A stretch of 64,000 nucleotides of DNA from Paraphotobacterium marinum. GTDB taxonomy: Bacteria; Pseudomonadota; Gammaproteobacteria; Enterobacterales; Vibrionaceae. The stretch spans positions 1-64,000 of the forward strand of contig NZ_CP022355.1 in assembly GCF_002216855.1 (NCBI RefSeq), given 5' to 3'. The notes under the pieces are model-generated. The model saw nothing but the letters and a program-made list of their open reading frames with translations, did not search any database and was not told the DNA's origin. Both the position numbers and the translations under genes were made by a program. The first letter of the stretch is position 1, and every line of letters begins with the position of its first letter. This document shows, piece after piece, positions 1 to 64,000 of the stretch.

Positions 1-837
1 ATTTATAAACTTTAGTAGTTGGATGTACCAAATCCCAAAAGAAGCTACTTTCAGGATCATGCTCTATAGACAAACTTTCATCTAGTTGTTTTTGTCCCTT
101 AATATCAAATCCACCCAGGGAATGAATACATGCAGAATTAATGTTCGTAAAACCATACTCATCTGCGTTTCAAATAATAATCTCATAAAATCAAATGAAT
201 CAAATAACGAAAGATTACAATCATCGAATTTACTTTTTAATTTAATGTGATTACCTCGTATTGATTTATTAATTTTGAATTACTCTATGTTGAAAAAATT
301 TCTTTACAATTTTACAATCAATTTATCTTTTGATATTTTTTAAGTTAAAAAAAGGCGCTAGTGTTATATCAGGTAAAGTAGAGTACAAAATGTTTTTAGC
401 ACCCAATTCAATCAATTTTTCTATTTGTGAAAAATAATCTTTAGTTATTTTAAAAGGTAGCATAGGATGCAAATATGGGAAATCCCCTACTAAAGTAGTA
501 AACAGGTTATTGCAGCCACCATTGATAATCACCAAGTCATTATTTGAAAATGATTGCTTTTTAGCATAATCTTTAATCTGTCTAGAGATAGGAAAAGAGT
601 ATTTCGTAAATTGTCTAGCAGGGTTATTATCTGATATTAAGGCACCACCAATAGCATAATTTTCTATCGATATTTCTTTTCATATTTTGTCTCTAAAATA
701 TCTCTTAGGTAATATGGAGCTGTAGGCCCATTAGAAAAAAGCCATCTGGACATACTTTAGAATTAAATTTTGAGATTCGACGAAAAATTATTTTTATCAA
801 GTAGGCTATCACCAAATATAACAAATCTAGAAATCAT
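1..837 (-). pseudogene. GDSL/SGNH-family lipase or esterase, multiply frameshifted, runs off the window
   Basis: The minus strand starts with an ATG at 837 followed by FVIFGDSLLDKNNF, the catalytic-serine block of GDSL hydrolases. Further on come SNGPTAPYYLRDIL, then YAIGGALIS, then VIINGGCNNLF (the GxND-like block) and near base 1 WDLVHPTTKVYK, which matches the Asp-x-x-His catalytic block. These pieces lie in different frames, broken by in-frame stops and shifts near 766, 730, 670 and 321. Several breaks are repaired by adding one T or A to a homopolymer, for example one A near 668. The family includes secreted lysophospholipases and acyltransferases, such as those of Legionella. No signal peptide remains at the visible start. 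The gene continues past base 1. Confidence 0.75.
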
Positions 838-899
838 TAATATCACTGTAATTTAGAAAGTTAAAATAAAATACACTGTTTTTTAGTGTAAATCAAGCT

Positions 900-1652
900 T
901 TACTTTCTATCATATTGATATAAATTATTTGCATCCATAGTTACTTTTAGCCTTTGGTCATATTCTCCTTTTGTAATTCTGAGTAACTACCTAATGTTGA
1001 TATAAGTGTTTGCCATTAATAGACACTCCTTGTCGTCTAGTTTATTACGTAGCATTCTAAACTCTTTAAACTTACTTCCTGTATTTAATATCATAAAGTA
1101 TGACATTACACTTTGTTTAGGAACTAAATTTTGTCACTTCATTAATTGTTCCTGGAGAAGCATTCTTAGCCGGGATACCACAACCTGCTGTAAAACAGTG
1201 TTGTCCAAAAAATTATTTCCTTCAATAGAAAAACGAGACGTGCCCCAACCAGATTCCAGAGCAGCCTGAGCTATCATACTGACTGGAATTGTATTAATTC
1301 TTAATGTTAATTCTTTAATTTTTTGTGAATTATCCGAAGTCCCTTCGTTTAAGTTATATTTTTTTTCTAATTTACCCAAATCCTGTTTTTGTTTCTCAGA
1401 TAATGTGTTGTTGTTATTAGAAACCGCAATATGATTTAATAACTTCTTATCTTTTAAAATGCTGTTATTAATTTCATTGATAATAGGAAGAAAATATTGG
1501 ATAAATGCTTCTTTTCTTTTCGAAATTTCATTAATTGAAGTAAAATCTGGTTTTTCTATTTGTGTCATATGTTTTTTCAGGAGAGCAACTAAATAGAGAA
1601 GTAAGTAATACCCCAAAAAAAATTAACTTTGAAAAGATGTTTAAAATTTCAT
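900..1652 (-). pseudogene. Bax-like glucosaminidase lipoprotein, frameshifted several times
   Basis: The frame spanning roughly 1616-1134 contains KEAFIQYFLPIINEIN and IAQAALESGWGTSRFSIEGNN, typical of the Bax / mannosyl-glycoprotein endo-beta-N-acetylglucosaminidase-like family. In other frames the rest of the protein follows: FGQHCFTAGCGIPAKNASPG, then VMSYFMILNTGSKFKEFRML, then EYDQRLKVTMDANNLYQYDRK with a stop at 900. Upstream, an ATG at 1652 preceded by an AAGGA site begins a lipoprotein-like leader ending in LFSCS if one T is restored. At least four shifts are needed; the ones at the leader and after GNN are single missing Ts. Murein hydrolase activity is known for the family, not shown here. 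Confidence 0.75.
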
Positions 1653-1789
1653 TGATTTTTTCCTTATCGATTAAAATCCATTATTATTTAAGTTTAATTA
1701 GCAATATCCACTTATATGATAATTAATCATTACATAGTTATAAATATTAATTAATAATAAAAATTAATAAATCATATATTTGTGCAATA

Positions 1790-2641
1790 CCAATTAATTA
1801 TTTCATGATTTAACTCATACTTTAATTTTTTTTGACATCTATATATAACAAGTTTATTATTTTTCCACGGACTTGACTGGCACTGCAGGTACCCATTTAT
1901 GAAAAATAGCGAAAATGATTCAAACACATTAGTATATGGAACAAATATCCCTGTCCTATAAATAAAGTACTTATATATATTATTACCAAATGGGCAGTTT
2001 ACAGCAATTAGCAACTCAAAAGAACTGAAAAACTTATATTGTGATCAAGCCTTTCATAGAGCAGATACAATCCATGATATTACTATAAGAAACAATAAAG
2101 AATTTATTCTTAGAAATGATTGTTCTCTACAAAAAAATATATTTCAAACAACAATATCAGAAAAGCTAGAAAAAATTGTTTTTATCATCAATATACTTCT
2201 TATCATACAAATCATGACTGCTCAATTGTTTTAATGGCTTTTTCTTCAGAAAAGATAAATAACCGACCACAAGAAATTTATGATAAAACTATCGGTTCTT
2301 TCAAAAAGCATTGTTATGATTTAGTCGAAAATTCTATTCCGACTATTTTATCTAAATTAAATGAATTAAAATTTTCTAGATTTGGTACAGACAAAACATT
2401 TAGACAACAAACAATTTTGAATGAAAATCATAATCAACATATTATTGATAATCTTACTAATAATGAAAAGAGTATTTTATATTGGGCCTCAAATGGTAAA
2501 ACTTCTGAAGAAACAAGTTTTATTCTGGGTTTAACTAAGCACACCGTTCAAACTTATAGAAAAAAAGCTATTCAAAAATTAAATGCCAGCAACATATCTC
2601 ACTCTATAAGTATAGCGAGGTCATGTAATATGATTGTTTAA
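1790..2641 (+). pseudogene. LuxR-type transcriptional regulator, N-terminal half degraded
   Basis: The last 170 codons (2120-2641) are open and end in a GerE/LuxR helix-turn-helix: LTNNEKSILYWASNGKTSEE, then ILGLTKHTVQTYRKKAIQKL. Upstream in another frame is an autoinducer-domain-like stretch around 1971-2190 (ITIRNNKEFILRNDCS). Adding one A to the A6 run near 2172 joins the two frames as EKNCFYHQYTSYH. Further upstream the frame is broken again and the start cannot be placed; 1790 is an estimate. Such proteins bind DNA as dimers, often as unpaired LuxR solos. No LuxI-type synthase is nearby. The DNA-binding domain could still be made from an internal start. Confidence 0.6.
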
Positions 2642-2892
2642 ATTTTATTTGAGGGTTTGTTTAGTGCTAAAGATTTAGCTGACTGTAACTTATCTAATTC
2701 TCGAGTTAACTCTTCAACTTTACTTTGAAGGTGGATCATATTCTTATTTAAAGTGTCTAGTTTTGAGTTTTTATTTTGAGTTATAGCTAACTGTCTTGAT
2801 TTTAATGCATCAACTTCTGCTGAGACCTTTAAATAATTAAAGTAGATATAAAAGATATGGGTTGTCCCTGAAATAAAAATTATAATTAACAA
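2638..2892 (-). CDS. small membrane-anchored coiled-coil protein, unknown function
   Basis: This 84-codon frame would start at a TTG at 2892; no ATG lies in frame upstream before a stop. Residues 1-21 are strongly hydrophobic (LIIIFISGTTHIFYIYFNYL) and look like one membrane anchor. Residues 25-75 are charged and heptad-like, with LDTLNKNMIHLQSKVEEL, suggesting a coiled coil. The 3' end overlaps the convergent LuxR remnant by four bases. The family is not recognised. Its position among pseudogenes and its unusual start make a remnant possible. Confidence 0.4.
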   Translation of the reverse strand: MLIIIFISGTTHIFYIYFNYLKVSAEVDALKSRQLAITQNKNSKLDTLNKNMIHLQSKVEELTRELDKLQSAKSLALNKPSNKI

Positions 2893-3019
2893 AGCATTAA
2901 AAAATTTTTTCTCATAATGGAAAGTTCATAATTAAGCATTGTCTTAATCTTAGAATTAAAATAATAAATTTTACAAAAAAAAATTTTGATAATGTGAGCA
3001 AATACAATAGATAAACATT

Positions 3020-4607
3020 ATGATTAATATTAATTTACAAAATTAAAAAACATTTTTTTTAAAAAACAAGTATCAAATCCTTTAGAATATCTCCATGAAA
3101 ATATCATCAATAAAAACTATAAAATTGAAAATAGTTTAGAAGAAGATTTTATAAAAATAGTAATACAAAACATCAAATTCCAAAGGAAAGTCAAGTACAC
3201 TCCTCTCATTTTATTAGGGATTTTAAATTAATTTTAGATAATTGCTCCCCTACATCCTCTCCATATTTTATTGGACACATGACTTCATCTTTACCAAATT
3301 TTTTACTAGAATTAGCAAAACTGATTACTGAAAAAAATCAAAATTTAGTCAAAGTTGAAACATCAAAATCTTTTACAAAAATGGAATTAGATTGTCTTTA
3401 TATGCTACACAATTTAATTTATCAAAATCATGACTATTTTTATTCAGAAGTTAATTTGAACTCACAGTTTTCACTTGGAAGTTTTTGTTCTGGTGGCACG
3501 ATTGCTAACCTTACCGCATTGTGGGCAGCTCGCAATAATCTTCTTGGTCCAAGCAAAAACTTCCAAGGTGTTCAATCTGAGGGAGTTGTAGCTGCTTTAA
3601 GGTATTATGGTTATAAAAATCTTGCAGTAATTGTTTCTGAAAGAGCACATTATTCCATCAAAAAATCAGTAGATATACTTGGGCTTGGTATTAATATCAT
3701 TCATACGATACCAACAGATAAGGATCATAAAATACGTACTGACCTTTTAGAGCAAAAAATGAATGAATTAGAAAGTCAACAAATCAAAGTCCTCACTATT
3801 GTTGGAATTGCTGGATCTACAGAAACAGGACATGTAGATGATTTACTGACGATGTCAATTATCGCAAAAAAATATCAATGCCACTTTCATGTTGATGCCG
3901 CGTGGGGTGGTGCTACTATGACTTCAGCGCGCTACAAACATATTTTGAAAGGTATTGAGCAAGCTGATTCTGTAACGGTAGATGCTCATAAACAATTTTA
4001 TATCCCTATGGGACTTGGCATGATTCTATTTAAAAAGCCACAATTGTCTAAAAATATTACACATCATGCAAATTACATTTTAAGGAAAAATTCTAATGAT
4101 TTGGGTCGGTTTTCCATTGAGGGTTCAAGAAGTGGTATGTCTTTAATGCTCTACGTTTCTTTCAAAGTTTTTGGGCTCAATGGTTATGAACTTTTAATTA
4201 ATGAAAGTATAGAAAAAGCCAAACAATTTAGTAGAATGATCAAAGAAAGCAAAAATTTCCAATTAATAACACATCCTGAATTATGTATTTTAACGTATAG
4301 GTATCTCCCTAATAAAATACAAAAATTAATTAATAGAGATAATAATGATTATATTCATACAAAAATTAATGATTTAAATGTTAAAATCCAAGAAAAACAG
4401 AAACAAAATGGTAATTCATTTGTTTCTAGAACAAAATTATTTAACTACCAGTATGGTTATACAATGGATGTTTTTAGAGTAGTACTAGCAAATCCATTGA
4501 CGCAGGAAAAACATTTAAAAAAGATTTTACATGAACAAGAAAAAATAGGCCAAAACCTATTTGATACACTTGTAAAGTTTACTGAAAAAGAGTGCGAGTA
4601 TAATTGA
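3020..4607 (+). pseudogene. panP: PanP-type pyridoxal-dependent decarboxylase, 5' part frameshifted
   Basis: From 3279 the frame is open for 442 codons and matches group II PLP decarboxylases of the PanP (aspartate 1-decarboxylase, beta-alanine forming) type: SLGSFCSGGTIANLTALW, FHVDAAWGGAT, the PLP lysine in SVTVDAHKQFY, GSRSGM and FVSRTKL near the end. The ATG at 3279 lies inside a conserved region (FIGHMTSSLPNF). The same frame continues upstream without a start to a stop at 3132. The missing N-terminal part sits in another frame; one extra A at 3174-3176 joins it as NIKIPKESQVHSSHFIRDF. A second break is likely in the A/T runs at 3050-3066. The full protein would be about 530 residues, as in the family. 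Substrate could be glutamate or another amino acid instead. Confidence 0.75.
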
Positions 4608-4889
4608 GAGTATAATTTCTTTAAATAAACATAGCGAAAATGAAGGTATTGCTTAGCAAAGTTTCTTCCTAAAGGACCTTCATAAATTATTTTTCTTAAC
4701 ACTTTACTTAATTTAATTCCTGAAAAATAATCTCTTTTATGTTGTGGAGAATCGCTAAAAAATTTGGAGCAATTGTCTAAACTAATATCTTGATAAGTCG
4801 ATAAAATTAATGTGTTTTTTAGTTCGAGTGCAAAATTCTTGTTTGCTGAACTCAATTGGCTTTCAAAAAAAATAAAATATTTTAATAAC

Positions 4890-4917
4890 TTGAGAAACGT
4901 ATTTCTTCAGATATAAT
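4890..4917 (+). promoter_or_regulatory. sigma-70-type promoter of purR
   Basis: TTGAGA at 4890-4895 and TATAAT at 4912-4917 are separated by 16 bases. The predicted start of transcription, about 4924, falls inside the PUR-box-like operator that follows. Confidence 0.6.
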
Positions 4918-4922
4918 ATATT

Positions 4923-4938
4923 ACGCAAACGATTACCT
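4923..4938 (+). promoter_or_regulatory. PUR box (PurR operator), probable autoregulation
   Basis: ACGCAAACGATTACCT matches the classical PurR operator ACGCAAACGTTTTCGT at 13 of 16 positions, with the left half-site perfect. It lies directly behind the -10 element and 17 bases before the purR start codon, where a bound repressor would block transcription. Autorepression through such boxes is known for enterobacterial purR. Confidence 0.65.
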
Positions 4939-4954
4939 TATAAAAGAACAACCA

Positions 4955-5959
4955 ATGGCCACTATTAAAGATGTTGCGAGATTAGCGGGTGTTTCTACAA
5001 CAACTGTTTCTCATGTTATTAATAAAACTAGATTTGTTGCAGAAGCAACCACTAAGAAAGTATGGGAATCTATTGAAGAACTTAATTATGCTCCCAGTGC
5101 TGTTGCCCGAAGTTTAAAATCTAATGTTACACGTTCATTAGGAATACTTGTAACTGATTCTTCAAATGCATTTTTCTCAGAGGTTATTCATAGCATAGAG
5201 TCTTACAGTTACAATTTAGGTTATACAATTACTCTGTGCAATACAGGCGATTCAAAAGAGAAATATAAAAATCATATTCAAATGTTATCTGAAAAAAGAG
5301 TTGATGGCATATTAGTTATGTGTTCTGAAGTAGACAATGAACTTATTAATTATCTTAAAAAGTTCTCCATTCCGCTAGTTATCATGGATTGGGCTAATAG
5401 CATGATAAATTTCAATAAAATACAAGATAACTCTGATGAAGGTGGCTTTTTAGCCACACAATATTTAATTAACAAAGGACATAAGAAAATTGGTTGTTTA
5501 ACTGGTGGCATAGATAAACATATCTCAAATCAAAGATTTTTAGGCTTTAAAAAAGCGATGCTTGAATCAGGCTTAGAAATCAAAGATGAATGGATTTTTC
5601 ATGGAAATTTTGAATTTGATTCGGGTATTTCAACTGCACAAATAATTAATGAAATGCCTCAAAAGCCTACCGCTATTTTTTGTTTCAACGATGCTATGGC
5701 AATGGCACTGATAAGTAAACTTACTGATTTAGAATTTGTTATTCCAAAAGAATTTTCAATAATAGGCTATGATGATATCGTTTATGCTAAATATTACAAT
5801 CCACCCTTAACGACTATTGCTCAACCAAAATCTGAACTTGGCGTTAAAGCCATAGAACTATTAATAAACAAAGTTCAAGAGAAGGAAACTAGCGAAGCTG
5901 GAACAATTCATATATATCCGAAATTAATAGAAAGAAAATCAGTTATTTCTTTAGAATAA
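4955..5959 (+). CDS. purR: PurR, LacI-family purine repressor
   Basis: The 334-residue protein begins MATIKDVARLAGVSTTTVSH, nearly the same as the helix-turn-helix of E. coli PurR. The hinge helix region SAVARSLK and the phrases KRVDGILVMCSE and LTTIAQPK are also PurR-like. The C-terminal two-lobed domain binds hypoxanthine or guanine as corepressor in characterised PurR. Length agrees with the family (341 in E. coli). It is monocistronic, with its own promoter and PUR box just upstream. No purine biosynthetic gene is in the window, so its targets lie elsewhere. Confidence 0.9.
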   Translation: MATIKDVARLAGVSTTTVSHVINKTRFVAEATTKKVWESIEELNYAPSAVARSLKSNVTRSLGILVTDSSNAFFSEVIHSIESYSYNLGYTITLCNTGDSKEKYKNHIQMLSEKRVDGILVMCSEVDNELINYLKKFSIPLVIMDWANSMINFNKIQDNSDEGGFLATQYLINKGHKKIGCLTGGIDKHISNQRFLGFKKAMLESGLEIKDEWIFHGNFEFDSGISTAQIINEMPQKPTAIFCFNDAMAMALISKLTDLEFVIPKEFSIIGYDDIVYAKYYNPPLTTIAQPKSELGVKAIELLINKVQEKETSEAGTIHIYPKLIERKSVISLE

Positions 5960-6066
5960 ATTGTATCTAAACAAGTGATATATAAATAAAACTAACACTT
6001 TTTTAATTTTACGCTATTCCAAAAACTTCTTCTACCAAAAACAGTATATTTTTTTTATGAAAAAAT

Positions 6067-6084
6067 ATTGCATAAAAATGTAAT
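6067..6084 (+). promoter_or_regulatory. ARG-box-like palindrome upstream of the art operon
   Basis: ATTGCATAAAAATGTAAT is an 18-base imperfect palindrome with an AT centre. It resembles the ArgR consensus TGAATwwwwATTCA in length and layout (TGCAT / ATGTA half-sites). It sits 44 bases before the artP start, where arginine repression of transport would be expected. Half-site agreement is only partial. Confidence 0.35.
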
Positions 6085-6127
6085 TTGTATACCATACTTG
6101 TAATATTTAATCATAATAAATTACAAG

Positions 6128-6856
6128 ATGGAATTAGAAGTTAAAAACTTAAGTAAAAGTTACGGCTCTTTTGAGGTTTTAAAAAACATCAATTTTAAAT
6201 GTTTTCCTAAAGATGTACTTGTCATTTTGGGACCCAGTGGTTCAGGTAAAAGTACCTTATTGAAAACATTGAATCTTCTTGAATTGGCACAAGATGGAGA
6301 ACTTGAAATATCTGGCCAGTCATTCAATTTCCAACAGAAGATCAATGAAGAACAAAAAATTTCTCTCAGAAAAAAAGTAGGGATGGTTTTTCAGCAATAT
6401 AACTTATGGCCACACTTGAAAGTCCTAGATAATTTAACTGCTGCACCCATAAAAGTACTCAAGCAAAATAAAAAAGATGCAAGAATTAAAGCAAAAGAGC
6501 TCCTAACACAACTAGAAATTCAGGATAAATTAGACAGTTGGCCTCTACTCTTATCTGGCGGTCAACAACAACGAGTTGCAATTGCGCGTGCTTTAATGAT
6601 GGAGCCAGATGTTCTTTTATTTGATGAGCCTACAGCTGCGTTAGATCCAAAAATCACCAATCAAGTCGTGAAAATAGTCAATGATTTAAAGCATACAGAA
6701 ATCACACAAATTATTGTGACACATGAAGTTGAATTTGCGAAAAAAATAGCAACTCATGTGCTATACCTTGAGGATGGCAAAGTTATCGAATATGGAGATC
6801 AGTCTATATTTAATAACCCTCAGACTGAAAAATTCAAGCATTATCTTAATATGTAA
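6128..6856 (+). CDS. artP: ArtP, ATP-binding subunit of an arginine-type ABC transporter
   Basis: The 242-residue protein has a Walker A GPSGSGKST (about residues 35-43), Q-loop in MVFQQYNLWPH, the signature LLSGGQQQRVAIARAL, Walker B DVLLFDEPTAALDP and an H-loop in IIVTHEV. Its sequence and length fit the polar amino acid (ArtP/GlnQ) subfamily. It is the first gene of a four-gene operon with binding protein and two permeases downstream. Neighbours and sequence suggest L-arginine or another basic amino acid as substrate, which is inference. It would act at the inner face of the cytoplasmic membrane. Confidence 0.88.
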   Translation: MELEVKNLSKSYGSFEVLKNINFKCFPKDVLVILGPSGSGKSTLLKTLNLLELAQDGELEISGQSFNFQQKINEEQKISLRKKVGMVFQQYNLWPHLKVLDNLTAAPIKVLKQNKKDARIKAKELLTQLEIQDKLDSWPLLLSGGQQQRVAIARALMMEPDVLLFDEPTAALDPKITNQVVKIVNDLKHTEITQIIVTHEVEFAKKIATHVLYLEDGKVIEYGDQSIFNNPQTEKFKHYLNM

Positions 6857-6880
6857 TTACAAACTAAAAAAGGAAGCTTT

Positions 6881-7609
6881 ATGAAAAAAATATTTTTAAT
6901 CCTAAGTTTATTTTTATCTTCAACGGCATTTGCTTCGCAAACCATAAAATTTGCTACAGAAGCAAGCTATCCTCCATTTGAGTATACAAACCAAAAAGGT
7001 GAAATTATTGGCTTTGACATTGATATTGCTAAAGCATTATGTTCACAAATTAAAGCCAAATGTACATTTACAAATCAATCTTTTGATAGTTTAATTCCTG
7101 CTATCAAATTTAATCGCTATGACGCAGCAATATCAGCTATGGATATCACCGCTGAAAGAAGCAAACAAGTAAGTTTTAGTGATCCCTATTACGACAATGC
7201 AGCAGAATTCATTGCGATAAACCCAAAAGATAAATCTATAAATGACCTTAAAGGGAAACGTGTTGGTGTGCAAAATGGTACCACGCATCAAAAATACATT
7301 AATGAAAATTTAAAAGATATTATAACTGTGCCCTATGACAGTTATCAAAATGCATTGATTGATTTAAAAAATGGAAGAATCGAGGCTGTTTTTGGAGATA
7401 CTGCCGTATTAAACGAATGGCTTAAGAAAGATAATAAACTTCATATTGTGGGAGATAAGGTAACTGATAAAAATTATTTTGGTAATGGATTGGGTATTGC
7501 CGTCAACAAATCAAACACAAAATTATTAAATCAACTAAACAAAGCGCTTGCGACCATCAAGTCTAATGGCACATATCAAAAAATTTATGATAAGTATTTT
7601 AAACAATGA
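6881..7609 (+). CDS. artJ: ArtJ-like periplasmic arginine-binding protein
   Basis: The 242-residue protein starts with a signal peptide (KKIFLILSLFLSSTAFA, cleavage after AFA). It continues as an SBP family 3 protein: IKFATEASYPPFEYTN, GFDIDIAKALC, DAAISAMDIT and KRVGVQNGTTHQKY. These motifs are typical of ArtJ/ArtI. It captures the amino acid in the periplasm and delivers it to the ArtQM channel. An AGGAAGC ribosome site precedes the ATG. Its stop overlaps the start of artQ (ATGA), which suggests translational coupling. Confidence 0.88.
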   Translation: MKKIFLILSLFLSSTAFASQTIKFATEASYPPFEYTNQKGEIIGFDIDIAKALCSQIKAKCTFTNQSFDSLIPAIKFNRYDAAISAMDITAERSKQVSFSDPYYDNAAEFIAINPKDKSINDLKGKRVGVQNGTTHQKYINENLKDIITVPYDSYQNALIDLKNGRIEAVFGDTAVLNEWLKKDNKLHIVGDKVTDKNYFGNGLGIAVNKSNTKLLNQLNKALATIKSNGTYQKIYDKYFKQ

Positions 7610-8271
7610 TACTTTTTGATTATGCACCCATCATATTAAATGCAACCTGGATTACTATCCAGATTGCATTATCTAGTCTTTTGATTGGACTAATTCTATC
7701 GTTGATTTTTACGGGACTTGAGTTCAGTCCCTATAAAATCATTAAATGGCCAACTTTCCTTTTTGTCACAATGATAAGAGGTCTCCCAGAAATGTTAATT
7801 ATTTTATTTATTTTTTTTGGGTTAACTGAACTTATCTATTTATTAACTGGAGTATATATTGAATTAAGTCCTTTTTGGTCTGGGACAATTGCTTTATCTT
7901 TAATCTTCGCATCTTATGCATCTCAATCTATCAGAGGTGCATTAAAAGCAGTTTCAATAGGCCAAAAAAATGCAGCTTTATCATTGGGGTTTAAAAAAAC
8001 CTCAATCTTCTTTTATTTTATTTTACCACAAGCCATTCGACATGCTATTCCAGGTCTAACAAATCAATGGCTTGTGCTATTAAAAGACACTGCACTTGTA
8101 TCATTAATTGGTGTAACTGAATTATTAAAACAATCTCAACTTATTGCTACGGCTACGCAACAAAGCTTCAATTGGTATGCAATTGTTGCTGTTATCTATT
8201 TATTTATTAGCTTTATATCTAAATGTTTAATAAATAAAATAGAAAAAAAATATAGTCTTCAAGGATCTTAG
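7606..8271 (+). CDS. artQ: ArtQ, permease subunit of the arginine-type ABC transporter
   Basis: The 221-residue membrane protein belongs to the HisM/ArtQ permease family. It has about five hydrophobic segments. The cytoplasmic EAA-loop region reads SIGQKNAALSLGFKKTSIFF, ending in ILPQAIRHAIPG, which contacts the ATPase in characterised systems. The early segment MIRGLPEMLIILFIFFG is typical of polar amino acid permeases. It overlaps artJ by four bases and is followed 16 bases later by artM; the two permeases should form a heterodimer. Confidence 0.88.
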   Translation: MILFDYAPIILNATWITIQIALSSLLIGLILSLIFTGLEFSPYKIIKWPTFLFVTMIRGLPEMLIILFIFFGLTELIYLLTGVYIELSPFWSGTIALSLIFASYASQSIRGALKAVSIGQKNAALSLGFKKTSIFFYFILPQAIRHAIPGLTNQWLVLLKDTALVSLIGVTELLKQSQLIATATQQSFNWYAIVAVIYLFISFISKCLINKIEKKYSLQGS

Positions 8272-8287
8272 ATATGGAGTTTTATGT

Positions 8288-8965
8288 ATGACCTATCAAC
8301 TTTTTTTTCAGATGCTTTCAGGACTAATCACTAGTATTGAATTAACTTTCATTTCTATCTTTGTGGGGTTTGTTTTAGCAATAATCATTACAATTGTTAT
8401 TATAAAAAAAACACCCATACTTGAAAGTTTACTTAATGGCTTTATTATTGTATTTACGGGTACACCTCTTCTGGTACAAATTTTCTTGATTTATTATGGA
8501 CCAGCTCAATTTGATTGGATCAAGTCAAGTTTTATTTGGCCATGGCTAAGTCAGCCGTGGTATTGTGCCATACTAGCACTTTCATTAAATACTAGCGCAT
8601 ATACTTCGCAACTATTTAAAGGCGCCTTTAATGCTATTTCAAAAGGTCAATGGGACTCTTGTAGTGCCTTGGGTATGACAAAGTATCAATCAATAAAATT
8701 GTTATTACCTTTTGCAATAAAACGTTCAATACCAGCCTATTCAAATGAGGTAATACTTGTATTTAAAGGCACTTCTTTAGTTAGTACTATTACGATAATG
8801 GATTTAATGGGTTACACTCAAAGAATAAATGCTCAGACTTATGATACCCTTGTTGTTTTTGGCATTGCTGGGGCTCTCTACTTAACCGTTAATGGAATAT
8901 TTTCCATGATCTTTAGATACATTGAACACAAAGTTCTGGTTTTTGAAAATCATTCAAAAAAATAA
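8288..8965 (+). CDS. artM: ArtM, second permease subunit of the arginine-type ABC transporter
   Basis: The 225-residue membrane protein is a second HisM-type permease, with GTPLLVQIFLIYYGPAQF near residues 58-75 and the EAA-like loop GQWDSCSALGMTKYQS. A GGAG site eight bases ahead supports the chosen ATG. It ends the art operon. Its last 16 bases overlap the 3' end of the convergent fliJ, and no terminator is visible between the two transcription units. Confidence 0.88.
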   Translation: MTYQLFFQMLSGLITSIELTFISIFVGFVLAIIITIVIIKKTPILESLLNGFIIVFTGTPLLVQIFLIYYGPAQFDWIKSSFIWPWLSQPWYCAILALSLNTSAYTSQLFKGAFNAISKGQWDSCSALGMTKYQSIKLLLPFAIKRSIPAYSNEVILVFKGTSLVSTITIMDLMGYTQRINAQTYDTLVVFGIAGALYLTVNGIFSMIFRYIEHKVLVFENHSKK

Positions 8966-9384
8966 TTACATATAAAAAAATTGACTTGATTATTGCTTTC
9001 CGCACTTTTAAGTCTTTTTTTATTTTGTAAACTCAAACTCTTCATTTTTGCATTTAAAACTTTCTGCTTTTTTATCATCTTATTCATTTTATTTTTGATA
9101 ATATTTTGTTCAATCTCTAATTGTCCAATCTTACTGTAGCACTCATTTATATTATGCAAAACCTGATATTTATAGAAGCCATTATTCAAAGCATTAAAGT
9201 GATGTTCTCTTTCATTCAAGTTTAAATGAAGATTAACTCCATAATTTCTTAAAAACTCAAGATTTTGATGTTCTTTGTTTATTTTGTAATTAATTATTTT
9301 AACTAAATGATTTAATTTTGAAAAATCCATGCCATTAATTTTTTGATACAACTGAATTTGTAGTATTTTCTCGTTATAATTCAT
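8950..9384 (-). CDS. fliJ: FliJ, flagellar export chaperone (lateral type)
   Basis: The 144-residue protein is lysine-, asparagine- and glutamate-rich with almost continuous helical, coiled-coil-like sequence, as expected for FliJ. FliJ escorts export chaperones and stimulates the FliI ATPase. Sequence identity to known FliJ is weak to the eye; the call rests on length, composition and position directly behind fliI, with which it overlaps by four bases. It is the last gene of the motY-lafK-fliEFGHIJ unit. Confidence 0.7.
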   Translation of the reverse strand: MNYNEKILQIQLYQKINGMDFSKLNHLVKIINYKINKEHQNLEFLRNYGVNLHLNLNEREHHFNALNNGFYKYQVLHNINECYSKIGQLEIEQNIIKNKMNKMIKKQKVLNAKMKSLSLQNKKRLKSAESNNQVNFFICNYFFE

Positions 9385-10748
9385 AATGTATCCGTCATAG
9401 AGTTCTTTCGTTTAAAATGAAACTTAGCTAATAGTTCCACCATTAGCTGAAAAGTTTGCTCATAAGAAAAAAAATCACATGATTTTTGATTAAAAAAAGC
9501 ATCAAAATAACTTTGAAATTTTAATATTTTATCTAACTCCTCATCCTCTCCTGCTTTATATGCACCTAAAGTAATTAAATCTCTATTTTTATAATATTTA
9601 GCCATGAGCCTTTTAAATAAATTACTCATTTCCATATGTTCATCTTTTACAATAGATGGCATACATCTGCTTATTGACTCAATAATATTTATTGCGGGAT
9701 ATTGTCCATTCATTGCTAATTCTTTATCTAAAAAAATATGTCCATCTAAAATACTGATAGACGCATCAACAACTGGATCGGATACATCTCCTGTCTCTCT
9801 TAACAACGAATATATGGCCGTCAGGGAACCCGAGCTTTCACTACCATTACCAGATTTTTCTAATAAATAAGAAATGGATGCAAAGACTGATGCTGGGTAA
9901 CCCTGAGAAACAGGCATTTCTCCAAGACTCAAGGCAACTTCTCTTTTAGATTGAGCATATCGAGTTAAAGAATCCATTAAAAGTAAAACATTCATCCCTA
10001 AATCTCTGTAGTAAACAGCTATATTATGAGCGAGTTCAGCTGCTTTCATTCGTAATAATGGCGATTCACTTGCTGGAGCAGCAATAACAATGGATCTTTG
10101 CAATCCATCCTTTCCTAGTGTGGATTCAACAAAATCCTTCACCTCCCTTTCTCGCTCTCCTATTAGAGCAATTATCACTATGTCGACATTACTTTGTTTT
10201 GCTAACATGCCAATTAGCGTGCTTTTACCGACCCCACTTTCGGCAATTAGAGCAATTCTTTGTCCAGTACCAATTGTTAATAACCCATTAATACTTTTGA
10301 TACCTACATCCAGAATATTTGATACAGTTTTTTTCAATAATGGATTAATCTTTTGAGGCTTAAAGTCAACATAAATATTTTTATGAGCAGCTTCTGAAAT
10401 CACTTCACCATAACCATTAATTACTTTTCCACACCAATTGGTACATAGACGATTTTCTAAATTAATTTTTGAGCGATAAATTTTAGCACCTGAATAAATA
10501 CCATCTAACAAATCAAGAGGCATTAAAAAAGCTGTGTCATGATCAAACCCGACAACTTGAGCTTGTATTCTGATATTTTCTGAATTTTCAACAAAATAAA
10601 CTTCGTTTAATTTAAACTTACAACCTTTCGCATGATAGATTAATCCTTGGACCTTAATTACTTTTCCAATAATTTTAGCTACAGGGATTTTTCGAACTTC
10701 ATCAATTGCTTGTTGGTATTTAAGAATATCTATCAACTTTGACTCCAA
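9381..10748 (-). CDS. fliI: FliI, flagellar type III export ATPase
   Basis: The 455-residue protein is an F1-beta-like ATPase. It has a Walker A AESGVGKST at residues 169-177, IALIGEREREVKDFVE, a Walker B region MNVLLLMDSLTRYA and GYPASVFASI, all hallmarks of FliI and its secretion homologues. It powers export of rod, hook and filament subunits at the cytoplasmic face, together with FliH and FliJ. It starts seven bases after the fliH stop. No disruption is seen in it, unlike its partner fliH. Confidence 0.93.
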   Translation of the reverse strand: MESKLIDILKYQQAIDEVRKIPVAKIIGKVIKVQGLIYHAKGCKFKLNEVYFVENSENIRIQAQVVGFDHDTAFLMPLDLLDGIYSGAKIYRSKINLENRLCTNWCGKVINGYGEVISEAAHKNIYVDFKPQKINPLLKKTVSNILDVGIKSINGLLTIGTGQRIALIAESGVGKSTLIGMLAKQSNVDIVIIALIGEREREVKDFVESTLGKDGLQRSIVIAAPASESPLLRMKAAELAHNIAVYYRDLGMNVLLLMDSLTRYAQSKREVALSLGEMPVSQGYPASVFASISYLLEKSGNGSESSGSLTAIYSLLRETGDVSDPVVDASISILDGHIFLDKELAMNGQYPAINIIESISRCMPSIVKDEHMEMSNLFKRLMAKYYKNRDLITLGAYKAGEDEELDKILKFQSYFDAFFNQKSCDFFSYEQTFQLMVELLAKFHFKRKNSMTDTL

Positions 10749-10754
10749 ATATCT

Positions 10755-11434
10755 TTAACTAGATTTTATATTTTCGTTTATGGAATCAATACAGCTTTTT
10801 AGACGTTCCTTATAATTAATGTTGGCTTCGTTACTTTCACTGACCAATTTACATGAACATTCATCTAAAGATTCATCTGGCAATAACTTCCATTTCTCTG
10901 GAATATTAGGCTGTATTTGCGAAATGCGCTTAAGTACATTAGGATTTAATAAAATTTGAATGGGCAAATGATCATCAGGCATTGTATCAATCGTTTCTTC
11001 AACTAATTTTAATATTTGTTGTGGCTGAAGTGTCAGCTCAGCTTGAATGACTTTTTGTGCAATACTTAATACTAAATCACAAAGCTCTTGTTGCTGCCTT
11101 TTATTTTTTTTATGTGTAGCTCTGATAATTTTTCTTTAATTTCAGTAACAACTTGAATGATATCATTCAGATTTGCATGAGCTTCTTGTTCTCCGTTCGC
11201 ATAACCTTTTTGATAACCTTCTTTATTTCCTTGAATTGTACCCTGCTCAAAACCTTTTAAATTACCGCTCTCATATCCCTTGCTGAAACCTTCTTTATGC
11301 GCCTCTTCTTTAAGAGTTATGAGTTCAGAATCATGAATGAATTGTTCTGATACTTCTTCAAAACCATCATTATTATGTGAAGTTTGACTTTTGGGAAAAA
11401 GATAAGATTTAACATTCTTTGAAATTTCACTCAT
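10755..11434 (-). pseudogene. fliH: fliH, flagellar export ATPase regulator, interrupted by one frameshift in an A8 run
   Basis: The first frame (11434-11072) gives a FliH-like N-terminus with the characteristic glycine repeat KEGFSKGYESGNLKGFEQG. The second frame, open to 10755, gives the FliH C-terminal domain (QQQELCDLVLSIAQKVIQAE, then ILLNPN). They join perfectly if the coding-strand A8 run at 11104-11111 had nine As. The restored protein would be about 226 residues, close to E. coli FliH. FliH binds the FliI N-terminus and links it to FliN. Without rescue only 120 residues are made and the FliI-binding part is lost. Slippage on the A-run or a sequencing error are alternatives to a true null. 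Confidence 0.88.
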
Positions 11435-12435
11435 TCTACCGTTTCCTCTTGATATAAGGATAAATCAATTTCTCCATTGTCGGAAAGTTCACGTACTTTA
11501 TTCATTATATCTTCGCGTGCTTTATTAACCTTACTAAGAGGCACAGCACCTTTTCTTTCCATTTCATCTTCTAAAGTTTCAACCGTCCTCTCAGGCATCA
11601 CTTCTTTAATTCTAGAAACCAAACTACTATCACATCCTTTGAAGGCAACAGACCATAGACTTAAGTCTATTTCTTGAATTAAACGATTTAGAACTTTATC
11701 ACTTTGACGTTCTAAAATTACAAATGCGAACATATTTTCTTCTATTTCATGAACAATTCTTTCATCATGAGATTTAAGTGTCTCCATTATTTTATTTCTA
11801 TCACCATCAAAATGATTCAAAATATCAGCAGCATATTTAACGCCTTTAATATTTTTTGAGGTTGTTTTGGAAAAGTTAACAACTGCTCTTTCAACCAACT
11901 CTATTAAATCTGTAATCACTTCATGTTCAATATCTTTTAGCTTAGCTATCCTAATAATAACTTCATCTTGCAATTCATTTGGCATGTACTTTAATATTAA
12001 TGAAGATCTTTCTGATGGCATATGCGCAAGAAAAATCGCTTGGATTTGAGGATGCTCATTTAAAATGAAGTGGGCAATTGATTTAGGATCGACCCACTTT
12101 AATGGTTCCATTTGTTCCTTAATCTCATCTCCGTAAATATCAGCAAGAAGACCTTTTGCAGCATTTTTTCCAAATGCATTGTTTAAAGTTTGAGTCAAAT
12201 AATCCTTTGAAGCTCCTGATATTCCACTATGTTCACTAAAATCATTAAAAAAACTTTCAATAACCACTTTTGCATCTTCCATTTTAATGCCTTGAAGACG
12301 GGACATTTTATGGGTGATGCTCTTTATTTCATCTTGGCTAAATTTTTTTAAAACTTCAGAAGCAGCTTCATTTCCCATTCCCAACAATACTAAAGCTGTT
12401 TTTTCTACATTACTAAAATTGCTTTGTTTAGTCAT
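11431..12435 (-). CDS. fliG: FliG, flagellar motor switch/rotor protein
   Basis: The 334-residue protein shows the FliG layout: N-terminal domain (KTALVLLGMGNEAASEVLKK), middle domain with the EHPQ motif (FILNEHPQIQAIFLAHM), and a C-terminal torque domain with charged residues (RQSDKVLNRLIQEID). It joins the MS-ring protein FliF to FliM and interacts with the stator. It overlaps both neighbours by a few bases, which suggests tight coupling. Confidence 0.93.
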   Translation of the reverse strand: MTKQSNFSNVEKTALVLLGMGNEAASEVLKKFSQDEIKSITHKMSRLQGIKMEDAKVVIESFFNDFSEHSGISGASKDYLTQTLNNAFGKNAAKGLLADIYGDEIKEQMEPLKWVDPKSIAHFILNEHPQIQAIFLAHMPSERSSLILKYMPNELQDEVIIRIAKLKDIEHEVITDLIELVERAVVNFSKTTSKNIKGVKYAADILNHFDGDRNKIMETLKSHDERIVHEIEENMFAFVILERQSDKVLNRLIQEIDLSLWSVAFKGCDSSLVSRIKEVMPERTVETLEDEMERKGAVPLSKVNKAREDIMNKVRELSDNGEIDLSLYQEETVE

Positions 12436-14122
12436 TTCTCTTTACCCATTGCTTTAAAACTTCTGCTACTTTTTCAGGTTCTTCCTTAGAAATTAAAGCC
12501 AAATGTTGGAGCTGAACTTCCAATGGGGAACCAACCGGTGGTAAAAACTTTGTTGTATTATCTCTATTAATACCTTGTTCTTTTAATCTTCTATCTAATT
12601 CTTTTTGACGTTCAATTTCTTCTTTAGTTTGCAAATTAGAATCGTATTCCTCTGCAACGTCCAACTCTCTCGCAGAATTATCAAGACGCGTGAAATGCTT
12701 AATCAATGGTTTTAAGACAAAGAAAATCATTGCAAGTCCTAAAATACCTCCAATTAAATATCGCATAGGTTTATGTAATGATGCATCCTGCCACCAGGGT
12801 ATGATAGGTTCTTGTGGTATGCTCATAGCGGTAAAAGGAAAAGTTTGGATACTTATATTGTCACCTCTAGCATTAGATATTCCAACTGCCTCAGCAACCA
12901 TATTTTTAATTTCTGTTAATTGGGGTTGGGTCCATGCTTCTCCGTTTGGTGCGCTATTTGAATTCAAAAGCACAGCAACGTTTAAGTAATTAATTTGTCC
13001 TTGTTGGTATTGAGTAAAAGTAACTTTTTTACCCAGTGCGTACTGACGATTTAACTCACTCCTCTCTGATGTGTTTTTATTATCGTTGTTTTCCTGTTCA
13101 GTATTGGGAGTAACAGGAGGCTGATTACTGAGCGATCCTGGTATTCCAATTGCTATTTTATCAATAGAGTTATCATTCACACTTTGTTCGGATTGTACGA
13201 CTGGATCAGGATCTATTTGTTCACGGGTTTCTTCTGTTTTATTAAAATCAATATCGGCTGTAGTTTGGACCCTAAAGTTACTCATTCCTAAAATGGGAGT
13301 TAACATATCAGAAGCTCTTTTAATAACTTCTTTTTCTACTTGTTTTTGGTAGTTAATATATTTAGAGCTTAACTTGGAGAATGATTCACTTGTGATATCA
13401 GAGCTTAAAAGTCTTCCATATTGATCAACTACTGAAACATTATTCGGACTCAAACGGTTTACACTTCCAGATACTAAGTTAATAATAGATTCAACTTGCT
13501 CAGGCTTTAATTCTTGTCCAGCTTTTAATTGCACCATGACTGATGCGGTAGGTGTTTCGGTACTTTGTCTGACAAATAATGTTTCCTTGGGTATAGCTAA
13601 ATGAACTCTAGCATTTGTAACCATGGATAAAGACATTATTGTTTTAGCTAATTCTCCTTCGAGTCCATGTCGATATTTTGCATTTTCTATGAACTGACTT
13701 GTGCCCAATGAAGAGCTATTATCTAAAGTTTCTAATCCAGAAGGAAGTTGGGCTTTAATCCCTTTTGCTGCTAAAAGCATCCTAATTTGTGAAATATCAT
13801 TTTCATTCACTAAAACTTGTCCAGTATTATTATCTAAACGATATTTTATACCTTCTCCATCAAGAATATTGATGATTTCACTATTTTCATAACGCTCGCT
13901 GCTTCCATATAAAGGTCTAAATGTATCACTTGCACTCCAAAGCGACATGACAATAATAGCAGCCACTATTGCTGCAATAATTGCGGAAATGAATAAATTT
14001 CTTTGTTGGCTGTTCCAAATTTCTTTCAACTTAACTTTCATTGATTGAAATCTTCTAGAAACATTCAATTCAGCTTTACCCTTTGGTAGGTGATTTGCAT
14101 CTCTAACAATATTTTCGCTCAT
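12428..14122 (-). CDS. fliF: FliF, flagellar MS-ring protein
   Basis: About 564 residues, with a first membrane segment near residues 45-65 (AIVAAIIVMSLWSA) and a second near 455-475 (YLIGGILGLAMIFFVLKP). The ring-building motifs include QFIENAKYRHGLEGELAKTI and RVHLAIPKE. Length and architecture match FliF. The ATG at 14122 is preferred over the upstream TTG because it directly follows the fliE stop. The C-terminal tail after the second membrane segment should bind FliG. No frameshift is seen over this long gene. Confidence 0.92.
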   Translation of the reverse strand: MSENIVRDANHLPKGKAELNVSRRFQSMKVKLKEIWNSQQRNLFISAIIAAIVAAIIVMSLWSASDTFRPLYGSSERYENSEIINILDGEGIKYRLDNNTGQVLVNENDISQIRMLLAAKGIKAQLPSGLETLDNSSSLGTSQFIENAKYRHGLEGELAKTIMSLSMVTNARVHLAIPKETLFVRQSTETPTASVMVQLKAGQELKPEQVESIINLVSGSVNRLSPNNVSVVDQYGRLLSSDITSESFSKLSSKYINYQKQVEKEVIKRASDMLTPILGMSNFRVQTTADIDFNKTEETREQIDPDPVVQSEQSVNDNSIDKIAIGIPGSLSNQPPVTPNTEQENNDNKNTSERSELNRQYALGKKVTFTQYQQGQINYLNVAVLLNSNSAPNGEAWTQPQLTEIKNMVAEAVGISNARGDNISIQTFPFTAMSIPQEPIIPWWQDASLHKPMRYLIGGILGLAMIFFVLKPLIKHFTRLDNSARELDVAEEYDSNLQTKEEIERQKELDRRLKEQGINRDNTTKFLPPVGSPLEVQLQHLALISKEEPEKVAEVLKQWVKRND

Positions 14123-14124
14123 AA

Positions 14125-14454
14125 TCAAACCGGCATTTTATAAATTTCTTCAAAAGCAGTCACAAGTTTATTTCGGACTTCCATTAACCCCGAAAAAGAT
14201 AAACTTGCCTTCTGTGTTGCAATCATAGCGCCAACTAAATCATCACTTTTTCCAGTTTCAATGGCAGTGACTTTAGATGATGCGAATTTTTGATGGTCAT
14301 TCACATTATTTAATACCTGAGACATAATATCTTTAAATTGAATTTGGTTGTTTTGGGTAGATCCTATTAAAGCCAAATTATTCTCTGAGATTTGACTCTT
14401 TATTTGGTTCATTTGAGATAAATGATTCAAAAAAGCAGGATTAATTTTTTCCAT
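14125..14454 (-). CDS. fliE: FliE, MS ring-rod junction protein
   Basis: The small protein ends with ASLSFSGLMEVRNKLVTAFE followed by EIYKMPV, the conserved FliE C-terminus. It connects the FliF ring to the proximal rod and is exported early. The ATG at 14454 is chosen because a TGGAGG ribosome site lies just upstream and overlaps the possible earlier ATG at 14466; the protein is then 109 residues. It follows lafK directly and precedes fliF, as in Vibrio lateral clusters. Confidence 0.88.
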   Translation of the reverse strand: MEKINPAFLNHLSQMNQIKSQISENNLALIGSTQNNQIQFKDIMSQVLNNVNDHQKFASSKVTAIETGKSDDLVGAMIATQKASLSFSGLMEVRNKLVTAFEEIYKMPV

Positions 14455-14466
14455 TATAACCTCCAT

Positions 14467-15798
14467 CTAAGAAAGAACTTGATTCTTAAAGTTAATATCT
14501 ATACCTTTGGATTTCATATCTGCAAGTTTATACCTTAAAGCTCTTGTGGATATCCCAAGTGACTTTGCAGTAATTGTTCTATTACCTTTTGATTTTTTCA
14601 GCTCATCTAGGATATATCTAAACTCTACTAATTTTTTTGAATTGACAACTTGTGATTGTATGCAATCGGTTTCCACTGGATTCGAATTCATGGAAATAGA
14701 GGCAATGGGAAGATTTAAATCTTCTGGATAAATTTCTGCACTATGTCTTAAAATAATTGCTCTTTGGATGGTGTTTTCTAATTCACGAATATTCCCAGGC
14801 CAATGATACTCAGTGAGTAAAGATTCTGATTCTCTTGATAATTCACAAACTTCATTTTCTTCAACATACTTTTCTATAAAATAATATGCCAATGGAATAA
14901 TGTCTTCTTTTCTCTCTCTTAATGGGAGCCACTGAATGGGAAGAACATCTAGTCTGTAATATAAATCCTCCCTAAATTTATTGTCTTTAACGGCCTGCCT
15001 CAGATCTTTGTTCGTGGATGCAATGACTCTTACATTTAATTTAATAGGCTTGCCTGAGCCAATTTTATCTACCTCTTTTTCTTGAAGTACTCTTAATAAC
15101 TTAGCTTGCAACGTTAAACTCATTTCAGCTATTTCATCTAGTAATAATGTACCATTTTGTGCTTCTTCAAATTTACCTTTTTGGTTTTGAATAGCTCCAG
15201 TAAAAGCACCTTTAAGATGTCCAAACAAAATAGCCTCTAACATTGTTTCAGGAATCGCAGCACAATTAACTGAAATAAAAGGTTCATCTCTTCTTGATGA
15301 GTATTGATGGATATATTTTGCAAGCACTTCCTTACCGGTTCCAGATTCACCTGTTAGCAATATAGTAGCATCAGTATTTGCTGCTCTCTGAGCTAGCTGT
15401 AATACCTGTTTGCTTTTCCATGATGAAGCGATCATCATTTTCCCTGGCGATAAATGCTCGAAAGTCCTATTTAAGATGTTTTTTATTTGCTGTATTGAAA
15501 AAGGAGGATGTAAATAGTCAATTGCACCTTGATGCATCGCTTGAGCAACAAGCTCCGAATTTCTTGGTGTAATAACTATAACATTATATGAATTTTCTTT
15601 TACTTTATTCAGTGACATCCATTTGAGATGTTCATTTGCATTAATGGTCAAATCAATAAAGACAATTGACTTTTGAGGAGGATATTTTAATAAACCTAAT
15701 TCATTTATTGGATAAATATCTACTCCATTTTCAGAGATAATTTTTATTATATTCTGACTAGATTTAGATAATTCAGAAATATAAACACCTATATCCAT
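14467..15798 (-). CDS. lafK: LafK, sigma-54-dependent activator of lateral flagellar genes
   Basis: The 443-residue protein has an N-terminal receiver-like domain (about 1-110), an AAA+ domain with Walker A GESGTGKE (150-157), the sigma-54-contact loop GAFTGA (197-202) and Walker B GTLLLDEIAEM, and a Fis-type helix-turn-helix at the end (TITAKSLGISTRALRYKLAD). The receiver lacks obvious phosphoacceptor context, as in FleQ/LafK. LafK is the known master activator of Vibrio and Aeromonas lateral flagella. It sits between motY and fliE, the LafK position in those clusters. Sigma-54-like sites before lafB and flgB and FleQ-like boxes upstream of motY are its likely targets. Confidence 0.9.
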   Translation of the reverse strand: MDIGVYISELSKSSQNIIKIISENGVDIYPINELGLLKYPPQKSIVFIDLTINANEHLKWMSLNKVKENSYNVIVITPRNSELVAQAMHQGAIDYLHPPFSIQQIKNILNRTFEHLSPGKMMIASSWKSKQVLQLAQRAANTDATILLTGESGTGKEVLAKYIHQYSSRRDEPFISVNCAAIPETMLEAILFGHLKGAFTGAIQNQKGKFEEAQNGTLLLDEIAEMSLTLQAKLLRVLQEKEVDKIGSGKPIKLNVRVIASTNKDLRQAVKDNKFREDLYYRLDVLPIQWLPLRERKEDIIPLAYYFIEKYVEENEVCELSRESESLLTEYHWPGNIRELENTIQRAIILRHSAEIYPEDLNLPIASISMNSNPVETDCIQSQVVNSKKLVEFRYILDELKKSKGNRTITAKSLGISTRALRYKLADMKSKGIDINFKNQVLS

Positions 15799-15801
15799 AT
15801 A

Positions 15802-16698
15802 TTACCTCAACTTCTCATCTGATTTTGACCAATCTTTCAAAACACGAATGGTTACTCTTCTGTTAATAGATAGACCTTTTTTAGTATTATTTTTAGCGAT
15901 TGGATAACGATCTCCATGAGCTCTAATTTCTAATAAGTCCTTACTAACCCCATAATCAATTAAATAGGTTGCAACATCATCAGCACGCTCTTTAGACAAT
16001 TGCAAGTTTGCTATAGCATTACCAATATTGTCTGTATGACTATCAATTAATATTTTTTCAATTTGATTATCCGCTTCAAGATAATCAATTAAATTATTTA
16101 AGGTGTTTTTTTGATTACTGCTGAGTTTTTTTTGGCCAGAAGAATAGTTTAATACTAAATCGCGAACATCTTTATATCCCAGTTTAGGTAGATTTCTGCG
16201 ACAGTTATTAAACTGATTTAACGAGTTAATTAAATGAATATTTGATATATTTACTCTGAAAAGCTCCTTCGCTTTGGTATCAAAAAAAATCAAACTCATC
16301 CAATTTCCTTTGCCCATTTGATCTATTAGCCTTGTTATTTCATTTCGCGATTCATATATAATTCTACTTTTTCGAAGAGTCTCACGTTTAATTTCTTCAA
16401 GCGTTAAACTTTCATTCCATGATGGCCGCATTAAATAAAGTATGATATAGGATGCATTTTTTAAAGGATTATAGGTTTTCATTTCAAGTGCGAGTGGTTT
16501 GTTGGGTTCCAAGTTAAAGCTGATTTGTCCAAATCGTTCGACATTTGTATAAAGCTCACAGTAAAACTTTGAGCCTTTAAATTCCCACTTAACCAAGTCG
16601 AGTGGTGTTTGATAAGTCACGCCCTGCGCTAATTTTGGAATCATAAAAAAAACTAATAAAAAAAGATTCCTTCTAAAATTGAACATATTAAAATTCAA
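15802..16698 (-). CDS. motY: MotY-like, OmpA-domain flagellar motor (T-ring) protein
   Basis: The 298-residue protein has an N-terminal signal segment (NLFLLVFFMIPKLAQG), a middle domain as in MotY, and a C-terminal OmpA/peptidoglycan-binding domain (ILIDSHTDNIGNAIANLQLS, RADDVATYL, INRRVTI). MotY helps stators assemble around the basal body in Vibrio, and a MotY is encoded next to lafK in V. parahaemolyticus. Three bases separate it from lafK, so it is probably the first gene of the motY-lafK-fliEFGHIJ operon. Confidence 0.85.
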   Translation of the reverse strand: MNFNMFNFRRNLFLLVFFMIPKLAQGVTYQTPLDLVKWEFKGSKFYCELYTNVERFGQISFNLEPNKPLALEMKTYNPLKNASYIILYLMRPSWNESLTLEEIKRETLRKSRIIYESRNEITRLIDQMGKGNWMSLIFFDTKAKELFRVNISNIHLINSLNQFNNCRRNLPKLGYKDVRDLVLNYSSGQKKLSSNQKNTLNNLIDYLEADNQIEKILIDSHTDNIGNAIANLQLSKERADDVATYLIDYGVSKDLLEIRAHGDRYPIAKNNTKKGLSINRRVTIRVLKDWSKSDEKLR

Positions 16699-16789
16699 CT
16701 CCTGTTTTATGAAAAACCATTCACAAAATGCGTAAATTTAACTCTAGTAGATAATTTAATATATACCTAATTTTTTTAGCAAATTAATG

Positions 16790-16805
16790 TGTCAAGTTAT
16801 TGACA
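16790..16805. promoter_or_regulatory. FleQ-box-like palindrome 1 (TGTCAA-N4-TTGACA)
   Basis: TGTCAAGTTATTGACA is a perfect six-base inverted repeat around four bases. The core GTCAA-N4-TTGAC resembles the FleQ binding consensus (GTCaNTAAAtTGAC). Its centre is 53 bases from that of the second copy, about five helical turns. Confidence 0.55.
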
Positions 16806-16842
16806 TTTATATATTTTTTTAAATTTAAACTTGATGCAAATC

Positions 16843-16858
16843 TGTCAATATTTTGACA
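16843..16858. promoter_or_regulatory. FleQ-box-like palindrome 2 (TGTCAA-N4-TTGACA)
   Basis: TGTCAATATTTTGACA has arms identical to those of the copy at 16790-16805 and a different centre, which points to selection on the arms. It lies 238 bases before the fliM start and 145 bases before the motY start. Confidence 0.55.
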
Positions 16859-17096
16859 TTTTTTACCCGTACACATTTTAAAAAATACCATTAAGCACAT
16901 TTTTGAAAATAAACTATATTTTATTATGTTTTGTAATTGTTTAGTAAATTCTTTCAGAGAGAATCACAAATTCAATTAAAAAAAATAAACGATATAGAAA
17001 TCACTCACAAATATTTTTTTATAACAAAACAATTAAGTTTTATTTTTGTAAAATGTAAACAACACATTAACTTTACTTAAAATTGGATGTGCTAAA

Positions 17097-17915
17097 ATGG
17101 GCAAAATAATCTTGGATGATAAAGAAAAAAAACTACCTAAACTTCAAAATGAATATCTCGGACATTCAATACATATTATAAAAAACAAATTAATAACCAT
17201 ATTTAATACAGAAAGACCGAGTATCAAAAAAGATATAAAACAAAGTTTAAATCAAACCATTAACGTATCCGTGGATGAAATCACAATTGAACATCAGTCC
17301 GATATACTCAATTTTTTAACCCACTCACCATCTTACCTTAAACATCAGCTTCAAGGTTTTGCTTCAGGTTACATGTCTAAAAAAGTACTCTTGTTTTTTT
17401 CAGATCATTTTTATCAGTCCGATGTTTTTCGTATTAGCAATGCACCTATCACAAACAGTGATTTGAGATTCCAAGAGAAAATTACTAAAGTTTTACTTTC
17501 ATACATAGCTCCCAAAGATATGTGGGAGGTATCTAAGCCCAAAGCTGACACTGGTTTAGGACTCAAAATAACCTTTAATATTGAATGTGAACAATTACAG
17601 GATCAAATGGTTGTATTTTTAGATTCTAAAATAATAAGTGTTTTAGAGAAAGAAACAGATATTTTAATGCCACGTGAAAAAATCATACAATGCCTTCATA
17701 AAAATTTAGAAACCATACCTATTAAGGTCTCTGCGACCTTAACACAAAAATCTATGAAGCTTAGTGATGTTTTAAAATTAAAAGAAAATGACATCATCGA
17801 AACTGACTTATTTAGTTCAATTCCCATACATGTAGGTTCTTCGCAACTATTTGAAGGAAAAATCGTAGAAAAAGATAAACAATTAATTATCGTAATACAA
17901 CAAGAAAGGAGCTGA
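17097..17915 (+). CDS. fliM: FliM, flagellar motor switch protein (lateral type, no CheY-binding peptide)
   Basis: The 272-residue protein has a CheC-like middle domain and a SpoA domain at the C-terminus (VSATLTQKSMKLSDVLKLKE, then VGSSQLFEGKIV). It is shorter than the usual 320-340 residues. Its N-terminus (GKIILDDKEKKLPKLQNEY) lacks the LSQxEIDALL peptide that binds phosphorylated CheY. It builds the C-ring with FliG and FliN. It begins the fliMNPQR-flhBA operon. A motor with this FliM would probably not respond to CheY in the usual way. Confidence 0.85.
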   Translation: MGKIILDDKEKKLPKLQNEYLGHSIHIIKNKLITIFNTERPSIKKDIKQSLNQTINVSVDEITIEHQSDILNFLTHSPSYLKHQLQGFASGYMSKKVLLFFSDHFYQSDVFRISNAPITNSDLRFQEKITKVLLSYIAPKDMWEVSKPKADTGLGLKITFNIECEQLQDQMVVFLDSKIISVLEKETDILMPREKIIQCLHKNLETIPIKVSATLTQKSMKLSDVLKLKENDIIETDLFSSIPIHVGSSQLFEGKIVEKDKQLIIVIQQERS

Positions 17916-17917
17916 TT

Positions 17918-18301
17918 ATGAACCCTAATGATGAAGAAAAATTAAACCTTGATGATGATGCCTTAAATTTTGACGATGCAGAATTAAATTTTGATGATTT
18001 ACAAATCGAACAAAACTCTGAATCTCCTAACTTAAATATCTCCAAAAAAAATATCAATTTTTTTAAAAACATTCCCGTTACGGTTACTTTAGAAGTATCC
18101 AGTGCAACAATCCCTCTTGGAGATTTGATGAATGCTGCAGAAGGTAGTGTGATTGAGTTAGATAAAATTAATGGGGAACCGTTAGATGTAAAGGTTAATG
18201 GCACTTTATTAGGGCATGCCGAAGTCGTCATTATTAATGATAAGTATGGACTTCGTATAACACAAATCAACGACAATTCTTTAGATGACTTGGAAAGTTA
18301 A
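17918..18301 (+). CDS. fliN: FliN, flagellar motor switch protein
   Basis: The 127-residue protein has an acidic, repetitive N-terminus (about residues 1-35) and a SpoA domain: [40 protein letters not shown] and RITQI. Length and motifs fit FliN, which forms the lower C-ring and docks FliH. It starts two bases after fliM and is followed two bases later by fliP. The A8-run defect in fliH would affect its partner. Confidence 0.92.
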
Positions 18302-18303
18302 AT

Positions 18304-19053
18304 ATGCTCACATCATGGAAGATCATTATAACTATAGGAATATGGTTCTTTTCTAGCTCGCTGTATGCCGAAACTAGCACTTCCGGGCTAAATATTTTAA
18401 CCGTTACAGATGGTGACACTCAACAGGAATATAGTGTTAAACTTCAAATCTTACTTTTGATGACAGCACTGAGTTTCATTCCTGCCTTTATTCTCATGAC
18501 AACCTCATTTACTCGAATTATTGTGGTACTGGCTATTTTAAGGCAAGCTTTGGGACTTCAACAAAGTCCGCCGAATCGAATTCTAGTTGGAATTGCTCTA
18601 GCTCTGACTATTTTAATCATGCGTCCAGTATGGACAAAAATATATAACGAGGCCTTCACTCCATACGATCAAGGTAATATTACATTAGTTCAAGCTTTTG
18701 GTGTTGCAGAAAAGCCCATACGAGATTTTATGCTCAAACAAACGCATAAATCTTCCTTAGAGCAAATGCTCAAAATAGCAAAAGAGCCATTAAATCAAAA
18801 AGCAGAAGATATATCCTTTTCAGTTCTGTTACCTGCTTTTGTCATAAGTGAGCTCAAAACTGCTTTTCAAATAGGGTTTATGTTATTTATTCCATTTCTA
18901 ATAATTGATTTAATTGTTGCTTCAATTTTGATGGCCATGGGTATGATGATGTTGTCACCTCTTATCATTTCTCTTCCCTTTAAAATTATTTTATTTGTTT
19001 TAGTCGATGGTTGGTCAATGACGGTTGGCTCCTTGACTGCAAGCTTTGGATAG
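18304..19053 (+). CDS. fliP: FliP, flagellar export gate protein
   Basis: The 249-residue protein has a signal peptide-like start and the conserved FliP core: [54 protein letters not shown] and [11 protein letters not shown]. FliP forms the core of the export gate with FliQ and FliR. Gene order fliMNPQR-flhBA is conserved. The stop lies nine bases before the fliQ start. Confidence 0.94.
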
Positions 19054-19061
19054 GACCGATT

Positions 19062-19331
19062 ATGACTCCAGAGAATGTAGTAGATTTAATCTCCCAAGCC
19101 ATGTGGCTCATTATAATTATCGTCTCTGTTATTATTGTACCCAGTCTTATAGTAGGCTTGATTATTGCTATCATTCAAGCAGCAACACAAATTAATGAAC
19201 AAACCTTAAGTTTTCTGCCCCGTCTTATCGTAACTTTTTTAATGATAATTTTTTGTGGTCATTGGTTTTTTGAAAAGTTAATGTCTTTTTTTAATCAGCT
19301 ATTCATGACAATTCCTGGAATGATTGGATGA
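19062..19331 (+). CDS. fliQ: FliQ, flagellar export gate protein
   Basis: The 89-residue two-helix membrane protein begins MTPENVVDLISQAMWLI and contains IIAIIQAATQINEQTLSFLP, the classical FliQ signature. The in-frame ATG at 19011 lies inside fliP and would give an atypical extension, so 19062 is preferred. Its end overlaps fliR by four bases (ATGA). Confidence 0.93.
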   Translation: MTPENVVDLISQAMWLIIIIVSVIIVPSLIVGLIIAIIQAATQINEQTLSFLPRLIVTFLMIIFCGHWFFEKLMSFFNQLFMTIPGMIG

Positions 19332-20110
19332 ATATTGTTATAACAAGTGCTGAAATAACAAGTTTATGGGGAGCCTTTTGGTGGCCCTTTGTTAGAATTG
19401 GGGCTGTTCTTTTATCGATGCCTTTTTTTGGTGATGCGCTCATCTCAGTACGTATTCGGATCGGTTTAACTCTCTGTTTGGCTTTTTTAGTTTATCCTTT
19501 TGTGCCAACCATGCCTGTAATAGAGCCCCTCTCGTTACAAGCACTTTATCTCACTTTAGAACAAATCTTATGGGGCTTTTTCTTTGGGTTGATCCTGCAT
19601 CTTCTTTTTACCACTTTAACCATGCTCGGACAAATGATTTCACTTCAAATGGGTCTTGCAATGGCGGTCATGAATGATCCGGTCAATGGGATGAGTGTGC
19701 CCATTATCAGTCGTCTTTTTCTTATTTTTTGTACTCTTTTATTTTTATCCATGGATGCACACCTTCTTGTCATTCAAATTTTAGTCAACAGTTTCCAAAT
19801 TTGGCCTATTGGATCTGGAATTACTGATAATAGCCTTACTTTAATTTTAAAAATTTTTGGCTGGACAATTTCCGCTGCTCTGGGACTGGCTCTTCCAACC
19901 ATTATTTGTATGCTTTTAACAAATGTTGCTTTTGGTATTATGAACCGCGTATCTCCCAGCTTTAATATTTTTGCTCTAGGTTTTCCAATGACGATGTTAG
20001 TTGGTTTATTTAGCATGCTACTATCGGCAAGTAATATCCCGAGTAAATATAATGATTTTGTGGTTCAGACATTAGATTGGCTGACCTATTATAATCAGGG
20101 GGCTCCATAA
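19328..20110 (+). CDS. fliR: FliR, flagellar export gate protein
   Basis: The 260-residue protein has about six membrane segments and FliR motifs: PFVRIGAVLLSMPFFGD, RIRIGLTLCLAFLV, MGLAMAVMNDPVNGMSVPI and FNIFALGFPMTM. It completes the FliPQR gate. It overlaps fliQ by four bases and is followed directly by flhB. Confidence 0.93.
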   Translation: MNIVITSAEITSLWGAFWWPFVRIGAVLLSMPFFGDALISVRIRIGLTLCLAFLVYPFVPTMPVIEPLSLQALYLTLEQILWGFFFGLILHLLFTTLTMLGQMISLQMGLAMAVMNDPVNGMSVPIISRLFLIFCTLLFLSMDAHLLVIQILVNSFQIWPIGSGITDNSLTLILKIFGWTISAALGLALPTIICMLLTNVAFGIMNRVSPSFNIFALGFPMTMLVGLFSMLLSASNIPSKYNDFVVQTLDWLTYYNQGAP

Positions 20111-21238
20111 ATGAGTGACCAGCCTGCACAAGAAAAAACAGAAAAAGCCACGCCCCACAAACAGCAAAAAAGCAAACGTGAAGGCCAAACAGTCCGAGCA
20201 AAAGAGTTTGTAACAGCCTTAATTTTCATCATAGTTGGCGGTTATTTTTTTATACAATTACAACGTATTTATGATGGTTTAAAAGCTATTTTTGGTTTAA
20301 ATTTTCAGTTTACTAAGGATGATTTGAACAGTCCCTGGCGTGCTTTTGAATTTTTCGGGGAAAGTTTAGGGTTATTAATTGATTTATTAATACCAATCTT
20401 TATTGTCATATTCTTTGCGACTTTACTTGGTAATTTAATAATAGGTGGCTGGATTTTTAATTTTAAAAACGTCCATTTTAAAACAGAAAAGTTAAATCCA
20501 TTTAAGGGCCTCAAAAGAATGTTTTCTTCGAAATCGCTCGCAGAGTTGATTAAATCCATTATTAAAGTGTCTCTAATTGCAACTATTTTATATTTATATT
20601 TAGCGTCTCATATCAGTGAGCTCATTGCTACACAAAGGATGCCTCTTATTCAAGGCATCATTTTTGTGTTAGAAATGTTTTTAACAGGTATTTTAATGAT
20701 GGGAGCTGTTCTCATTATTGTCGGCATCCTCGATATTCCATACCAGAAATATGAGCATAATAAACAATTAAAAATGACAAAGCATGAAGTAAAAGAAGAG
20801 ATGAAGCAAAATGATGGTAAACCCGAAGTTAAACAAAAAATAAGACAACTTCAACAACAGTTTGCCAGACGTCAAATTAATAAAACTGTCCCAGATGCAA
20901 ATGTTGTGATCACAAACCCAACCCATTATGCGGTTGCTATAAAATATGATCCCAGTGTTACCGATGCTCCGTATGTAGTTGCCAAAGGAATTGATGAAAC
21001 TGCCCTTTATATTCAAAAAATTGCCAAAGCAAATGCTGTTGAAGTGATCCAATCAGCACAACTTGCTCGCTCTATTTATCATACGACTCATTTAGAGCAA
21101 AAAATTCCTAATCAATTATTTACGGCAGTTGCACACATACTCGCATACATTTTACAACTTAAATCATATCGAGAAGGTAAAGGAAACAAACCCTTAGATT
21201 TACCTGTTTTTCATATTGATCAAAAACTTAGATATTAA
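20111..21238 (+). CDS. flhB: FlhB, export substrate-specificity switch protein
   Basis: The 375-residue protein has an N-terminal SKREGQTVRAKEF motif, four membrane segments and a cytoplasmic domain with the autocleavage site NPTH at residues 269-272 followed by YAVAIKYDP. Cleavage between N and P, together with FliK, switches export from hook to filament subunits in characterised systems. All key residues are present. It lies between fliR and flhA as usual. Confidence 0.94.
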   Translation: MSDQPAQEKTEKATPHKQQKSKREGQTVRAKEFVTALIFIIVGGYFFIQLQRIYDGLKAIFGLNFQFTKDDLNSPWRAFEFFGESLGLLIDLLIPIFIVIFFATLLGNLIIGGWIFNFKNVHFKTEKLNPFKGLKRMFSSKSLAELIKSIIKVSLIATILYLYLASHISELIATQRMPLIQGIIFVLEMFLTGILMMGAVLIIVGILDIPYQKYEHNKQLKMTKHEVKEEMKQNDGKPEVKQKIRQLQQQFARRQINKTVPDANVVITNPTHYAVAIKYDPSVTDAPYVVAKGIDETALYIQKIAKANAVEVIQSAQLARSIYHTTHLEQKIPNQLFTAVAHILAYILQLKSYREGKGNKPLDLPVFHIDQKLRY

Positions 21239-21247
21239 GGATGGCCT

Positions 21248-23340
21248 ATGTTCAGTTGGTTTACAAAAGCAAAAAATAAACATCAAATATATTTGGGCAT
21301 CCCTTTTTTAATCTTATCAATTCTAGCCATGGTCATATTGCCTTTGCCACCATGGCTCTTAGATACATTATTTACGTTCAATATCGTTTTATCAATTTTA
21401 GTCTTGTTAATAGCCACCACAACTAAAAGGCCCATAGATTTTTCTATTTTTCCCACTATTTTGCTTATAGCGACATTAATGCGCTTAACATTAAATGTTG
21501 CCTCAACCCGAGTTGTCCTTTTAGATGGTCATAGTGGACCTGATGCGGCAGGTAAAGTCATTGAGGCATTTGGTAGCGTAGTTATTGGTGGCAATTACGT
21601 TGTCGGTATGGTTGTCTTTGCTATTTTAATGATCATTAATTTTATCGTGATCACCAAAGGTGGGGAACGTATATCGGAGGTTTCCGCTCGATTTACTTTA
21701 GATGCCCTACCCGGAAAACAAATGGCCATTGATGCCGATTTAAATGCAGGTTTAATTGATCAAAAAGAAGCAAAGGCTCGACGAAAAGATATAGCGAGTG
21801 AAGCAGATTTTTACGGCTCTATGGATGGTGCATCCAAGTTTGTCAGAGGTGATGCTATTGCCGGTTTATTAATTCTTTTTATCAACCTCATTGGCGGTAT
21901 TTGTATTGGTGTTTTCGAATATAATCTTTCAATGGGAGATGCATTTAGAACGTATGCATTATTAACCATTGGAGATGGATTGGTTGCACAAATTCCATCT
22001 CTTTTATTAGCTACATCAGCTGCAATTATTGTGACGCGGGTAAATGACACAGACGTCGATATGTCTGAATCAATGAAAAAACAACTACTGGCATCACCTA
22101 GTGTTCTTTATACAGTTGCAGGGATTATGCTGGTCATTGGCATTGTTCCAGGCATGCCTTTCATTGCTTTTTTTAGTTTTTCAGCTGCACTGTTCTTTGC
22201 GGGTTGGCAAATTAAAAGAGCCCAAATTAGAAATAGCAATACCAACTTAGATGCATTGGAAGAAGCAGCGCAAGCTCAAAAAAATCAGCTTCTTACTTGG
22301 GAAGAGATTCCTTATACCCATAGTGTAGAGTTACAATTGGGTTTTCGACTGGTCCCCTTGGTAAGTCATGATTCTGGAGCACCTCTTCTTCAACGTATCA
22401 AAGGTGTCCGAAAAACGTTATCTGAATACGTTGGTTTTTTGGTGCCTGAGGTCAGTATAAAAGATAATCTCAACCTTAAACCTTCAGAATATACCATCTC
22501 CATTCACGGTGAAACGGTTGAAAGTGGACAAATCGAAGCTAACAAATTAATGGCTATCTCGAGTGGCGAAACATTTGGAACTATAGATGGGCTGGTAACA
22601 AAAGATCCCGCTTACCAACTTCCGGCTACTTGGATTAATCCAGATGATAAATCTAAAGCAATTAATTTTGGTTACAGTGTCGTAGATGATACGACCGTTA
22701 TTTCTACACACCTGAGTAAAGTGCTGAAAAATCATCTTGCCGAACTATTTGAGCATGATGACGTGGAGCATTTGAATCAAAGATTGGCTCAACAAGCGCC
22801 GAAACTTGCCGAGAAACTTTCTGCATCGATCGATATCAATATGGAATTAAAAATAATTCGTTACTTATTAACAGAGCAAGTTCCAATTAAAGATATTCGA
22901 ACAATTGCAACGACAATGTTAGAGAGCTTTGAAACAACGAAAGATCCGCTTTTAATTGCATCCGATATAAGATGCGCATTAAAAAGAACGCTCATACATC
23001 TTTTAAATGGCAACAAAAAAATATTGATGTTTATACCATGGCGCCAGAGCTTGAAAATTTACTTTTAGGTGCGCTTCAACAAGCACAAGCCAATAATACC
23101 CCTATTTCTTTGGATAGTTTTCCTGTTGAACCCAATATTTTAAAGCAATTTCAAGAACTTTTACCCTTTATAAAAAATGAATTAAAGCAAAAAGGTTTGA
23201 CACCAATTTTGTTAGTTATCCCACAATTACGACCATTAATTTCACGATATGCCAGATCTTTTGCTAAAGGTTTAATTGTACTTTCATATAATGAAATACC
23301 TGATAACAATCAAATAAATGTGGTAGGAAACCTTGGATAA
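21248..23340 (+). pseudogene. flhA: flhA, flagellar export gate protein, one frameshift in an A7 run near the C-terminus
   Basis: From 21248 the frame encodes the FlhA membrane domain (LLIATLMRLTLNVASTRVVL, ARFTLDALPGKQMAIDADLN) and most of the cytoplasmic domain. It reaches NGNKK at the A7 run 23015-23021 and then runs into unrelated sequence. The true C-terminus continues in another frame (IDVYTMAPELENLL, then PILLVIPQLRPLISRYAR, LIVLSYNEIPDNNQINVVG) to 23340. One added A makes a continuous protein of about 697 residues, the normal FlhA size. FlhA is essential for export. Decay, slippage or sequencing error are all possible. Confidence 0.9.
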
Positions 23341-24136
23341 ATTAAAGACAATTGAACAAGTTGAGCGTTATATCTATCAATTATTGCCTCAAAAAGGTAA
23401 AAATAATGATGAAGTTACCTTATTGAATAATATAAATTATTCAAAATGTTGCCATGCCTCTCAAGCCATCCGAAAAATGGACACTCATGAAGTTCGCTAC
23501 TACCATTTGACCCTTAGGATGGACCAACAAGCCGTACAAAGTCCATTTAAGTTAAATCTAAGCCCATCATTTTTGTGCAGTTTTGATTTACTGAGTCTTT
23601 ATATCGCCATAAAAGATTTACAAGTTTATGAAAAGTATAAGTTTGATTTGCCAAACATTAAAAGAGTAGTCCCTATTCGCCTTGAAACATTGGCTTGGCC
23701 AAATTGTAAATATCTTTTGAGCCAACTTAGAATGTTTCATGGCAAATACCTTGCACAGATTATTCCATCTGTGCAAATTACGAAAGAAAACTTTAGTGAA
23801 ATTAGTTTTCAATTTAATATTAATAGTTTAAAAAATCACTTTGAAGAAATTTGGTATGAATTAGACTATCAATATAGTCCTTTAGACGTTCTTTATATCC
23901 AACTACCCGATTTGGTCAAATTTATTTTACAACCCAATCAAGAAATTGATGAAAATCTTCAACATACTTTTTTAAAAAGACTTCAAAAACATAATCTTCC
24001 TTTTGTGGTCGGCCGAATCGATTCCTCTAAAACGCTGAATGAATTTAAATTAAAAGGAAGCTCCTTCTACTTTGGATTTATTAAAGACTATCCTGCTTGT
24101 AACCATTTAGATCCTTTCCATCGCCTCTATAGTTAA
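23333..24136 (+). CDS. unknown protein coupled to flhA, possibly a degenerate EAL-like domain
   Basis: The 267-residue soluble protein overlaps the flhA end by eight bases, so it belongs to the export operon. I cannot assign it firmly. Its layout recalls a degenerate EAL domain: VVPIRLETLAWPNCKYLLSQ where EAL proteins have the vNls strand, YSPLDVLYIQLPDLVKFI where they have lPxdxiKid, then FVVGRIDSSKTLNEFKLKGS and SFYFGFIKDYP where they have the vvAegVE and QGy-P segments. The ExL motif and metal ligands are absent, so no phosphodiesterase activity would be expected. A regulator or c-di-GMP sensor of the flagellum is one guess. Confidence 0.4.
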   Translation: MDKLKTIEQVERYIYQLLPQKGKNNDEVTLLNNINYSKCCHASQAIRKMDTHEVRYYHLTLRMDQQAVQSPFKLNLSPSFLCSFDLLSLYIAIKDLQVYEKYKFDLPNIKRVVPIRLETLAWPNCKYLLSQLRMFHGKYLAQIIPSVQITKENFSEISFQFNINSLKNHFEEIWYELDYQYSPLDVLYIQLPDLVKFILQPNQEIDENLQHTFLKRLQKHNLPFVVGRIDSSKTLNEFKLKGSSFYFGFIKDYPACNHLDPFHRLYS

Positions 24137-24219
24137 ATCAATATGTGTTTTTTAAAATAATTCATCTCTTTTATTTTTGTGATCGAGTGCAATTTTATTT
24201 AAATATTGAAATAAGAATT

Positions 24220-24246
24220 TAATTTTCAAAAATAAGGTGTCGTTAA
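24220..24246 (+). promoter_or_regulatory. sigma-28-type promoter of lafA
   Basis: TAAT at 24220-24223, a 15-base spacer and GTCGTTAA at 24239-24246 match the sigma-28 layout TAAA-N15-GCCGATAA. The same GTCGTTWW -10 box occurs before lafB, flgK and flgM. Transcription would start near 24253, leaving a short leader with an AGGAG ribosome site. Confidence 0.6.
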
Positions 24247-24285
24247 ATACACTTGAACATAATATGATGATTAGGAGAACACATT

Positions 24286-25239
24286 ATGGCCGCACTATCT
24301 TTGCAATCGAATTTTGCTTCATTAGTTGCACAAAATACACTAACCAATACAAATAGTATGGTAGAACAAGCTATGCTTCGTTTAAGTACTGGTTATAAAA
24401 TCAACTCTGCAGCGGACGATGCGGCAGGTTTACAAATTTCAAATCGTTTAGAGCTTCAAACTAGAGGGATGAAAGTTGCAGAAAGAAATGCAAATGATGG
24501 TATTTCATTGCTTCAAACCGCCGAGGGTGCTTTTGATGAAATGACGAACATTGCTTATCGAATTAATGATTTAGCAACTCAGGCAGCAAATGGAATTAAT
24601 GGACCTGATGATTTTCTTGCAATTGACGCGGAAGTAAGTCAACTTGTTGAGCAGCTTAGACAAACTTACGATACCACTAACTTTGGTGGTGTGAATTTGT
24701 TTTCTCAAGGAGTAGCCACTAATGATGGTGGTATTTTTGGAGGAAACGGTCCTGTACCTTTACCAATCCCTCCTGGTGGTACTGGAACAGCAACGCCAGG
24801 GGACGTTGTGTTTCAAATTGGTTCAACCACTGAAGAAACCCTTCGATTTAATGCAGCGACTGAAGTAGATAACGTTGATCAAGTAATAACAGATTTAGCT
24901 AACATTACTATTTCAGACCAGGCAACTGCTCAGGATGTCATGGATTTGGTGCAGGGAACCAATGGACAAGGAAATAATGGTCCTCTAGCAAACCTGGTAG
25001 GAGATTTAGGGGCGGTTCGAGCTGAATTTGGTGCGACTATTAACCGTCTTGATAGTACGATTAAAAATTTACAAAATATGGGTGAAAATATTTCCGCATC
25101 CAAAGGTCGTATTACTGATGCAGATTTTGCAGTTGAAACCGCGAATTTAACTAAGAACCAGCTACTGATGCAGGCTGGAACCCAGGTCTTAGGTCAGGTG
25201 AACCAGCTTCCAGGTTTAGCATTATCTTTATTGAGATAA
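24286..25239 (+). CDS. lafA: LafA, lateral-type flagellin
   Basis: The 317-residue protein has both conserved flagellin ends: an N-terminal D0/D1 (SMVEQAMLRLSTGYKINSAA, DDAAGLQISNRLE) and C-terminal D1/D0 (ENISASKGRITDADFAVETA, QLLMQAGTQVLGQVNQLPG). The variable middle, about residues 145-170, is rich in glycine and proline (GNGPVPLPIPPGGTGTATPG). It forms the filament. A sigma-28-type promoter precedes it and a rho-independent terminator follows, so it is probably a single-gene transcript, as is usual for flagellin. Confidence 0.93.
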   Translation: MAALSLQSNFASLVAQNTLTNTNSMVEQAMLRLSTGYKINSAADDAAGLQISNRLELQTRGMKVAERNANDGISLLQTAEGAFDEMTNIAYRINDLATQAANGINGPDDFLAIDAEVSQLVEQLRQTYDTTNFGGVNLFSQGVATNDGGIFGGNGPVPLPIPPGGTGTATPGDVVFQIGSTTEETLRFNAATEVDNVDQVITDLANITISDQATAQDVMDLVQGTNGQGNNGPLANLVGDLGAVRAEFGATINRLDSTIKNLQNMGENISASKGRITDADFAVETANLTKNQLLMQAGTQVLGQVNQLPGLALSLLR

Positions 25240-25257
25240 TAGAGTTCAATTGCTTAC

Positions 25258-25283
25258 AAAACCTCCTTTTAGGAGGTTTTTTT
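25258..25283 (+). terminator. rho-independent terminator of lafA
   Basis: AAAACCTCCT (25258-25267) and AGGAGGTTTT (25271-25280) form a ten-base stem with a three-base loop, followed by further Ts. It starts 19 bases after the lafA stop codon. Confidence 0.9.
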
Positions 25284-25309
25284 AATTCTAAAGCTTAAAT
25301 GGTCGTTTA
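25283..25309 (+). promoter_or_regulatory. sigma-28-type promoter upstream of lafB
   Basis: TAAT at 25283-25286, 15 bases, then GTCGTTTA at 25302-25309. It has the same arrangement as the lafA site and lies directly behind the lafA terminator. Confidence 0.5.
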
Positions 25310-25400
25310 ATATATTTGGTATGCGCTTCCGACATGTTAATGAACGGAAATTATTTGCCCATTTAATCATTAAGTATTTGATTTTATGAGTTTTTAATCA

Positions 25401-25416
25401 TGGCATTTATTTTGCT
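25401..25416 (+). promoter_or_regulatory. sigma-54-type promoter of the lafB operon
   Basis: TGGCATTTATTTTGCT carries GG at 25402-25403 and GC at 25414-25415 with exactly ten bases between, as in the -24/-12 consensus TGGCAC-N5-TTGCT. Start of transcription would be near 25427, 22 bases before the lafB ATG. LafK is the likely activator. Confidence 0.7.
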
Positions 25417-25448
25417 TATTATTAATTAGATAATCATAAGGATGTAAT

Positions 25449-26726
25449 ATGAGTACGATTGACCCAACCACAATAGCCAATCAATTAGCTACAGCTGAAA
25501 CTCAGCCTTTTCGAGCCTTATACCAAAGAAATCTCAATGATATATTGACAGAAAGAAATGCTGTTAACGAAATTGAATCAAGTTTAAAAACGTTTCAAGA
25601 TGCCGTTTCACAGTTCAAGTCTCAGTCCAACTTTCAAGAACAAACAGCCTCATCTTCTGACGATTCTGTGCTCACTGTCCAACGTAATGGCTCGACTAAT
25701 TCTAACTTTGCGACTAATTTAAGTTTTGTGGTGACCTCTAAAGCATCCTCTCAACAAAATTTAGTCTCACTGACTCCGCCGCTAGCCTCTTCTTTATCCA
25801 TTAATATTCAACAAGATACTTCTTCAGACAACCTCATTCTTTCTGGTGATATCAGCAATATCCTCGATCAGCTTGCTGATTTTAATAATGATCAAAACAA
25901 AAACACCAATGTTTCAGCCAGTATTATAAGTAATAATGGAAACTATCAATTAATTCTTGAGAGTGAAACCGGCTCCGCGAACAATTTTACTGTAAACAAT
26001 GCTCCTAGTACTGAAATTCAATCCGCTCAGGATGCATCGATTCAAATTGGGACACCAGGGGCTGGAGCTCAACTTTTAACCAGTAGCACGAACACTTTTA
26101 ATAATTTAGTTCCGGGATATGACATCACTGTTGAAAGTATTTCATCGGATCCAGTTGATGTGACTATTGCAAACGATCCAGATGCAACAACACAGAAAGT
26201 TCAAGATTTAGTCGACAGTTACAACTCAGTCCTTCAAACCATCGGTCAATATACAGCCACTGGAAATGAAAATGAAAGAAGAGGTATTCTTGCTGGTGAC
26301 TCACTTGTCAGAAATGTAACCAATCAAATCAATAATATTTTCCGTGGAAGTTTTAATGGCGAACGTCTTTTCAATGTAGGGGTTGAGTTTGATGAAAAAG
26401 GAAGCTTATCTCTTAATAGCGCTAAATTTAATGATGCCTTAAATAACGGTAATGTCGATTTAGATGAATTATTTCTCGGACCAAATAGTTTTATTGATTC
26501 TCTCGATGATACGCTAAATAGTTTATTGAGTTTTAACAACTCTGCCTTTGCCAGTCGTAAAGAATTTTTTCGATTAACGATTGAAAGAATAGAGGATCGT
26601 CAATTTAGGCTTGAAGACACCTATAACAGTTTATTTGATCGTTATGTTGTCCAATTTTCTCAAATGAACAATATTATCAATCAAATGAATCAAACCAGTA
26701 GTCTCTTTACCGGAGGCGGATTTTAA
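25449..26726 (+). CDS. lafB: LafB (FliD), filament cap protein
   Basis: The 425-residue protein shows FliD features: an N-terminus STIDPTTIANQLATAETQPF, a variable centre, and a C-terminal helical part containing RRGILAGDSLVRNVTNQINN and RLEDTYNSLFDRYVVQFSQM. FliD caps the growing filament and folds flagellin. It heads the lafBCDEFSTU run and has both a sigma-28- and a sigma-54-like promoter upstream. Fifteen bases separate it from fliS/lafC. Confidence 0.87.
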   Translation: MSTIDPTTIANQLATAETQPFRALYQRNLNDILTERNAVNEIESSLKTFQDAVSQFKSQSNFQEQTASSSDDSVLTVQRNGSTNSNFATNLSFVVTSKASSQQNLVSLTPPLASSLSINIQQDTSSDNLILSGDISNILDQLADFNNDQNKNTNVSASIISNNGNYQLILESETGSANNFTVNNAPSTEIQSAQDASIQIGTPGAGAQLLTSSTNTFNNLVPGYDITVESISSDPVDVTIANDPDATTQKVQDLVDSYNSVLQTIGQYTATGNENERRGILAGDSLVRNVTNQINNIFRGSFNGERLFNVGVEFDEKGSLSLNSAKFNDALNNGNVDLDELFLGPNSFIDSLDDTLNSLLSFNNSAFASRKEFFRLTIERIEDRQFRLEDTYNSLFDRYVVQFSQMNNIINQMNQTSSLFTGGGF

Positions 26727-26740
26727 ACTAGGAGTGTAAT

Positions 26741-27121
26741 ATGTTGATGAATGAAAATGGTTTTAACTCTTATCAAAATAATCAATTAGAAGCAAAGGCA
26801 GCTTCAGCGTCCCCTACTGAACTTATTGTCATGCTAATTGATGGATTCAATGATAATCTCATCAAAGCCAAAGGTCATATGGCTAATAAGCGTATTTATG
26901 AAAAAGGGGAAGCTATCAACCGATGTATGAATATTGTTATTGGACTTGATAGCGCAATTGACCTTCAAAATGGTGGTGAAGCAGCTCAAAATCTGGCACA
27001 ACTTTATACTTATATCCAGTCTAAATTGCTCGAGGCGAGTAGTCAAAATTCTATCGAGGTTTTGGATGAAATTGAACTATTAATGAATAACTTGAAAGAA
27101 GGATGGCAAGGTATCTCATGA
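26741..27121 (+). CDS. lafC: LafC (FliS), flagellin chaperone
   Basis: The 126-residue protein has the FliS signature: NSYQNNQLEAKAASASPTEL followed by IVMLIDGFNDNLIKAK, and later MNIVIGLDSAIDLQNGGEAA. FliS binds the flagellin C-terminus and prevents premature polymerisation. Its stop overlaps the start of lafD (ATGA-type junction at 27118). Confidence 0.9.
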   Translation: MLMNENGFNSYQNNQLEAKAASASPTELIVMLIDGFNDNLIKAKGHMANKRIYEKGEAINRCMNIVIGLDSAIDLQNGGEAAQNLAQLYTYIQSKLLEASSQNSIEVLDEIELLMNNLKEGWQGIS

Positions 27122-27414
27122 ATAAAAAGCAACTGAATGATTGTCAAAAACTGATCAACCAATTAAAACTGATATATAAAAAGCAAGAATGGCAACATTT
27201 TATTGATGTTGACACGAAGCTTCAAACTATATTAGAAAAAATCTCTCCCCAAAAACTATCTCAAGAAGAAAAGAAGATGCTTCGATATCTTGAGATTGAA
27301 TACAACAAGATTTTAGATTGTATGCGTCGAAAAAAAGAAGAATTACATCAAAAAATTCAAAAACACCAAGAACAAAAAGAAGGTATTTTGGCTTACAAAA
27401 TGAATCAGGAATAA
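27118..27414 (+). CDS. lafD: LafD (FliT-like) flagellar chaperone
   Basis: The 98-residue protein is helical and lysine-rich. The ATG at 27118 overlaps the lafC stop and is preferred over 27103. Sequence similarity to FliT is not obvious; the call rests on size, helical composition and the lafC-lafD-lafE order seen in Vibrio and Flag-2 clusters. FliT-type proteins act as FliD chaperones. Confidence 0.6.
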   Translation: MNKKQLNDCQKLINQLKLIYKKQEWQHFIDVDTKLQTILEKISPQKLSQEEKKMLRYLEIEYNKILDCMRRKKEELHQKIQKHQEQKEGILAYKMNQE

Positions 27415-27424
27415 GGGATGATTT

Positions 27425-28590
27425 ATGAATTTAATCAATATGCTAAATATGAATAATCTGCAAAGCGAATCTAGTGTATTATCATCAAATTTAGAGAACG
27501 AGCAAGGTCTAAACTTATTTGAGAATCAAGCATCAACATTCACAAAAAATGGATTTTCAGATATTTTCAGTCAAATCAATCAATTTAATGTCTTCAAGGA
27601 AGGTATGATTGACAGTGAAATTTCCAATGTTCTTATTGCTGAAAATTTTAATACCTTTAAAGATCAATTACAACAAACAAACCTTATTTCAGATCCAGCT
27701 AAACAAGAAATCTTAAATATTCTTTCTAAAGATGTTCTTGGTCAGCAAGATGTCAAGCAAATTATTAAAGTCATACAAAATGAACCTTTTAATGTCTTGA
27801 TGCCTATCAACCAAGCAAATCAATTCATTAATACAAATGCTTCTAATAGTAAAGAAGAAAATCAAGTGGGCCAAAGTCTAAAAAATGATTTTAATCTTCT
27901 TGCAAAACAGACTTCTCCAAATAAAATATTTCGTTACAAGAAATGAAAAACATGTCGAGTCTCCAATCATCTGACATCAATAATGACTCTCGATTTAAAA
28001 TAACTACATCTTCAATCTTAGATGCCGTCAAAAATCTAAACTACTCTCTCAAAAAAGATTTAACTAACAGTTCGCCAACTAATAGCCTAACGCAAACCAT
28101 AACAGCTGAGTCGTCACTGAGAGCTAACTCTATACAGCCAAGTCCTATATTAACTAAGTCGGTTGAGATCTCATCCTTCCAAGAAAATAAAATGGTGCAA
28201 CTTTTACAAGAGCGAATTCAATTTCAAATGAATCAAAATATTAGTGAAGCAAAAGTTCGTCTAGATCCTCCAGAGCTTGGTAAAATTGATTTACTTGTTC
28301 GACTAGATTTGGATAAATTAAATATCCAGCTCAATACAGCCCAACTTTCCACAAAAGAAATTTTGTCCCAAATTTCAGAGCGTTTGAAAAATGAATTAAT
28401 AAATCAAAGCAATATGAATGTTGAAGTAAATATCGGACAAAAAGAATCTTCTCAATCAGAAAATAATTTTGAAGAAATGTTGTTTGATTCAAAAAAAGAT
28501 ACAGAACTATTAAATTTTGACGCGCAATCTGACGCTTTTACATCTTTAGAAAAGCAAAATTCTGAAAGTTGGATTTCAACAAAAGCATAG
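27425..28590 (+). pseudogene. lafE: lafE (FliK), hook-length control protein, frameshifted at a short A-run
   Basis: The first frame (27425-27946) gives a low-complexity N-terminal part. The second, ending at 28590, carries the FliK C-terminal domain: AKVRLDPPELGKIDLLVRLD, then LNTAQLSTKEILSQISERL. The frames join as SPNKNISLQEMKNMSS if the A4 run at 27923-27926 had one more A, giving about 388 residues. The second frame also has its own ATG at 27943, but no good ribosome site is seen. FliK measures hook length and triggers the FlhB switch. Confidence 0.75.
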
Positions 28591-28602
28591 GAAAAATCAG
28601 CG

Positions 28603-29046
28603 ATGTCTAAAAAAAATTTATTTATGATCGTATTGATAATGATTGGATTGAGTATTTTTGTGTCTGTATTATCTATATACGGAACACTGCAATTAAAACA
28701 AAGTCAGTGGTTTTCTTCATCTAATACAAACGCCCCCTCTTATCATTCTCTTGACAAGGTCATAATCAGTGTCAAAGGAAAGCGCCAAACCCATTACGTC
28801 ATGATGGAAATCGCTATAGAAAATAATGATCCTGAAAAAATGAAAGAAATAGATAATTATATGCCAGTTATTCGAAATACACTTCTAAAAATGTTCAGTG
28901 AAAAAACATATGAACAATTACAGGAAGAATCTGATATAGATAAGCTACAAAAAGAGTTAAAAAGTACCCTACTTCAAGAATTATCTGAACAATCTTTTGT
29001 TTCTAACATAAAAAACGTTTTATTAACTAAGTATGTTATTCAGTAA
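28603..29046 (+). CDS. lafF: LafF (FliL), stator-associated membrane protein
   Basis: The 147-residue protein has one N-terminal membrane segment (residues 6-28, LFMIVLIMIGLSIFVSVLSI) and a FliL-type periplasmic domain (HYVMMEIAIENNDPEKMKEI, MPVIRNTLLKMFSEKTYEQL). FliL surrounds stator units and supports torque. Gene order matches lafF between lafE and lafS. Confidence 0.87.
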   Translation: MSKKNLFMIVLIMIGLSIFVSVLSIYGTLQLKQSQWFSSSNTNAPSYHSLDKVIISVKGKRQTHYVMMEIAIENNDPEKMKEIDNYMPVIRNTLLKMFSEKTYEQLQEESDIDKLQKELKSTLLQELSEQSFVSNIKNVLLTKYVIQ

Positions 29047-29057
29047 AGGAAGATTAT

Positions 29058-29807
29058 ATGCTTGAGATTGATCCTCTTCATGAGTATGCAAATGGAAGTA
29101 ACGAGTTAAATACCATTGATGAAGCAGCTATCATTGAACAAAATATTAAAATCATTCATCGAATAGCTAATCAATTTAGACATCAAGCAAATACCTATTG
29201 TTCACTTGAGGATATGTACCAAATTGGTTGTATGGCTGTATTAGAATGTTCAAGAAAACATCAGCATACAGACGATGTTTCTTTCAAATCTTATATTAGT
29301 TGTCGAATACGTGGTGCTATTTTAGATGAACTTAGAAGATTAGATTGGAGATCTCGACAAACAAGACAACAAGCACATGAATTAAATGATATGGAGCGTT
29401 CTTTACAAAAGAGTCTGGGCAGACCCCCTAAATCAAGTGAAGTGTGTCATGCTCTTGGAATTAGCGAAGAAGAATATGTAAAGCGTGCCCAAGATTCTTA
29501 TGCATTTGAAATGATGAGTTTAGATCAACTAGTTGAAAGTGGTAAATACTTTCAAGATCCATCGTGTCAAACAGATGATGGGTTAGATGAAAATAGTTTA
29601 CAAGAAATTCTAACTAAAAATTTAGATCTTTTAAATAAACGCGAACAACTCATTTTAACTTTGTTTTATGAATATGAACTCAATCAAAATGAAATCGCCC
29701 TGACACTCAACTTAACTGCGCCTCGTGTTTGTCAAATTCATAAAGAAGCGCTCCAAAAACTTAATGGTCTGAATGGGAGTAAGGAGAATCATAATGCAAA
29801 AGTTTAA
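29058..29807 (+). CDS. lafS: LafS (FliA), sigma-28 factor for late lateral flagellar genes
   Basis: The 249-residue protein has sigma-70 family regions: region 2 (YCSLEDMYQIGCMAVLECSR, FKSYISCRIRGAILDELRRL), region 3 (LGRPPKSSEVCHALGISEEE) and region 4 (LNKREQLILTLFYEYELNQN, followed by EIALTLNLTAPRVCQIHKEA). This is the FliA/LafS class. It would recognise the TWAW-N15-GTCGTTWW sites seen before lafA, lafB, flgK and flgM and be held by FlgM. It overlaps the lafT start. Confidence 0.92.
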   Translation: MLEIDPLHEYANGSNELNTIDEAAIIEQNIKIIHRIANQFRHQANTYCSLEDMYQIGCMAVLECSRKHQHTDDVSFKSYISCRIRGAILDELRRLDWRSRQTRQQAHELNDMERSLQKSLGRPPKSSEVCHALGISEEEYVKRAQDSYAFEMMSLDQLVESGKYFQDPSCQTDDGLDENSLQEILTKNLDLLNKREQLILTLFYEYELNQNEIALTLNLTAPRVCQIHKEALQKLNGLNGSKENHNAKV

Positions 29808-30657
29808 AGGTGCCATTTTAATATTAATTTGTGTTTTTGGTGGATATATTTGGGCGGGTGGAAATCTAATCGCCATTTGGCAACCCGCTGAACTTTTGAT
29901 TATTGCAGGTGCTACTGTAGGTTCGATTATTATTGGTAACCCACCACATGTAATAAAAAAATGAAATCTCAATTTAAGCGCATCGTCTCAAATAAAAAGA
30001 TGAAAAACAATATTACAAAGAATTACTTTCTTATTTAAAAACGTTACTCGAAATTTTTAGAAATGATGGTTATAAAGCTATTGAAAGTGATGTCGAACAC
30101 CCTGATGCAAGTGAGTTATTAAACCAGTACCCTACTTTGAAAAAAGATAAAGAGATAATTACTTTTATATCGGATAATCTAAGATTAATTTCTCTAGGTA
30201 ACCTGTCACCTCATGATCTTGATGCTCTTTTAGAGCAGGAAATTATGACGATTGAGGAAGATTTGCTATTACCTTCAAAATCAATGCAGAGAACAGCTGA
30301 AGCCCTCCCTGGTTTCGGTATTTTGGCTGCTGTTATGGGAATTATCATCACTATGCAATCTATTGATGGCTCTATCGCTTTAATAGGTTATCACGTTGCT
30401 GCTGCATTAGTTGGAACATTTTTAGGTATATTTGGTTGTTACTGCATTTTAGATCCAGCAAGTAATGCCATGGCTCAAATGGTTAAAAGAGATTTATCCG
30501 CCTATGAATGTATCAGGAGTGTTCTTGTTTCACATCAATCCAGAAAAACGCCGTTGACTTCGATTGATTCAGGTAGGAAACAAATACAACTTGATATTAA
30601 ACCCTCTTTTTCTCAGATGGAAAGTTGGTTTAAGAAAGAGACCGACAGGAGTCTTAA
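29794..30657 (+). pseudogene. lafT: lafT (MotA), stator protein, frameshifted at two or three A-runs
   Basis: The ATG at 29794 follows AAGGAGA. The first frame gives MotA residues 1-57 (ILILICVFGGYIWAGGNLIA) and stops after HVIKK at the A7 run 29955-29961. One more A there and one more in the A5 run 29994-29998 connect to YYKELLSYLKTLLEIFRNDG and the conserved MotA core (ALPGFGILAAVMGIIITMQS, AALVGTFLGIFGCYC). A third missing A at 30635-30637 would end the protein at the TAA just before lafU; otherwise the frame overruns lafU by about 100 bases. MotA forms the ion channel with MotB. Confidence 0.82.
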
Positions 30658-31617
30658 ATGTCTGATTCTAATTTTGTTTACATCAAGAAAAGAACGCGTC
30701 AATCGACTAATGAAACACATGGTGGTGCATGGAAAGTTGCTTTTGCTGATTTTATGATAGCATTGATGGCCCTCTTTCTGGTTTTGTGGATTTTACAGGT
30801 CGTTGACGAAACAGAACGTCATGCAATTGTTGCGCATCTAAATAGCTCAAATGTTTTTGATGATAATGCTGGTAATCCATTTGATACCTCACAAAGTTTA
30901 TCACCAATTGATTTAGCAACTAATTCGGCAGATTTGACTGCACAAAATATTCAAAATCAATCTACAAGTTTTAGAGATGGGGATGGGGACGGTATAGAAG
31001 ACGATGCATTAATTCCTGGACAATATGATACGATGGAGCAACTTGAAATTTTAAGTCATACGCTAAAAAAATTAATTGAAAAACAAAATGCAACCAATAA
31101 TGTTAAAATTGATATCACCCCACATGGCCTGAGAATGGTCTTTCAGGACGACTTTAGACAAAATATGTTTATGCTGGGTGGTGCAAAGTTAACACCCTTC
31201 TTTGAAGATCTCCTTTTAATCATCGCACCCATATTTAAACAAATATCTAATTCCATGATTATCAGCGGACACACTGATGGCAAGCAATTTAAAAGAGTAT
31301 TTAGTCAAAACACAAATTGGGAGTTATCAAGTAAAAGAGCTAATGTAGCAAGGTATACTCTTATAGGAGGGGGGATGCCTGAAAATAGAGTTCTACAAAT
31401 AGCAGGTATGGCAAATAGAGTTCTTTTAAATCAAGAAAAACCCTTAAGTAGTGAAAATAGAAGAATTGAAATTTTCGTTTTAACAACACCTACAGAAACG
31501 ATCATTAATTCTCTATTTGGAAAAAACGTGGAAAAAATTCCCCTTGAAAACTCAAAAGAACAAGCTGAACAAAACCAGCCTGTTCTAAGACAAAAAATTA
31601 ATTTTGAAACTCAATAG
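30658..31617 (+). CDS. lafU: LafU (MotB), stator peptidoglycan-anchored protein
   Basis: The 319-residue protein has the MotB membrane segment with the ion-binding aspartate (KVAFADFMIALMALFLVLWI) and a C-terminal OmpA-like domain (SNSMIISGHTDGKQF, NWELSSKRANVARYTLI, SSENRRIEIFV). It anchors the stator to peptidoglycan. An AGGAG site precedes the ATG. The frame is intact, unlike its partner lafT. Confidence 0.92.
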   Translation: MSDSNFVYIKKRTRQSTNETHGGAWKVAFADFMIALMALFLVLWILQVVDETERHAIVAHLNSSNVFDDNAGNPFDTSQSLSPIDLATNSADLTAQNIQNQSTSFRDGDGDGIEDDALIPGQYDTMEQLEILSHTLKKLIEKQNATNNVKIDITPHGLRMVFQDDFRQNMFMLGGAKLTPFFEDLLLIIAPIFKQISNSMIISGHTDGKQFKRVFSQNTNWELSSKRANVARYTLIGGGMPENRVLQIAGMANRVLLNQEKPLSSENRRIEIFVLTTPTETIINSLFGKNVEKIPLENSKEQAEQNQPVLRQKINFETQ

Positions 31618-31626
31618 GTATAACTA

Positions 31627-31917
31627 GTGTCGTATGTTGATTCTAATTTAAAAAGAAAAGTTGATAAATTACAGCGTATGTTTTTGTGGTTAATTTTGAT
31701 TGACTACGCACTTTTAATTGCATTTTTAACACAAATTGAATCTCTGCATTTAACCATTGGCACCATTGTGAGTGCTCTTTTAGTTGTTTATAATATTCTT
31801 CTATCACATCTATGCTTTAAAAGAGCAAATAGACGTTCGGATTCTTATATAATTTATCCAATACTGTTTGCTACCTTTCTGGCCTTTGGTTGCTTTTTAT
31901 ATTTTTTTCTATTATAA
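31627..31917 (+). CDS. small three-span membrane protein, unknown
   Basis: The 96-residue frame starts at a GTG nine bases after the lafU stop. It has three hydrophobic stretches, about residues 17-37, 42-60 and 74-95, with basic residues between (CFKRANRRSD). The family is not recognised. Its position directly after the stator genes suggests co-transcription with lafTU. No lafTU neighbour of this kind is known to me from Vibrio. Confidence 0.6.
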   Translation: MSYVDSNLKRKVDKLQRMFLWLILIDYALLIAFLTQIESLHLTIGTIVSALLVVYNILLSHLCFKRANRRSDSYIIYPILFATFLAFGCFLYFFLL

Positions 31918-31947
31918 ATAAAAAAAATAATCTCATTAATCACTAAT

Positions 31948-32799
31948 ATGACCTTAACTAAAATAGTTACGACTGTTACACCTCACCTACTCCATAGTAT
32001 AGCCGCAGCTGCGATTATTTTTGTTCTCAGTCTTTTTATTTATTTTCTTTTTAAACGTAAATTTGAAATCAAAAAACAACGTAGACAGTTTAAATACCGA
32101 ATCACTTATATTGGATTGATAGTCCTTAGTATTGCCATGGCACAGATTTGGATTGAAGGTCTCAATGACGTTTTTACGATGGTAGCACTTGTTGCAACAG
32201 GTTTAATTGTTAGTAATAAAGAGACTATAATGAATTTAGTTGGTTTTTTAATTATTAACTGGAGAGGGATTTTTACTGAAGGAGACTTTATCCAAATACA
32301 AAACTTTAAAGGTTATGTGGTTACCATACGTCCATTCTATTTTAAAATATACGAAACTACGAGCATTTCTAAAGCACAAGCAACTGGGAAAACTATAAAA
32401 ATACCCAATAATTTAATCATTACGGCACCCACAAAAACATTCAATCCTGAAACAAATATTACTCTATCTGAAATTAGTTATATGGTTGACTGGTCTTCAA
32501 ATAATCGCTTAGCTTTAGAAATCACAACTAATTTAATTAACCAACTCACTGAAAAGTATTATAAAACTTGTCCGCATTTTCAAAATCACTATCTCAAAAG
32601 AAAAAATAAAGAACTAAGTCATTTAATTTCTTTAAAACCAAAGGTCTTTGCAAAGCTTGACCATGATAAAGACAAAGGATTGTTAATTTGCATCAATTAC
32701 TACGTCCAGTCTCGATTTAAAGAAGAGTTAGAAAACGAGTTTTGGTGTCTTTTACAAGAAAAGGTGAGTTCTGAAGATATTCAGCTTGTTTTTATCTAG
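31948..32799 (+). CDS. MscS-family mechanosensitive channel-like protein
   Basis: The 283-residue protein has two or three N-terminal membrane segments (IAAAAIIFVLSLFIYFLF, YIGLIVLSIAMAQIWI, VFTMVALVATGLIVSNKETI). These are followed by the beta domain of MscS proteins: WRGIFTEGDFIQIQNFKGYV, and TIKIPNNLIITAPTKTF where MscS has the IPN motif. The small version lacks extra sensor domains. It is the last gene of the plus-strand laf run and overlaps the end of the convergent LafW candidate by four bases. A role in the flagellum is only suggested by position. Confidence 0.78.
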   Translation: MTLTKIVTTVTPHLLHSIAAAAIIFVLSLFIYFLFKRKFEIKKQRRQFKYRITYIGLIVLSIAMAQIWIEGLNDVFTMVALVATGLIVSNKETIMNLVGFLIINWRGIFTEGDFIQIQNFKGYVVTIRPFYFKIYETTSISKAQATGKTIKIPNNLIITAPTKTFNPETNITLSEISYMVDWSSNNRLALEITTNLINQLTEKYYKTCPHFQNHYLKRKNKELSHLISLKPKVFAKLDHDKDKGLLICINYYVQSRFKEELENEFWCLLQEKVSSEDIQLVFI

Positions 32800-33824
32800 G
32801 TTGTTTTTAATAAAGCAACAACAGTATTTCTATGGAGGTTTGCTTGCGCTAAAATCGAGCGATAAGAAAAATCAAAAGATGGTTTTTGTTGGCTGATCGA
32901 CTTTACTTGTAAATTCTGATTAACCTGATTAATCATGGCAGCGCTTTCTTTTTGTTTTTGTCTTATATCAATTAAGCTCGCCTGAATTTGTCTAATCGTA
33001 GTATCCAAACCTAACATAAAATCTTGTATGCGTGCTCTTTGGCTGACATCTAAATCAAAATTATCAATGGAAGATGGGAAAGGCTTTAAACTTACCAATT
33101 CCGGCTTATCATTTGGATATAAAATGCCCTCACCTTTTATTGCTGCTAATTTTATATCTTGTTTTGGATAGGAGCCAAAACTATTAAAAATTATATCTCC
33201 ATTTTTTCCTATTGTACTTGTAAAGTTATAGGGCGCTAGAAAGAGATTTAAAGTTTTTACAACATTTTCGGTATTATTTTCTTTCATCAAATTCAAATAA
33301 ATACTGCCCACATTTTGAATTTCAATAGCAATTTTTTCGGAAACATTTTCTAGTTTACTAAGATTAAAGTCTGGAATTATAAATGACTTTGATGACTCCC
33401 TCATAGAAAGTTTCATATCTGCATTTAAAATCGGACTCCCGTCTAAGTCCAACTGATTTTTCAATTTTGAAATAGTGTTTTGCTTTTGCTTAATTAATGC
33501 ATTTAAATCGTTTAATTTTTGATTATCCAATTTTTGTAAAGACTGTTTCAAAAGTGCCTTTAATTCAAATAGCTCTTTCCCAATTAACTTTAAATTTTTC
33601 TCTGCAAGTTGAAGATTTGTGACATAAACTTGACGATCCATAACCGCAAAACTAGATAACTTAACGTCACGATCATTTTGTATCGCTTGCTTTGATATTC
33701 TTGGTGTAACATCAGATAGGCGTTCAAAGGAAGATTCCTTCACCGTCGCATTTTGATTACGGGTTTTGGATAAACTTGAATTTTGGTCTACCTGAATACT
33801 GGATAACATAGCTTGCGATCTCAC
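32796..33824 (-). CDS. putative LafW-like flagellar protein following flgL
   Basis: The 342-residue protein starts at a GTG overlapping the flgL stop; an ATG at 33809 is an alternative. The middle is coiled-coil-like (ELKALLKQSLQKLDNQKLND), and the C-terminus (SILAQANLHRNTVVALLK) resembles the end of flagellin and hook-associated proteins. In Flag-2/lateral clusters a gene called lafW, for a putative hook-associated protein, follows flgL. Position and C-terminus support a LafW role, but I see no clear family motif. It would be transcribed with flgK and flgL. Confidence 0.45.
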   Translation of the reverse strand: MRSQAMLSSIQVDQNSSLSKTRNQNATVKESSFERLSDVTPRISKQAIQNDRDVKLSSFAVMDRQVYVTNLQLAEKNLKLIGKELFELKALLKQSLQKLDNQKLNDLNALIKQKQNTISKLKNQLDLDGSPILNADMKLSMRESSKSFIIPDFNLSKLENVSEKIAIEIQNVGSIYLNLMKENNTENVVKTLNLFLAPYNFTSTIGKNGDIIFNSFGSYPKQDIKLAAIKGEGILYPNDKPELVSLKPFPSSIDNFDLDVSQRARIQDFMLGLDTTIRQIQASLIDIRQKQKESAAMINQVNQNLQVKSISQQKPSFDFSYRSILAQANLHRNTVVALLKTT

Positions 33825-34720
33825 AGTCTATCAAAAAGTGACATTCCAGTAATTGTCACAAAAGAGGCTTGTGTGGCCTGAAGCGCATTTTGTAAATTAG
33901 TAAGTTGCACAGATGCTTCCGCATAATCTAATTGTTCAATTTCAGAGGATACTTTAGTCGTTAATGTTTCATTGTCAACGTGATTGGATTTTATTAAATC
34001 CAAAGCATTCTGCTGTCCACCCATTCTTGTAATATTTTCAAGAATATTTCCAAGGGTTACATCTAAATCACTAATAGCGCCATCAATACCTGCAATATTA
34101 ATTACTCCACCTTGATTTAGTAAACGAATTGATTCAAAAACGTTCTGTCCTGCTCCTAAATCAAACATTTGTTGAGCCGTATAATTTGATTGAACATTAA
34201 TACCCTTAGCGACATTAACGAGCCTTAAATCGGTATTACCTTGCAAAGTAAAACCAATGTTATTATCTCCTACAATACTCGCTTGATCTGATAAAGTTCC
34301 TGAGAATAGGTAAATTCCATTTTCATCTTGAGTATTGAGTAGAGATGTTGCTCCTTCATTCAAAGCATCTATTTCAGTAAGTATCCCAAGCCTATCTGCA
34401 TCCGTTAAATTTCCATTTTTCGCCCAAAGTAAAAGATCTCGAACTCTTTTGAAACCATCTACAATTCCCTGTAAAGCTTCTTCTTGAATGGATAAATTTG
34501 TTTTAACATTATCTACATTAGTTTTGTATTGATCTATTGCAGTCAATTGTCTTTCTAAATTCAATAAATTAATTGAATCAATCGGATCATCTGATAACGA
34601 CTGAATTCTTTTTCCTGTCGACATTTGCTCAAAAACAAAATTTATGTCTAAATTATTTTTTTGCAAACTTTGAGTCATAAGTTGATTCAATTGCGCATCG
34701 CTTGCTCTTAATACTGGCAT
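33821..34720 (-). CDS. flgL: FlgL, hook-filament junction protein
   Basis: The 299-residue protein has flagellin-like ends: FEQMSTGKRIQSLSDDPIDS at the N-terminus and EIEQLDYAEASVQLTNLQNA, then SLFDRL, at the C-terminus, with a short centre as in FlgL. It links the hook cap protein FlgK to the filament. It follows flgK by twelve bases and overlaps the LafW candidate by four. Confidence 0.9.
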   Translation of the reverse strand: MPVLRASDAQLNQLMTQSLQKNNLDINFVFEQMSTGKRIQSLSDDPIDSINLLNLERQLTAIDQYKTNVDNVKTNLSIQEEALQGIVDGFKRVRDLLLWAKNGNLTDADRLGILTEIDALNEGATSLLNTQDENGIYLFSGTLSDQASIVGDNNIGFTLQGNTDLRLVNVAKGINVQSNYTAQQMFDLGAGQNVFESIRLLNQGGVINIAGIDGAISDLDVTLGNILENITRMGGQQNALDLIKSNHVDNETLTTKVSSEIEQLDYAEASVQLTNLQNALQATQASFVTITGMSLFDRL

Positions 34721-34732
34721 AAAAAGACCCTT

Positions 34733-36148
34733 TTAAAAGATTTTTAAAATTTCATCAAATAGCTGATTTACGGTACTAATCACTTTCATATTAGCTTGAT
34801 AGGCATTAGTAAACTCAATGAGTTTTGCGGCTTCTTCATCTCTGTTGACGGCACTAAAATTATTACGAGCCGATATCGCCTGATTAAATTGAATTTCAGA
34901 TGTATCTAAAGAAATTTTGGATTGATTTGTCTTGATTGCAACCTCACCAAGTAATGATGCAAAGGTATCCGCATTGCTTTGATTATTCAACGTCTGAAAT
35001 TGGGGTAAATTTGCAAATGTAAGATTACTTACAGCAATAATATTATTGATATTACCGTTATCACCGACTGCTCCAGGGTTAGATGAAAAAGCTAAGCTAT
35101 CTACAGAAATATTAGGATTAATGCTAATGTTTGTTGCGTCCATCAAACCAGGAGAAAATAAAGGTATACCTGCATTACCATTTAAATCAAAACCTGCTTG
35201 AAGTCTCGTATTAATCTCAGTACCAAAATCTCTTGCTATTTGATTAATAACTGTTTCATAGGGCTCTAACACTTGCGATTGGAAGTTTGCCATAGCACCG
35301 ACACTTCCTCCAATTTGATTTTGTGCTGGAGCTCCAGATGCCTGAGGTGTGTTATCTAAAATAGGTATATTTTGATTCACAATCGTTAAAGATAATTGAG
35401 TTGGATTACTTCCTGTAACCGTGATCGTAGATGGTAAGTCGTCAATAACAAGAGGCTGACCATTGGCTAGTGTCAATTGATAAGAACCATTTGATAAAAC
35501 GGTAGATTTTATATTAAAAAGCTCGGACAGCTCTAACACCAACTGATCTCTTTGATCTTCAAGTTCTGATACATTAACATTTTCTGATACGTTATCAGAA
35601 ATTGTTTTATTTAGTTGAGCAATTTGTTGTATTAGGGTATTGGACTGAGATACTGCGGCTGATATTTGTTCATCTAAATCTTTTTTTTGAGTTATAACCG
35701 TATCAACCAACATATTGAATTGATAACCCAATGATTCAGCTTCCGTGATGACTTGCTGCCTTAAAGGAGTCGATTCTGGTTTAATAGTTGCTTCATTGAG
35801 TGCGGCATAGAATTTATCAAAACCTTCTGATAAGTTTAAGCCATCTGAGCCAAACACTTTTTCTAATTTAGAATAATTTTGGAATTCAATAAAGTCATAG
35901 CTTTGCGTTGAACTTGTTTTCCATGTTTGTTTAATCAAAAATTCATCTGCTAATCTTTGGATATCAGTGACCTTAACTCCATTTCCAGCAACATCAACGC
36001 CTCTTGCATTCGGGGATAGGGATTCAAAGTTAACTCGCTGACGCGTATAACCTTCTGTTGCAACATTTGCAACATTTTGAGCAGTCACATCTAAAGCAAC
36101 TTTTTGTGCATTTAAACCTGTAATTGCTGTATTCAATATACCCATCAT
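34733..36148 (-). CDS. flgK: FlgK, hook-associated protein 1
   Basis: The 471-residue protein begins with the rod/hook family motif (LDVTAQNVANVATEGYTRQR) and ends with EEAAKLIEFTNAYQANMKV and VNQLFDEILKIF, as in FlgK. It forms the first junction ring on the hook. A sigma-28-type promoter 47 bases upstream separates flgKL from the early flgB-J operon. Confidence 0.93.
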   Translation of the reverse strand: MMGILNTAITGLNAQKVALDVTAQNVANVATEGYTRQRVNFESLSPNARGVDVAGNGVKVTDIQRLADEFLIKQTWKTSSTQSYDFIEFQNYSKLEKVFGSDGLNLSEGFDKFYAALNEATIKPESTPLRQQVITEAESLGYQFNMLVDTVITQKKDLDEQISAAVSQSNTLIQQIAQLNKTISDNVSENVNVSELEDQRDQLVLELSELFNIKSTVLSNGSYQLTLANGQPLVIDDLPSTITVTGSNPTQLSLTIVNQNIPILDNTPQASGAPAQNQIGGSVGAMANFQSQVLEPYETVINQIARDFGTEINTRLQAGFDLNGNAGIPLFSPGLMDATNISINPNISVDSLAFSSNPGAVGDNGNINNIIAVSNLTFANLPQFQTLNNQSNADTFASLLGEVAIKTNQSKISLDTSEIQFNQAISARNNFSAVNRDEEAAKLIEFTNAYQANMKVISTVNQLFDEILKIF

Positions 36149-36194
36149 TGCTCCTTGTATAAGAATATCGTGAATAAAATATTCATGTTATTCT

Positions 36195-36221
36195 ATAACG
36201 ACTATTATTAACGAAAATTTA
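36195..36221 (-). promoter_or_regulatory. sigma-28-type promoter of flgKL
   Basis: On the minus strand TAAA (36221-36218), a 15-base spacer and GTCGTTAT (36202-36195) match the sigma-28 layout. The gap between flgJ and flgK is 128 bases, long for this gene block, and this is the only clear signal in it. Confidence 0.65.
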
Positions 36222-36276
36222 ATTAAACAAAAATTTTATGAATAGTGCGTTAAGAATATTGGAATCTTATTAACAA

Positions 36277-36585
36277 TTATTTTTTATTTTGTTCGGATAA
36301 CTGTTTGTAAATCATGTCTGCAATACCCAAATTTGATTGTCGACTGACTTCAACAGAAATCTGTCCATCATATAAATCCTCAAAAGATTTTGTTGCTTGA
36401 CTATTTTCCTCTAAATCAGATTTAAAAACATCATTGGTTTGACGCATCTGCTTTAAAACAGTTTGTAAAAATAATGCCTCAAATTGTTGAGAGGCTATTT
36501 TTAGTGCTTCATCTTTAGATTGATTTTTAATGGAATCTAAAGATTTAATATCATGGAATGATAACTCCATATTTTCAATTTTCAT
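36277..36585 (-). CDS. flgJ: FlgJ, rod-cap protein without muramidase domain
   Basis: The 102-residue protein consists only of the FlgJ N-terminal rod-capping domain (ASQQFEALFLQTVLKQMRQT, FEDLYDGQISVEVSRQSNLG). The peptidoglycan hydrolase domain of enterobacterial FlgJ is missing, so a separate murein hydrolase would have to open the wall for the rod. It is the last gene of the flgB-J operon. Confidence 0.9.
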   Translation of the reverse strand: MKIENMELSFHDIKSLDSIKNQSKDEALKIASQQFEALFLQTVLKQMRQTNDVFKSDLEENSQATKSFEDLYDGQISVEVSRQSNLGIADMIYKQLSEQNKK

Positions 36586-36603
36586 TTAGTCTCCCACCTT
36601 TTA

Positions 36604-37713
36604 TTAAATGACAATAATTTCAGCATTGATAGCACCCGCTTCTTTTAACGCTTGTAAAATAGCCATTAAATCATCAGGACTTGCACCGGTACTATTTATA
36701 GCATTTACAATTTCTTGGAGATTAACTCCCGAACGCCATAAAAACATTCTTCCATCTCCTTGTTGAATATCTACATCGGAATTATCCACAACAGTTGTTT
36801 CCCCATCAGAAAAGGCGTTTGGCTGACTTACCTGTTGATTTTCAGTAATTGAAACTTTAATGCTTCCATGACTAACAGCTGCTTCAGAAACCGTTACACT
36901 TCTTCCAATCACCACTGTCCCTGTTCTAGAGTTAAATATAATTTTTGCAGGAACGGCACCTTCGTCAACTTGTATTTCTTCCAACATTGACATAAAGGTT
37001 ACTCTTTGTTGTGAATCTCTTGGTGCTCTAACTTCAATTGTATTTTTATTAATAGAACGCGATACATCTGGGCCAAAAATATTATTAATTGCACGGGATA
37101 TATTTTTAGAGGTTGTAAAACTTGGCCTTTTCAAATTTAAAGTAATTACATTGCTATCATTGAAATCACTTCTGACTTCTTTTTCAATGGTTGCACCATT
37201 AGGGATCCGTCCTGAAGTTGGCGTGTTTATAACAACCCTAGTACCGCTTCGACCTTCAGCTTGAATACCGGATATCACGACATTACCTTGAGCAATAGCA
37301 TAGACCTCTCCATCCACACCTCTTAGCGGTGTCAAAAGTAACGTTCCTCCTCTTAAACTTTTTGCATCCCCTAATGAAGAAACAACAACATCAACTTCCT
37401 GTCCAGGTTGTTGCATCGCATTTATCTTGGCTGTGACAGTTACTGCAGCAACATTTTTTAATTTGGGATCTATTCTATCGGGTAGCTGAACACCAAATTG
37501 ATTTAACATATTGATAATGGATTGACTGGTAAACTCGACCTGACTTTTATCTCCCGTACCATCCAGACCTACGACCAAACCATAACCAATTAATTGATTG
37601 GTTCTAACCCCTTTCACATCTACTAAATCTAACAAGGGTTTTTGTGCTTGAAGTACCGGCACAATCAATAAAGTAACGCAAATTGTGAGATATTTAATAA
37701 TTAGTTTAAACAT
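36604..37713 (-). CDS. flgI: FlgI, P-ring protein
   Basis: The 369-residue protein starts with a signal peptide (LIIKYLTICVTLLIVPVLQA) and then carries FlgI motifs: LVDVKGVRTNQLIGYGLVVG, LDGTGDKSQ, TPLRGVDGEVYAIAQGNVVI and PAKIIFNSRTGTVVIG. The ATG at 37713 overlaps the flgH stop (TAATG) and fits the signal peptide; the longer start at 37755 does not. It forms the periplasmic P ring. Confidence 0.94.
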   Translation of the reverse strand: MFKLIIKYLTICVTLLIVPVLQAQKPLLDLVDVKGVRTNQLIGYGLVVGLDGTGDKSQVEFTSQSIINMLNQFGVQLPDRIDPKLKNVAAVTVTAKINAMQQPGQEVDVVVSSLGDAKSLRGGTLLLTPLRGVDGEVYAIAQGNVVISGIQAEGRSGTRVVINTPTSGRIPNGATIEKEVRSDFNDSNVITLNLKRPSFTTSKNISRAINNIFGPDVSRSINKNTIEVRAPRDSQQRVTFMSMLEEIQVDEGAVPAKIIFNSRTGTVVIGRSVTVSEAAVSHGSIKVSITENQQVSQPNAFSDGETTVVDNSDVDIQQGDGRMFLWRSGVNLQEIVNAINSTGASPDDLMAILQALKEAGAINAEIIVI

Positions 37714-38381
37714 TAAAATGGCATCCATGGAGTATTGAAAAATTGAACTAACCAACCGGCAGCATTACTATCAGCAATTGCTCCTTTTCCAGCATAAGTA
37801 ATTCTTGCATCTGCAATTTTTTGTGATGAAACCTGATTGTTTTTGTTAATATCGTCAGGACGCACTAATCCTCTTAAGCGAATATATTCTTCACCCTGAT
37901 TTAACTCCAACCACTTCTCACCCCGAACTTTTAAAACACCGTTAGGCAAAACCTCATAGACCGAAACGGTTATGCTTCCAGTGAGAGAGTTATTTTGTGA
38001 ACTTTGGCCACCTCCATTAAAGTCTCTTTCAACATCAAGCTGTGCATTCCAGTCTGCAGTATTTAAGTTACCTAAAGTAGGCGTATTTAACCTAACGCCA
38101 GCATTTTTATCAAATTGTGTATCTGCATTTTTTTCAGCCTGTGTTTCCTCTTCAAGGGTAATTTCCAAAATATCTCCGACTCTATAAGCTCTCCTATCTT
38201 GAAAAAGAGACAGCATATACTCTTTTCGATATAAACTACCGCCTGAAGCTGGAGATTGACTGCTATCTATTTTAGGCGGTGCGTATGCTTCATCCCCTGG
38301 TTCAACAGGTTTAAATTCTGGTCTCATAGAACAACCACTCACGATGAGAAAAGAAAATAAAATAAATACTTTATGAAACAT
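37713..38381 (-). CDS. flgH: FlgH, L-ring lipoprotein
   Basis: The protein has a lipoprotein signal with lipobox (FLIVSGCS) and FlgH motifs: YRVGDILEITLEEETQAEKN, LTGSITVSVYEVLPNGVLKV, GEEYIRLRGLVRPDDI. An AAGGAGG site lies just ahead of the ATG at 38381, so this start is preferred over 38417. It forms the outer-membrane L ring. Confidence 0.94.
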   Translation of the reverse strand: MFHKVFILFSFLIVSGCSMRPEFKPVEPGDEAYAPPKIDSSQSPASGGSLYRKEYMLSLFQDRRAYRVGDILEITLEEETQAEKNADTQFDKNAGVRLNTPTLGNLNTADWNAQLDVERDFNGGGQSSQNNSLTGSITVSVYEVLPNGVLKVRGEKWLELNQGEEYIRLRGLVRPDDINKNNQVSSQKIADARITYAGKGAIADSNAAGWLVQFFNTPWMPF

Positions 38382-38397
38382 CGCCGTCCTCCTTAAT

Positions 38398-39183
38398 TTA
38401 GATAGATTGCGTAACAAACTTCAACATTCCATCAGCAGCGGAAACAACCTTTGCACTCATTTCATACGCCCTTTGTGTCGCAATCATATCGACAAGCTCT
38501 TCCACAATTTGGACGTTCGACCCTTCCAACGTTCCCTGCTTTAAACTACCAGAACCCTCTTCGCCTGGAACAACTTCAATTGGCTCACCACTAGCATCCG
38601 TTTCTCGGTATAGATTCCCCCCCAAAGCTTCTAAGCCAGCAGGATTTATGAAATAACTTAATTGAATTTGTCCGAGCTCTTCTGGAGCAGCTTGTCCAGC
38701 TATAGTCGCGGTCACAATACCATCCACGCTAATGTTGACAGATGTTGCATCAGCTGGAATGTCTATACCATCTGCCAAAGGGAGCCCTTGACTATTTACC
38801 ACTGCACCATCTGCATTTCGCTGAAATTGTCCATTTCTCGTATAAAAAATTTCTCCGTCGGTGTTTTCAATTTGAAAAAATCCCTGACCCATAATAGCAA
38901 TGTCTAATTCTTGATTTGTATTTTTAATTGTCCCCGGCGTAAATACTTTTTGCGTTCCAACCACTTTCACACCAGAACCCAATTGGACACCGGATGGTAA
39001 AAGATTTAGTTCATCAGCAGGAGCACCTGGTTGTCTTTGGATATTATAAAAAAGATCTTCAAAAACCACTCTATCTTTCTTAAATCCATTGGTATTTACA
39101 TTCGCCAAATTATTTGAAATAGCAGTCATTTTCGTATCTTGTGCAGCCATTCCAGTTTTACTGACCCATAAAGAATTGTGCAT
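38398..39183 (-). CDS. flgG: FlgG, distal rod protein
   Basis: The 261-residue protein has the rod/hook family N-terminus (MTAISNNLANVNTNGFKKDR), FlgG-type internal blocks (DIAIMGQGFFQIENTDGEIF, YTRNGQFQRNADGAVVNSQG) and the C-terminal GTLEGSNVQIVEELVDMIAT. It forms the distal rod. Confidence 0.95.
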   Translation of the reverse strand: MHNSLWVSKTGMAAQDTKMTAISNNLANVNTNGFKKDRVVFEDLFYNIQRQPGAPADELNLLPSGVQLGSGVKVVGTQKVFTPGTIKNTNQELDIAIMGQGFFQIENTDGEIFYTRNGQFQRNADGAVVNSQGLPLADGIDIPADATSVNISVDGIVTATIAGQAAPEELGQIQLSYFINPAGLEALGGNLYRETDASGEPIEVVPGEEGSGSLKQGTLEGSNVQIVEELVDMIATQRAYEMSAKVVSAADGMLKFVTQSI

Positions 39184-39193
39184 CTTGTTATCC

Positions 39194-39925
39194 TTATCTT
39201 GAGTTAATTAATTTATTGCCGGCCTGAGCAATACTTTCTGCAGTCTTCATCATTTTTATGTGCATTTCAAAGTTTCTTGTTAATGACATTACCTGAGTTA
39301 ACTCATTAATAGTTGAAACATTACTTTGCTCTAAATGACGGGGCACCAATTTAACCTCTGGTGCAAAATCCAAAACCAATCCATCTTGTTCAGAGAAAAG
39401 ACCTAACTCATTTTTCTGAATTTGTTGGATATCTGGATTTACAAGTTTTAACTGTGCAACCTCAAGAATTTCTCCACCACCTGCAGGTGTTATAGAGATA
39501 ATTCCTTTTTCACTGATATCTAATTTTTGAAATTCAGGAATATTAATTAAACCTCCATCACCTACAACAGGGAACCCATTCGCTGTTAAATTACCTGCAG
39601 CATCAAGTTTAAGGTTTCCCATTCTTGTGTAGGACTCTGTTCCATCTGGAAGAAGCACAGAAAAAAAACCATTTCCGCTTATTGCCACATCCAAATCCCT
39701 GCCTGTTTCAACAATTTCACCAATATTAAAATTGGTTGATGCAGAGTTTGTTTTTGATAAATGACGTCCATCAAATCCACTACCATTTAGTTGAATTGAT
39801 TGAGCATATTCAAAATCTTTCCTAAATCCTGTTGTATTGGCATTGGCTAAATTATTTGAATGAACGGTTTGGGCTAGCAAACTTCTGCTAGCTCCACTCG
39901 TTGCGGTATATATAAAATTATCCAT
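39194..39925 (-). CDS. flgF: FlgF, proximal rod protein
   Basis: The 243-residue protein has the family start LAQTVHSNNLANANTTGFRK, the central block DVAISGNGFFSVLLPDGTES and the end LEQSNVSTINELTQVMSLTR. FlgF belongs to the proximal rod. It lies between flgE and flgG as expected. Confidence 0.93.
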   Translation of the reverse strand: MDNFIYTATSGASRSLLAQTVHSNNLANANTTGFRKDFEYAQSIQLNGSGFDGRHLSKTNSASTNFNIGEIVETGRDLDVAISGNGFFSVLLPDGTESYTRMGNLKLDAAGNLTANGFPVVGDGGLINIPEFQKLDISEKGIISITPAGGGEILEVAQLKLVNPDIQQIQKNELGLFSEQDGLVLDFAPEVKLVPRHLEQSNVSTINELTQVMSLTRNFEMHIKMMKTAESIAQAGNKLINSR

Positions 39926-39942
39926 ATTAAAACCCGGCCACT

Positions 39943-41145
39943 TTATACAGCATTAAACAATGCTTGAGTTAGCTGATCAGATGTAGATATTGTTTTAGCA
40001 TTAGCCTGATAATTTCTTTGCGCGGTTATCAAATTCACCAACTCACCCGTCAAATCAACATTTGATCCCTCCAAAGCACCTGGAGTTAACTCACCTAAGA
40101 TTCCTGTCCCTGGAGCACCTGTAATTGGATTTCCTGATGCAAAGGTCTGTATCCAACCGGTTTTATTAACAGGTAAAAGCCCTTGTGGATTTGCAAAATT
40201 TGCAAGTATCACTTGCCCCTGTGCAATCGATTGTCCATTTGTATAATTAGCAAAGACAAGTCCATTATCCTCAACTCTCAAGCCTGATAGATCACCAGAA
40301 GTATTGCCATTTGAAGTATTCTGGCTAACACCAAAATCAGATCCAAATTGGGTCATACCTGTATAATTTACAGTTATAGAGAGTGGGTTTGCTCCCACAA
40401 TTGGTCCACTAGTAAGTACTGTATTTGTTGCTGGAGGAATGAGCACACCATTTGTATCAAAGTTTAAAGTTTCAACAGTCGCTAACGGGGTTTGATCAAA
40501 AGCATAATTTACTTGCCAACCATTTGTGGCAACAGCATTTATATCTTTTATAAAATATTGCGTTAAAGTTCGTGCATTTCCAAGTGAATCAAAAACCTGA
40601 GTGGTGTATGTAGAGTTATAAGTATTGCTGTCCAAGGGGTCAAAGTTCAAAGGATCTAAGGCAGTATCATTTGCATTTAAGTTTGCACTAAAATCAAATG
40701 TCGTAGTAGCTGTCGCGCCTATTGCCGCAGTATTGACTCGCAAATCCCCAACTGTTCCTTGCTGTACATTGTTAGTCGCATCAACAGTAAAACCCTGAAG
40801 TCTCAGGCCAGTATTTGAGACAATAAAGTTATCTCTGTCTGTGTTAAAAATTCCTGAACGGGTATAGATAGTTTGATTTTGAGTATCTTTAGTCTGAAAG
40901 AAACCATTACCATTGATAGCTAAATCGAGTGATCGACCTGTGCCGACAATATTTCCATTCTTTTCAAAGTTTTGTGAAATAGATGCCACTTCAACCCCTC
41001 CTGGTTGAATTCCATTATAAATTGCTGCAAATTCAGTTCGAGACTCTTTAAAACCTGTAGTAGATACGTTAGCAATATTATTACTAATTGTGTCTAATTG
41101 AGTATTAGTAGCCTCTAATCCTGTTAAAGCGATTTCAAAACTCAT
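39943..41145 (-). CDS. flgE: FlgE, hook protein
   Basis: The 400-residue protein has the hook-family start LEATNTQLDTISNNIANVST, the block RSLDLAINGNGFFQT, a long variable centre and the end LEGSNVDLTGELVNLITAQR followed by NYQANAKTISTSDQLTQ. It is the hook subunit whose length FliK/LafE controls. Confidence 0.94.
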   Translation of the reverse strand: MSFEIALTGLEATNTQLDTISNNIANVSTTGFKESRTEFAAIYNGIQPGGVEVASISQNFEKNGNIVGTGRSLDLAINGNGFFQTKDTQNQTIYTRSGIFNTDRDNFIVSNTGLRLQGFTVDATNNVQQGTVGDLRVNTAAIGATATTTFDFSANLNANDTALDPLNFDPLDSNTYNSTYTTQVFDSLGNARTLTQYFIKDINAVATNGWQVNYAFDQTPLATVETLNFDTNGVLIPPATNTVLTSGPIVGANPLSITVNYTGMTQFGSDFGVSQNTSNGNTSGDLSGLRVEDNGLVFANYTNGQSIAQGQVILANFANPQGLLPVNKTGWIQTFASGNPITGAPGTGILGELTPGALEGSNVDLTGELVNLITAQRNYQANAKTISTSDQLTQALFNAV

Positions 41146-41160
41146 GTGTTTACCTCATTT

Positions 41161-41832
41161 TTAGTTACTGAATTGATTAACTTGATAAAATGGAATTTCA
41201 CCGATATTATCAACATTTAAAAGGGGTGTCCCTCCATTAGGAGGAATGACAACACTATTTACTTTTCCAGCTATGGATAAGTCTTCGTAAATTTTTCCAT
41301 TAGTATCTTCGATACTAATTTTATAATTGCCATCAAATAGACCGATATCTGCTGGGTTTAATGAAAAATTCTTATAATTGGTTGAACTTCCGCCAATCGG
41401 AACTTTTTTGCTTTGACCTAATATGTTTTCAAAAACCACAAACAACCCTCGTGTGGGTTGATCGAGTTTTATAGCACCATTTATTTCAGCACCATTCACA
41501 GCGATGTTATTCTGTGGGACAAAAACTTGTTTTCCAACCAAATTTGATGTAGCTAGATTTTGCATATTATTTAATAATAGCGTACTGCTTCGCATTTCTT
41601 GTGCAACCTGTTCAGTACTCTCCACTTGTGAAAATTGTGCCAACTGACTCACGTACTCTGCTCCATCAAGGGGATTCAAGGGATCTTGATTTTGAATTTG
41701 TGCAATCATTAAAGTTAAAAATTCATTTTTCAATGAAGCCCCACTATTTTCATTAAGCTCATTGTTTGTATTAGATTCACCCATATTAGATTGGTTGGAC
41801 ATAGATAAATTATTTACACTAGCAATATTCAT
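41161..41832 (-). CDS. flgD: FlgD, hook-cap scaffolding protein
   Basis: The 223-residue protein contains the FlgD signature LKNEFLTLMIAQIQNQDPLN followed by PLDGAEYVSQLAQFSQVE, and a C-terminal FlgD Ig-like part. It caps the growing hook and is then lost. It overlaps flgC by one base. Confidence 0.93.
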   Translation of the reverse strand: MNIASVNNLSMSNQSNMGESNTNNELNENSGASLKNEFLTLMIAQIQNQDPLNPLDGAEYVSQLAQFSQVESTEQVAQEMRSSTLLLNNMQNLATSNLVGKQVFVPQNNIAVNGAEINGAIKLDQPTRGLFVVFENILGQSKKVPIGGSSTNYKNFSLNPADIGLFDGNYKISIEDTNGKIYEDLSIAGKVNSVVIPPNGGTPLLNVDNIGEIPFYQVNQFSN

Positions 41833-42266
41833 TAACCTTCTCTCCCTAATCTTAGTAAACCTTGTTGCATACTTTTAACATTATTTAAGACTTCAACATT
41901 AGTCTCAAAACTTCGACTAGCTGACATCATATCTGTCATCTCACTAACTACATCAATCCCTGGATAAAACACGAAACCATCTTCGTTCGAAAGTGGATTG
42001 TTTGGTTCATACTTTTTATCCACGCTGCCAGGGACCTGAATAACATCTACAACCCTGACTTCTGCAGAGGGGTATGAATTTTTTTGAACATCGTATTGAT
42101 TTTTTCCGTAAATTGTTGCGAAAACTGGTTTTAGGGATTGATATGCCCCATTGGGTGTTGAAGATGCAGCATCTGCATTTGCTAAATTACTTGCAATTGT
42201 ATTTAATCTGACCGTTTGAGCATTCATCGCTGTACCAGCAATATTATATATATCATTAAAAGCCAT
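41832..42266 (-). CDS. flgC: FlgC, proximal rod protein
   Basis: The 144-residue protein has the rod-family start TVRLNTIASNLANADAASST and the FlgC C-terminus EMTDMMSASRSFETNVEVLN. It is a proximal rod component. Confidence 0.94.
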   Translation of the reverse strand: MAFNDIYNIAGTAMNAQTVRLNTIASNLANADAASSTPNGAYQSLKPVFATIYGKNQYDVQKNSYPSAEVRVVDVIQVPGSVDKKYEPNNPLSNEDGFVFYPGIDVVSEMTDMMSASRSFETNVEVLNNVKSMQQGLLRLGREG

Positions 42267-42268
42267 TT

Positions 42269-42631
42269 TTAACGCCCCTTAATAGCTTTGGATAAGCCAT
42301 TAATTTTCATATTTAAAAAAGATAAACTAGTCTGAAAATCCATTGAGTTTTGAGCAAATTTTGCTTGCTCAACATTTAATTCAACTGTATTTCCATCCTG
42401 TGAATTTTGATATGGAATCCTATACAAGACTTCAGATATGATAGATTTCTGAGCCTGTTCGACTCGCCCGACTGGTGCTTTGCTCATTATCGTTTCAAAG
42501 GATAAATCTTTTGCTAAATAATTGGGCGTATTGACATTTGCTAAATTACTTGCAATTATTTTAGAACGCTGAACTCTAAAATTTAAAGCTTCCGGATGTA
42601 TTCCCATAGCTTTATCGAAACTGATTGCCAT
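42269..42631 (-). CDS. flgB: FlgB, proximal rod protein
   Basis: The 120-residue protein contains RSKIIASNLANVNTPNYLAK, the conserved FlgB start, and the end FAQNSMDFQTSLSFLNMKI. It is the first gene of the flgBCDEFGHIJ operon. An AAGGA site and a sigma-54-like element lie upstream, in the short gap shared with divergent flgA. Confidence 0.93.
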   Translation of the reverse strand: MAISFDKAMGIHPEALNFRVQRSKIIASNLANVNTPNYLAKDLSFETIMSKAPVGRVEQAQKSIISEVLYRIPYQNSQDGNTVELNVEQAKFAQNSMDFQTSLSFLNMKINGLSKAIKGR

Positions 42632-42666
42632 ATTTATTCCTTAAAGTTGACATACTAATTTAATAA

Positions 42667-42682
42667 TCAAAATTTGTGCCAA
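42667..42682 (-). promoter_or_regulatory. sigma-54-like promoter of the flgB operon
   Basis: Read on the minus strand, TTGGCACAAATTTTGA has the -24 element TTGGCAC and, ten bases after GG, GA in place of the usual -12 GC. Start of transcription would be near 42655, about 25 bases before the flgB ATG. The -12 mismatch lowers confidence. Confidence 0.5.
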
Positions 42683-42716
42683 CTTCTAAGCCCTTAAGAA
42701 ACAAGGAGTGCAGGTT

Positions 42717-43472
42717 ATGTTAAGGAAAATTTATTTCCGTTACATGGCAGTAAAACGGAAGTTTTTACATCCTACTTTATTATTTTTGTTCATCTCGACC
42801 CAAGCATTCGCGATTGAAGGTGTTCCTTCAATAAGCTTAAAAAAGCAGATACAAAATAAAATACATAAAGAGTTAATCGCAATAGAAAAAGTTAATCATT
42901 TTAAATTTCATAAAATTGAAATCATACCTGTCATTCCAAAGTCCCTTAATTTTTTTAAAGGTTGTAATAACATTGATTTACAAAATACACAGCAGAAAAA
43001 TGAAAGTTATACGGGCACTTTGGTTCGAGTAATATCCTGTAAGGATTCAAACCCTCAATTTAAAATGAATATTAAAATAAAAGTAAAAATTTGGATGAAT
43101 GTAATTGCTGCTAAAAATTATCTCAATAAAAACCATGTCATCAAAGCAGACGATCTAATTTTTAAAAATATACTTATACTTAAAGATAATGATTTTTTTA
43201 CCAATAAAGACGAATTACTAAATAGGAAATTAAGTCGTTCTATTTCAAAAGGGAAAAAAATTACTTCAAGAACACTCTACCCGAACTGGGCAATCAAAAA
43301 AGGTGATGTGATTTTGATTGAAGCGGCAACAAAAAAATTGAAAGTTACGGCTAAAGGCCAAGCTTTACAAAATGGACACATTGGAGAACAAATAAAAGTA
43401 AAAAATTTAGAGTCAGGTAAAATAATTAGCGCTTCAGTAAAAAATAAATCAAAAGTTAATACAATTTTTTAA
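42717..43472 (+). CDS. flgA: FlgA, P-ring assembly chaperone
   Basis: About 252 residues. The ATG at 42717 follows AAGGAG with good spacing. A signal-like segment (HPTLLFLFISTQAFA) is preceded by a longer basic leader. The C-terminal SAF domain is clear: AKNYLNKNHVIKADDLIFKN, SRTLYPNWAIKKGDVILIEA and ALQNGHIGEQIKVKNLESGK. FlgA helps FlgI form the P ring in the periplasm. It is divergent from flgB and leads towards flgMN. Confidence 0.9.
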   Translation: MLRKIYFRYMAVKRKFLHPTLLFLFISTQAFAIEGVPSISLKKQIQNKIHKELIAIEKVNHFKFHKIEIIPVIPKSLNFFKGCNNIDLQNTQQKNESYTGTLVRVISCKDSNPQFKMNIKIKVKIWMNVIAAKNYLNKNHVIKADDLIFKNILILKDNDFFTNKDELLNRKLSRSISKGKKITSRTLYPNWAIKKGDVILIEAATKKLKVTAKGQALQNGHIGEQIKVKNLESGKIISASVKNKSKVNTIF

Positions 43473-43495
43473 TTAATTTTTATTTCTGTCGTTTA
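43469..43495 (+). promoter_or_regulatory. sigma-28-type promoter of flgMN
   Basis: TTAA at 43469-43472, 15 bases, then GTCGTTTA at 43488-43495. It lies 31 bases before the flgM start and just behind the flgA stop at 43472, so flgM would also be transcribed late, as is usual for the anti-sigma factor. Confidence 0.55.
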
Positions 43496-43526
43496 GTTTA
43501 TTTAGAAGAGAAAATAAGGCCCTGCA

Positions 43527-43820
43527 ATGAAAATTAATAAAATACAACAATCTATAATTCAAAGCACTCAAAACAAAAAAAACAGCCCTGCCAGCAAATT
43601 GAATACACCCACACAAAAAGTTGATATCAGCATTGATGAAAGTACATTGCAAAAAATGACAAATATTTTAAGTAATCAACCCATTATTGATGAATCAAAA
43701 GTTATTGAAATTAAAGCAGCTCTTGCCGATGGGAAAATAAAATTAAACAAAAACAATCTTGTTCAATCTATTATACAATTTCATCATTACAATACAGGCC
43801 AAAATCATGAAAAACCCTAA
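43527..43820 (+). CDS. flgM: FlgM, anti-sigma-28 factor
   Basis: The 97-residue protein has a disordered, lysine/asparagine-rich start and a FlgM-type C-terminal helix region (QPIIDESKVIEIKAALADGK, then IKLNKNNLVQSII). FlgM binds LafS/FliA until it is exported through the completed hook. Its stop overlaps flgN. Confidence 0.87.
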   Translation: MKINKIQQSIIQSTQNKKNSPASKLNTPTQKVDISIDESTLQKMTNILSNQPIIDESKVIEIKAALADGKIKLNKNNLVQSIIQFHHYNTGQNHEKP

Positions 43821-44247
43821 TACAAAGCAGTTAGCTCATATCCTAAAAAATTTACAAGTTACACATGCACTGTATCAAAAGTTACAAAAACTTTTGTTAA
43901 GTCAACAAAAGTTTTTTGTCGAATTCAAATCTCAAGAACTTCAAGAAAATGCTAAAACTCAAATTAAAGTTCTTAACGATTTAAGCAAATTAAGAGAAAA
44001 TAGAGCTAAACTTTTAACTTCATTGAAACTTGAAAATTCAAATGATGGTATCAAATGTTTATTTAAATTCTACCCTCAATCCCTACAAGAAAAAATAGAA
44101 ACTTTATGGTCAGCTATCTGTCAATTAAATAAAATATCCAAAAAGTTAAATCTACAAAATGGCAAACTATCTGCACACTATCATGAAATACTCTCAGATA
44201 TTTTAAATAATCAAAACTATGATCCTATGTCACTCATGAAGTACTAA
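43807..44247 (+). CDS. flgN: FlgN, FlgK/FlgL chaperone
   Basis: The 146-residue helical protein starts at the ATG 43807, inside the flgM end; the earlier in-frame start at 43759 would overlap flgM extensively. Motifs include FVEFKSQELQENAKTQ and RENRAKLLTSLKLEN, as in FlgN. It delivers FlgK and FlgL to the export gate. It closes the flagellar block; its last four bases overlap the convergent M20 peptidase gene. Confidence 0.8.
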   Translation: MKNPNTKQLAHILKNLQVTHALYQKLQKLLLSQQKFFVEFKSQELQENAKTQIKVLNDLSKLRENRAKLLTSLKLENSNDGIKCLFKFYPQSLQEKIETLWSAICQLNKISKKLNLQNGKLSAHYHEILSDILNNQNYDPMSLMKY

Positions 44248-45332
44248 ATTTGATATAGTTCGAAGATTTGATAAGATTCATTTATTCTTTGTGCGAAACT
44301 TTTTTTATTAGCTCTTTCATGCACAGTATGATCTCCATCACCAAAAGGACCGAAACCATCCAAGGTGGCAACACCTTTTTCAGCAAATACATTGGCATCA
44401 CTAACACCGCCCCTTTTTTCTTTTTTTAATACATAACCAAGTTTTTTTTCAATTTTTTTGATAAAAGCTTTTTGTGCATTCGTCTCTACCATAACATCTC
44501 TCTGAACGCCCCCTGAAAGTTTACAGGACACACCTCTGACCCACTGTTCTTTCACGACTAAATCTATGTCTCTTAAAACTCGATTTTTTTCTTCAAGTGA
44601 CTCAAATCTCGCTTCTACCAAAATTTCTGAAGTAGGAGCAATAGTATTTGCACCAATTCCTCCTTTTATAACGCCTGCATTTACTGTTGTGCCTTTTTCG
44701 ATACACGTTAAGTCTGTCAATGCAATAAGTGCTTTAGCTGCAGCTAAGTTGGCATTTTTCCCTTCTGTATAATGATTCCCAGCATGAGCTGCTTTACCCT
44801 CAAAGTTTAATTTAAAAGTCGCTATTCCTTTTCGAGCAACAACAACTTCCATATTTTGTCCAGCTGCTTCAAAGTCGATACATTCATCATAGTTTAATGC
44901 AATTTCTTGTGATAATTTTTTACTATCATCACTACCTGTTTCTTCATCACTCACTAATAAAACGTCAATATTGTAAACATGACCATATTTTTGAAAAATA
45001 TTTTTTAAAGCACAATAAGCAATAAAATTGCCGCCTTTCATATCGCAAACACCTGGACCATAAACCCATTCAGCATCTTCTTTAAACTGAGTAAATGTCT
45101 CTGGTGGAAAAACAGTATCTAAATGCCCCAAAAGAAGCAATCTTGTGTTTTTAGAGTTAAATTTAGTTTTAAAATATAAATGATTACCAATATCTTCCCT
45201 TTTATATTCTGATATCTGATAACCGATATCACGGTAAAGTGACTTCATTATTTCACCATTTAAATCAACTCCAACTTTATTTTTTGTCCATGAGTTAATT
45301 TCAACTAATTGCTTTAGAACCGAAAAATCCAT
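44244..45332 (-). CDS. M20-family metallopeptidase, glutamate carboxypeptidase-like
   Basis: The 362-residue protein has the M20 metal-site motifs LLLLGHLDTVFP and GVCDMKGGNFIAYCAL, the catalytic Glu pair in LLVSDEETGSDDS, and a dimerisation domain with FEGKAAHAGNHYTEGKNANL. C-terminal GDGDHTVHERANKKS supplies the last metal-binding His. It resembles carboxypeptidase G2/ArgE-type enzymes that cleave N-acyl or glutamyl amides. No signal peptide is present, so it should be cytoplasmic. It is divergent from the two ATP-grasp genes across 140 bases. Confidence 0.87.
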   Translation of the reverse strand: MDFSVLKQLVEINSWTKNKVGVDLNGEIMKSLYRDIGYQISEYKREDIGNHLYFKTKFNSKNTRLLLLGHLDTVFPPETFTQFKEDAEWVYGPGVCDMKGGNFIAYCALKNIFQKYGHVYNIDVLLVSDEETGSDDSKKLSQEIALNYDECIDFEAAGQNMEVVVARKGIATFKLNFEGKAAHAGNHYTEGKNANLAAAKALIALTDLTCIEKGTTVNAGVIKGGIGANTIAPTSEILVEARFESLEEKNRVLRDIDLVVKEQWVRGVSCKLSGGVQRDVMVETNAQKAFIKKIEKKLGYVLKKEKRGGVSDANVFAEKGVATLDGFGPFGDGDHTVHERANKKSFAQRINESYQIFELYQI

Positions 45333-45406
45333 TTATTACCTCTATTTTTAAAAACAATGAAAAAAAAAACATTACATACAGTTAGTTAACTATTTCAAAA
45401 ATACAC

Positions 45407-45435
45407 TTGATATTACATATCATATGCAACATAAT
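45407..45435 (+). promoter_or_regulatory. sigma-70-type promoter of the ATP-grasp operon
   Basis: TTGATA at 45407-45412 and CATAAT at 45430-45435 are spaced by 17 bases. A second TATAAT lies at 45456-45461 without a good -35. An AAGGAGAG ribosome site follows before the ATG at 45473. Confidence 0.5.
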
Positions 45436-45472
45436 GAATATATTACGCATCGAGGTATAATACAAGGAGAGA

Positions 45473-46435
45473 ATGATGCAAAAGCCACAAATAGGAATGT
45501 GGATGTACCAAAATGGTGGTGGTACTGAAATAGAAAACAAACTATCTTACCAACTTCAAGATAGGAATATAAATGTCATTAAAAATATTGATCTAAAAAA
45601 TGCTGTTGCCCATAATGGCAGTTTATATTGTCATGACATTAACTTAAACCAATTGGATTTGTTTTTTAGTTATAATGCTGGGAATCAAACCCATCATCAA
45701 ACCTACATTTACAAAGAGCTCAACAAATCTATACCCATGATAAATAATTTCGAAGCCTTTGACTTAACGGAAGATAAATTTAGAACCAGTCATTTACTCA
45801 ACCAACATTCAATTACCTGTTCAGATTATCTTTTATGTGGCTCTGAGAATATTCTAAAAATCTACGATCAATTTCAGGCTTGGGGTAATCAAGCTATTTT
45901 AAAGTCTTTGCATGGATGGGGCGGAAAAGATCTTATTAAAATAAACAATAGAAAAGAACTCCAAAATATTTTACAGAGTAATTTTTTTAAGGAAAATCCA
46001 ACTCATTATTTCGAGCGAGTCATAAAAAATGATTTCACTGACTATCGTATAGATATCGTCAATAATGAATTCATAGCCTGTTATGGAAGAAAAGCTGCCA
46101 AAGGTAGCTGGAAAACAAACGTAACAGCTGGTGGGAAGGTTATCCCAAGAGAAGCAAATGATGAGATCGTTAACATTGCCCTTCAAGCAGCAAAAGCATG
46201 TCAGCTTGAAATTGCGGGAGTTGATATTCTTTTTGACATAGAAAGGCAACAATACGTTGTTCTAGAAGTGAATGGGATTCCAGCATTTGCGACCCCACAA
46301 CAGGAAAAAAGCGGACTGAATTTTAACACAAAAAAAATTGATGCAATCGTACAACTTATTGACGAAAAAGTTCATGAACATCGTCAAAATTATTATAACA
46401 ATGTGATTAGGAGAGAAACTGAAAATGAATACTAG
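45473..46435 (+). CDS. RimK-like ATP-grasp ligase 1
   Basis: The 320-residue protein has an ATP-grasp core: AILKSLHGWGGKDLIKI as nucleotide-binding loop, FTDYRIDIVNNEFIACYGRK, the substrate/phosphate region KGSWKTNVTAGGKV, and the metal-binding end AGVDILFD with VVLEVNGIPAF. This is the RimK/LysX/glutathione-synthetase type, forming amide bonds from a carboxylate and an amine at the expense of ATP. Specificity cannot be read. It overlaps the next ATP-grasp gene by eleven bases. A tyrosine/asparagine-rich tail follows the domain. Confidence 0.82.
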   Translation: MMQKPQIGMWMYQNGGGTEIENKLSYQLQDRNINVIKNIDLKNAVAHNGSLYCHDINLNQLDLFFSYNAGNQTHHQTYIYKELNKSIPMINNFEAFDLTEDKFRTSHLLNQHSITCSDYLLCGSENILKIYDQFQAWGNQAILKSLHGWGGKDLIKINNRKELQNILQSNFFKENPTHYFERVIKNDFTDYRIDIVNNEFIACYGRKAAKGSWKTNVTAGGKVIPREANDEIVNIALQAAKACQLEIAGVDILFDIERQQYVVLEVNGIPAFATPQQEKSGLNFNTKKIDAIVQLIDEKVHEHRQNYYNNVIRRETENEY

Positions 46436-47513
46436 ACCTAAATTAGGGTTTTTATATTTTGATTATGTTTTGCAATTTTTTAATAAGAGTAATTTTAAAG
46501 GGTGGCCTGAAAAAATTGAAACTGTTACGTATCACTGGGATAATCAGATAGATGCTTTTATAGATGAAGTAAAAAGAAAAAAAGTTGATGTCTTGATAGG
46601 CAATATCCCGGCCACTGCCTATGAAACATTTGTTAAAATTTCGAAAAAAATTCCTCATATAAAATTTATTCCCTCAATTGAAAGTCAGTTTTGTAATCGT
46701 TCAAAAGAAAATGTGACACTTTTCTGTGAAGCACATAAATTATCAGCACCTAATACAAATATTTTTTACAACAAAGAAGAAAGGGACAATTTTATAGAAA
46801 AAACCCACTATCCTAAAATTGTCAAACGTTCATATGGACCATCTAACTACGGGGGTTATTTTGTCCATAAAGTGGATACAAAATCAGAAATGCAAAAGCT
46901 ATTTGCTGAAAAAAAATATCACCCTGCGTATATACAAGATTATGTACCTTTAACAGCTGACATTCGTGTCATGTTAATTGGGCATAAGCCTGTGTGTGCC
47001 TTTTGGAGAAGACCCGCTAAAGGACAATGGCTTACAAATACAAGTCAGGGTGGCTCAATGGATTATGCTAATGTACCGGAAGAGGTTTTAAATTTAGCTA
47101 TCAAAGCTTCAAAGGCAGCCAAAGCAGAATACTGGGCTTGTGATATTGCAATTGATAATAAAAATAATATAAAAATCTTAGAATGCGCGACTGCATTTGC
47201 GGCCTTTCCCTACATACGTGACTGGATTGGTCAATATCTAATGGCCATCCTAGCTCCAAATGAATTTAATATGCCAAACATACCCCATCGTAATTGGGAG
47301 GAAATTGGTAAAATTAATTCATCACTTTTAAGGACGATGCGAGACATAAGTTTCTCAAAACATGTCCCTTTTTATTCTGAAACTGGAGAGTTAATGGCAA
47401 GTGTTGAGTTTGATAACAATCAAAATTTACCAGAGATATCGATGTTAAACTGGTATAAAAAACATATGGAATTTCATCTTAACAAAAATAAAGAGAAGGA
47501 CCTTGTCGTTTAA
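46425..47513 (+). CDS. RimK-like ATP-grasp ligase 2
   Basis: The 362-residue protein has a related but distinct ATP-grasp core: HYPKIVKRSYGPSNYGGYFV, TADIRVMLIGHKPVCAFWRR, KGQWLTNTSQGGSMDYAN and ACDIAIDNKNNIKILECATA. The final asparagine-containing metal motif of ligase 1 (EVNG) is ECAT here, so metal binding may be altered. An AGGAGAG site lies upstream and the start overlaps ligase 1. The pair could act in sequence or as a heterodimer; this is inference. Confidence 0.77.
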   Translation: MNTRPKLGFLYFDYVLQFFNKSNFKGWPEKIETVTYHWDNQIDAFIDEVKRKKVDVLIGNIPATAYETFVKISKKIPHIKFIPSIESQFCNRSKENVTLFCEAHKLSAPNTNIFYNKEERDNFIEKTHYPKIVKRSYGPSNYGGYFVHKVDTKSEMQKLFAEKKYHPAYIQDYVPLTADIRVMLIGHKPVCAFWRRPAKGQWLTNTSQGGSMDYANVPEEVLNLAIKASKAAKAEYWACDIAIDNKNNIKILECATAFAAFPYIRDWIGQYLMAILAPNEFNMPNIPHRNWEEIGKINSSLLRTMRDISFSKHVPFYSETGELMASVEFDNNQNLPEISMLNWYKKHMEFHLNKNKEKDLVV

Positions 47514-47546
47514 TTTTGTTACAACTTTCAAATAAAGAGATTTTTA

Positions 47547-50189
47547 ATGAAAAAGAGATATTTATCATATTTAGATGCAATAGATAAATTGGAAGAGTTC
47601 CAGTCAAAGTATCCAGAGTTAATCAAACTTGAAACCATTGGATATACACATGAAGAAAGGCCCATAAAGCTTGCTATACTTGCAAAAGATTTATCTGTAG
47701 CACATATTAAGCCTGCTCTTTTATTTACAGGGACTATCCATGCAAGAGAATGGATTGGGATTGAGTTAGGGATTTCTTTAATTGAACATATATTAACAAA
47801 TATATCTAGCAATCCAGAACTAGATAATACTTTAACGAAAAATACGCTATATATCGTGCCCTGTTTAAATCCAGATGGATTTGAGTACTCTCAAAAACAT
47901 TTTTCATTTTGGAGAAAAAATCGTAGAAAAAATAGCGATGGAAGCTATGGCGTTGATCTGAATAGAAACTTTTCTGTAAATTTCAAATCATCAAACAATA
48001 CATCTTCCAATGTTTATGGGGGGCCATACCCTTTTTCAGAACCTGAAACACAAGCGATTCGTGATTTTGTTGAAGAGCATAGCAATATAACCATTGCACT
48101 TGATTATCACTCTCAGGGAAATGTTTTTTTTCCGGCTCATAAATTTAATCACGAGGCGGAAATTGAAGGATCTGATTTAAATATTTTATGTGCCAACATG
48201 GCTAATGAAATATATAAAGTATCTGGCAGAAAATATGGCATTCATAGAGGGAAACCGCCAACAAACCTTATCCATGGTAGTGGACGTGAATATTATTATC
48301 ACAAAGGTATCTTGTCAACCGTGGTTGAAGTTGGCACAAGAAATATACCTGACTACCTATTGAATATGACTGAAAGTATTCATGAAAACATTCCGGCTGT
48401 TTTATATGCGCTAAGCTGTGCTCAAAACTATTCAACACATGCTCCTTCAAGACCTTCTTGCCTCAAGATTGATGAATTAAAATTTCAAAATGTGACGCTT
48501 AAGTGGGACAATGATCTTAAGGACAATGAAGTATATGAGTTATACAGAAGTACTGATCCTAAAAAGCCCTGTAATGAATCAAATAAAATTGCAATTACAA
48601 CCAACAATTATTTTATAGACACAAATGTAAAGAGCTATCAAAGATATTTTTACGCACTTAGAAAGCTAAATTATGAACTAAAGATTGCCTCTCCATTCGC
48701 CCCTATTCTAAAAATACAGACCTTACTAGAAAAAAATGAATTAGCTCATACTTTTTTCCCAAACAAAAAAGAAATTGGGTATGTTGGTCAAAAAACACAA
48801 AAAAGTAATCACGAACACTTTGGCAATAACTCTCTATTTGTTGGAGTAAATAAAATCAAAGGAGTATGTTTTGGTGTTATCAATTTTGATCTAATGAAAC
48901 TGCCAAGTGAGTCTATATTAAAAAGTGCGAAATTGTATTTATATCCAATGAATCGAGTTGCAGCAAAAATAGAAAATTATGGTTCATGGTCATTTTCAAT
49001 AATAGATCGTAATTCAATTGATGATATTACTAACTTTCAGCAAATAGAAAATGCTGAAGTCATTGCTAATTTAGGGTATCAGATTGAATCAGATAAAATG
49101 ACACAAGGGATATGGTTATGTTGGAACTTCAATGGTAATGAATTAAAATTACTCCGCAAACAAATTGAAGAAGGTCATCTTTTACTGAGAATGCAGGGGC
49201 CTAAAAAACTCCCAATCAATAATGACTCACAAGTCATGCAATTTGATATTGGTTATGGTAAGTTTGGGGGCGGTATTCACTACAGACCTAGTCTAGAGAT
49301 TCAATATTCTCTTCGACCCAAATCTTTTGAAATTAATTCTTTTATAACTCAGTCGCTTAATGCCTCGCAAAATATCTCTAATGAAATTAAATCAGGATAT
49401 GATTCCGAGGGACTCCCTATATTTTCCACATTAAGTTTTAATTGTAGCTCTTTAGATTCAGTTGAAAATCTTGTAATTACCGATGCTTATCTAGAGCTAA
49501 AGTCAAACGGAGCATCTAATAACAATAGCAATGTTCGTTACGCTATTGAAATGACAAAAGATAATCATTTGAATTACTCAACAATTAAAGATGTGACTTT
49601 GCACAGCGAAATATTAGGTTATGAAATTAATATTAAGGATATGTATAAAAAAGAACCTCAAATATTTCAGTTTGATAGTTCATCCAAGCACACCTTAGAA
49701 CAATTAATTTCTAGAAAAGAGCCATTCATTAATTTCATCATCCGCCCAAACACACCCAACTTTGAAAAAAACATTACAGGAAACTGGTCTAGCGCTAGTT
49801 TGCATATTAAGTATATATCAAAAAGACTTAATCCTATTGATGAGCCAAAATCTTTATCTGCTAACATCGAAAATAATGTAGTCAAATTAAGCTGGGAACG
49901 CTCTCAACATCCTGATTTTGTCGGCTCTTACGTAGTAAGAAATAATTTTAACCCGCCTTCAAACCCTATGGACGGTGTTAAAATATATGCTGGGCAGGAT
50001 AGCTTTACCTATGATAATTTTGGTAATCCCAATATCCCAAAATATTATGCGGTATTTTTTTATGATAATGTCCCCAATTACTCTAAACCAAATACAATAT
50101 TTTTTAATTCAGACCAATCATATGAACATATTCAAAATGAATTCGAGGCTCAAGATATTGAAGAACAAAGGTATATGAATGGTGATTAA
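47547..50189 (+). CDS. large M14 zinc carboxypeptidase with C-terminal beta-sandwich domains
   Basis: The 880-residue protein starts directly with an M14 peptidase domain (about 1-300). Zinc ligands are H65 and E68 in TIHAREW and H188 in LDYHSQG; the catalytic Glu is E261 in VVEVGT, and LNPDGFEYS and GVDLNRNF form the substrate site. After about residue 320 follow an Fn3-like piece (VTLKWDNDLKDNEVYELYRS), one or two DNRLRE-like beta domains (ILKSAKLYLYP; ITDAYLELKSN) and a final Fn3-like domain (VVKLSWERSQHP). No signal peptide is seen, unusual for this architecture. It follows the ligases by 33 bases and ends at a strong terminator. Confidence 0.83.
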   Translation: MKKRYLSYLDAIDKLEEFQSKYPELIKLETIGYTHEERPIKLAILAKDLSVAHIKPALLFTGTIHAREWIGIELGISLIEHILTNISSNPELDNTLTKNTLYIVPCLNPDGFEYSQKHFSFWRKNRRKNSDGSYGVDLNRNFSVNFKSSNNTSSNVYGGPYPFSEPETQAIRDFVEEHSNITIALDYHSQGNVFFPAHKFNHEAEIEGSDLNILCANMANEIYKVSGRKYGIHRGKPPTNLIHGSGREYYYHKGILSTVVEVGTRNIPDYLLNMTESIHENIPAVLYALSCAQNYSTHAPSRPSCLKIDELKFQNVTLKWDNDLKDNEVYELYRSTDPKKPCNESNKIAITTNNYFIDTNVKSYQRYFYALRKLNYELKIASPFAPILKIQTLLEKNELAHTFFPNKKEIGYVGQKTQKSNHEHFGNNSLFVGVNKIKGVCFGVINFDLMKLPSESILKSAKLYLYPMNRVAAKIENYGSWSFSIIDRNSIDDITNFQQIENAEVIANLGYQIESDKMTQGIWLCWNFNGNELKLLRKQIEEGHLLLRMQGPKKLPINNDSQVMQFDIGYGKFGGGIHYRPSLEIQYSLRPKSFEINSFITQSLNASQNISNEIKSGYDSEGLPIFSTLSFNCSSLDSVENLVITDAYLELKSNGASNNNSNVRYAIEMTKDNHLNYSTIKDVTLHSEILGYEINIKDMYKKEPQIFQFDSSSKHTLEQLISRKEPFINFIIRPNTPNFEKNITGNWSSASLHIKYISKRLNPIDEPKSLSANIENNVVKLSWERSQHPDFVGSYVVRNNFNPPSNPMDGVKIYAGQDSFTYDNFGNPNIPKYYAVFFYDNVPNYSKPNTIFFNSDQSYEHIQNEFEAQDIEEQRYMNGD

Positions 50190-50220
50190 TATCTAATTTT
50201 GTTCGGCATAATCATTTTAA

Positions 50221-50267
50221 AAAAAAATGCACATACCAAAATAGTATGTGCATTTTAATTTTTTTTT
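50221..50267. terminator. rho-independent terminator, bidirectional
   Basis: AAAATGCACATAC (50224-50236) pairs perfectly with GTATGTGCATTTT (50244-50256) around a seven-base loop. A-rich sequence flanks the left and T-rich the right, so it can stop both the M14 operon and the convergent nitroreductase gene. Confidence 0.9.
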
Positions 50268-50356
50268 TAGAAAAACTCTTTAACTAATCCACCACTAACT
50301 CAACACTACGACACTATTTGAATTACAAATCCAACTTAGTATTGAAGGGCTAGCAT

Positions 50357-51025
50357 TTATAAATTTATAATCACTTCTTTTTCTGGTAAGCGAGATTTAG
50401 GTAATTTGGCATTATAATCCTCTTCTTTTTTAGAATACCCAATGGCTAATGCTACATGACACTCGAAGCCTCCTAATTCATCAGAAAAGCTTTGTTTCAC
50501 CAAATCTATATCAATTCCTTCCATTGAAGTACTACCAATATTCATTCTAGCTAGTGTATGAATAATATTCCCAAAAGCGATATATGTTTGAGCTTTGGTC
50601 CAATTCCCATTGAATCCAAAGTTGTCAGTATTTAATTCAGCAAACACATATGCTCCTAATTTTTCATCTCTATTGCGTTCTGGGGATATATCAGGATTAA
50701 TTCTACCCACAGCGAAATCTGCATCTATTACTTTTTGATAATCATTTTTAGTGTAATATGGATTGTGACAAAACAAAATGATAGCAGATGCATCTTTGGC
50801 ATGTTTCTGATTGAATTGGAATTTATTTGCAAATGTATCTGAAAATCTTTGTTTTGCTTCATCAGATTCAATAATAATAAATTTCCAGGGCTGAGAATTA
50901 ATGGAACTGACAGATAACCTCAAGGCTTCTTCTATAACTTTCATATCATCTTTTGAGATTTTTTTTGAAGCATCGTATTGTTTTACAGTGTATCTATTTT
51001 GTAAATCAGATATTATTGAACTCAT
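50357..51025 (-). CDS. NfsB-like NAD(P)H-dependent flavin nitroreductase
   Basis: The 222-residue protein (from the ATG at 51025; a longer start at 51061 adds a poor extension) has nitroreductase motifs: FMN-binding RYTVKQYDASKKI, LRLSVSSINSQPWKFIIIES and ASAIILFCHNPYY. The later QTYIAFGNIIHTLARMNIGS and SMEGIDIDLV resemble NfsB/dihydropteridine reductase. It would reduce quinones or nitroaromatics in the cytoplasm. It is a single gene between the M14 terminator and tRNA-Ser. Confidence 0.87.
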   Translation of the reverse strand: MSSIISDLQNRYTVKQYDASKKISKDDMKVIEEALRLSVSSINSQPWKFIIIESDEAKQRFSDTFANKFQFNQKHAKDASAIILFCHNPYYTKNDYQKVIDADFAVGRINPDISPERNRDEKLGAYVFAELNTDNFGFNGNWTKAQTYIAFGNIIHTLARMNIGSTSMEGIDIDLVKQSFSDELGGFECHVALAIGYSKKEEDYNAKLPKSRLPEKEVIINL

Positions 51026-51143
51026 AAAATATTTTCCAATTAGATTAAAAACTAAAATCAATATAGCATGGATATAACATAAAATTAATCTGAATATTGG
51101 AAATTGAGTATGTCAAATGTGGGATAATCATTGATATGAAAAA

Positions 51144-51234
51144 TGGCGGAGAGATAGGGATTTGAACCCTAGATACGCTACAAACGTATGCCGGTTTTCA
51201 AGACCGGTGCTTTCAACCACTCAGCCATCTCTCC
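51144..51234 (-). tRNA. tRNA-Ser (anticodon TGA)
   Basis: The minus strand gives a 91-base tRNA beginning GGAGAGATGGCTGAGTGG, with the anticodon stem CCGGT/ACCGG around TGA (51200-51198), a long variable arm as in tRNA-Ser, TTCAAAT-type T loop and an encoded CCA end. It reads UCA and related serine codons. Confidence 0.95.
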
Positions 51235-51418
51235 ATTTTGTTGTTCAAGATAATATAATTTTTCTTATCCCTTGTAAAGACATCTAGTGATTAAAAGGCT
51301 GTATTTTAATCAAATATATATTTTTTTTAAAATTAACATAATTTTTATTGCATTAAGAAACTTCTAAGATAATAATTAATAAGTGAAGGTTGATTTGGCA
51401 TGCGTTTCAGGAGGTAAA

Positions 51419-51601
51419 GTGTCTATTAACTCTATCGACAAAGATGATTTGCAAAATATCGAAAATTCAAAAGATTCTAAAGCAGTCAAAGAAGAGTCTG
51501 AAAAAAAAGCTTGTGCGCGAAGAAGAATTGAATTATTGAAGGATCTTAAAGATAGCGGCCTAACTTTAGAAGAAGCTAAAGATTTAGGACTTATTGATTA
51601 A
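51419..51601 (+). CDS. small acidic/basic protein, unknown
   Basis: The 60-residue frame begins at a GTG (51419) preceded closely by AGGAGGT; a longer reading from 51383 is possible. The first half is acidic and serine/lysine-rich. The second reads KKACARRRIELLKDLKDSGL, then TLEEAKDLGLI. The ARRRIE core faintly recalls the PA3496-type small proteins of gammaproteobacteria. A hairpin follows the stop. Function unknown. Confidence 0.5.
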   Translation: MSINSIDKDDLQNIENSKDSKAVKEESEKKACARRRIELLKDLKDSGLTLEEAKDLGLID

Positions 51602-51619
51602 AGGGAACGTTTTCCCTTT
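51600..51619. terminator. hairpin between the small ORF and nspC
   Basis: AAAGGGAA (51600-51607) and TTCCCTTT (51612-51619) form an eight-base stem with a CGTT loop. It starts in the stop codon of the small ORF and lies at the 3' end of convergent nspC. The T tract is short on either side. Confidence 0.45.
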
Positions 51620-52754
51620 ATCTTATAGTTTCGTCTGATAAAAATCTTTCAAAATCTGTATAGTCATAACTTTTCAGCAAATCAATCGTATTATCTAATC
51701 TTTTGCAAACGATACTCGGCATCTTTAATCCGTTAAACCAATTTAATTTAACCATAGTATAACCTGCACTATCTTCAATATGTAATCTTTGCCCTATTTC
51801 AAGAGGTTTATCAAAGTTAGCTTCACAGAATTGATCTCCAGCTAGACAAGAACAACTACCCACTACGTAATTATATGCACCATTTGAAGATGATTCTCTA
51901 ATTTGTGCTGGTTCATTATATATCAAGGTATCCAAACGATGAGCTTCAGTAGCACTATCTACGATAACAGTATTTTTTTGATTTTCTACAATATCTAAAA
52001 CAGTAACAACTAAATCGGTCGTTTTTGTTACAATAGCTTCACCTGGCTCTAGATAAACTGCAATATTAAATCGTTTAGAAAAGTCTTTCAGAGCCAGTGC
52101 AAGTTTTTTGATATCGTAATTTTCCCATGTAAAAAAAACACCACCCCCAAAACTAACCCATTTAAATTTATCAAAATAATAAGCATACTTTTCACTAATA
52201 TAATCGAGTGATTTTATAAAATTATCAGCATTTTTATTTTCACAATTGATATGGAACATACACCCATCAACATTATCATATAAGCTTTGAGTCATTTTTT
52301 CAAAAGGAACACCTAATCTAGAAAAAGGTCTTGCTGGATTTGCAAGATCCTGATTGGCGTAACTTATTCCAGGATTGAGCCTAATACCAATGGATTTATT
52401 TTCAACGTGTTTGTAAAATTTTAAAAATTGTGATTCTGAATTAAAAATTATTTTATCGGCATACTTTCTAACTTCAAGAATATCCTCTTCACTATAACCA
52501 ACACTATATGAATGTGTTTCTTTACCAAATTTCTCATATCCAAGTCGAACCTCATTTGGGCCACTACTTGTTGTTCCATCAAGATAGGGTTCAATAATCT
52601 TAAAAACTCCCCAAGTAGAAAAACACTTCAGTGCAAGAACTAACTTTACTCCAGAAAGACTTTTTAACAACTTAGCTTTTTCTAAATTTGCGATTAATTT
52701 TTTTTCGTCTATCAAAAAAAATGGGGTTTTGATCTTATCAATTTGATTTAACAT
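51618..52754 (-). CDS. nspC: NspC, carboxynorspermidine decarboxylase
   Basis: The 378-residue alanine-racemase-fold PLP enzyme carries the PLP lysine K43 ([13 protein letters not shown]), the glycine loop [22 protein letters not shown] and the active-site cysteine region [13 protein letters not shown]. It decarboxylates carboxynorspermidine to norspermidine, or carboxyspermidine to spermidine. It is the last gene of a three-gene operon in the same order as V. cholerae VC1625-VC1624-VC1623. Confidence 0.92.
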
Positions 52755-52816
52755 ATTCTAAAAATCCTATGTTTAAAAATCCATGTTGAATAAACATTAG
52801 TCAACATGGATAATAT

Positions 52817-54064
52817 TTATTTAGATAAATCCTTAATTTCTGGTTTCAGATCCCCTAAATCCTGGACATCCCATGAAAGCCCAATGTTAGGCATTAATTC
52901 AAGAAAGTGCTCAGGAGGCAATTGTTCCATATTAAACAATCCTTTTTCTGCCCAAAGACCTTTAAAGTACAACAAAGCACTCGTAATAGCAGGAACACCA
53001 GTCGTATATGCTATTGCCTGATGCTCAACATCTTCATAAGCCACTTCGTGATCAGCATTGTTGAAAATAAATATACTTTTGGACTTATTATCTTTTTTTC
53101 CTCTAACCCATGTACCTATACATGTTTGCCCTTTATAATTTGGAGCTAATGAAGTTGGTTCAGGTAACAATGCTTTCAAAAATTTCAAGGGTTCAATTTC
53201 TTGGCCATTAGGCATCGTGATAGCTTCGGAGCTTAATAACCCAATGTCTCTCATAACATTAAAGTAATTTAGATACTTATCTCCAAAGCCCATCCAAAAT
53301 TCAATTCTTTTTGCAGGAATAAATTCTTTCAGTGATCTTACTTCATCATGAGCCATTGAGTATACTTTGTGCTTGCCGATCATTGGGAAATCGAACTCCA
53401 TCATCCTGGTATGACATGGAACTTGATGCCAAGATTCATTTTCCCAATAAAATGAATCACCCTGAATTTCAAGCATGTTTGTTTCTGGATCAAAGTTTGT
53501 GGCAAATTTCTTACCATGATCACCTGCATTTACATCCATAACGTCAATCGAATCTATTTCATCAAAAAGTGATTTAGATGCATAAGCAGCAAAGACACTG
53601 ACAACACCAGGATCAAAGCCAGCACCCAAAATACCAGTTATACCAGCTTCTTTAAACTTATTCCTGAAATTCCATTGAGGATCATATGCTTCTGGGACTT
53701 GTTGACCTGGGCTACAAAGATCTGTTGCAACAGAAGTATCTAGATATGAGGTTTTTGTTTGGTAACAAGCCTCCATAATATTAACGTTAATCCATGGAGG
53801 ACCTGCATTAATGACCAATTTAGGCTTAACACTTTCGATTAGTGTAATCAGCGCTTCTAATGAATCTGCATTTACTTCATGAGCAATAATTTTTTTAGTT
53901 TGATCATGAAGATTATCTTTTTTATGTATAGATTGAATAATACTTTCGCATTTATTTATATTACGCGATGCGATATGTATATCCCCTAAAATATCATTAT
54001 TTTGTGCTGCTTTATGAGCAATAACCCATCCAACGCCTCCAGCACCAATTTGAAGAATAGTCAT
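52817..54064 (-). CDS. carboxynorspermidine dehydrogenase (saccharopine dehydrogenase family)
   Basis: The 415-residue protein starts with a Rossmann motif (ILQIGAGGVGWVIAHKAAQN) and has VINAGPPWINVNIMEACYQT and GILGAGFDPGVVSVFAAYA, as in saccharopine/carboxynorspermidine dehydrogenases. It condenses aspartate beta-semialdehyde with 1,3-diaminopropane (or putrescine) using NADPH. It lies three bases after the fusion enzyme that makes diaminopropane and upstream of nspC, which supports this role over lysine metabolism. Confidence 0.91.
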   Translation of the reverse strand: MTILQIGAGGVGWVIAHKAAQNNDILGDIHIASRNINKCESIIQSIHKKDNLHDQTKKIIAHEVNADSLEALITLIESVKPKLVINAGPPWINVNIMEACYQTKTSYLDTSVATDLCSPGQQVPEAYDPQWNFRNKFKEAGITGILGAGFDPGVVSVFAAYASKSLFDEIDSIDVMDVNAGDHGKKFATNFDPETNMLEIQGDSFYWENESWHQVPCHTRMMEFDFPMIGKHKVYSMAHDEVRSLKEFIPAKRIEFWMGFGDKYLNYFNVMRDIGLLSSEAITMPNGQEIEPLKFLKALLPEPTSLAPNYKGQTCIGTWVRGKKDNKSKSIFIFNNADHEVAYEDVEHQAIAYTTGVPAITSALLYFKGLWAEKGLFNMEQLPPEHFLELMPNIGLSWDVQDLGDLKPEIKDLSK

Positions 54065-54067
54065 TTT

Positions 54068-56947
54068 TTATAACTCCCTTTTAATTTTATTAAATAAAAT
54101 GTTTAATTGTTTAAACATTTCAGTAAGGTCTTGTAACTTAATACATGGATTTAATATAGTAACTTTTAAACTCACATTTCCATCAACTTTTGTTTCACCT
54201 AATATAGCCACTCCGTCTTCTAAAGCCATTTCTCTTATTGTACAATTTAATTTATTTAAATCTTTTATTTCAGAGTCAATGAATCGAAATAATATTGTTG
54301 AAAGTTGTGGGCTCCTCAAAACCTGAATATGTTTTTCACCCTCCAAAAAGTTAGCTAACTGATTAGTTAAATCAAAGACGTTATCATACATCCTACCAAA
54401 GTTATTTAAACCAACATGCTGAAGTGATAAAAGTACTTTTAACGCATCGAATCTTCTGGTTGTAGCGATTGACTTATCTACTAAATTTGGCAACTTATCA
54501 TTTTCACGATTTAAATAGTCAGCATGATGAAGTAAATAATTGAAATTCTCTCTATTTCTTATTAAAAACGCTCCGCAACTGATAGGTTGATAAAACAATT
54601 TATGAAAGTCTAATGTAATAGAGTCGGCTTTGTAGATTCCTTCAAGCATCTTTCTCCTAGAGCTGAATATTAAGCTGCCACCATAAGCTGCATCGACATG
54701 AAACCATAAATCATGTTTTTCTGCTATTTTAGACTGCTCAAGTAAAGGATCAATTGCACCTTCATCTGTAGTTCCAGCAGTCCCTACAATCATAAATGGT
54801 AAAAAGTCATTATTTTTTAAATGAAGGATTTTATTATTAAGCTCATAAATATCCATTTTCCCATTGACATCTACGGAAATAGTCTCAACAGAATCAAATC
54901 CAAGACCTAATAAAGCAGCAGATTTTTGAACAGTAAAATGAGCTGTTTCAGAACAAATAATTTTTAATCTTTGATGATAGTTAGGTAGTCCATGCTGCTT
55001 AACATTATGACCACTTAACTTATCAATAAATTTATCTCTGGCTAATAAGATACCCATTAAATTACTTTGAGTACCCCCTGAAGTAAAGATACCGTCAGCT
55101 AAAGAGTTATATCCTACATGTTCGTTTACTAATTGAATTACTTTTTGCTCAACAAAAGTTGCGGCACTTGCTTGATCCCAAGAGTCCATAGATTGGTTAA
55201 GGGCTGCTATGAATAGTTCAGACACAACACCAGTGATTAGAGGTGGTGTATGCAAATGAGCAATACAGTTTGGATGTTGGACAATAATCGAATTTTTTGC
55301 AACAAAAGAGGCAGAGGATCTCATGACATCATTGATGGTCCTTCCTTCCTTTGATATATCAAAAGAATCAATGACTGATTTTAGAACAGAAGGCATCATC
55401 CCTGAATAAGGCCCTCTTACATCATTGAATACTTTAATCAAATTTTCTGTTGCGATTGAAACTGATTCTTGAAAAAGATCCGCACCACCTTTTCCGGTAT
55501 GGATGAAAAATTTATCCAAACTTTCATGCTTTGGAAGTCTGTTTGAAGTATTAATCCCAACTTCATTTAAAAGCACGTTTTCTAAAACATCTAAAACAAA
55601 ATCAATTTGTTTATATGTAATATTTAGAGGCGGTAAAAATCTTAAAACGGAGCCATTTCGACCACCTTTTTCAATAATTAGGCCTCTTTGCAGGCAACCT
55701 CTTTGAATTTTACGAGTTAATTCTTCATCAGCCATTGGTTCACTAAATTTATTCAAAGACCCTTTCTTTGATACAATTTCAATTCCCAACATTAAACCTC
55801 TCCCTCTTACCTCAGCAATACATGAGAACTTTGAGGCAAGTTGATTTAACCCATTTTTAAAGTAATTACCTGCTACCTTAGCATGTTCAACTAAATTATC
55901 TCTTCTTATTATTTCAAATGTTTTTAAACCAGCAACCATTGCCAGTTGGTTGCCTCTAAATGTGCCAGTGTGCTCTCCCGGTCTCCAATCATCATATTTC
56001 TCATTTAAAATTAATAAAGATAAAGGTAAACCTCCTCCTACTGCTTTTGATAAGCACAAAATATCAGGAAAAATATTTGAGTTTTCGAATGCAAACCAAC
56101 TTCCCGTTTTACCTATTCCACATTGAATTTCATCAAAAATTAGCAATATGCCATGTTCTTCAGTGATTCGTCTTAATTCTTTTAACCAGAATAAAGGCGC
56201 CGGCAATACGCCTCCTTCACCTTGAACGGGCTCAACAATAATAGCCGCAGGCTTTAATATACCACTTTCATCATCATTTAATGTTCTTTCTAAATAACGA
56301 AGTGACATTTTTGCTCCATCATCACCTCCCAAACCAAAAGGACACCTTAATGAATATGGGAAAGGCATAAAATGAACATCTGCCATTAATCCAGAGCTTC
56401 TTGCTTTAGTTTGATTATTCCCCATTAAAGACATTGATCCGTTAGTCATACCATGATAAGCACCACTAAATGCAATAATATTATTCCTATTAGTTACTCT
56501 TTTGGCTAACTTGATCGCCGCTTCAACAGCGTCTGCACCAGACGGGCCACAAAACTGCACTTTTGCGCAGTTTTTAAATCCAGTAGGTAGGGTATCCAGA
56601 ACTTCTTGCATAAATACGTTCTTTACACCAGTTGTCAAATCCAATGTTTGTGAGGGTAAATCTAAATCTAAATACCTCTTAAGCTCATCTTTGATTTCAG
56701 CGTGATTATGTCCTAGCGCCAATGTTCCTGCTCCAGCAAGGCAATCTAGATAAACTTGCCCTTTTGTATCTTCTACCAAAAGACCTGATGCTTTTTTTAT
56801 GGCTAAAGGCAACCTTCTCGGGTAGGAACGAACTTCAGATTCATACTTAGTTTGTTGATTTAAATATTCATCTTCATAAAGATCATACAGTGAATCTACT
56901 ATTGGGACTTCTTGATTTTTTTTAGTTTTTTCAGTTACATAATTCAT
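54068..56947 (-). CDS. fused L-2,4-diaminobutyrate aminotransferase / decarboxylase
   Basis: The 959-residue protein joins two PLP enzymes. Residues about 1-460 are a class III aminotransferase (YLDCLAGAGTLALGHNHAEI, LIFDEIQCGIGKTGSWFAFE, PLP lysine in LCLSKAVGGGLPLS). Residues about 480-959 are a group II decarboxylase (FTSGGTQSNLMGILLARDKF, FHVDAAYGGSLIF, PLP lysine in SITLDFHKLFYQP). Aspartate semialdehyde becomes diaminobutyrate and then 1,3-diaminopropane. The same fusion occurs in Vibrio. It is the first gene of the polyamine operon and has no disruption. Confidence 0.93.
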   Translation of the reverse strand: MNYVTEKTKKNQEVPIVDSLYDLYEDEYLNQQTKYESEVRSYPRRLPLAIKKASGLLVEDTKGQVYLDCLAGAGTLALGHNHAEIKDELKRYLDLDLPSQTLDLTTGVKNVFMQEVLDTLPTGFKNCAKVQFCGPSGADAVEAAIKLAKRVTNRNNIIAFSGAYHGMTNGSMSLMGNNQTKARSSGLMADVHFMPFPYSLRCPFGLGGDDGAKMSLRYLERTLNDDESGILKPAAIIVEPVQGEGGVLPAPLFWLKELRRITEEHGILLIFDEIQCGIGKTGSWFAFENSNIFPDILCLSKAVGGGLPLSLLILNEKYDDWRPGEHTGTFRGNQLAMVAGLKTFEIIRRDNLVEHAKVAGNYFKNGLNQLASKFSCIAEVRGRGLMLGIEIVSKKGSLNKFSEPMADEELTRKIQRGCLQRGLIIEKGGRNGSVLRFLPPLNITYKQIDFVLDVLENVLLNEVGINTSNRLPKHESLDKFFIHTGKGGADLFQESVSIATENLIKVFNDVRGPYSGMMPSVLKSVIDSFDISKEGRTINDVMRSSASFVAKNSIIVQHPNCIAHLHTPPLITGVVSELFIAALNQSMDSWDQASAATFVEQKVIQLVNEHVGYNSLADGIFTSGGTQSNLMGILLARDKFIDKLSGHNVKQHGLPNYHQRLKIICSETAHFTVQKSAALLGLGFDSVETISVDVNGKMDIYELNNKILHLKNNDFLPFMIVGTAGTTDEGAIDPLLEQSKIAEKHDLWFHVDAAYGGSLIFSSRRKMLEGIYKADSITLDFHKLFYQPISCGAFLIRNRENFNYLLHHADYLNRENDKLPNLVDKSIATTRRFDALKVLLSLQHVGLNNFGRMYDNVFDLTNQLANFLEGEKHIQVLRSPQLSTILFRFIDSEIKDLNKLNCTIREMALEDGVAILGETKVDGNVSLKVTILNPCIKLQDLTEMFKQLNILFNKIKREL

Positions 56948-57391
56948 AAATAACTCTCTCAGGCAAAAAAGAAATTGCCAAAAATAACAAAAATTTTGAT
57001 AAATAAAAAAAGAATAACTTTAGCTAAACAGCAAAGTTCATGGAATTGTATGTAAACTCTTTTGAGAAAGAATAAAACGCTTAATTTTAAATAATAGAAA
57101 TTTAACCATAGTGAGGTGTCCTTTCTTCAAAATAAAGATTAAGAATCTTTAATTTATTCTATGTTAAAAAATGATATGAAAAAAAGTAAAATTATAAGGT
57201 CTATTACTTTTTTATTTATGGCGTGAAATTTACACATTTTTGAAGTGGAAATCAATAATTTTTTAAAAATTATTAAAGATTTTTAATTTAAATATTTAAA
57301 TAGGTAACTACAAGAATTTTCAATGATTTTTTTATAATGAAGTGATTTTTATTTTTCTATGCTACTAGAAATAAAATTAATATATATTTAA
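56948..57391. other. AT-rich leader region upstream of the polyamine operon
   Basis: About 440 bases without a gene separate the polyamine operon from tRNA-Leu. It holds a small inverted repeat (TAAAGATT/AATCTTTA, 57133-57151) and, close to the start codon, GGCAA/TTGCC (56962-56979). Neither matches a riboswitch class I can name. A long leader is possible, and polyamine control would be plausible but is not shown. Confidence 0.4.
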
Positions 57392-57478
57392 TGGTGCCTC
57401 GGGCCGGACTTGAACCGGCACAGCGCGAACGCCGAGGGATTTTAAATCCCTTGTGTCTACCAATTCCACCACCAAGGC
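57392..57478 (-). tRNA. tRNA-Leu (anticodon TAA), copy 1
   Basis: An 87-base minus-strand tRNA starting GCCTTGGTGGTGGAATTGG, anticodon TAA within GGGATTTAAAATCCC, a long variable arm and encoded CCA. Acceptor stem GCCTTGG/CCGAGGC pairs with one G-U. Identical to copy 2. Confidence 0.95.
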
Positions 57479-57521
57479 ACATAATATGGATGACACCATT
57501 ATATTAATTTGTTATAAAGAT

Positions 57522-57608
57522 TGGTGCCTCGGGCCGGACTTGAACCGGCACAGCGCGAACGCCGAGGGATTTTAAATCCCTTGTGTCTACCAATTCCACC
57601 ACCAAGGC
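57522..57608 (-). tRNA. tRNA-Leu (anticodon TAA), copy 2
   Basis: Same 87-base sequence as copy 1, 130 bases away, in the same orientation. Identity extends over 57392-57482 and 57522-57612 and ends abruptly outside, which suggests a recent tandem duplication of the tRNA or gene conversion. Confidence 0.95.
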
Positions 57609-57639
57609 ACATTTTGGAAAACACCAATTAATAAGTTAA

Positions 57640-57715
57640 TGGAGCGACACACGAGGTTCGAACTCGTGACCTCAACCTTGGCAAGGTTGCGCTCTACCAG
57701 CTGAGCTAGTGTCGC
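57640..57715 (-). tRNA. tRNA-Gly (anticodon GCC)
   Basis: A 76-base minus-strand tRNA starting GCGACACTAGCTCAGCTGG, anticodon GCC in AACCTTGCCAAGGTT, GTTCGAA T loop, encoded CCA. Only one base separates it from tRNA-Cys, so the group is probably processed from one transcript. Confidence 0.95.
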
Positions 57716-57716
57716 A

Positions 57717-57790
57717 TGGAGGCGCGTCCCGGAGTCGAACCGAGGTCCACGGATTTGCAATCCGCTGCATAGCCACTCTGCCAACGCGCC
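57717..57790 (-). tRNA. tRNA-Cys (anticodon GCA)
   Basis: A 74-base minus-strand tRNA starting GGCGCGTTGGCAGAGTGG, anticodon GCA in GGATTGCAAATCC, encoded CCA. It is the first of the Cys-Gly-Leu-Leu group in transcription order. Confidence 0.95.
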
Positions 57791-57882
57791 TTAATAACTT
57801 AATCTTTATAGGTGCTTATTCTACTGATAACAGTTAATGAGTCAATCATTTTTTTTACAATATCTTTCAATTGATTGTTTTA

Positions 57883-57914
57883 TGCTCATAGTTATTAATT
57901 TTTAACCATGAGCA
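57883..57914. terminator. hairpin downstream of the PBP gene
   Basis: TGCTCATAGTTA (57883-57894) and TAACCATGAGCA (57903-57914) form a 12-base stem with one wobble pair. It lies 27 bases after the PBP stop codon. The U-tract is poor on the minus strand, so termination efficiency is uncertain. Confidence 0.4.
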
Positions 57915-57940
57915 CTTTTTCATTGCTTATATAATTAACT

Positions 57941-60232
57941 TTACCAATCAAATAATCGCTCAAAAAAGTTTTTACGCTGTTCTGTAGGCGCTTGTTTTTT
58001 TCTTGAACAATCAATTATGTTAAAGCTATTGTCTTGATTCCATATTGGTAACTCTACTGAACCATTACAATCTTGAATCAAAGAGCCGTTAGGTCCCTGA
58101 TTAGAAAATTTAACTTTAATGATATTTTCAGGTAATGGTAAATGTAATTTAACCGGTTTCCGATTAGAGAGATACTCAGCATATATTTTCAATCCGCCAG
58201 TAGATCCAAAGAGACTAGTCGTTTTATTATCATCTCTTCCAACCCAAACTGCAGAAACCTCTCTGCCATCCACACCAACAAACCAGCTATCTCGGTTATT
58301 GCTGGATGTACCTGTTTTCCCTGCAATACCCATGTTAGGAAATTTTTGCTCTAAATATCTTGCTGTTCCTCTTTTTACTACTTGTTGCATATCCCAAGTT
58401 GTGAGCCAAGCTGCTTGAGGTGAGACAACTTGTTGAGATTTAGGCCAATATTGATACAAGATCTTTCCACTTTGATCCACAATGGCACTTAAAGCTGTCA
58501 CTTTTGCTTTTCTTCCTCGGTTTGTAATTGCCTGAAACATCTGTGTAACTTCTAATGGAGAAAGTCTATATGTACCGAGTAACATTGAAGGCACTTCTAA
58601 AACCTGCTGTTCAGGTATACCAAGAACAGTTAGTGTGTTTTTAACTTTATCAAGACCTAAAGCCATGCCTAAATTAACAGTTGGAATATTTTTAGATTGA
58701 GCCAATGCCAAAAATAAAGGCACTGATGCGCTATTTGTTAAATCATCATTTCTTGGGGACCAAGTTTTACCATTTTTCAGCTTAATATTAATGGGTTCAT
58801 TTGCAAGAGGTGTTGATAAATTATATTGTTTGGGTAATTCCAACGCGGTTAGGTATATAGCAGGCTTTGTTAATGAGCCTATAGAACGTCTCATATCAAG
58901 TGCTCGATTAAACCCAGGAAATCCGGGATTACTACTTCCAATCATAGCTCTAATTTCACCTGTCAATCGATCAACAGATACAAACGCTGCTTCTAATTTT
59001 TTTCCCTTTTGACTTTTTTCAAGTTTAGGGATCTCTTGCCTGATAGCTTTTTCTGCTTCAATCTGAGAATAAGGGTCTAGTGTTGTAAAAACTCTTAAAC
59101 CAATATTATTTTGAAACTCTTCACCCATATTAGCTTTTATCTCATTTTGTATCTCTTCAAAATAAGCTGGTTGTCTGGCATTAAGAACTGGTTCTGGCGT
59201 AATATCTAAAGGCATTTTCACAGACTCACTGTATTGCTGGTTTGTAATGACGCCATTTTCACTCATAAGTTTTAAAACTATATTTCTACGTTCAAGTGCT
59301 CTTTTAGGATGTGACCATGGATTATAATACGATGGTCCCTTAACTAAACCTATAAGTAAAGCCATTTGATCAGCTCTTATTTCAGTCAATGGTCTTCCAA
59401 AATAAAATTGTGCAGCAAGTCCAAAGCCATAAATTCCTGTAGATTTATATTGACCAAGATAAACTTGATTTAAGTAGCCCTGTAGAACTTTATCTTTACT
59501 GTAACTCGACGATATAATGATTGCGATGTAGGCTTCTTGAAATTTTCTCCATAACGTACGTTCGCGACTTAGAAATAAATTTTTTGCTAATTGTTGTGTT
59601 AAAGTACTTCCTCCCTGAACGGTTCTACCAGCAAGAATATTTGCAACAAAAGCTCTAGCAATAGAACGGAACGAAACTCCACCATGTTCATAGAAATTTT
59701 TGTCTTCAGTTGCAACAAGCCCTTTTTTCAAAATATCGGGTAAACTTCTGAGAGAATAGTAAATTCGCTGTTGTTTTGTATCAGCATTTAGCATACCTAA
59801 AAACTTTGGATCTAATCTAAAAAAGCCAATGTTTTCTCCAGTTTCAGCATCAGTTATACGAGATATCGTGTTTCCATCAAAATTTATCTTAACATGCCGA
59901 ATACCTTCCTTCCCATCTTGAAAAGTAAAAGGTCTTCGCATTAAATCTAGAGTATTACCGGTTAATTTAAACTCACCACTACTGTCAACTTTATTTGCCG
60001 ATACATACTGTAATAATTTTAACTCATCAACAAGCTCATTTTTAGGTATTGTAAAACCTGGTTGTAATGTAATAACTCGACCATAGATAGTTGCAGGCAT
60101 TTTCGACAAATATTCATGTGAAAATTTTTCTTTAACCTCTTTACTTAAATTCATACCCAAAATTAGCATAAAAATACTAAAAGCAATGAGGGATATCAAA
60201 ATAAATATAAAAAACTTTTTTAATTTACTCAT
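57941..60232 (-). CDS. mrcB: class A penicillin-binding protein, PBP1B-type
   Basis: The 763-residue protein has an N-terminal membrane anchor (residues 6-27), a UB2H-like region (ATIYGRVITLQPG), a GT51 transglycosylase domain (GLVATEDKNFYEHGGVSFRS, GRTVQGGSTLTQQLAKNLF) and a transpeptidase domain with SLTK (SIGSLTKPAIYL), SKN (ALAQSKNIPTVNLG) and KTG (IAGKTGTSSNN). The UB2H region points to PBP1B, which polymerises and cross-links peptidoglycan with an outer-membrane LpoB partner. No disruption is seen. Confidence 0.9.
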   Translation of the reverse strand: MSKLKKFFIFILISLIAFSIFMLILGMNLSKEVKEKFSHEYLSKMPATIYGRVITLQPGFTIPKNELVDELKLLQYVSANKVDSSGEFKLTGNTLDLMRRPFTFQDGKEGIRHVKINFDGNTISRITDAETGENIGFFRLDPKFLGMLNADTKQQRIYYSLRSLPDILKKGLVATEDKNFYEHGGVSFRSIARAFVANILAGRTVQGGSTLTQQLAKNLFLSRERTLWRKFQEAYIAIIISSSYSKDKVLQGYLNQVYLGQYKSTGIYGFGLAAQFYFGRPLTEIRADQMALLIGLVKGPSYYNPWSHPKRALERRNIVLKLMSENGVITNQQYSESVKMPLDITPEPVLNARQPAYFEEIQNEIKANMGEEFQNNIGLRVFTTLDPYSQIEAEKAIRQEIPKLEKSQKGKKLEAAFVSVDRLTGEIRAMIGSSNPGFPGFNRALDMRRSIGSLTKPAIYLTALELPKQYNLSTPLANEPINIKLKNGKTWSPRNDDLTNSASVPLFLALAQSKNIPTVNLGMALGLDKVKNTLTVLGIPEQQVLEVPSMLLGTYRLSPLEVTQMFQAITNRGRKAKVTALSAIVDQSGKILYQYWPKSQQVVSPQAAWLTTWDMQQVVKRGTARYLEQKFPNMGIAGKTGTSSNNRDSWFVGVDGREVSAVWVGRDDNKTTSLFGSTGGLKIYAEYLSNRKPVKLHLPLPENIIKVKFSNQGPNGSLIQDCNGSVELPIWNQDNSFNIIDCSRKKQAPTEQRKNFFERLFDW

Positions 60233-60441
60233 CTTGTTCTAAAATTCCAATATTCATTATAAAGTTAATTTACTTGATTATTTGTTTTCAAAGCCATTAA
60301 TACAAGTAAAAACTTAAATTTATTTGCATCATTTACAAAAAAATTACAATATTTGTAGAAAGTAACATTTCATTTATGATATATTGTTGTTTTTTTAACC
60401 GAGACGGAATTTGAAGTATTAATTAATGACAACAGAGCACA

Positions 60442-61056
60442 ATGAAAGCATTTAAAATTTTAATTAGCATTTTTTTTATATTAGTATCCATAAACATCCA
60501 CGCAACAAGTATTTCAAGAGAAGATGCAGTAGATTTATACGATAATCTTAACTTGGAAAAATCGCTAGATAAAAAGGTATTTCTTAAAGCCTACTATGCT
60601 TATGCACGAAACCATGGTATAAATGAAATTCTCACTGTAATTGATTATACAAAGCCATCGACTCAAAAAAGATTTTTTGTTATTGATATGAAAAATGAAA
60701 AAGTTTTGTTTGATACCTATGTAACTCATGGAAAAAATAGTGGCTTAAAATATTCCTCAAGATTTTCGAATAAAATGAATTCATTAGAAACTTCTCTTGG
60801 TACTTTTATTACTGAAAACACCTATTATGGTAGTAATGGATATTCTCTAAGGCTGAAAGGTATAAGCCAAGGATTAAACAACAATGCTTATAGAAGAAAT
60901 ATTGTGGTTCATGGTGCAGCATATGCAGATCCCTCAGTCATCAAGCAAATAGGCAGACTTGGAAGAAGTTGGGGATGTCCGGCAGTACCAGCATATTTAG
61001 CCCACCGAATTATCAATACAATTAAAAATGGGACAGTTATATATGCCTATGGGTAA
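60442..61056 (+). CDS. murein L,D-transpeptidase-like (YkuD_2 family) secreted protein
   Basis: The 204-residue protein has a signal peptide (LISIFFILVSINIHA) and a YkuD_2-type catalytic region: NIVVHGAAYADP with the His, and RSWGCPAVPAYLAH with the active-site Cys. Members are periplasmic and predicted to modify or bind peptidoglycan peptides. It is divergent from the PBP gene and is followed by its own terminator. Confidence 0.85.
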   Translation: MKAFKILISIFFILVSINIHATSISREDAVDLYDNLNLEKSLDKKVFLKAYYAYARNHGINEILTVIDYTKPSTQKRFFVIDMKNEKVLFDTYVTHGKNSGLKYSSRFSNKMNSLETSLGTFITENTYYGSNGYSLRLKGISQGLNNNAYRRNIVVHGAAYADPSVIKQIGRLGRSWGCPAVPAYLAHRIINTIKNGTVIYAYG

Positions 61057-61498
61057 TTTTAACCATTAAATTATTTTTTAGATTACCTTATACAATAAAA
61101 ATAAGGTAATCTTATTATTTACTGTAAAGTCAGTAATTTTATTTGTGTATAAAATTTGAACTACCCCTATATCCAAATGATAATTTTTTACCAATACATC
61201 AATAAAATATCTTTTTATTAGTCCAAACTCAATTAATCAATTATCTTGTAATTAATTTCAAAATAATAATCTTTTTAGTCTTCTTTTTCATTGCATTAAT
61301 CTTAAAAGTTAATAATCTTTAAAAGGTGACCATGTAGAATAAAAAAGAAAAGATAACAACTAAAAATATAATGAAAAAACTTTCTTTATTGGTATTGATA
61401 AAGAATTAGGATGATTTTATTATTAATCAGATCATCATACTCAAATTTAAAACACATTGATTTAAAATTGTTTCAACACTTATATATGGAAAAATGCA
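61057..61498. other. AT-rich intergenic region
   Basis: Apart from the terminator at its left end, this 440-base stretch shows no reading frame, RNA gene or clear repeat. It must hold the promoter of the downstream gene, but no convincing -35/-10 pair at a sensible distance was found. Confidence 0.5.
61079..61120 (+). terminator. rho-independent terminator after the YkuD_2 gene
   Basis: AGATTACCTTAT and ATAAGGTAATCT (ending near 61112) pair around an A-rich loop, followed by a T-rich tract. It lies about 23 bases behind the stop codon. Confidence 0.8.
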
Positions 61499-62203
61499 AT
61501 GAATAGACTAGCTTATCTTTTTTACTTTATAATCTTTATTTCTTGTTCACTTCACGCAATTGAAAATCCAAATAATAAATTATGTACTAAAACCATAGAA
61601 TACAATGTGTTATTCAAGAATCAACCAATTGGGAATATAACCTCCATTACAAAAAGTTCATTAAATAATATATTTACAAATGATACTTCATTTACATATA
61701 AAATTATCGGACTCTCAAATAAAATAACATCTAATACAAAATATAGAAAATTAGATAAGCAGTATATTCCATTAAGTAGTCATATGAAATCTAACGGTTT
61801 GTGGAACACTGATATCGAAACAAAATTTAGTAAGAAAGCTAAAGAGGCCACAGTTCGCTTTAAAAATAAATCTCAACATTACAAAACAAAAGACAAATAT
61901 TTTACTGATCTGATAACAACAATCAATCAAATAGCTATTGATTTAAATAGCGATAATAAAGATTTGACATATTATGTTCCTTCCGATAAGGGTGTTCTTG
62001 TTTATAAATTTAAGAGAATCAAAATAAAGCAACAAAATAAAAATGAAATAACTATAAAACAAGTTGGCAATCCAAACATTGAGTTTCTTCTTTCATTTGT
62101 AAAAATAAATAAGCTATATGTGCTTAATAGTCTAAGTTATAAATATAAATTATTAACTTTCAACGTTTCAAGGGAAAGTGTTAAAAATATTTGTAATCAA
62201 TAA
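61499..62203 (+). CDS. periplasmic protein of unknown function (DUF3108/DUF6134-like)
   Basis: The 234-residue protein has a signal peptide (LAYLFYFIIFISCSLHA). The sequence then reads as a beta-rich domain with IEYNVLFKNQPIGNITSITK and TYYVPSDKGVLVYKFKRIKI, the layout of DUF3108-type outer-membrane-related proteins. I do not recognise it beyond that. Its last seven bases overlap the end of convergent pgsA. Confidence 0.7.
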   Translation: MNRLAYLFYFIIFISCSLHAIENPNNKLCTKTIEYNVLFKNQPIGNITSITKSSLNNIFTNDTSFTYKIIGLSNKITSNTKYRKLDKQYIPLSSHMKSNGLWNTDIETKFSKKAKEATVRFKNKSQHYKTKDKYFTDLITTINQIAIDLNSDNKDLTYYVPSDKGVLVYKFKRIKIKQQNKNEITIKQVGNPNIEFLLSFVKINKLYVLNSLSYKYKLLTFNVSRESVKNICNQ

Positions 62204-62760
62204 TCATGATGTTCAGGATCCATTAAATCTTTTTTTGCAGCTCTTAAATATTGGAACATAGACCAATAAGTTAAAATCATGGCAAAATAAAATGTAACAT
62301 AGCCAAATATAGTTACATATAAGTTAGGGTGCCACAGTAAAAAAGTTAAAGATACCATCTGCAACGAAGTTTTAAGTTTTCCTGCCCATGACACAGCAAC
62401 ATTTGATCTTTTCCCGATATCTGCCATCCATTCTCTTAAGGCAGATATGATTATTTCTCGACCAATCATAGTTAAAGCAGGAATGGTTATCCACAAAGTA
62501 TGATAATGATCAATGATAAGAACAAGAGCTGAAACAACTACTAATTTATCAGCAACAGGATCAATGAAAGCCCCAAACTTAGTTATTTGTTTTAATTTTC
62601 TAGCAAGAAAACCATCAAACCAGTCCGTTAAACTCGCTATAATAAATAAAATAGTCGTAATTAATGCACTATTTTGGATTGGTAGATAAAATGCTACAAC
62701 AATAAAAGGTATCAAAGCAAGTCTGAGAAAACTTAAAATATTAGGAATCGAAAATTTCAT
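62197..62760 (-). CDS. pgsA: PgsA, phosphatidylglycerophosphate synthase
   Basis: The 187-residue membrane protein has the CDP-alcohol phosphotransferase motif (SLTDWFDGFLARKLKQITKF, continuing GAFIDPVADKLVV) and about four to five membrane segments. It makes phosphatidylglycerophosphate from CDP-diacylglycerol and glycerol-3-phosphate. It lies ten bases after uvrC, the usual gammaproteobacterial pairing. Confidence 0.93.
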   Translation of the reverse strand: MKFSIPNILSFLRLALIPFIVVAFYLPIQNSALITTILFIIASLTDWFDGFLARKLKQITKFGAFIDPVADKLVVVSALVLIIDHYHTLWITIPALTMIGREIIISALREWMADIGKRSNVAVSWAGKLKTSLQMVSLTFLLWHPNLYVTIFGYVTFYFAMILTYWSMFQYLRAAKKDLMDPEHHDY

Positions 62761-62770
62761 ATTAAATCTT

Positions 62771-64000
62771 TTATTTTTCAGGTTTTAAATAATCATAAAT
62801 CAGTTTTGCAAGCTTGGAGCTAATCCCAGGAACCTGATTTAAATCAGCTAAAGTTGCTTTCTTTAATTCTTGCAAACCACCAATATACTGCAACAAATGT
62901 ATTTTTCTTTTTACTCCAATACCAGGTATATCATCAAGAATGCTTTTACTAATATCTTTTTGCCTCTTTTTTCTGTGATTCTTCAAAGCAAAACGATGAC
63001 TCTCATCTCTGATAAATTGAATTAAGTGAAGCGCATCAGAATCATCCGGTAATGAAATATCTGGTCGATCAGTAAATTTTAAAGTTTCAAGACCATCTTT
63101 TCTTGAGATATCTTTAGCTACCCCAATAAATAAAATATTTTGATAAATATCCAAATTAATTTCATTAAATGCGCCAAGAACTGAGTTTAATTGTCCTCTT
63201 CCACCATCAATTAATATAATATCAGGAATTTTATCTTTAGTTAATTTTTTATTAAATCTTTTAAAAATTAACTGTCGCATAGCTGCATAATCATCACCTG
63301 GCGTAATATTATCTATATTATAGCTTCTATATTCTTTTTTTAATGGTCCATCTTCTCCAAAAACGACAGAGGAAGCAACCGTATGCTTACCTTGTAAATG
63401 ACTAATATCATAACACTCAATTCTAAAAATTTTTTCACATTCTAAAAAACTTTTAAAGGCTACAAAGTTTCTCTCATAAAAACCAATACTTTTTGTCTTG
63501 TTTTTAATAGCGTTTAATATATTTAATCGAGTAAATTTAACTAACTTACTTTCTTCTTTTGAAAAAATCCTCTTAATAGTTAAGTTTTTTCTATCAGTTA
63601 GTAACAGAAGATTTGATTTTATTTCATTTATTTCAGGGGATGATAAATTACTATCTAATAAAATAGTTGAGGGAATCTCTTTAACTTCTGCCCTATTCGT
63701 ATAAAATTGATTTATAAAACTTGATATAATTTCAAATTCATTTTCTTTTTTTGGCACATAAGGAAAATAACTTTGTGTTCCCATAACTTTGTTGTCACGA
63801 TAAAATAGGATTTGAAAACATGTTATATTTTTTGATTGCTCCATAACAAAAACGTCAACGGAACTTGCTTTATAATTAGTATTAATTACAATTTGTTCTG
63901 CTTGTAATTTATGAATATTTTGAATCTGATCTCTACATTTAGCCGCCTTTTCAAATTCCATTTGCTCACTATAAGCATTCATTTTGGTAACAATTTTATT
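62771..64000 (-). CDS. uvrC: UvrC, excinuclease ABC subunit C (5' part outside window)
   Basis: The frame is open to the window edge, so the ATG at 63982 is internal. Visible parts are the UVR motif (EQMEFEKAAKCRDQIQNI), the UvrC RNase-H-like domain (ECYDISHLQGKHTVASSVVF, IILIDGGRGQLN) and the C-terminal helix-hairpin-helix pair (LDDIPGIGVKRKIHLLQYIG, LNQVPGISSKLAKLIYDYL). UvrC makes both incisions in nucleotide excision repair. The N-terminal GIY-YIG nuclease domain lies beyond base 64000. Confidence 0.94.
   Translation of the reverse strand, partial: NKIVTKMNAYSEQMEFEKAAKCRDQIQNIHKLQAEQIVINTNYKASSVDVFVMEQSKNITCFQILFYRDNKVMGTQSYFPYVPKKENEFEIISSFINQFYTNRAEVKEIPSTILLDSNLSSPEINEIKSNLLLLTDRKNLTIKRIFSKEESKLVKFTRLNILNAIKNKTKSIGFYERNFVAFKSFLECEKIFRIECYDISHLQGKHTVASSVVFGEDGPLKKEYRSYNIDNITPGDDYAAMRQLIFKRFNKKLTKDKIPDIILIDGGRGQLNSVLGAFNEINLDIYQNILFIGVAKDISRKDGLETLKFTDRPDISLPDDSDALHLIQFIRDESHRFALKNHRKKRQKDISKSILDDIPGIGVKRKIHLLQYIGGLQELKKATLADLNQVPGISSKLAKLIYDYLKPEK

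Follow-up and report, generated by a model that had tools for sequence, protein, structure and literature searches.

The window analysed here is the whole stretch of 64,000 nucleotides at the start of the Paraphotobacterium marinum contig NZ_CP022355.1, and at positions 44244-50189 it carries a four-gene set in the order M20 / LIG1-LIG2-M14. The features of this locus are the following.

44244..45332, minus strand: M20 metallopeptidase, carboxypeptidase G2-like (putative eraser or dipeptidase), 362 aa; PF01546/PF07687, nearest to CPG2 1cg2
45333..45472, no strand: intergenic region separating the divergent M20 and LIG1 genes, 140 bases
45473..46435, plus strand: LIG1, RimK-like ATP-grasp ligase with a full catalytic set (D251, E265, N267, R192), 320 aa; PF08443
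46425..47513, plus strand: LIG2, RimK/LysX-like ATP-grasp ligase with an ECAT motif (A255), 362 aa; PF08443
47547..50189, plus strand: M14 zinc carboxypeptidase with C-terminal Fn3 and DNRLRE/CBM96-like domains (R247), 880 aa; PF00246
50224..50256, no strand: intrinsic-terminator-like inverted repeat at the cassette end, with a T run after the 13-pair stem

LIG1 and LIG2 overlap by 11 bases, LIG2 and M14 are separated by 33 bases, and M20 and LIG1 by 140 bases. A first-pass annotation had described two adjacent overlapping ATP-grasp genes, an M14 gene 33 bases behind them and a divergent M20 gene, and both the coordinates and the domain matches (PF08443, PF00246, PF01546) bear this out. The strong terminator that it placed at the end of the cassette is likewise present as the inverted repeat, which is predicted to be a bidirectional terminator. 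The 140 bases that it gave for the promoter region are correct, and a promoter assignment is not supported, as promoter-like matches in the region number 28 against 31.7 in shuffled sequences. The flanks in the window consist of flagellar and norspermidine genes. These neighbours were dropped as a functional clue, being absent beside the cassettes of relatives.

The same gene order, set between unrelated flanking genes, was found in Vibrionaceae, Alteromonadales, Endozoicomonas, Cycloclasticus and Campylobacterota, and the named carriers belong mostly to marine genera. All four genes were together in 54 of the 66 loci having enough sequence on both sides; in these complete cassettes LIG1-LIG2-M14 were invariably co-stranded, and M20 runs divergently in 46 of them and in the same direction in 8. 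At several Campylobacterota loci a nearby member is missing. Among 150 Campylobacterota genomes LIG1 was present in 15, M14 in 14 and an intact LIG2 in 14, and the same 14 hold all three; the surplus LIG1, with its M20, lies at a contig end and the surplus LIG2 is a gene remnant. Two of the 14 have LIG2 apart, between efp and dnaE, and M20-LIG1-M14 clustered elsewhere, with all members kept. The gene-tree distances of the members of the set correlate with r of 0.69-0.88, a level reached in none of 999 permutations. Because the neighbourhood recurs in two phyla, the genes co-occur even when unlinked and their trees agree, we conclude with confidence that the four genes form one system, as had been proposed from the window alone; the opposite outcome, in which the genes would be mostly single and unlinked in relatives, was not observed. 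The placement of LIG2 between efp and dnaE, away from the other three genes, was seen in Sulfurimonas only and was likewise dropped as a functional clue.

A class-wide draw of 321 Gammaproteobacteria contained no second carrier, so the set is patchy. The cassette was not found in the phages and viral contigs searched, and the plasmid search gave one carrier, a chromosome-sized replicon. An anti-phage defence function was considered and rejected on this absence from phages and viral contigs, together with the lack of any PADLOC match for all four proteins. No neighbour gene recurs among the cassette flanks, be it a conserved target gene, a transporter or a further biosynthetic gene. It is conceivable, although rather doubtful, that the set is self-contained and has spread horizontally, which is part of the tubulin-code-like reading discussed below. 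The statement that no named pathway has this composition stands for the literature that was searched, in which no description of this gene combination was found.

LIG1 matches the RimK family (PF08443, 3e-22) and its nearest solved structures are RimK 4iwx/5zct and ArgX 3vpb. Its D251, E265, N267 and R192 are invariant in 91/91 homologues and correspond to the RimK catalytic residues D248, E260 and N262 and the glutamate-contacting R189. N262 and R189 of P. aeruginosa RimK touch the terminal glutamate when a poly-glutamate is bound (PMC10092738), and the HMMER alignment places these two residues at N267 and R192 of LIG1. LIG2 also matches PF08443 (2e-15), and LysX, ArgX and RimK are its nearest folds. 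The motif difference noticed in the first-pass annotation (EVNG in LIG1, ECAT in LIG2) is confirmed and holds throughout: the Asn is kept in 91/91 LIG1 homologues, and in 99/99 LIG2 homologues the catalytic Asn, at the third metal-ligand position, is replaced by Ala. The invariance of this change makes the divided ligase roles that had been hinted at more likely. The substrate arginine of RimK is retained in LIG2, but the equivalent of RimK N262, the Asn that binds both metal and glutamate, is not, which counts against the glutamate model. In most relatives LIG2 carries a helix-hairpin-helix (HhH) region at its C-terminus, which the window copy does not have.

Both ligases score far under the cut-offs of the glutathione synthetase, LysX, RimK-S6, MptN, CofF and GAK models. 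LIG1 reaches 40.8 of 331 bits with PRK10446, 126.5 of 143.4 with rimK_fam and 39.5 of 299 with GshB (glutathione synthetase), and LIG2 reaches 22.7 and 82.7 bits with the first two; the GAK-system ATP-grasp model TIGR04356 gives 55.2 and 36.3 bits against a cut-off of 300. MptN is the best NCBIfam match of LIG1, yet under its cut-off. With these scores, and with LysW absent, the ligases do not match a characterised pathway such as glutathione synthesis or lysine carrier-protein ligation. A separate third ATP-grasp protein encoded in the same genome resembles GshB.

The M14 protein matches PF00246 (6e-54) and aligns most closely with the CPA/CPT/CPO branch. Its zinc ligands and catalytic Glu (H65, E68, H188, E261) and the carboxylate-binding N139/R140 are invariant (70/70), as is an Arg at R247, the position of carboxypeptidase A residue 255; this match is ungapped in the HMMER alignment to CPA4 and was also obtained with MAFFT. 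Two further M14 proteins of relatives are without Arg at this position. In carboxypeptidase O, Arg255 gives specificity for acidic C-terminal residues, as with the FA-Glu-Glu substrate (PMC9925722), and because of the Arg at position 255 the cassette M14 is predicted to remove C-terminal acidic residues. As a point against the glutamate model, Tyr248 of carboxypeptidase A is not conserved, position 240 being K, N, Q or H, and a loop shift at this site is possible. C-terminal to the catalytic domain lie about 600 residues of two Fn3 and DNRLRE/CBM96-like beta domains; the VIA-align rows for this part are mostly Fn3, and for the first of the beta domains, spanning roughly residues 397-590, there was no clear fold match, although a fold may yet exist. 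Fn3 and CBM96/DNRLRE-like domains are typical of secreted proteins. In the M14 homologues inspected the N-terminus already lies within the catalytic domain, so that no classical signal peptide is visible, in agreement with the earlier claim. Auto-modification of the acidic tail conserved in Photobacterium M14 (EFEAQD..E.RY..GD) was dropped as an idea, the tail being missing in Campylobacterota and Pseudoalteromonas M14.

The M20 protein matches PF01546 and the M20 dimerisation domain PF07687, and its nearest solved chain is carboxypeptidase G2 (CPG2) 1cg2 (E 1e-37). The co-catalytic zinc ligands H70, D97, E131, E155 and H335 are invariant in 81/81 homologues, and so are N229, R242 and R278, which correspond to the carboxylate-binding N275/R288/R324 of CPG2. 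Such carboxylate-binding residues are common to other M20 enzymes and are no proof of glutamate, and the replacement of CPG2 Lys208 by Glu162 in 77/81 counts against glutamate specificity.

Glutamate chemistry is suggested by the RimK glutamate-holding residues of LIG1, the Arg255 of M14 and the proximity of M20 to CPG2, and the chemistry, which the first-pass annotation had left open, can be narrowed to the probable addition and removal of glutamate. We infer this specificity from alignments. The reading that we favour, with a little less than even confidence, is that the set is a writer/eraser system that adds and removes glutamate, comparable to RimK-RimB with other erasers; bacteria are already known to pair a RimK ligase with a protease devoted to removing glutamate (RimK/RimB, PMC11957791). 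All four proteins would act in the cytoplasm. LIG1 would use ATP to activate a carboxylate of the target and then attach an amino acid there, L-glutamate being the most likely one, as RimK and ArgX do, and its sister LIG2 would share the labour either by adding a different residue or as a helper or targeting subunit for LIG1. M14 would reverse the reaction by stripping the added residues singly from the free C-terminus, with Arg255 gripping the acidic side chain, and the CPG2-like M20 might split off the last residue or cleave short glutamate-containing products. As M20 is separately transcribed in most lineages, the writing and erasing steps could be regulated independently. The target is somewhat more likely to be the C-terminus of a protein, as it is with RimK, than a cofactor or free poly-glutamate. 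The Fn3 and CBM96/DNRLRE-like domains of M14 have no role in this writer/eraser model and count against it, as does the lack of a conserved target gene among the neighbours.

The presence of two ligases and two peptidases would also suit the two-step assembly and breakdown of a tripeptide, and the product made by the ligases and recycled by the peptidases could be a soluble small peptide or a cofactor extended with glutamate, for instance a thiol peptide, a compatible solute or a coenzyme with an alpha-glutamyl tail. LIG1 and LIG2 would add two residues in turn, M14 would remove the outer one and M20 would split the remainder. The RimK-family enzymes MptN and CofF glutamylate coenzymes, with MptN the top sub-cut-off match of LIG1, CPG2-type M20 enzymes act on small glutamyl compounds, and the marine habitat of most carriers would fit as well. 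However, the size of M14 (880 residues), its several binding domains and the nucleic-acid-type HhH on most LIG2 proteins are ill-fitting, and the cassette travels without a transporter or extra biosynthetic gene. We consider a small-molecule product less likely than glutamate tagging.

Much less probable is a pathway like that of LysW/LysX/LysK, in which a ligase loads an amino acid on a small carrier protein and the M20 enzyme frees the product. LysX and ArgX are among the nearest folds of LIG2, together with RimK, and M20 and LysK share a superfamily, but LysW (TIGR01206) was missing in 9/9 cassette genomes with control genomes positive, which largely refutes the LysW pathway itself. Moreover, no kinase, reductase or aminotransferase accompanies the cassette, and the LysX models score 67.6-93.8 against a cut-off of 275.6 and LysK 36.8 against 363. 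A graspetide-type natural product, in which ATP-grasps link side chains of a precursor peptide that is then matured by the peptidases, is more improbable still: some microviridin-like loci do have two ATP-grasp genes (PMC8939145) and LIG2 weakly matches TIGR04187, but that match, at 20 of 350 bits, is far under the cut-off, the gaps in the cassette (-11, 33 and 140 bases) are too small for a precursor gene, and no small ORF recurs among the neighbours, ORFs of at least 80 aa being covered. Finally, ordinary catabolic peptidases lying by chance beside two RimK-like genes can be dismissed, for although M14 and M20 are common families and several Campylobacterota loci are short of one nearby member, chance is refuted by an order shared by two phyla with unrelated flanks, by the 14/14 genome co-occurrence and by the retention of the genes when split.

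The M20 resembles CPG2 in its zinc ligands and N275/R288/R324 equivalents, but has Glu for Lys208 and is encoded beside ligases. The M14 shares the Arg at the residue-255 position with carboxypeptidase O, but lacks a signal peptide or membrane anchor and the conserved Tyr248, and carries the 600-residue C-terminal beta part. Both ligases have LysX and ArgX among their closest solved folds, and in the LysX/ArgX-LysW-LysK system too an M20 enzyme frees the product; in contrast, the cassette is without LysW or intermediate-modifying enzymes and has in addition an M14 and a second ligase.

On tubulin tails, tubulin tyrosine ligase-like ATP-grasp ligases add residues and M14 cytosolic carboxypeptidases remove acidic ones. 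CCP1 (PMC3620535) is an example of the latter. The cassette likewise pairs ATP-grasp ligases with an M14 carboxypeptidase, although its M14 aligns most closely with the CPA/CPT/CPO branch, its ligases are RimK-like and there is no tubulin. In a speculative version of our reading, less likely than not, the cassette would be the bacterial equivalent of the tubulin code: two unlike ligases, one without the canonical catalytic Asn and often fused to an HhH region, would tag a protein with glutamate or with two different residues, and two unrelated zinc carboxypeptidases would reverse this.

A close parallel is RimABK, which polyglutamylates S6 and likewise couples a RimK-like ligase genetically to a glutamate-removing peptidase; the glutamate-contacting residues of RimK are also in LIG1. 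RimABK has one ligase and a retropepsin-like eraser, RimB, whereas the cassette has two ligases, one with an altered active site, and M14 and M20 zinc enzymes as candidate erasers; neither RimA nor RimB is in the cassette. LIG2 provides a natural case of an ATP-grasp family with invariant loss of the catalytic Asn, and under the writer/eraser reading the compact set of four genes would have a target that can be identified through comparison of deletion strains. RimK/RimB acting on the ribosome is reversible glutamate tagging already known in bacteria, and if the writer/eraser reading is true, the cassette would be a second, independently composed system of this kind in marine Gammaproteobacteria and Campylobacterota, making such tagging broader.

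The four open reading frames of the cassette were confirmed where the first-pass annotation had placed them, together with their overlap, their gaps and a closing hairpin with its T run:

44244-45332, minus strand, M20, zinc peptidase (Pfam Peptidase_M20)
45473-46435, plus strand, LIG1, RimK-like ATP-grasp ligase (Pfam RimK)
46425-47513, plus strand, LIG2, RimK-like ATP-grasp ligase (Pfam RimK)
47547-50189, plus strand, M14, zinc peptidase (Pfam Peptidase_M14)
50224-50256, 13-pair hairpin with a T run

M20 and LIG1 face apart on opposite strands across 140 bases, LIG1 and LIG2 overlap by 11 bases, and a 33-base gap precedes M14. A complete norspermidine set (carboxynorspermidine decarboxylase, carboxynorspermidine synthase and a fused diaminobutyrate aminotransferase/decarboxylase) lies at 51618-56947 on the minus strand of the window and is not part of the genes that travel with the cassette.

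The earlier proposal that the four genes form one system is borne out by their linkage, by co-occurrence even when they are unlinked and by concordant trees, and we regard it as nearly certain. A LIG1 search of 61 genomes sampled among the window genome's relatives gave close LIG1 relatives (46-54% identity) at eight loci in six genomes besides the window's; M20 is divergent from LIG1-LIG2-M14 in 8/8, and the flanks are unrelated. Some copies are frameshifted in the fragmentary assemblies G005 and G015, which carry two cassettes per genome (loci L027, L029 and L030); the frameshifts split LIG2 and M14 in several copies and represent decay or assembly error. Cassette-type M14, whose intact copies score above 185 bits against PF00246, occurs in the LIG1-bearing genomes and in no others of a 41-genome subset. 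A scan of 84,980 species gave 324 LIG2-related places, and the best 80 of these were read. They belong to the genera Photobacterium, Veronia, Pseudoalteromonas, Alteromonas, Paraglaciecola, Psychrosphaera, Endozoicomonas and Cycloclasticus, to Shewanella marina and to many Campylobacterota. The suggested neighbourhood search, for the ligases and M14 within five genes, showed that the set recurs: where at least 3.5 kb was available on both sides of LIG2, all four genes lie no more than five genes from it in 54 of 66 loci. LIG1, LIG2 and M14 share a strand in 54/54 complete loci; M20 runs divergently in 46 of these and on their strand in 8, and apart from the cassette members the surrounding genes vary from locus to locus. 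Carriage is patchy, the window's genome being the sole carrier in a spread of 321 Gammaproteobacteria.

In 150 Campylobacterota genomes, LIG1 occurs in 15, intact LIG2 in 14 and M14 in 14, and all three occur together in the identical 14. The surplus LIG1 and its adjoining M20 sit where a 4,156-base contig ends, and the surplus LIG2 is an 87-residue remnant (L180, around 7050-7467, 80% identical) with no further cassette gene nearby, a sign of recent loss. In genomes G397 and G517, LIG2 lies between efp and dnaE, with M20, LIG1 and M14 together about 0.8 Mb off; linkage is broken yet all genes are kept, and co-occurrence therefore outlives linkage. The Sulfurimonas loci L132, L133, L087 and L109 have a solo LIG2 flanked by dnaE and the elongation factor P gene efp. 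Since G061 has a solo LIG2 of this type plus a second in its cassette, the solo gene may be a paralogue that displaced the cassette copy in some genomes. Other Campylobacterota loci (L036, L050, L058, L075, L076, L084, L097) have both ligases, mostly with M20, and no adjoining M14; in L082, M14 lies a few genes beyond the ligases. The co-evolution check, run on gene trees of 60 complete cassettes, gave agreement: patristic distances correlate at 0.69-0.88, and each pair of trees has 31-40 of 57 splits in common. The linkage, co-occurrence and tree figures are raw and ignore kinship, but two phyla contribute to them.

Of solved structures, E. coli RimK and Sulfolobus ArgX are the closest to LIG1. 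When poly-glutamate is bound to P. aeruginosa RimK, N262 and R189 contact its terminal glutamate (PMC10092738); these align to LIG1 N267 and R192, which, like D251 and E265, do not vary among 91 sequences. LIG2 is the better conserved overall (about 60% identity vs about 47%), and its predicted fold (pLDDT 75) resembles LysX, ArgX and RimK (Z 20-21 over about 260 residues). It retains K134, R181, D240 and E253, and the ECAT motif noted in the first-pass annotation is correct, with Ala at the Asn position in 99/99 sequences. This leaves two options for LIG2: an enzyme that binds metal and substrate in an altered way, or a partner without catalytic activity. In most LIG2 proteins the C-terminal part is a helix-hairpin-helix region (PF14520, at or slightly below cut-off), which is missing from those of the window and of L026. 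Because the only other RimK-like match of the LIG1 search in the window's 2.59 Mb genome (C1:352315-355653, L003) resembles glutathione synthetase, this genome appears to have no canonical S6-type RimK.

M20 has carboxypeptidase G2 (CPG2) as its nearest solved relative (1e-37); counterparts of the CPG2 zinc ligands and of N275, R288 and R324 are invariant in 81/81, and Lys208 is not conserved. Since, in M20 enzymes generally, the Arg324 and Asn275 counterparts bind the C-terminus of the substrate (PMC6271292), they indicate a requirement for a free carboxylate, not for glutamate. M14 is invariant in 70/70 at its zinc ligands, at the catalytic Glu and at the Asn-Arg pair that binds the carboxylate. 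Its Arg247, likewise invariant in 70/70, aligns to position 255 in carboxypeptidase A numbering; Arg255 confers acidic specificity on carboxypeptidase O, and an Arg255 paralogue cuts FA-Glu-Glu and not FA-Phe-Ala or FA-Phe-Phe (PMC9925722). Two other long M14 proteins in related genomes have non-Arg residues at this position. Residues 390-880 of M14 hold carbohydrate-binding-type (DNRLRE/CBM96-like) and Fn3 domains: beyond the catalytic part come an Fn3 (PF00041 in L024; titin match) and a DNRLRE-like stretch, then a domain resembling CBM96 (about 595-757; Z 15.2 to 8wab, 13.4 to 7vbo) and another Fn3 (about 762-860). No signal peptide is visible, and Fn3 and CBM96-like domains on such a protein are unusual.

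Judged from residues and homology, glutamate is common to the nearest characterised ligases, the M14 specificity residue and CPG2. Our best reading, held tentatively, is a glutamate writer/eraser mechanism built as a pair of pairs, in which LIG1, with LIG2, would add glutamate, and M14 and M20 would take it off. A version in which the ligases and peptidases act instead on a small metabolite is somewhat less likely.

None of the four proteins (0/4), the ligases included, exceeds a curated NCBIfam cut-off of characterised function; no model in NCBIfam, Pfam or PADLOC names the four-gene combination, and the literature searched gave no description of it. Ligase-plus-eraser glutamate tagging as such is already known. 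In the RimK/RimB system, RpsF loses glutamate to a retropepsin-like protease (PMC11957791), and the proposed working mode of the cassette, in which a ligase would add and a protease remove, is similar; the cassette is not classed with RimK/RimB, because its ligases fall below the RimK equivalog cut-off and RimB is not in it. Should LIG2 attach a second type of residue, or should the target prove non-ribosomal, the cassette would stand further from known tagging systems. Tubulin ligases with cytosolic carboxypeptidases may likewise resemble it in outline, but it is not classed with these systems either, because its M14 aligns with the CPA/CPT/CPO branch.
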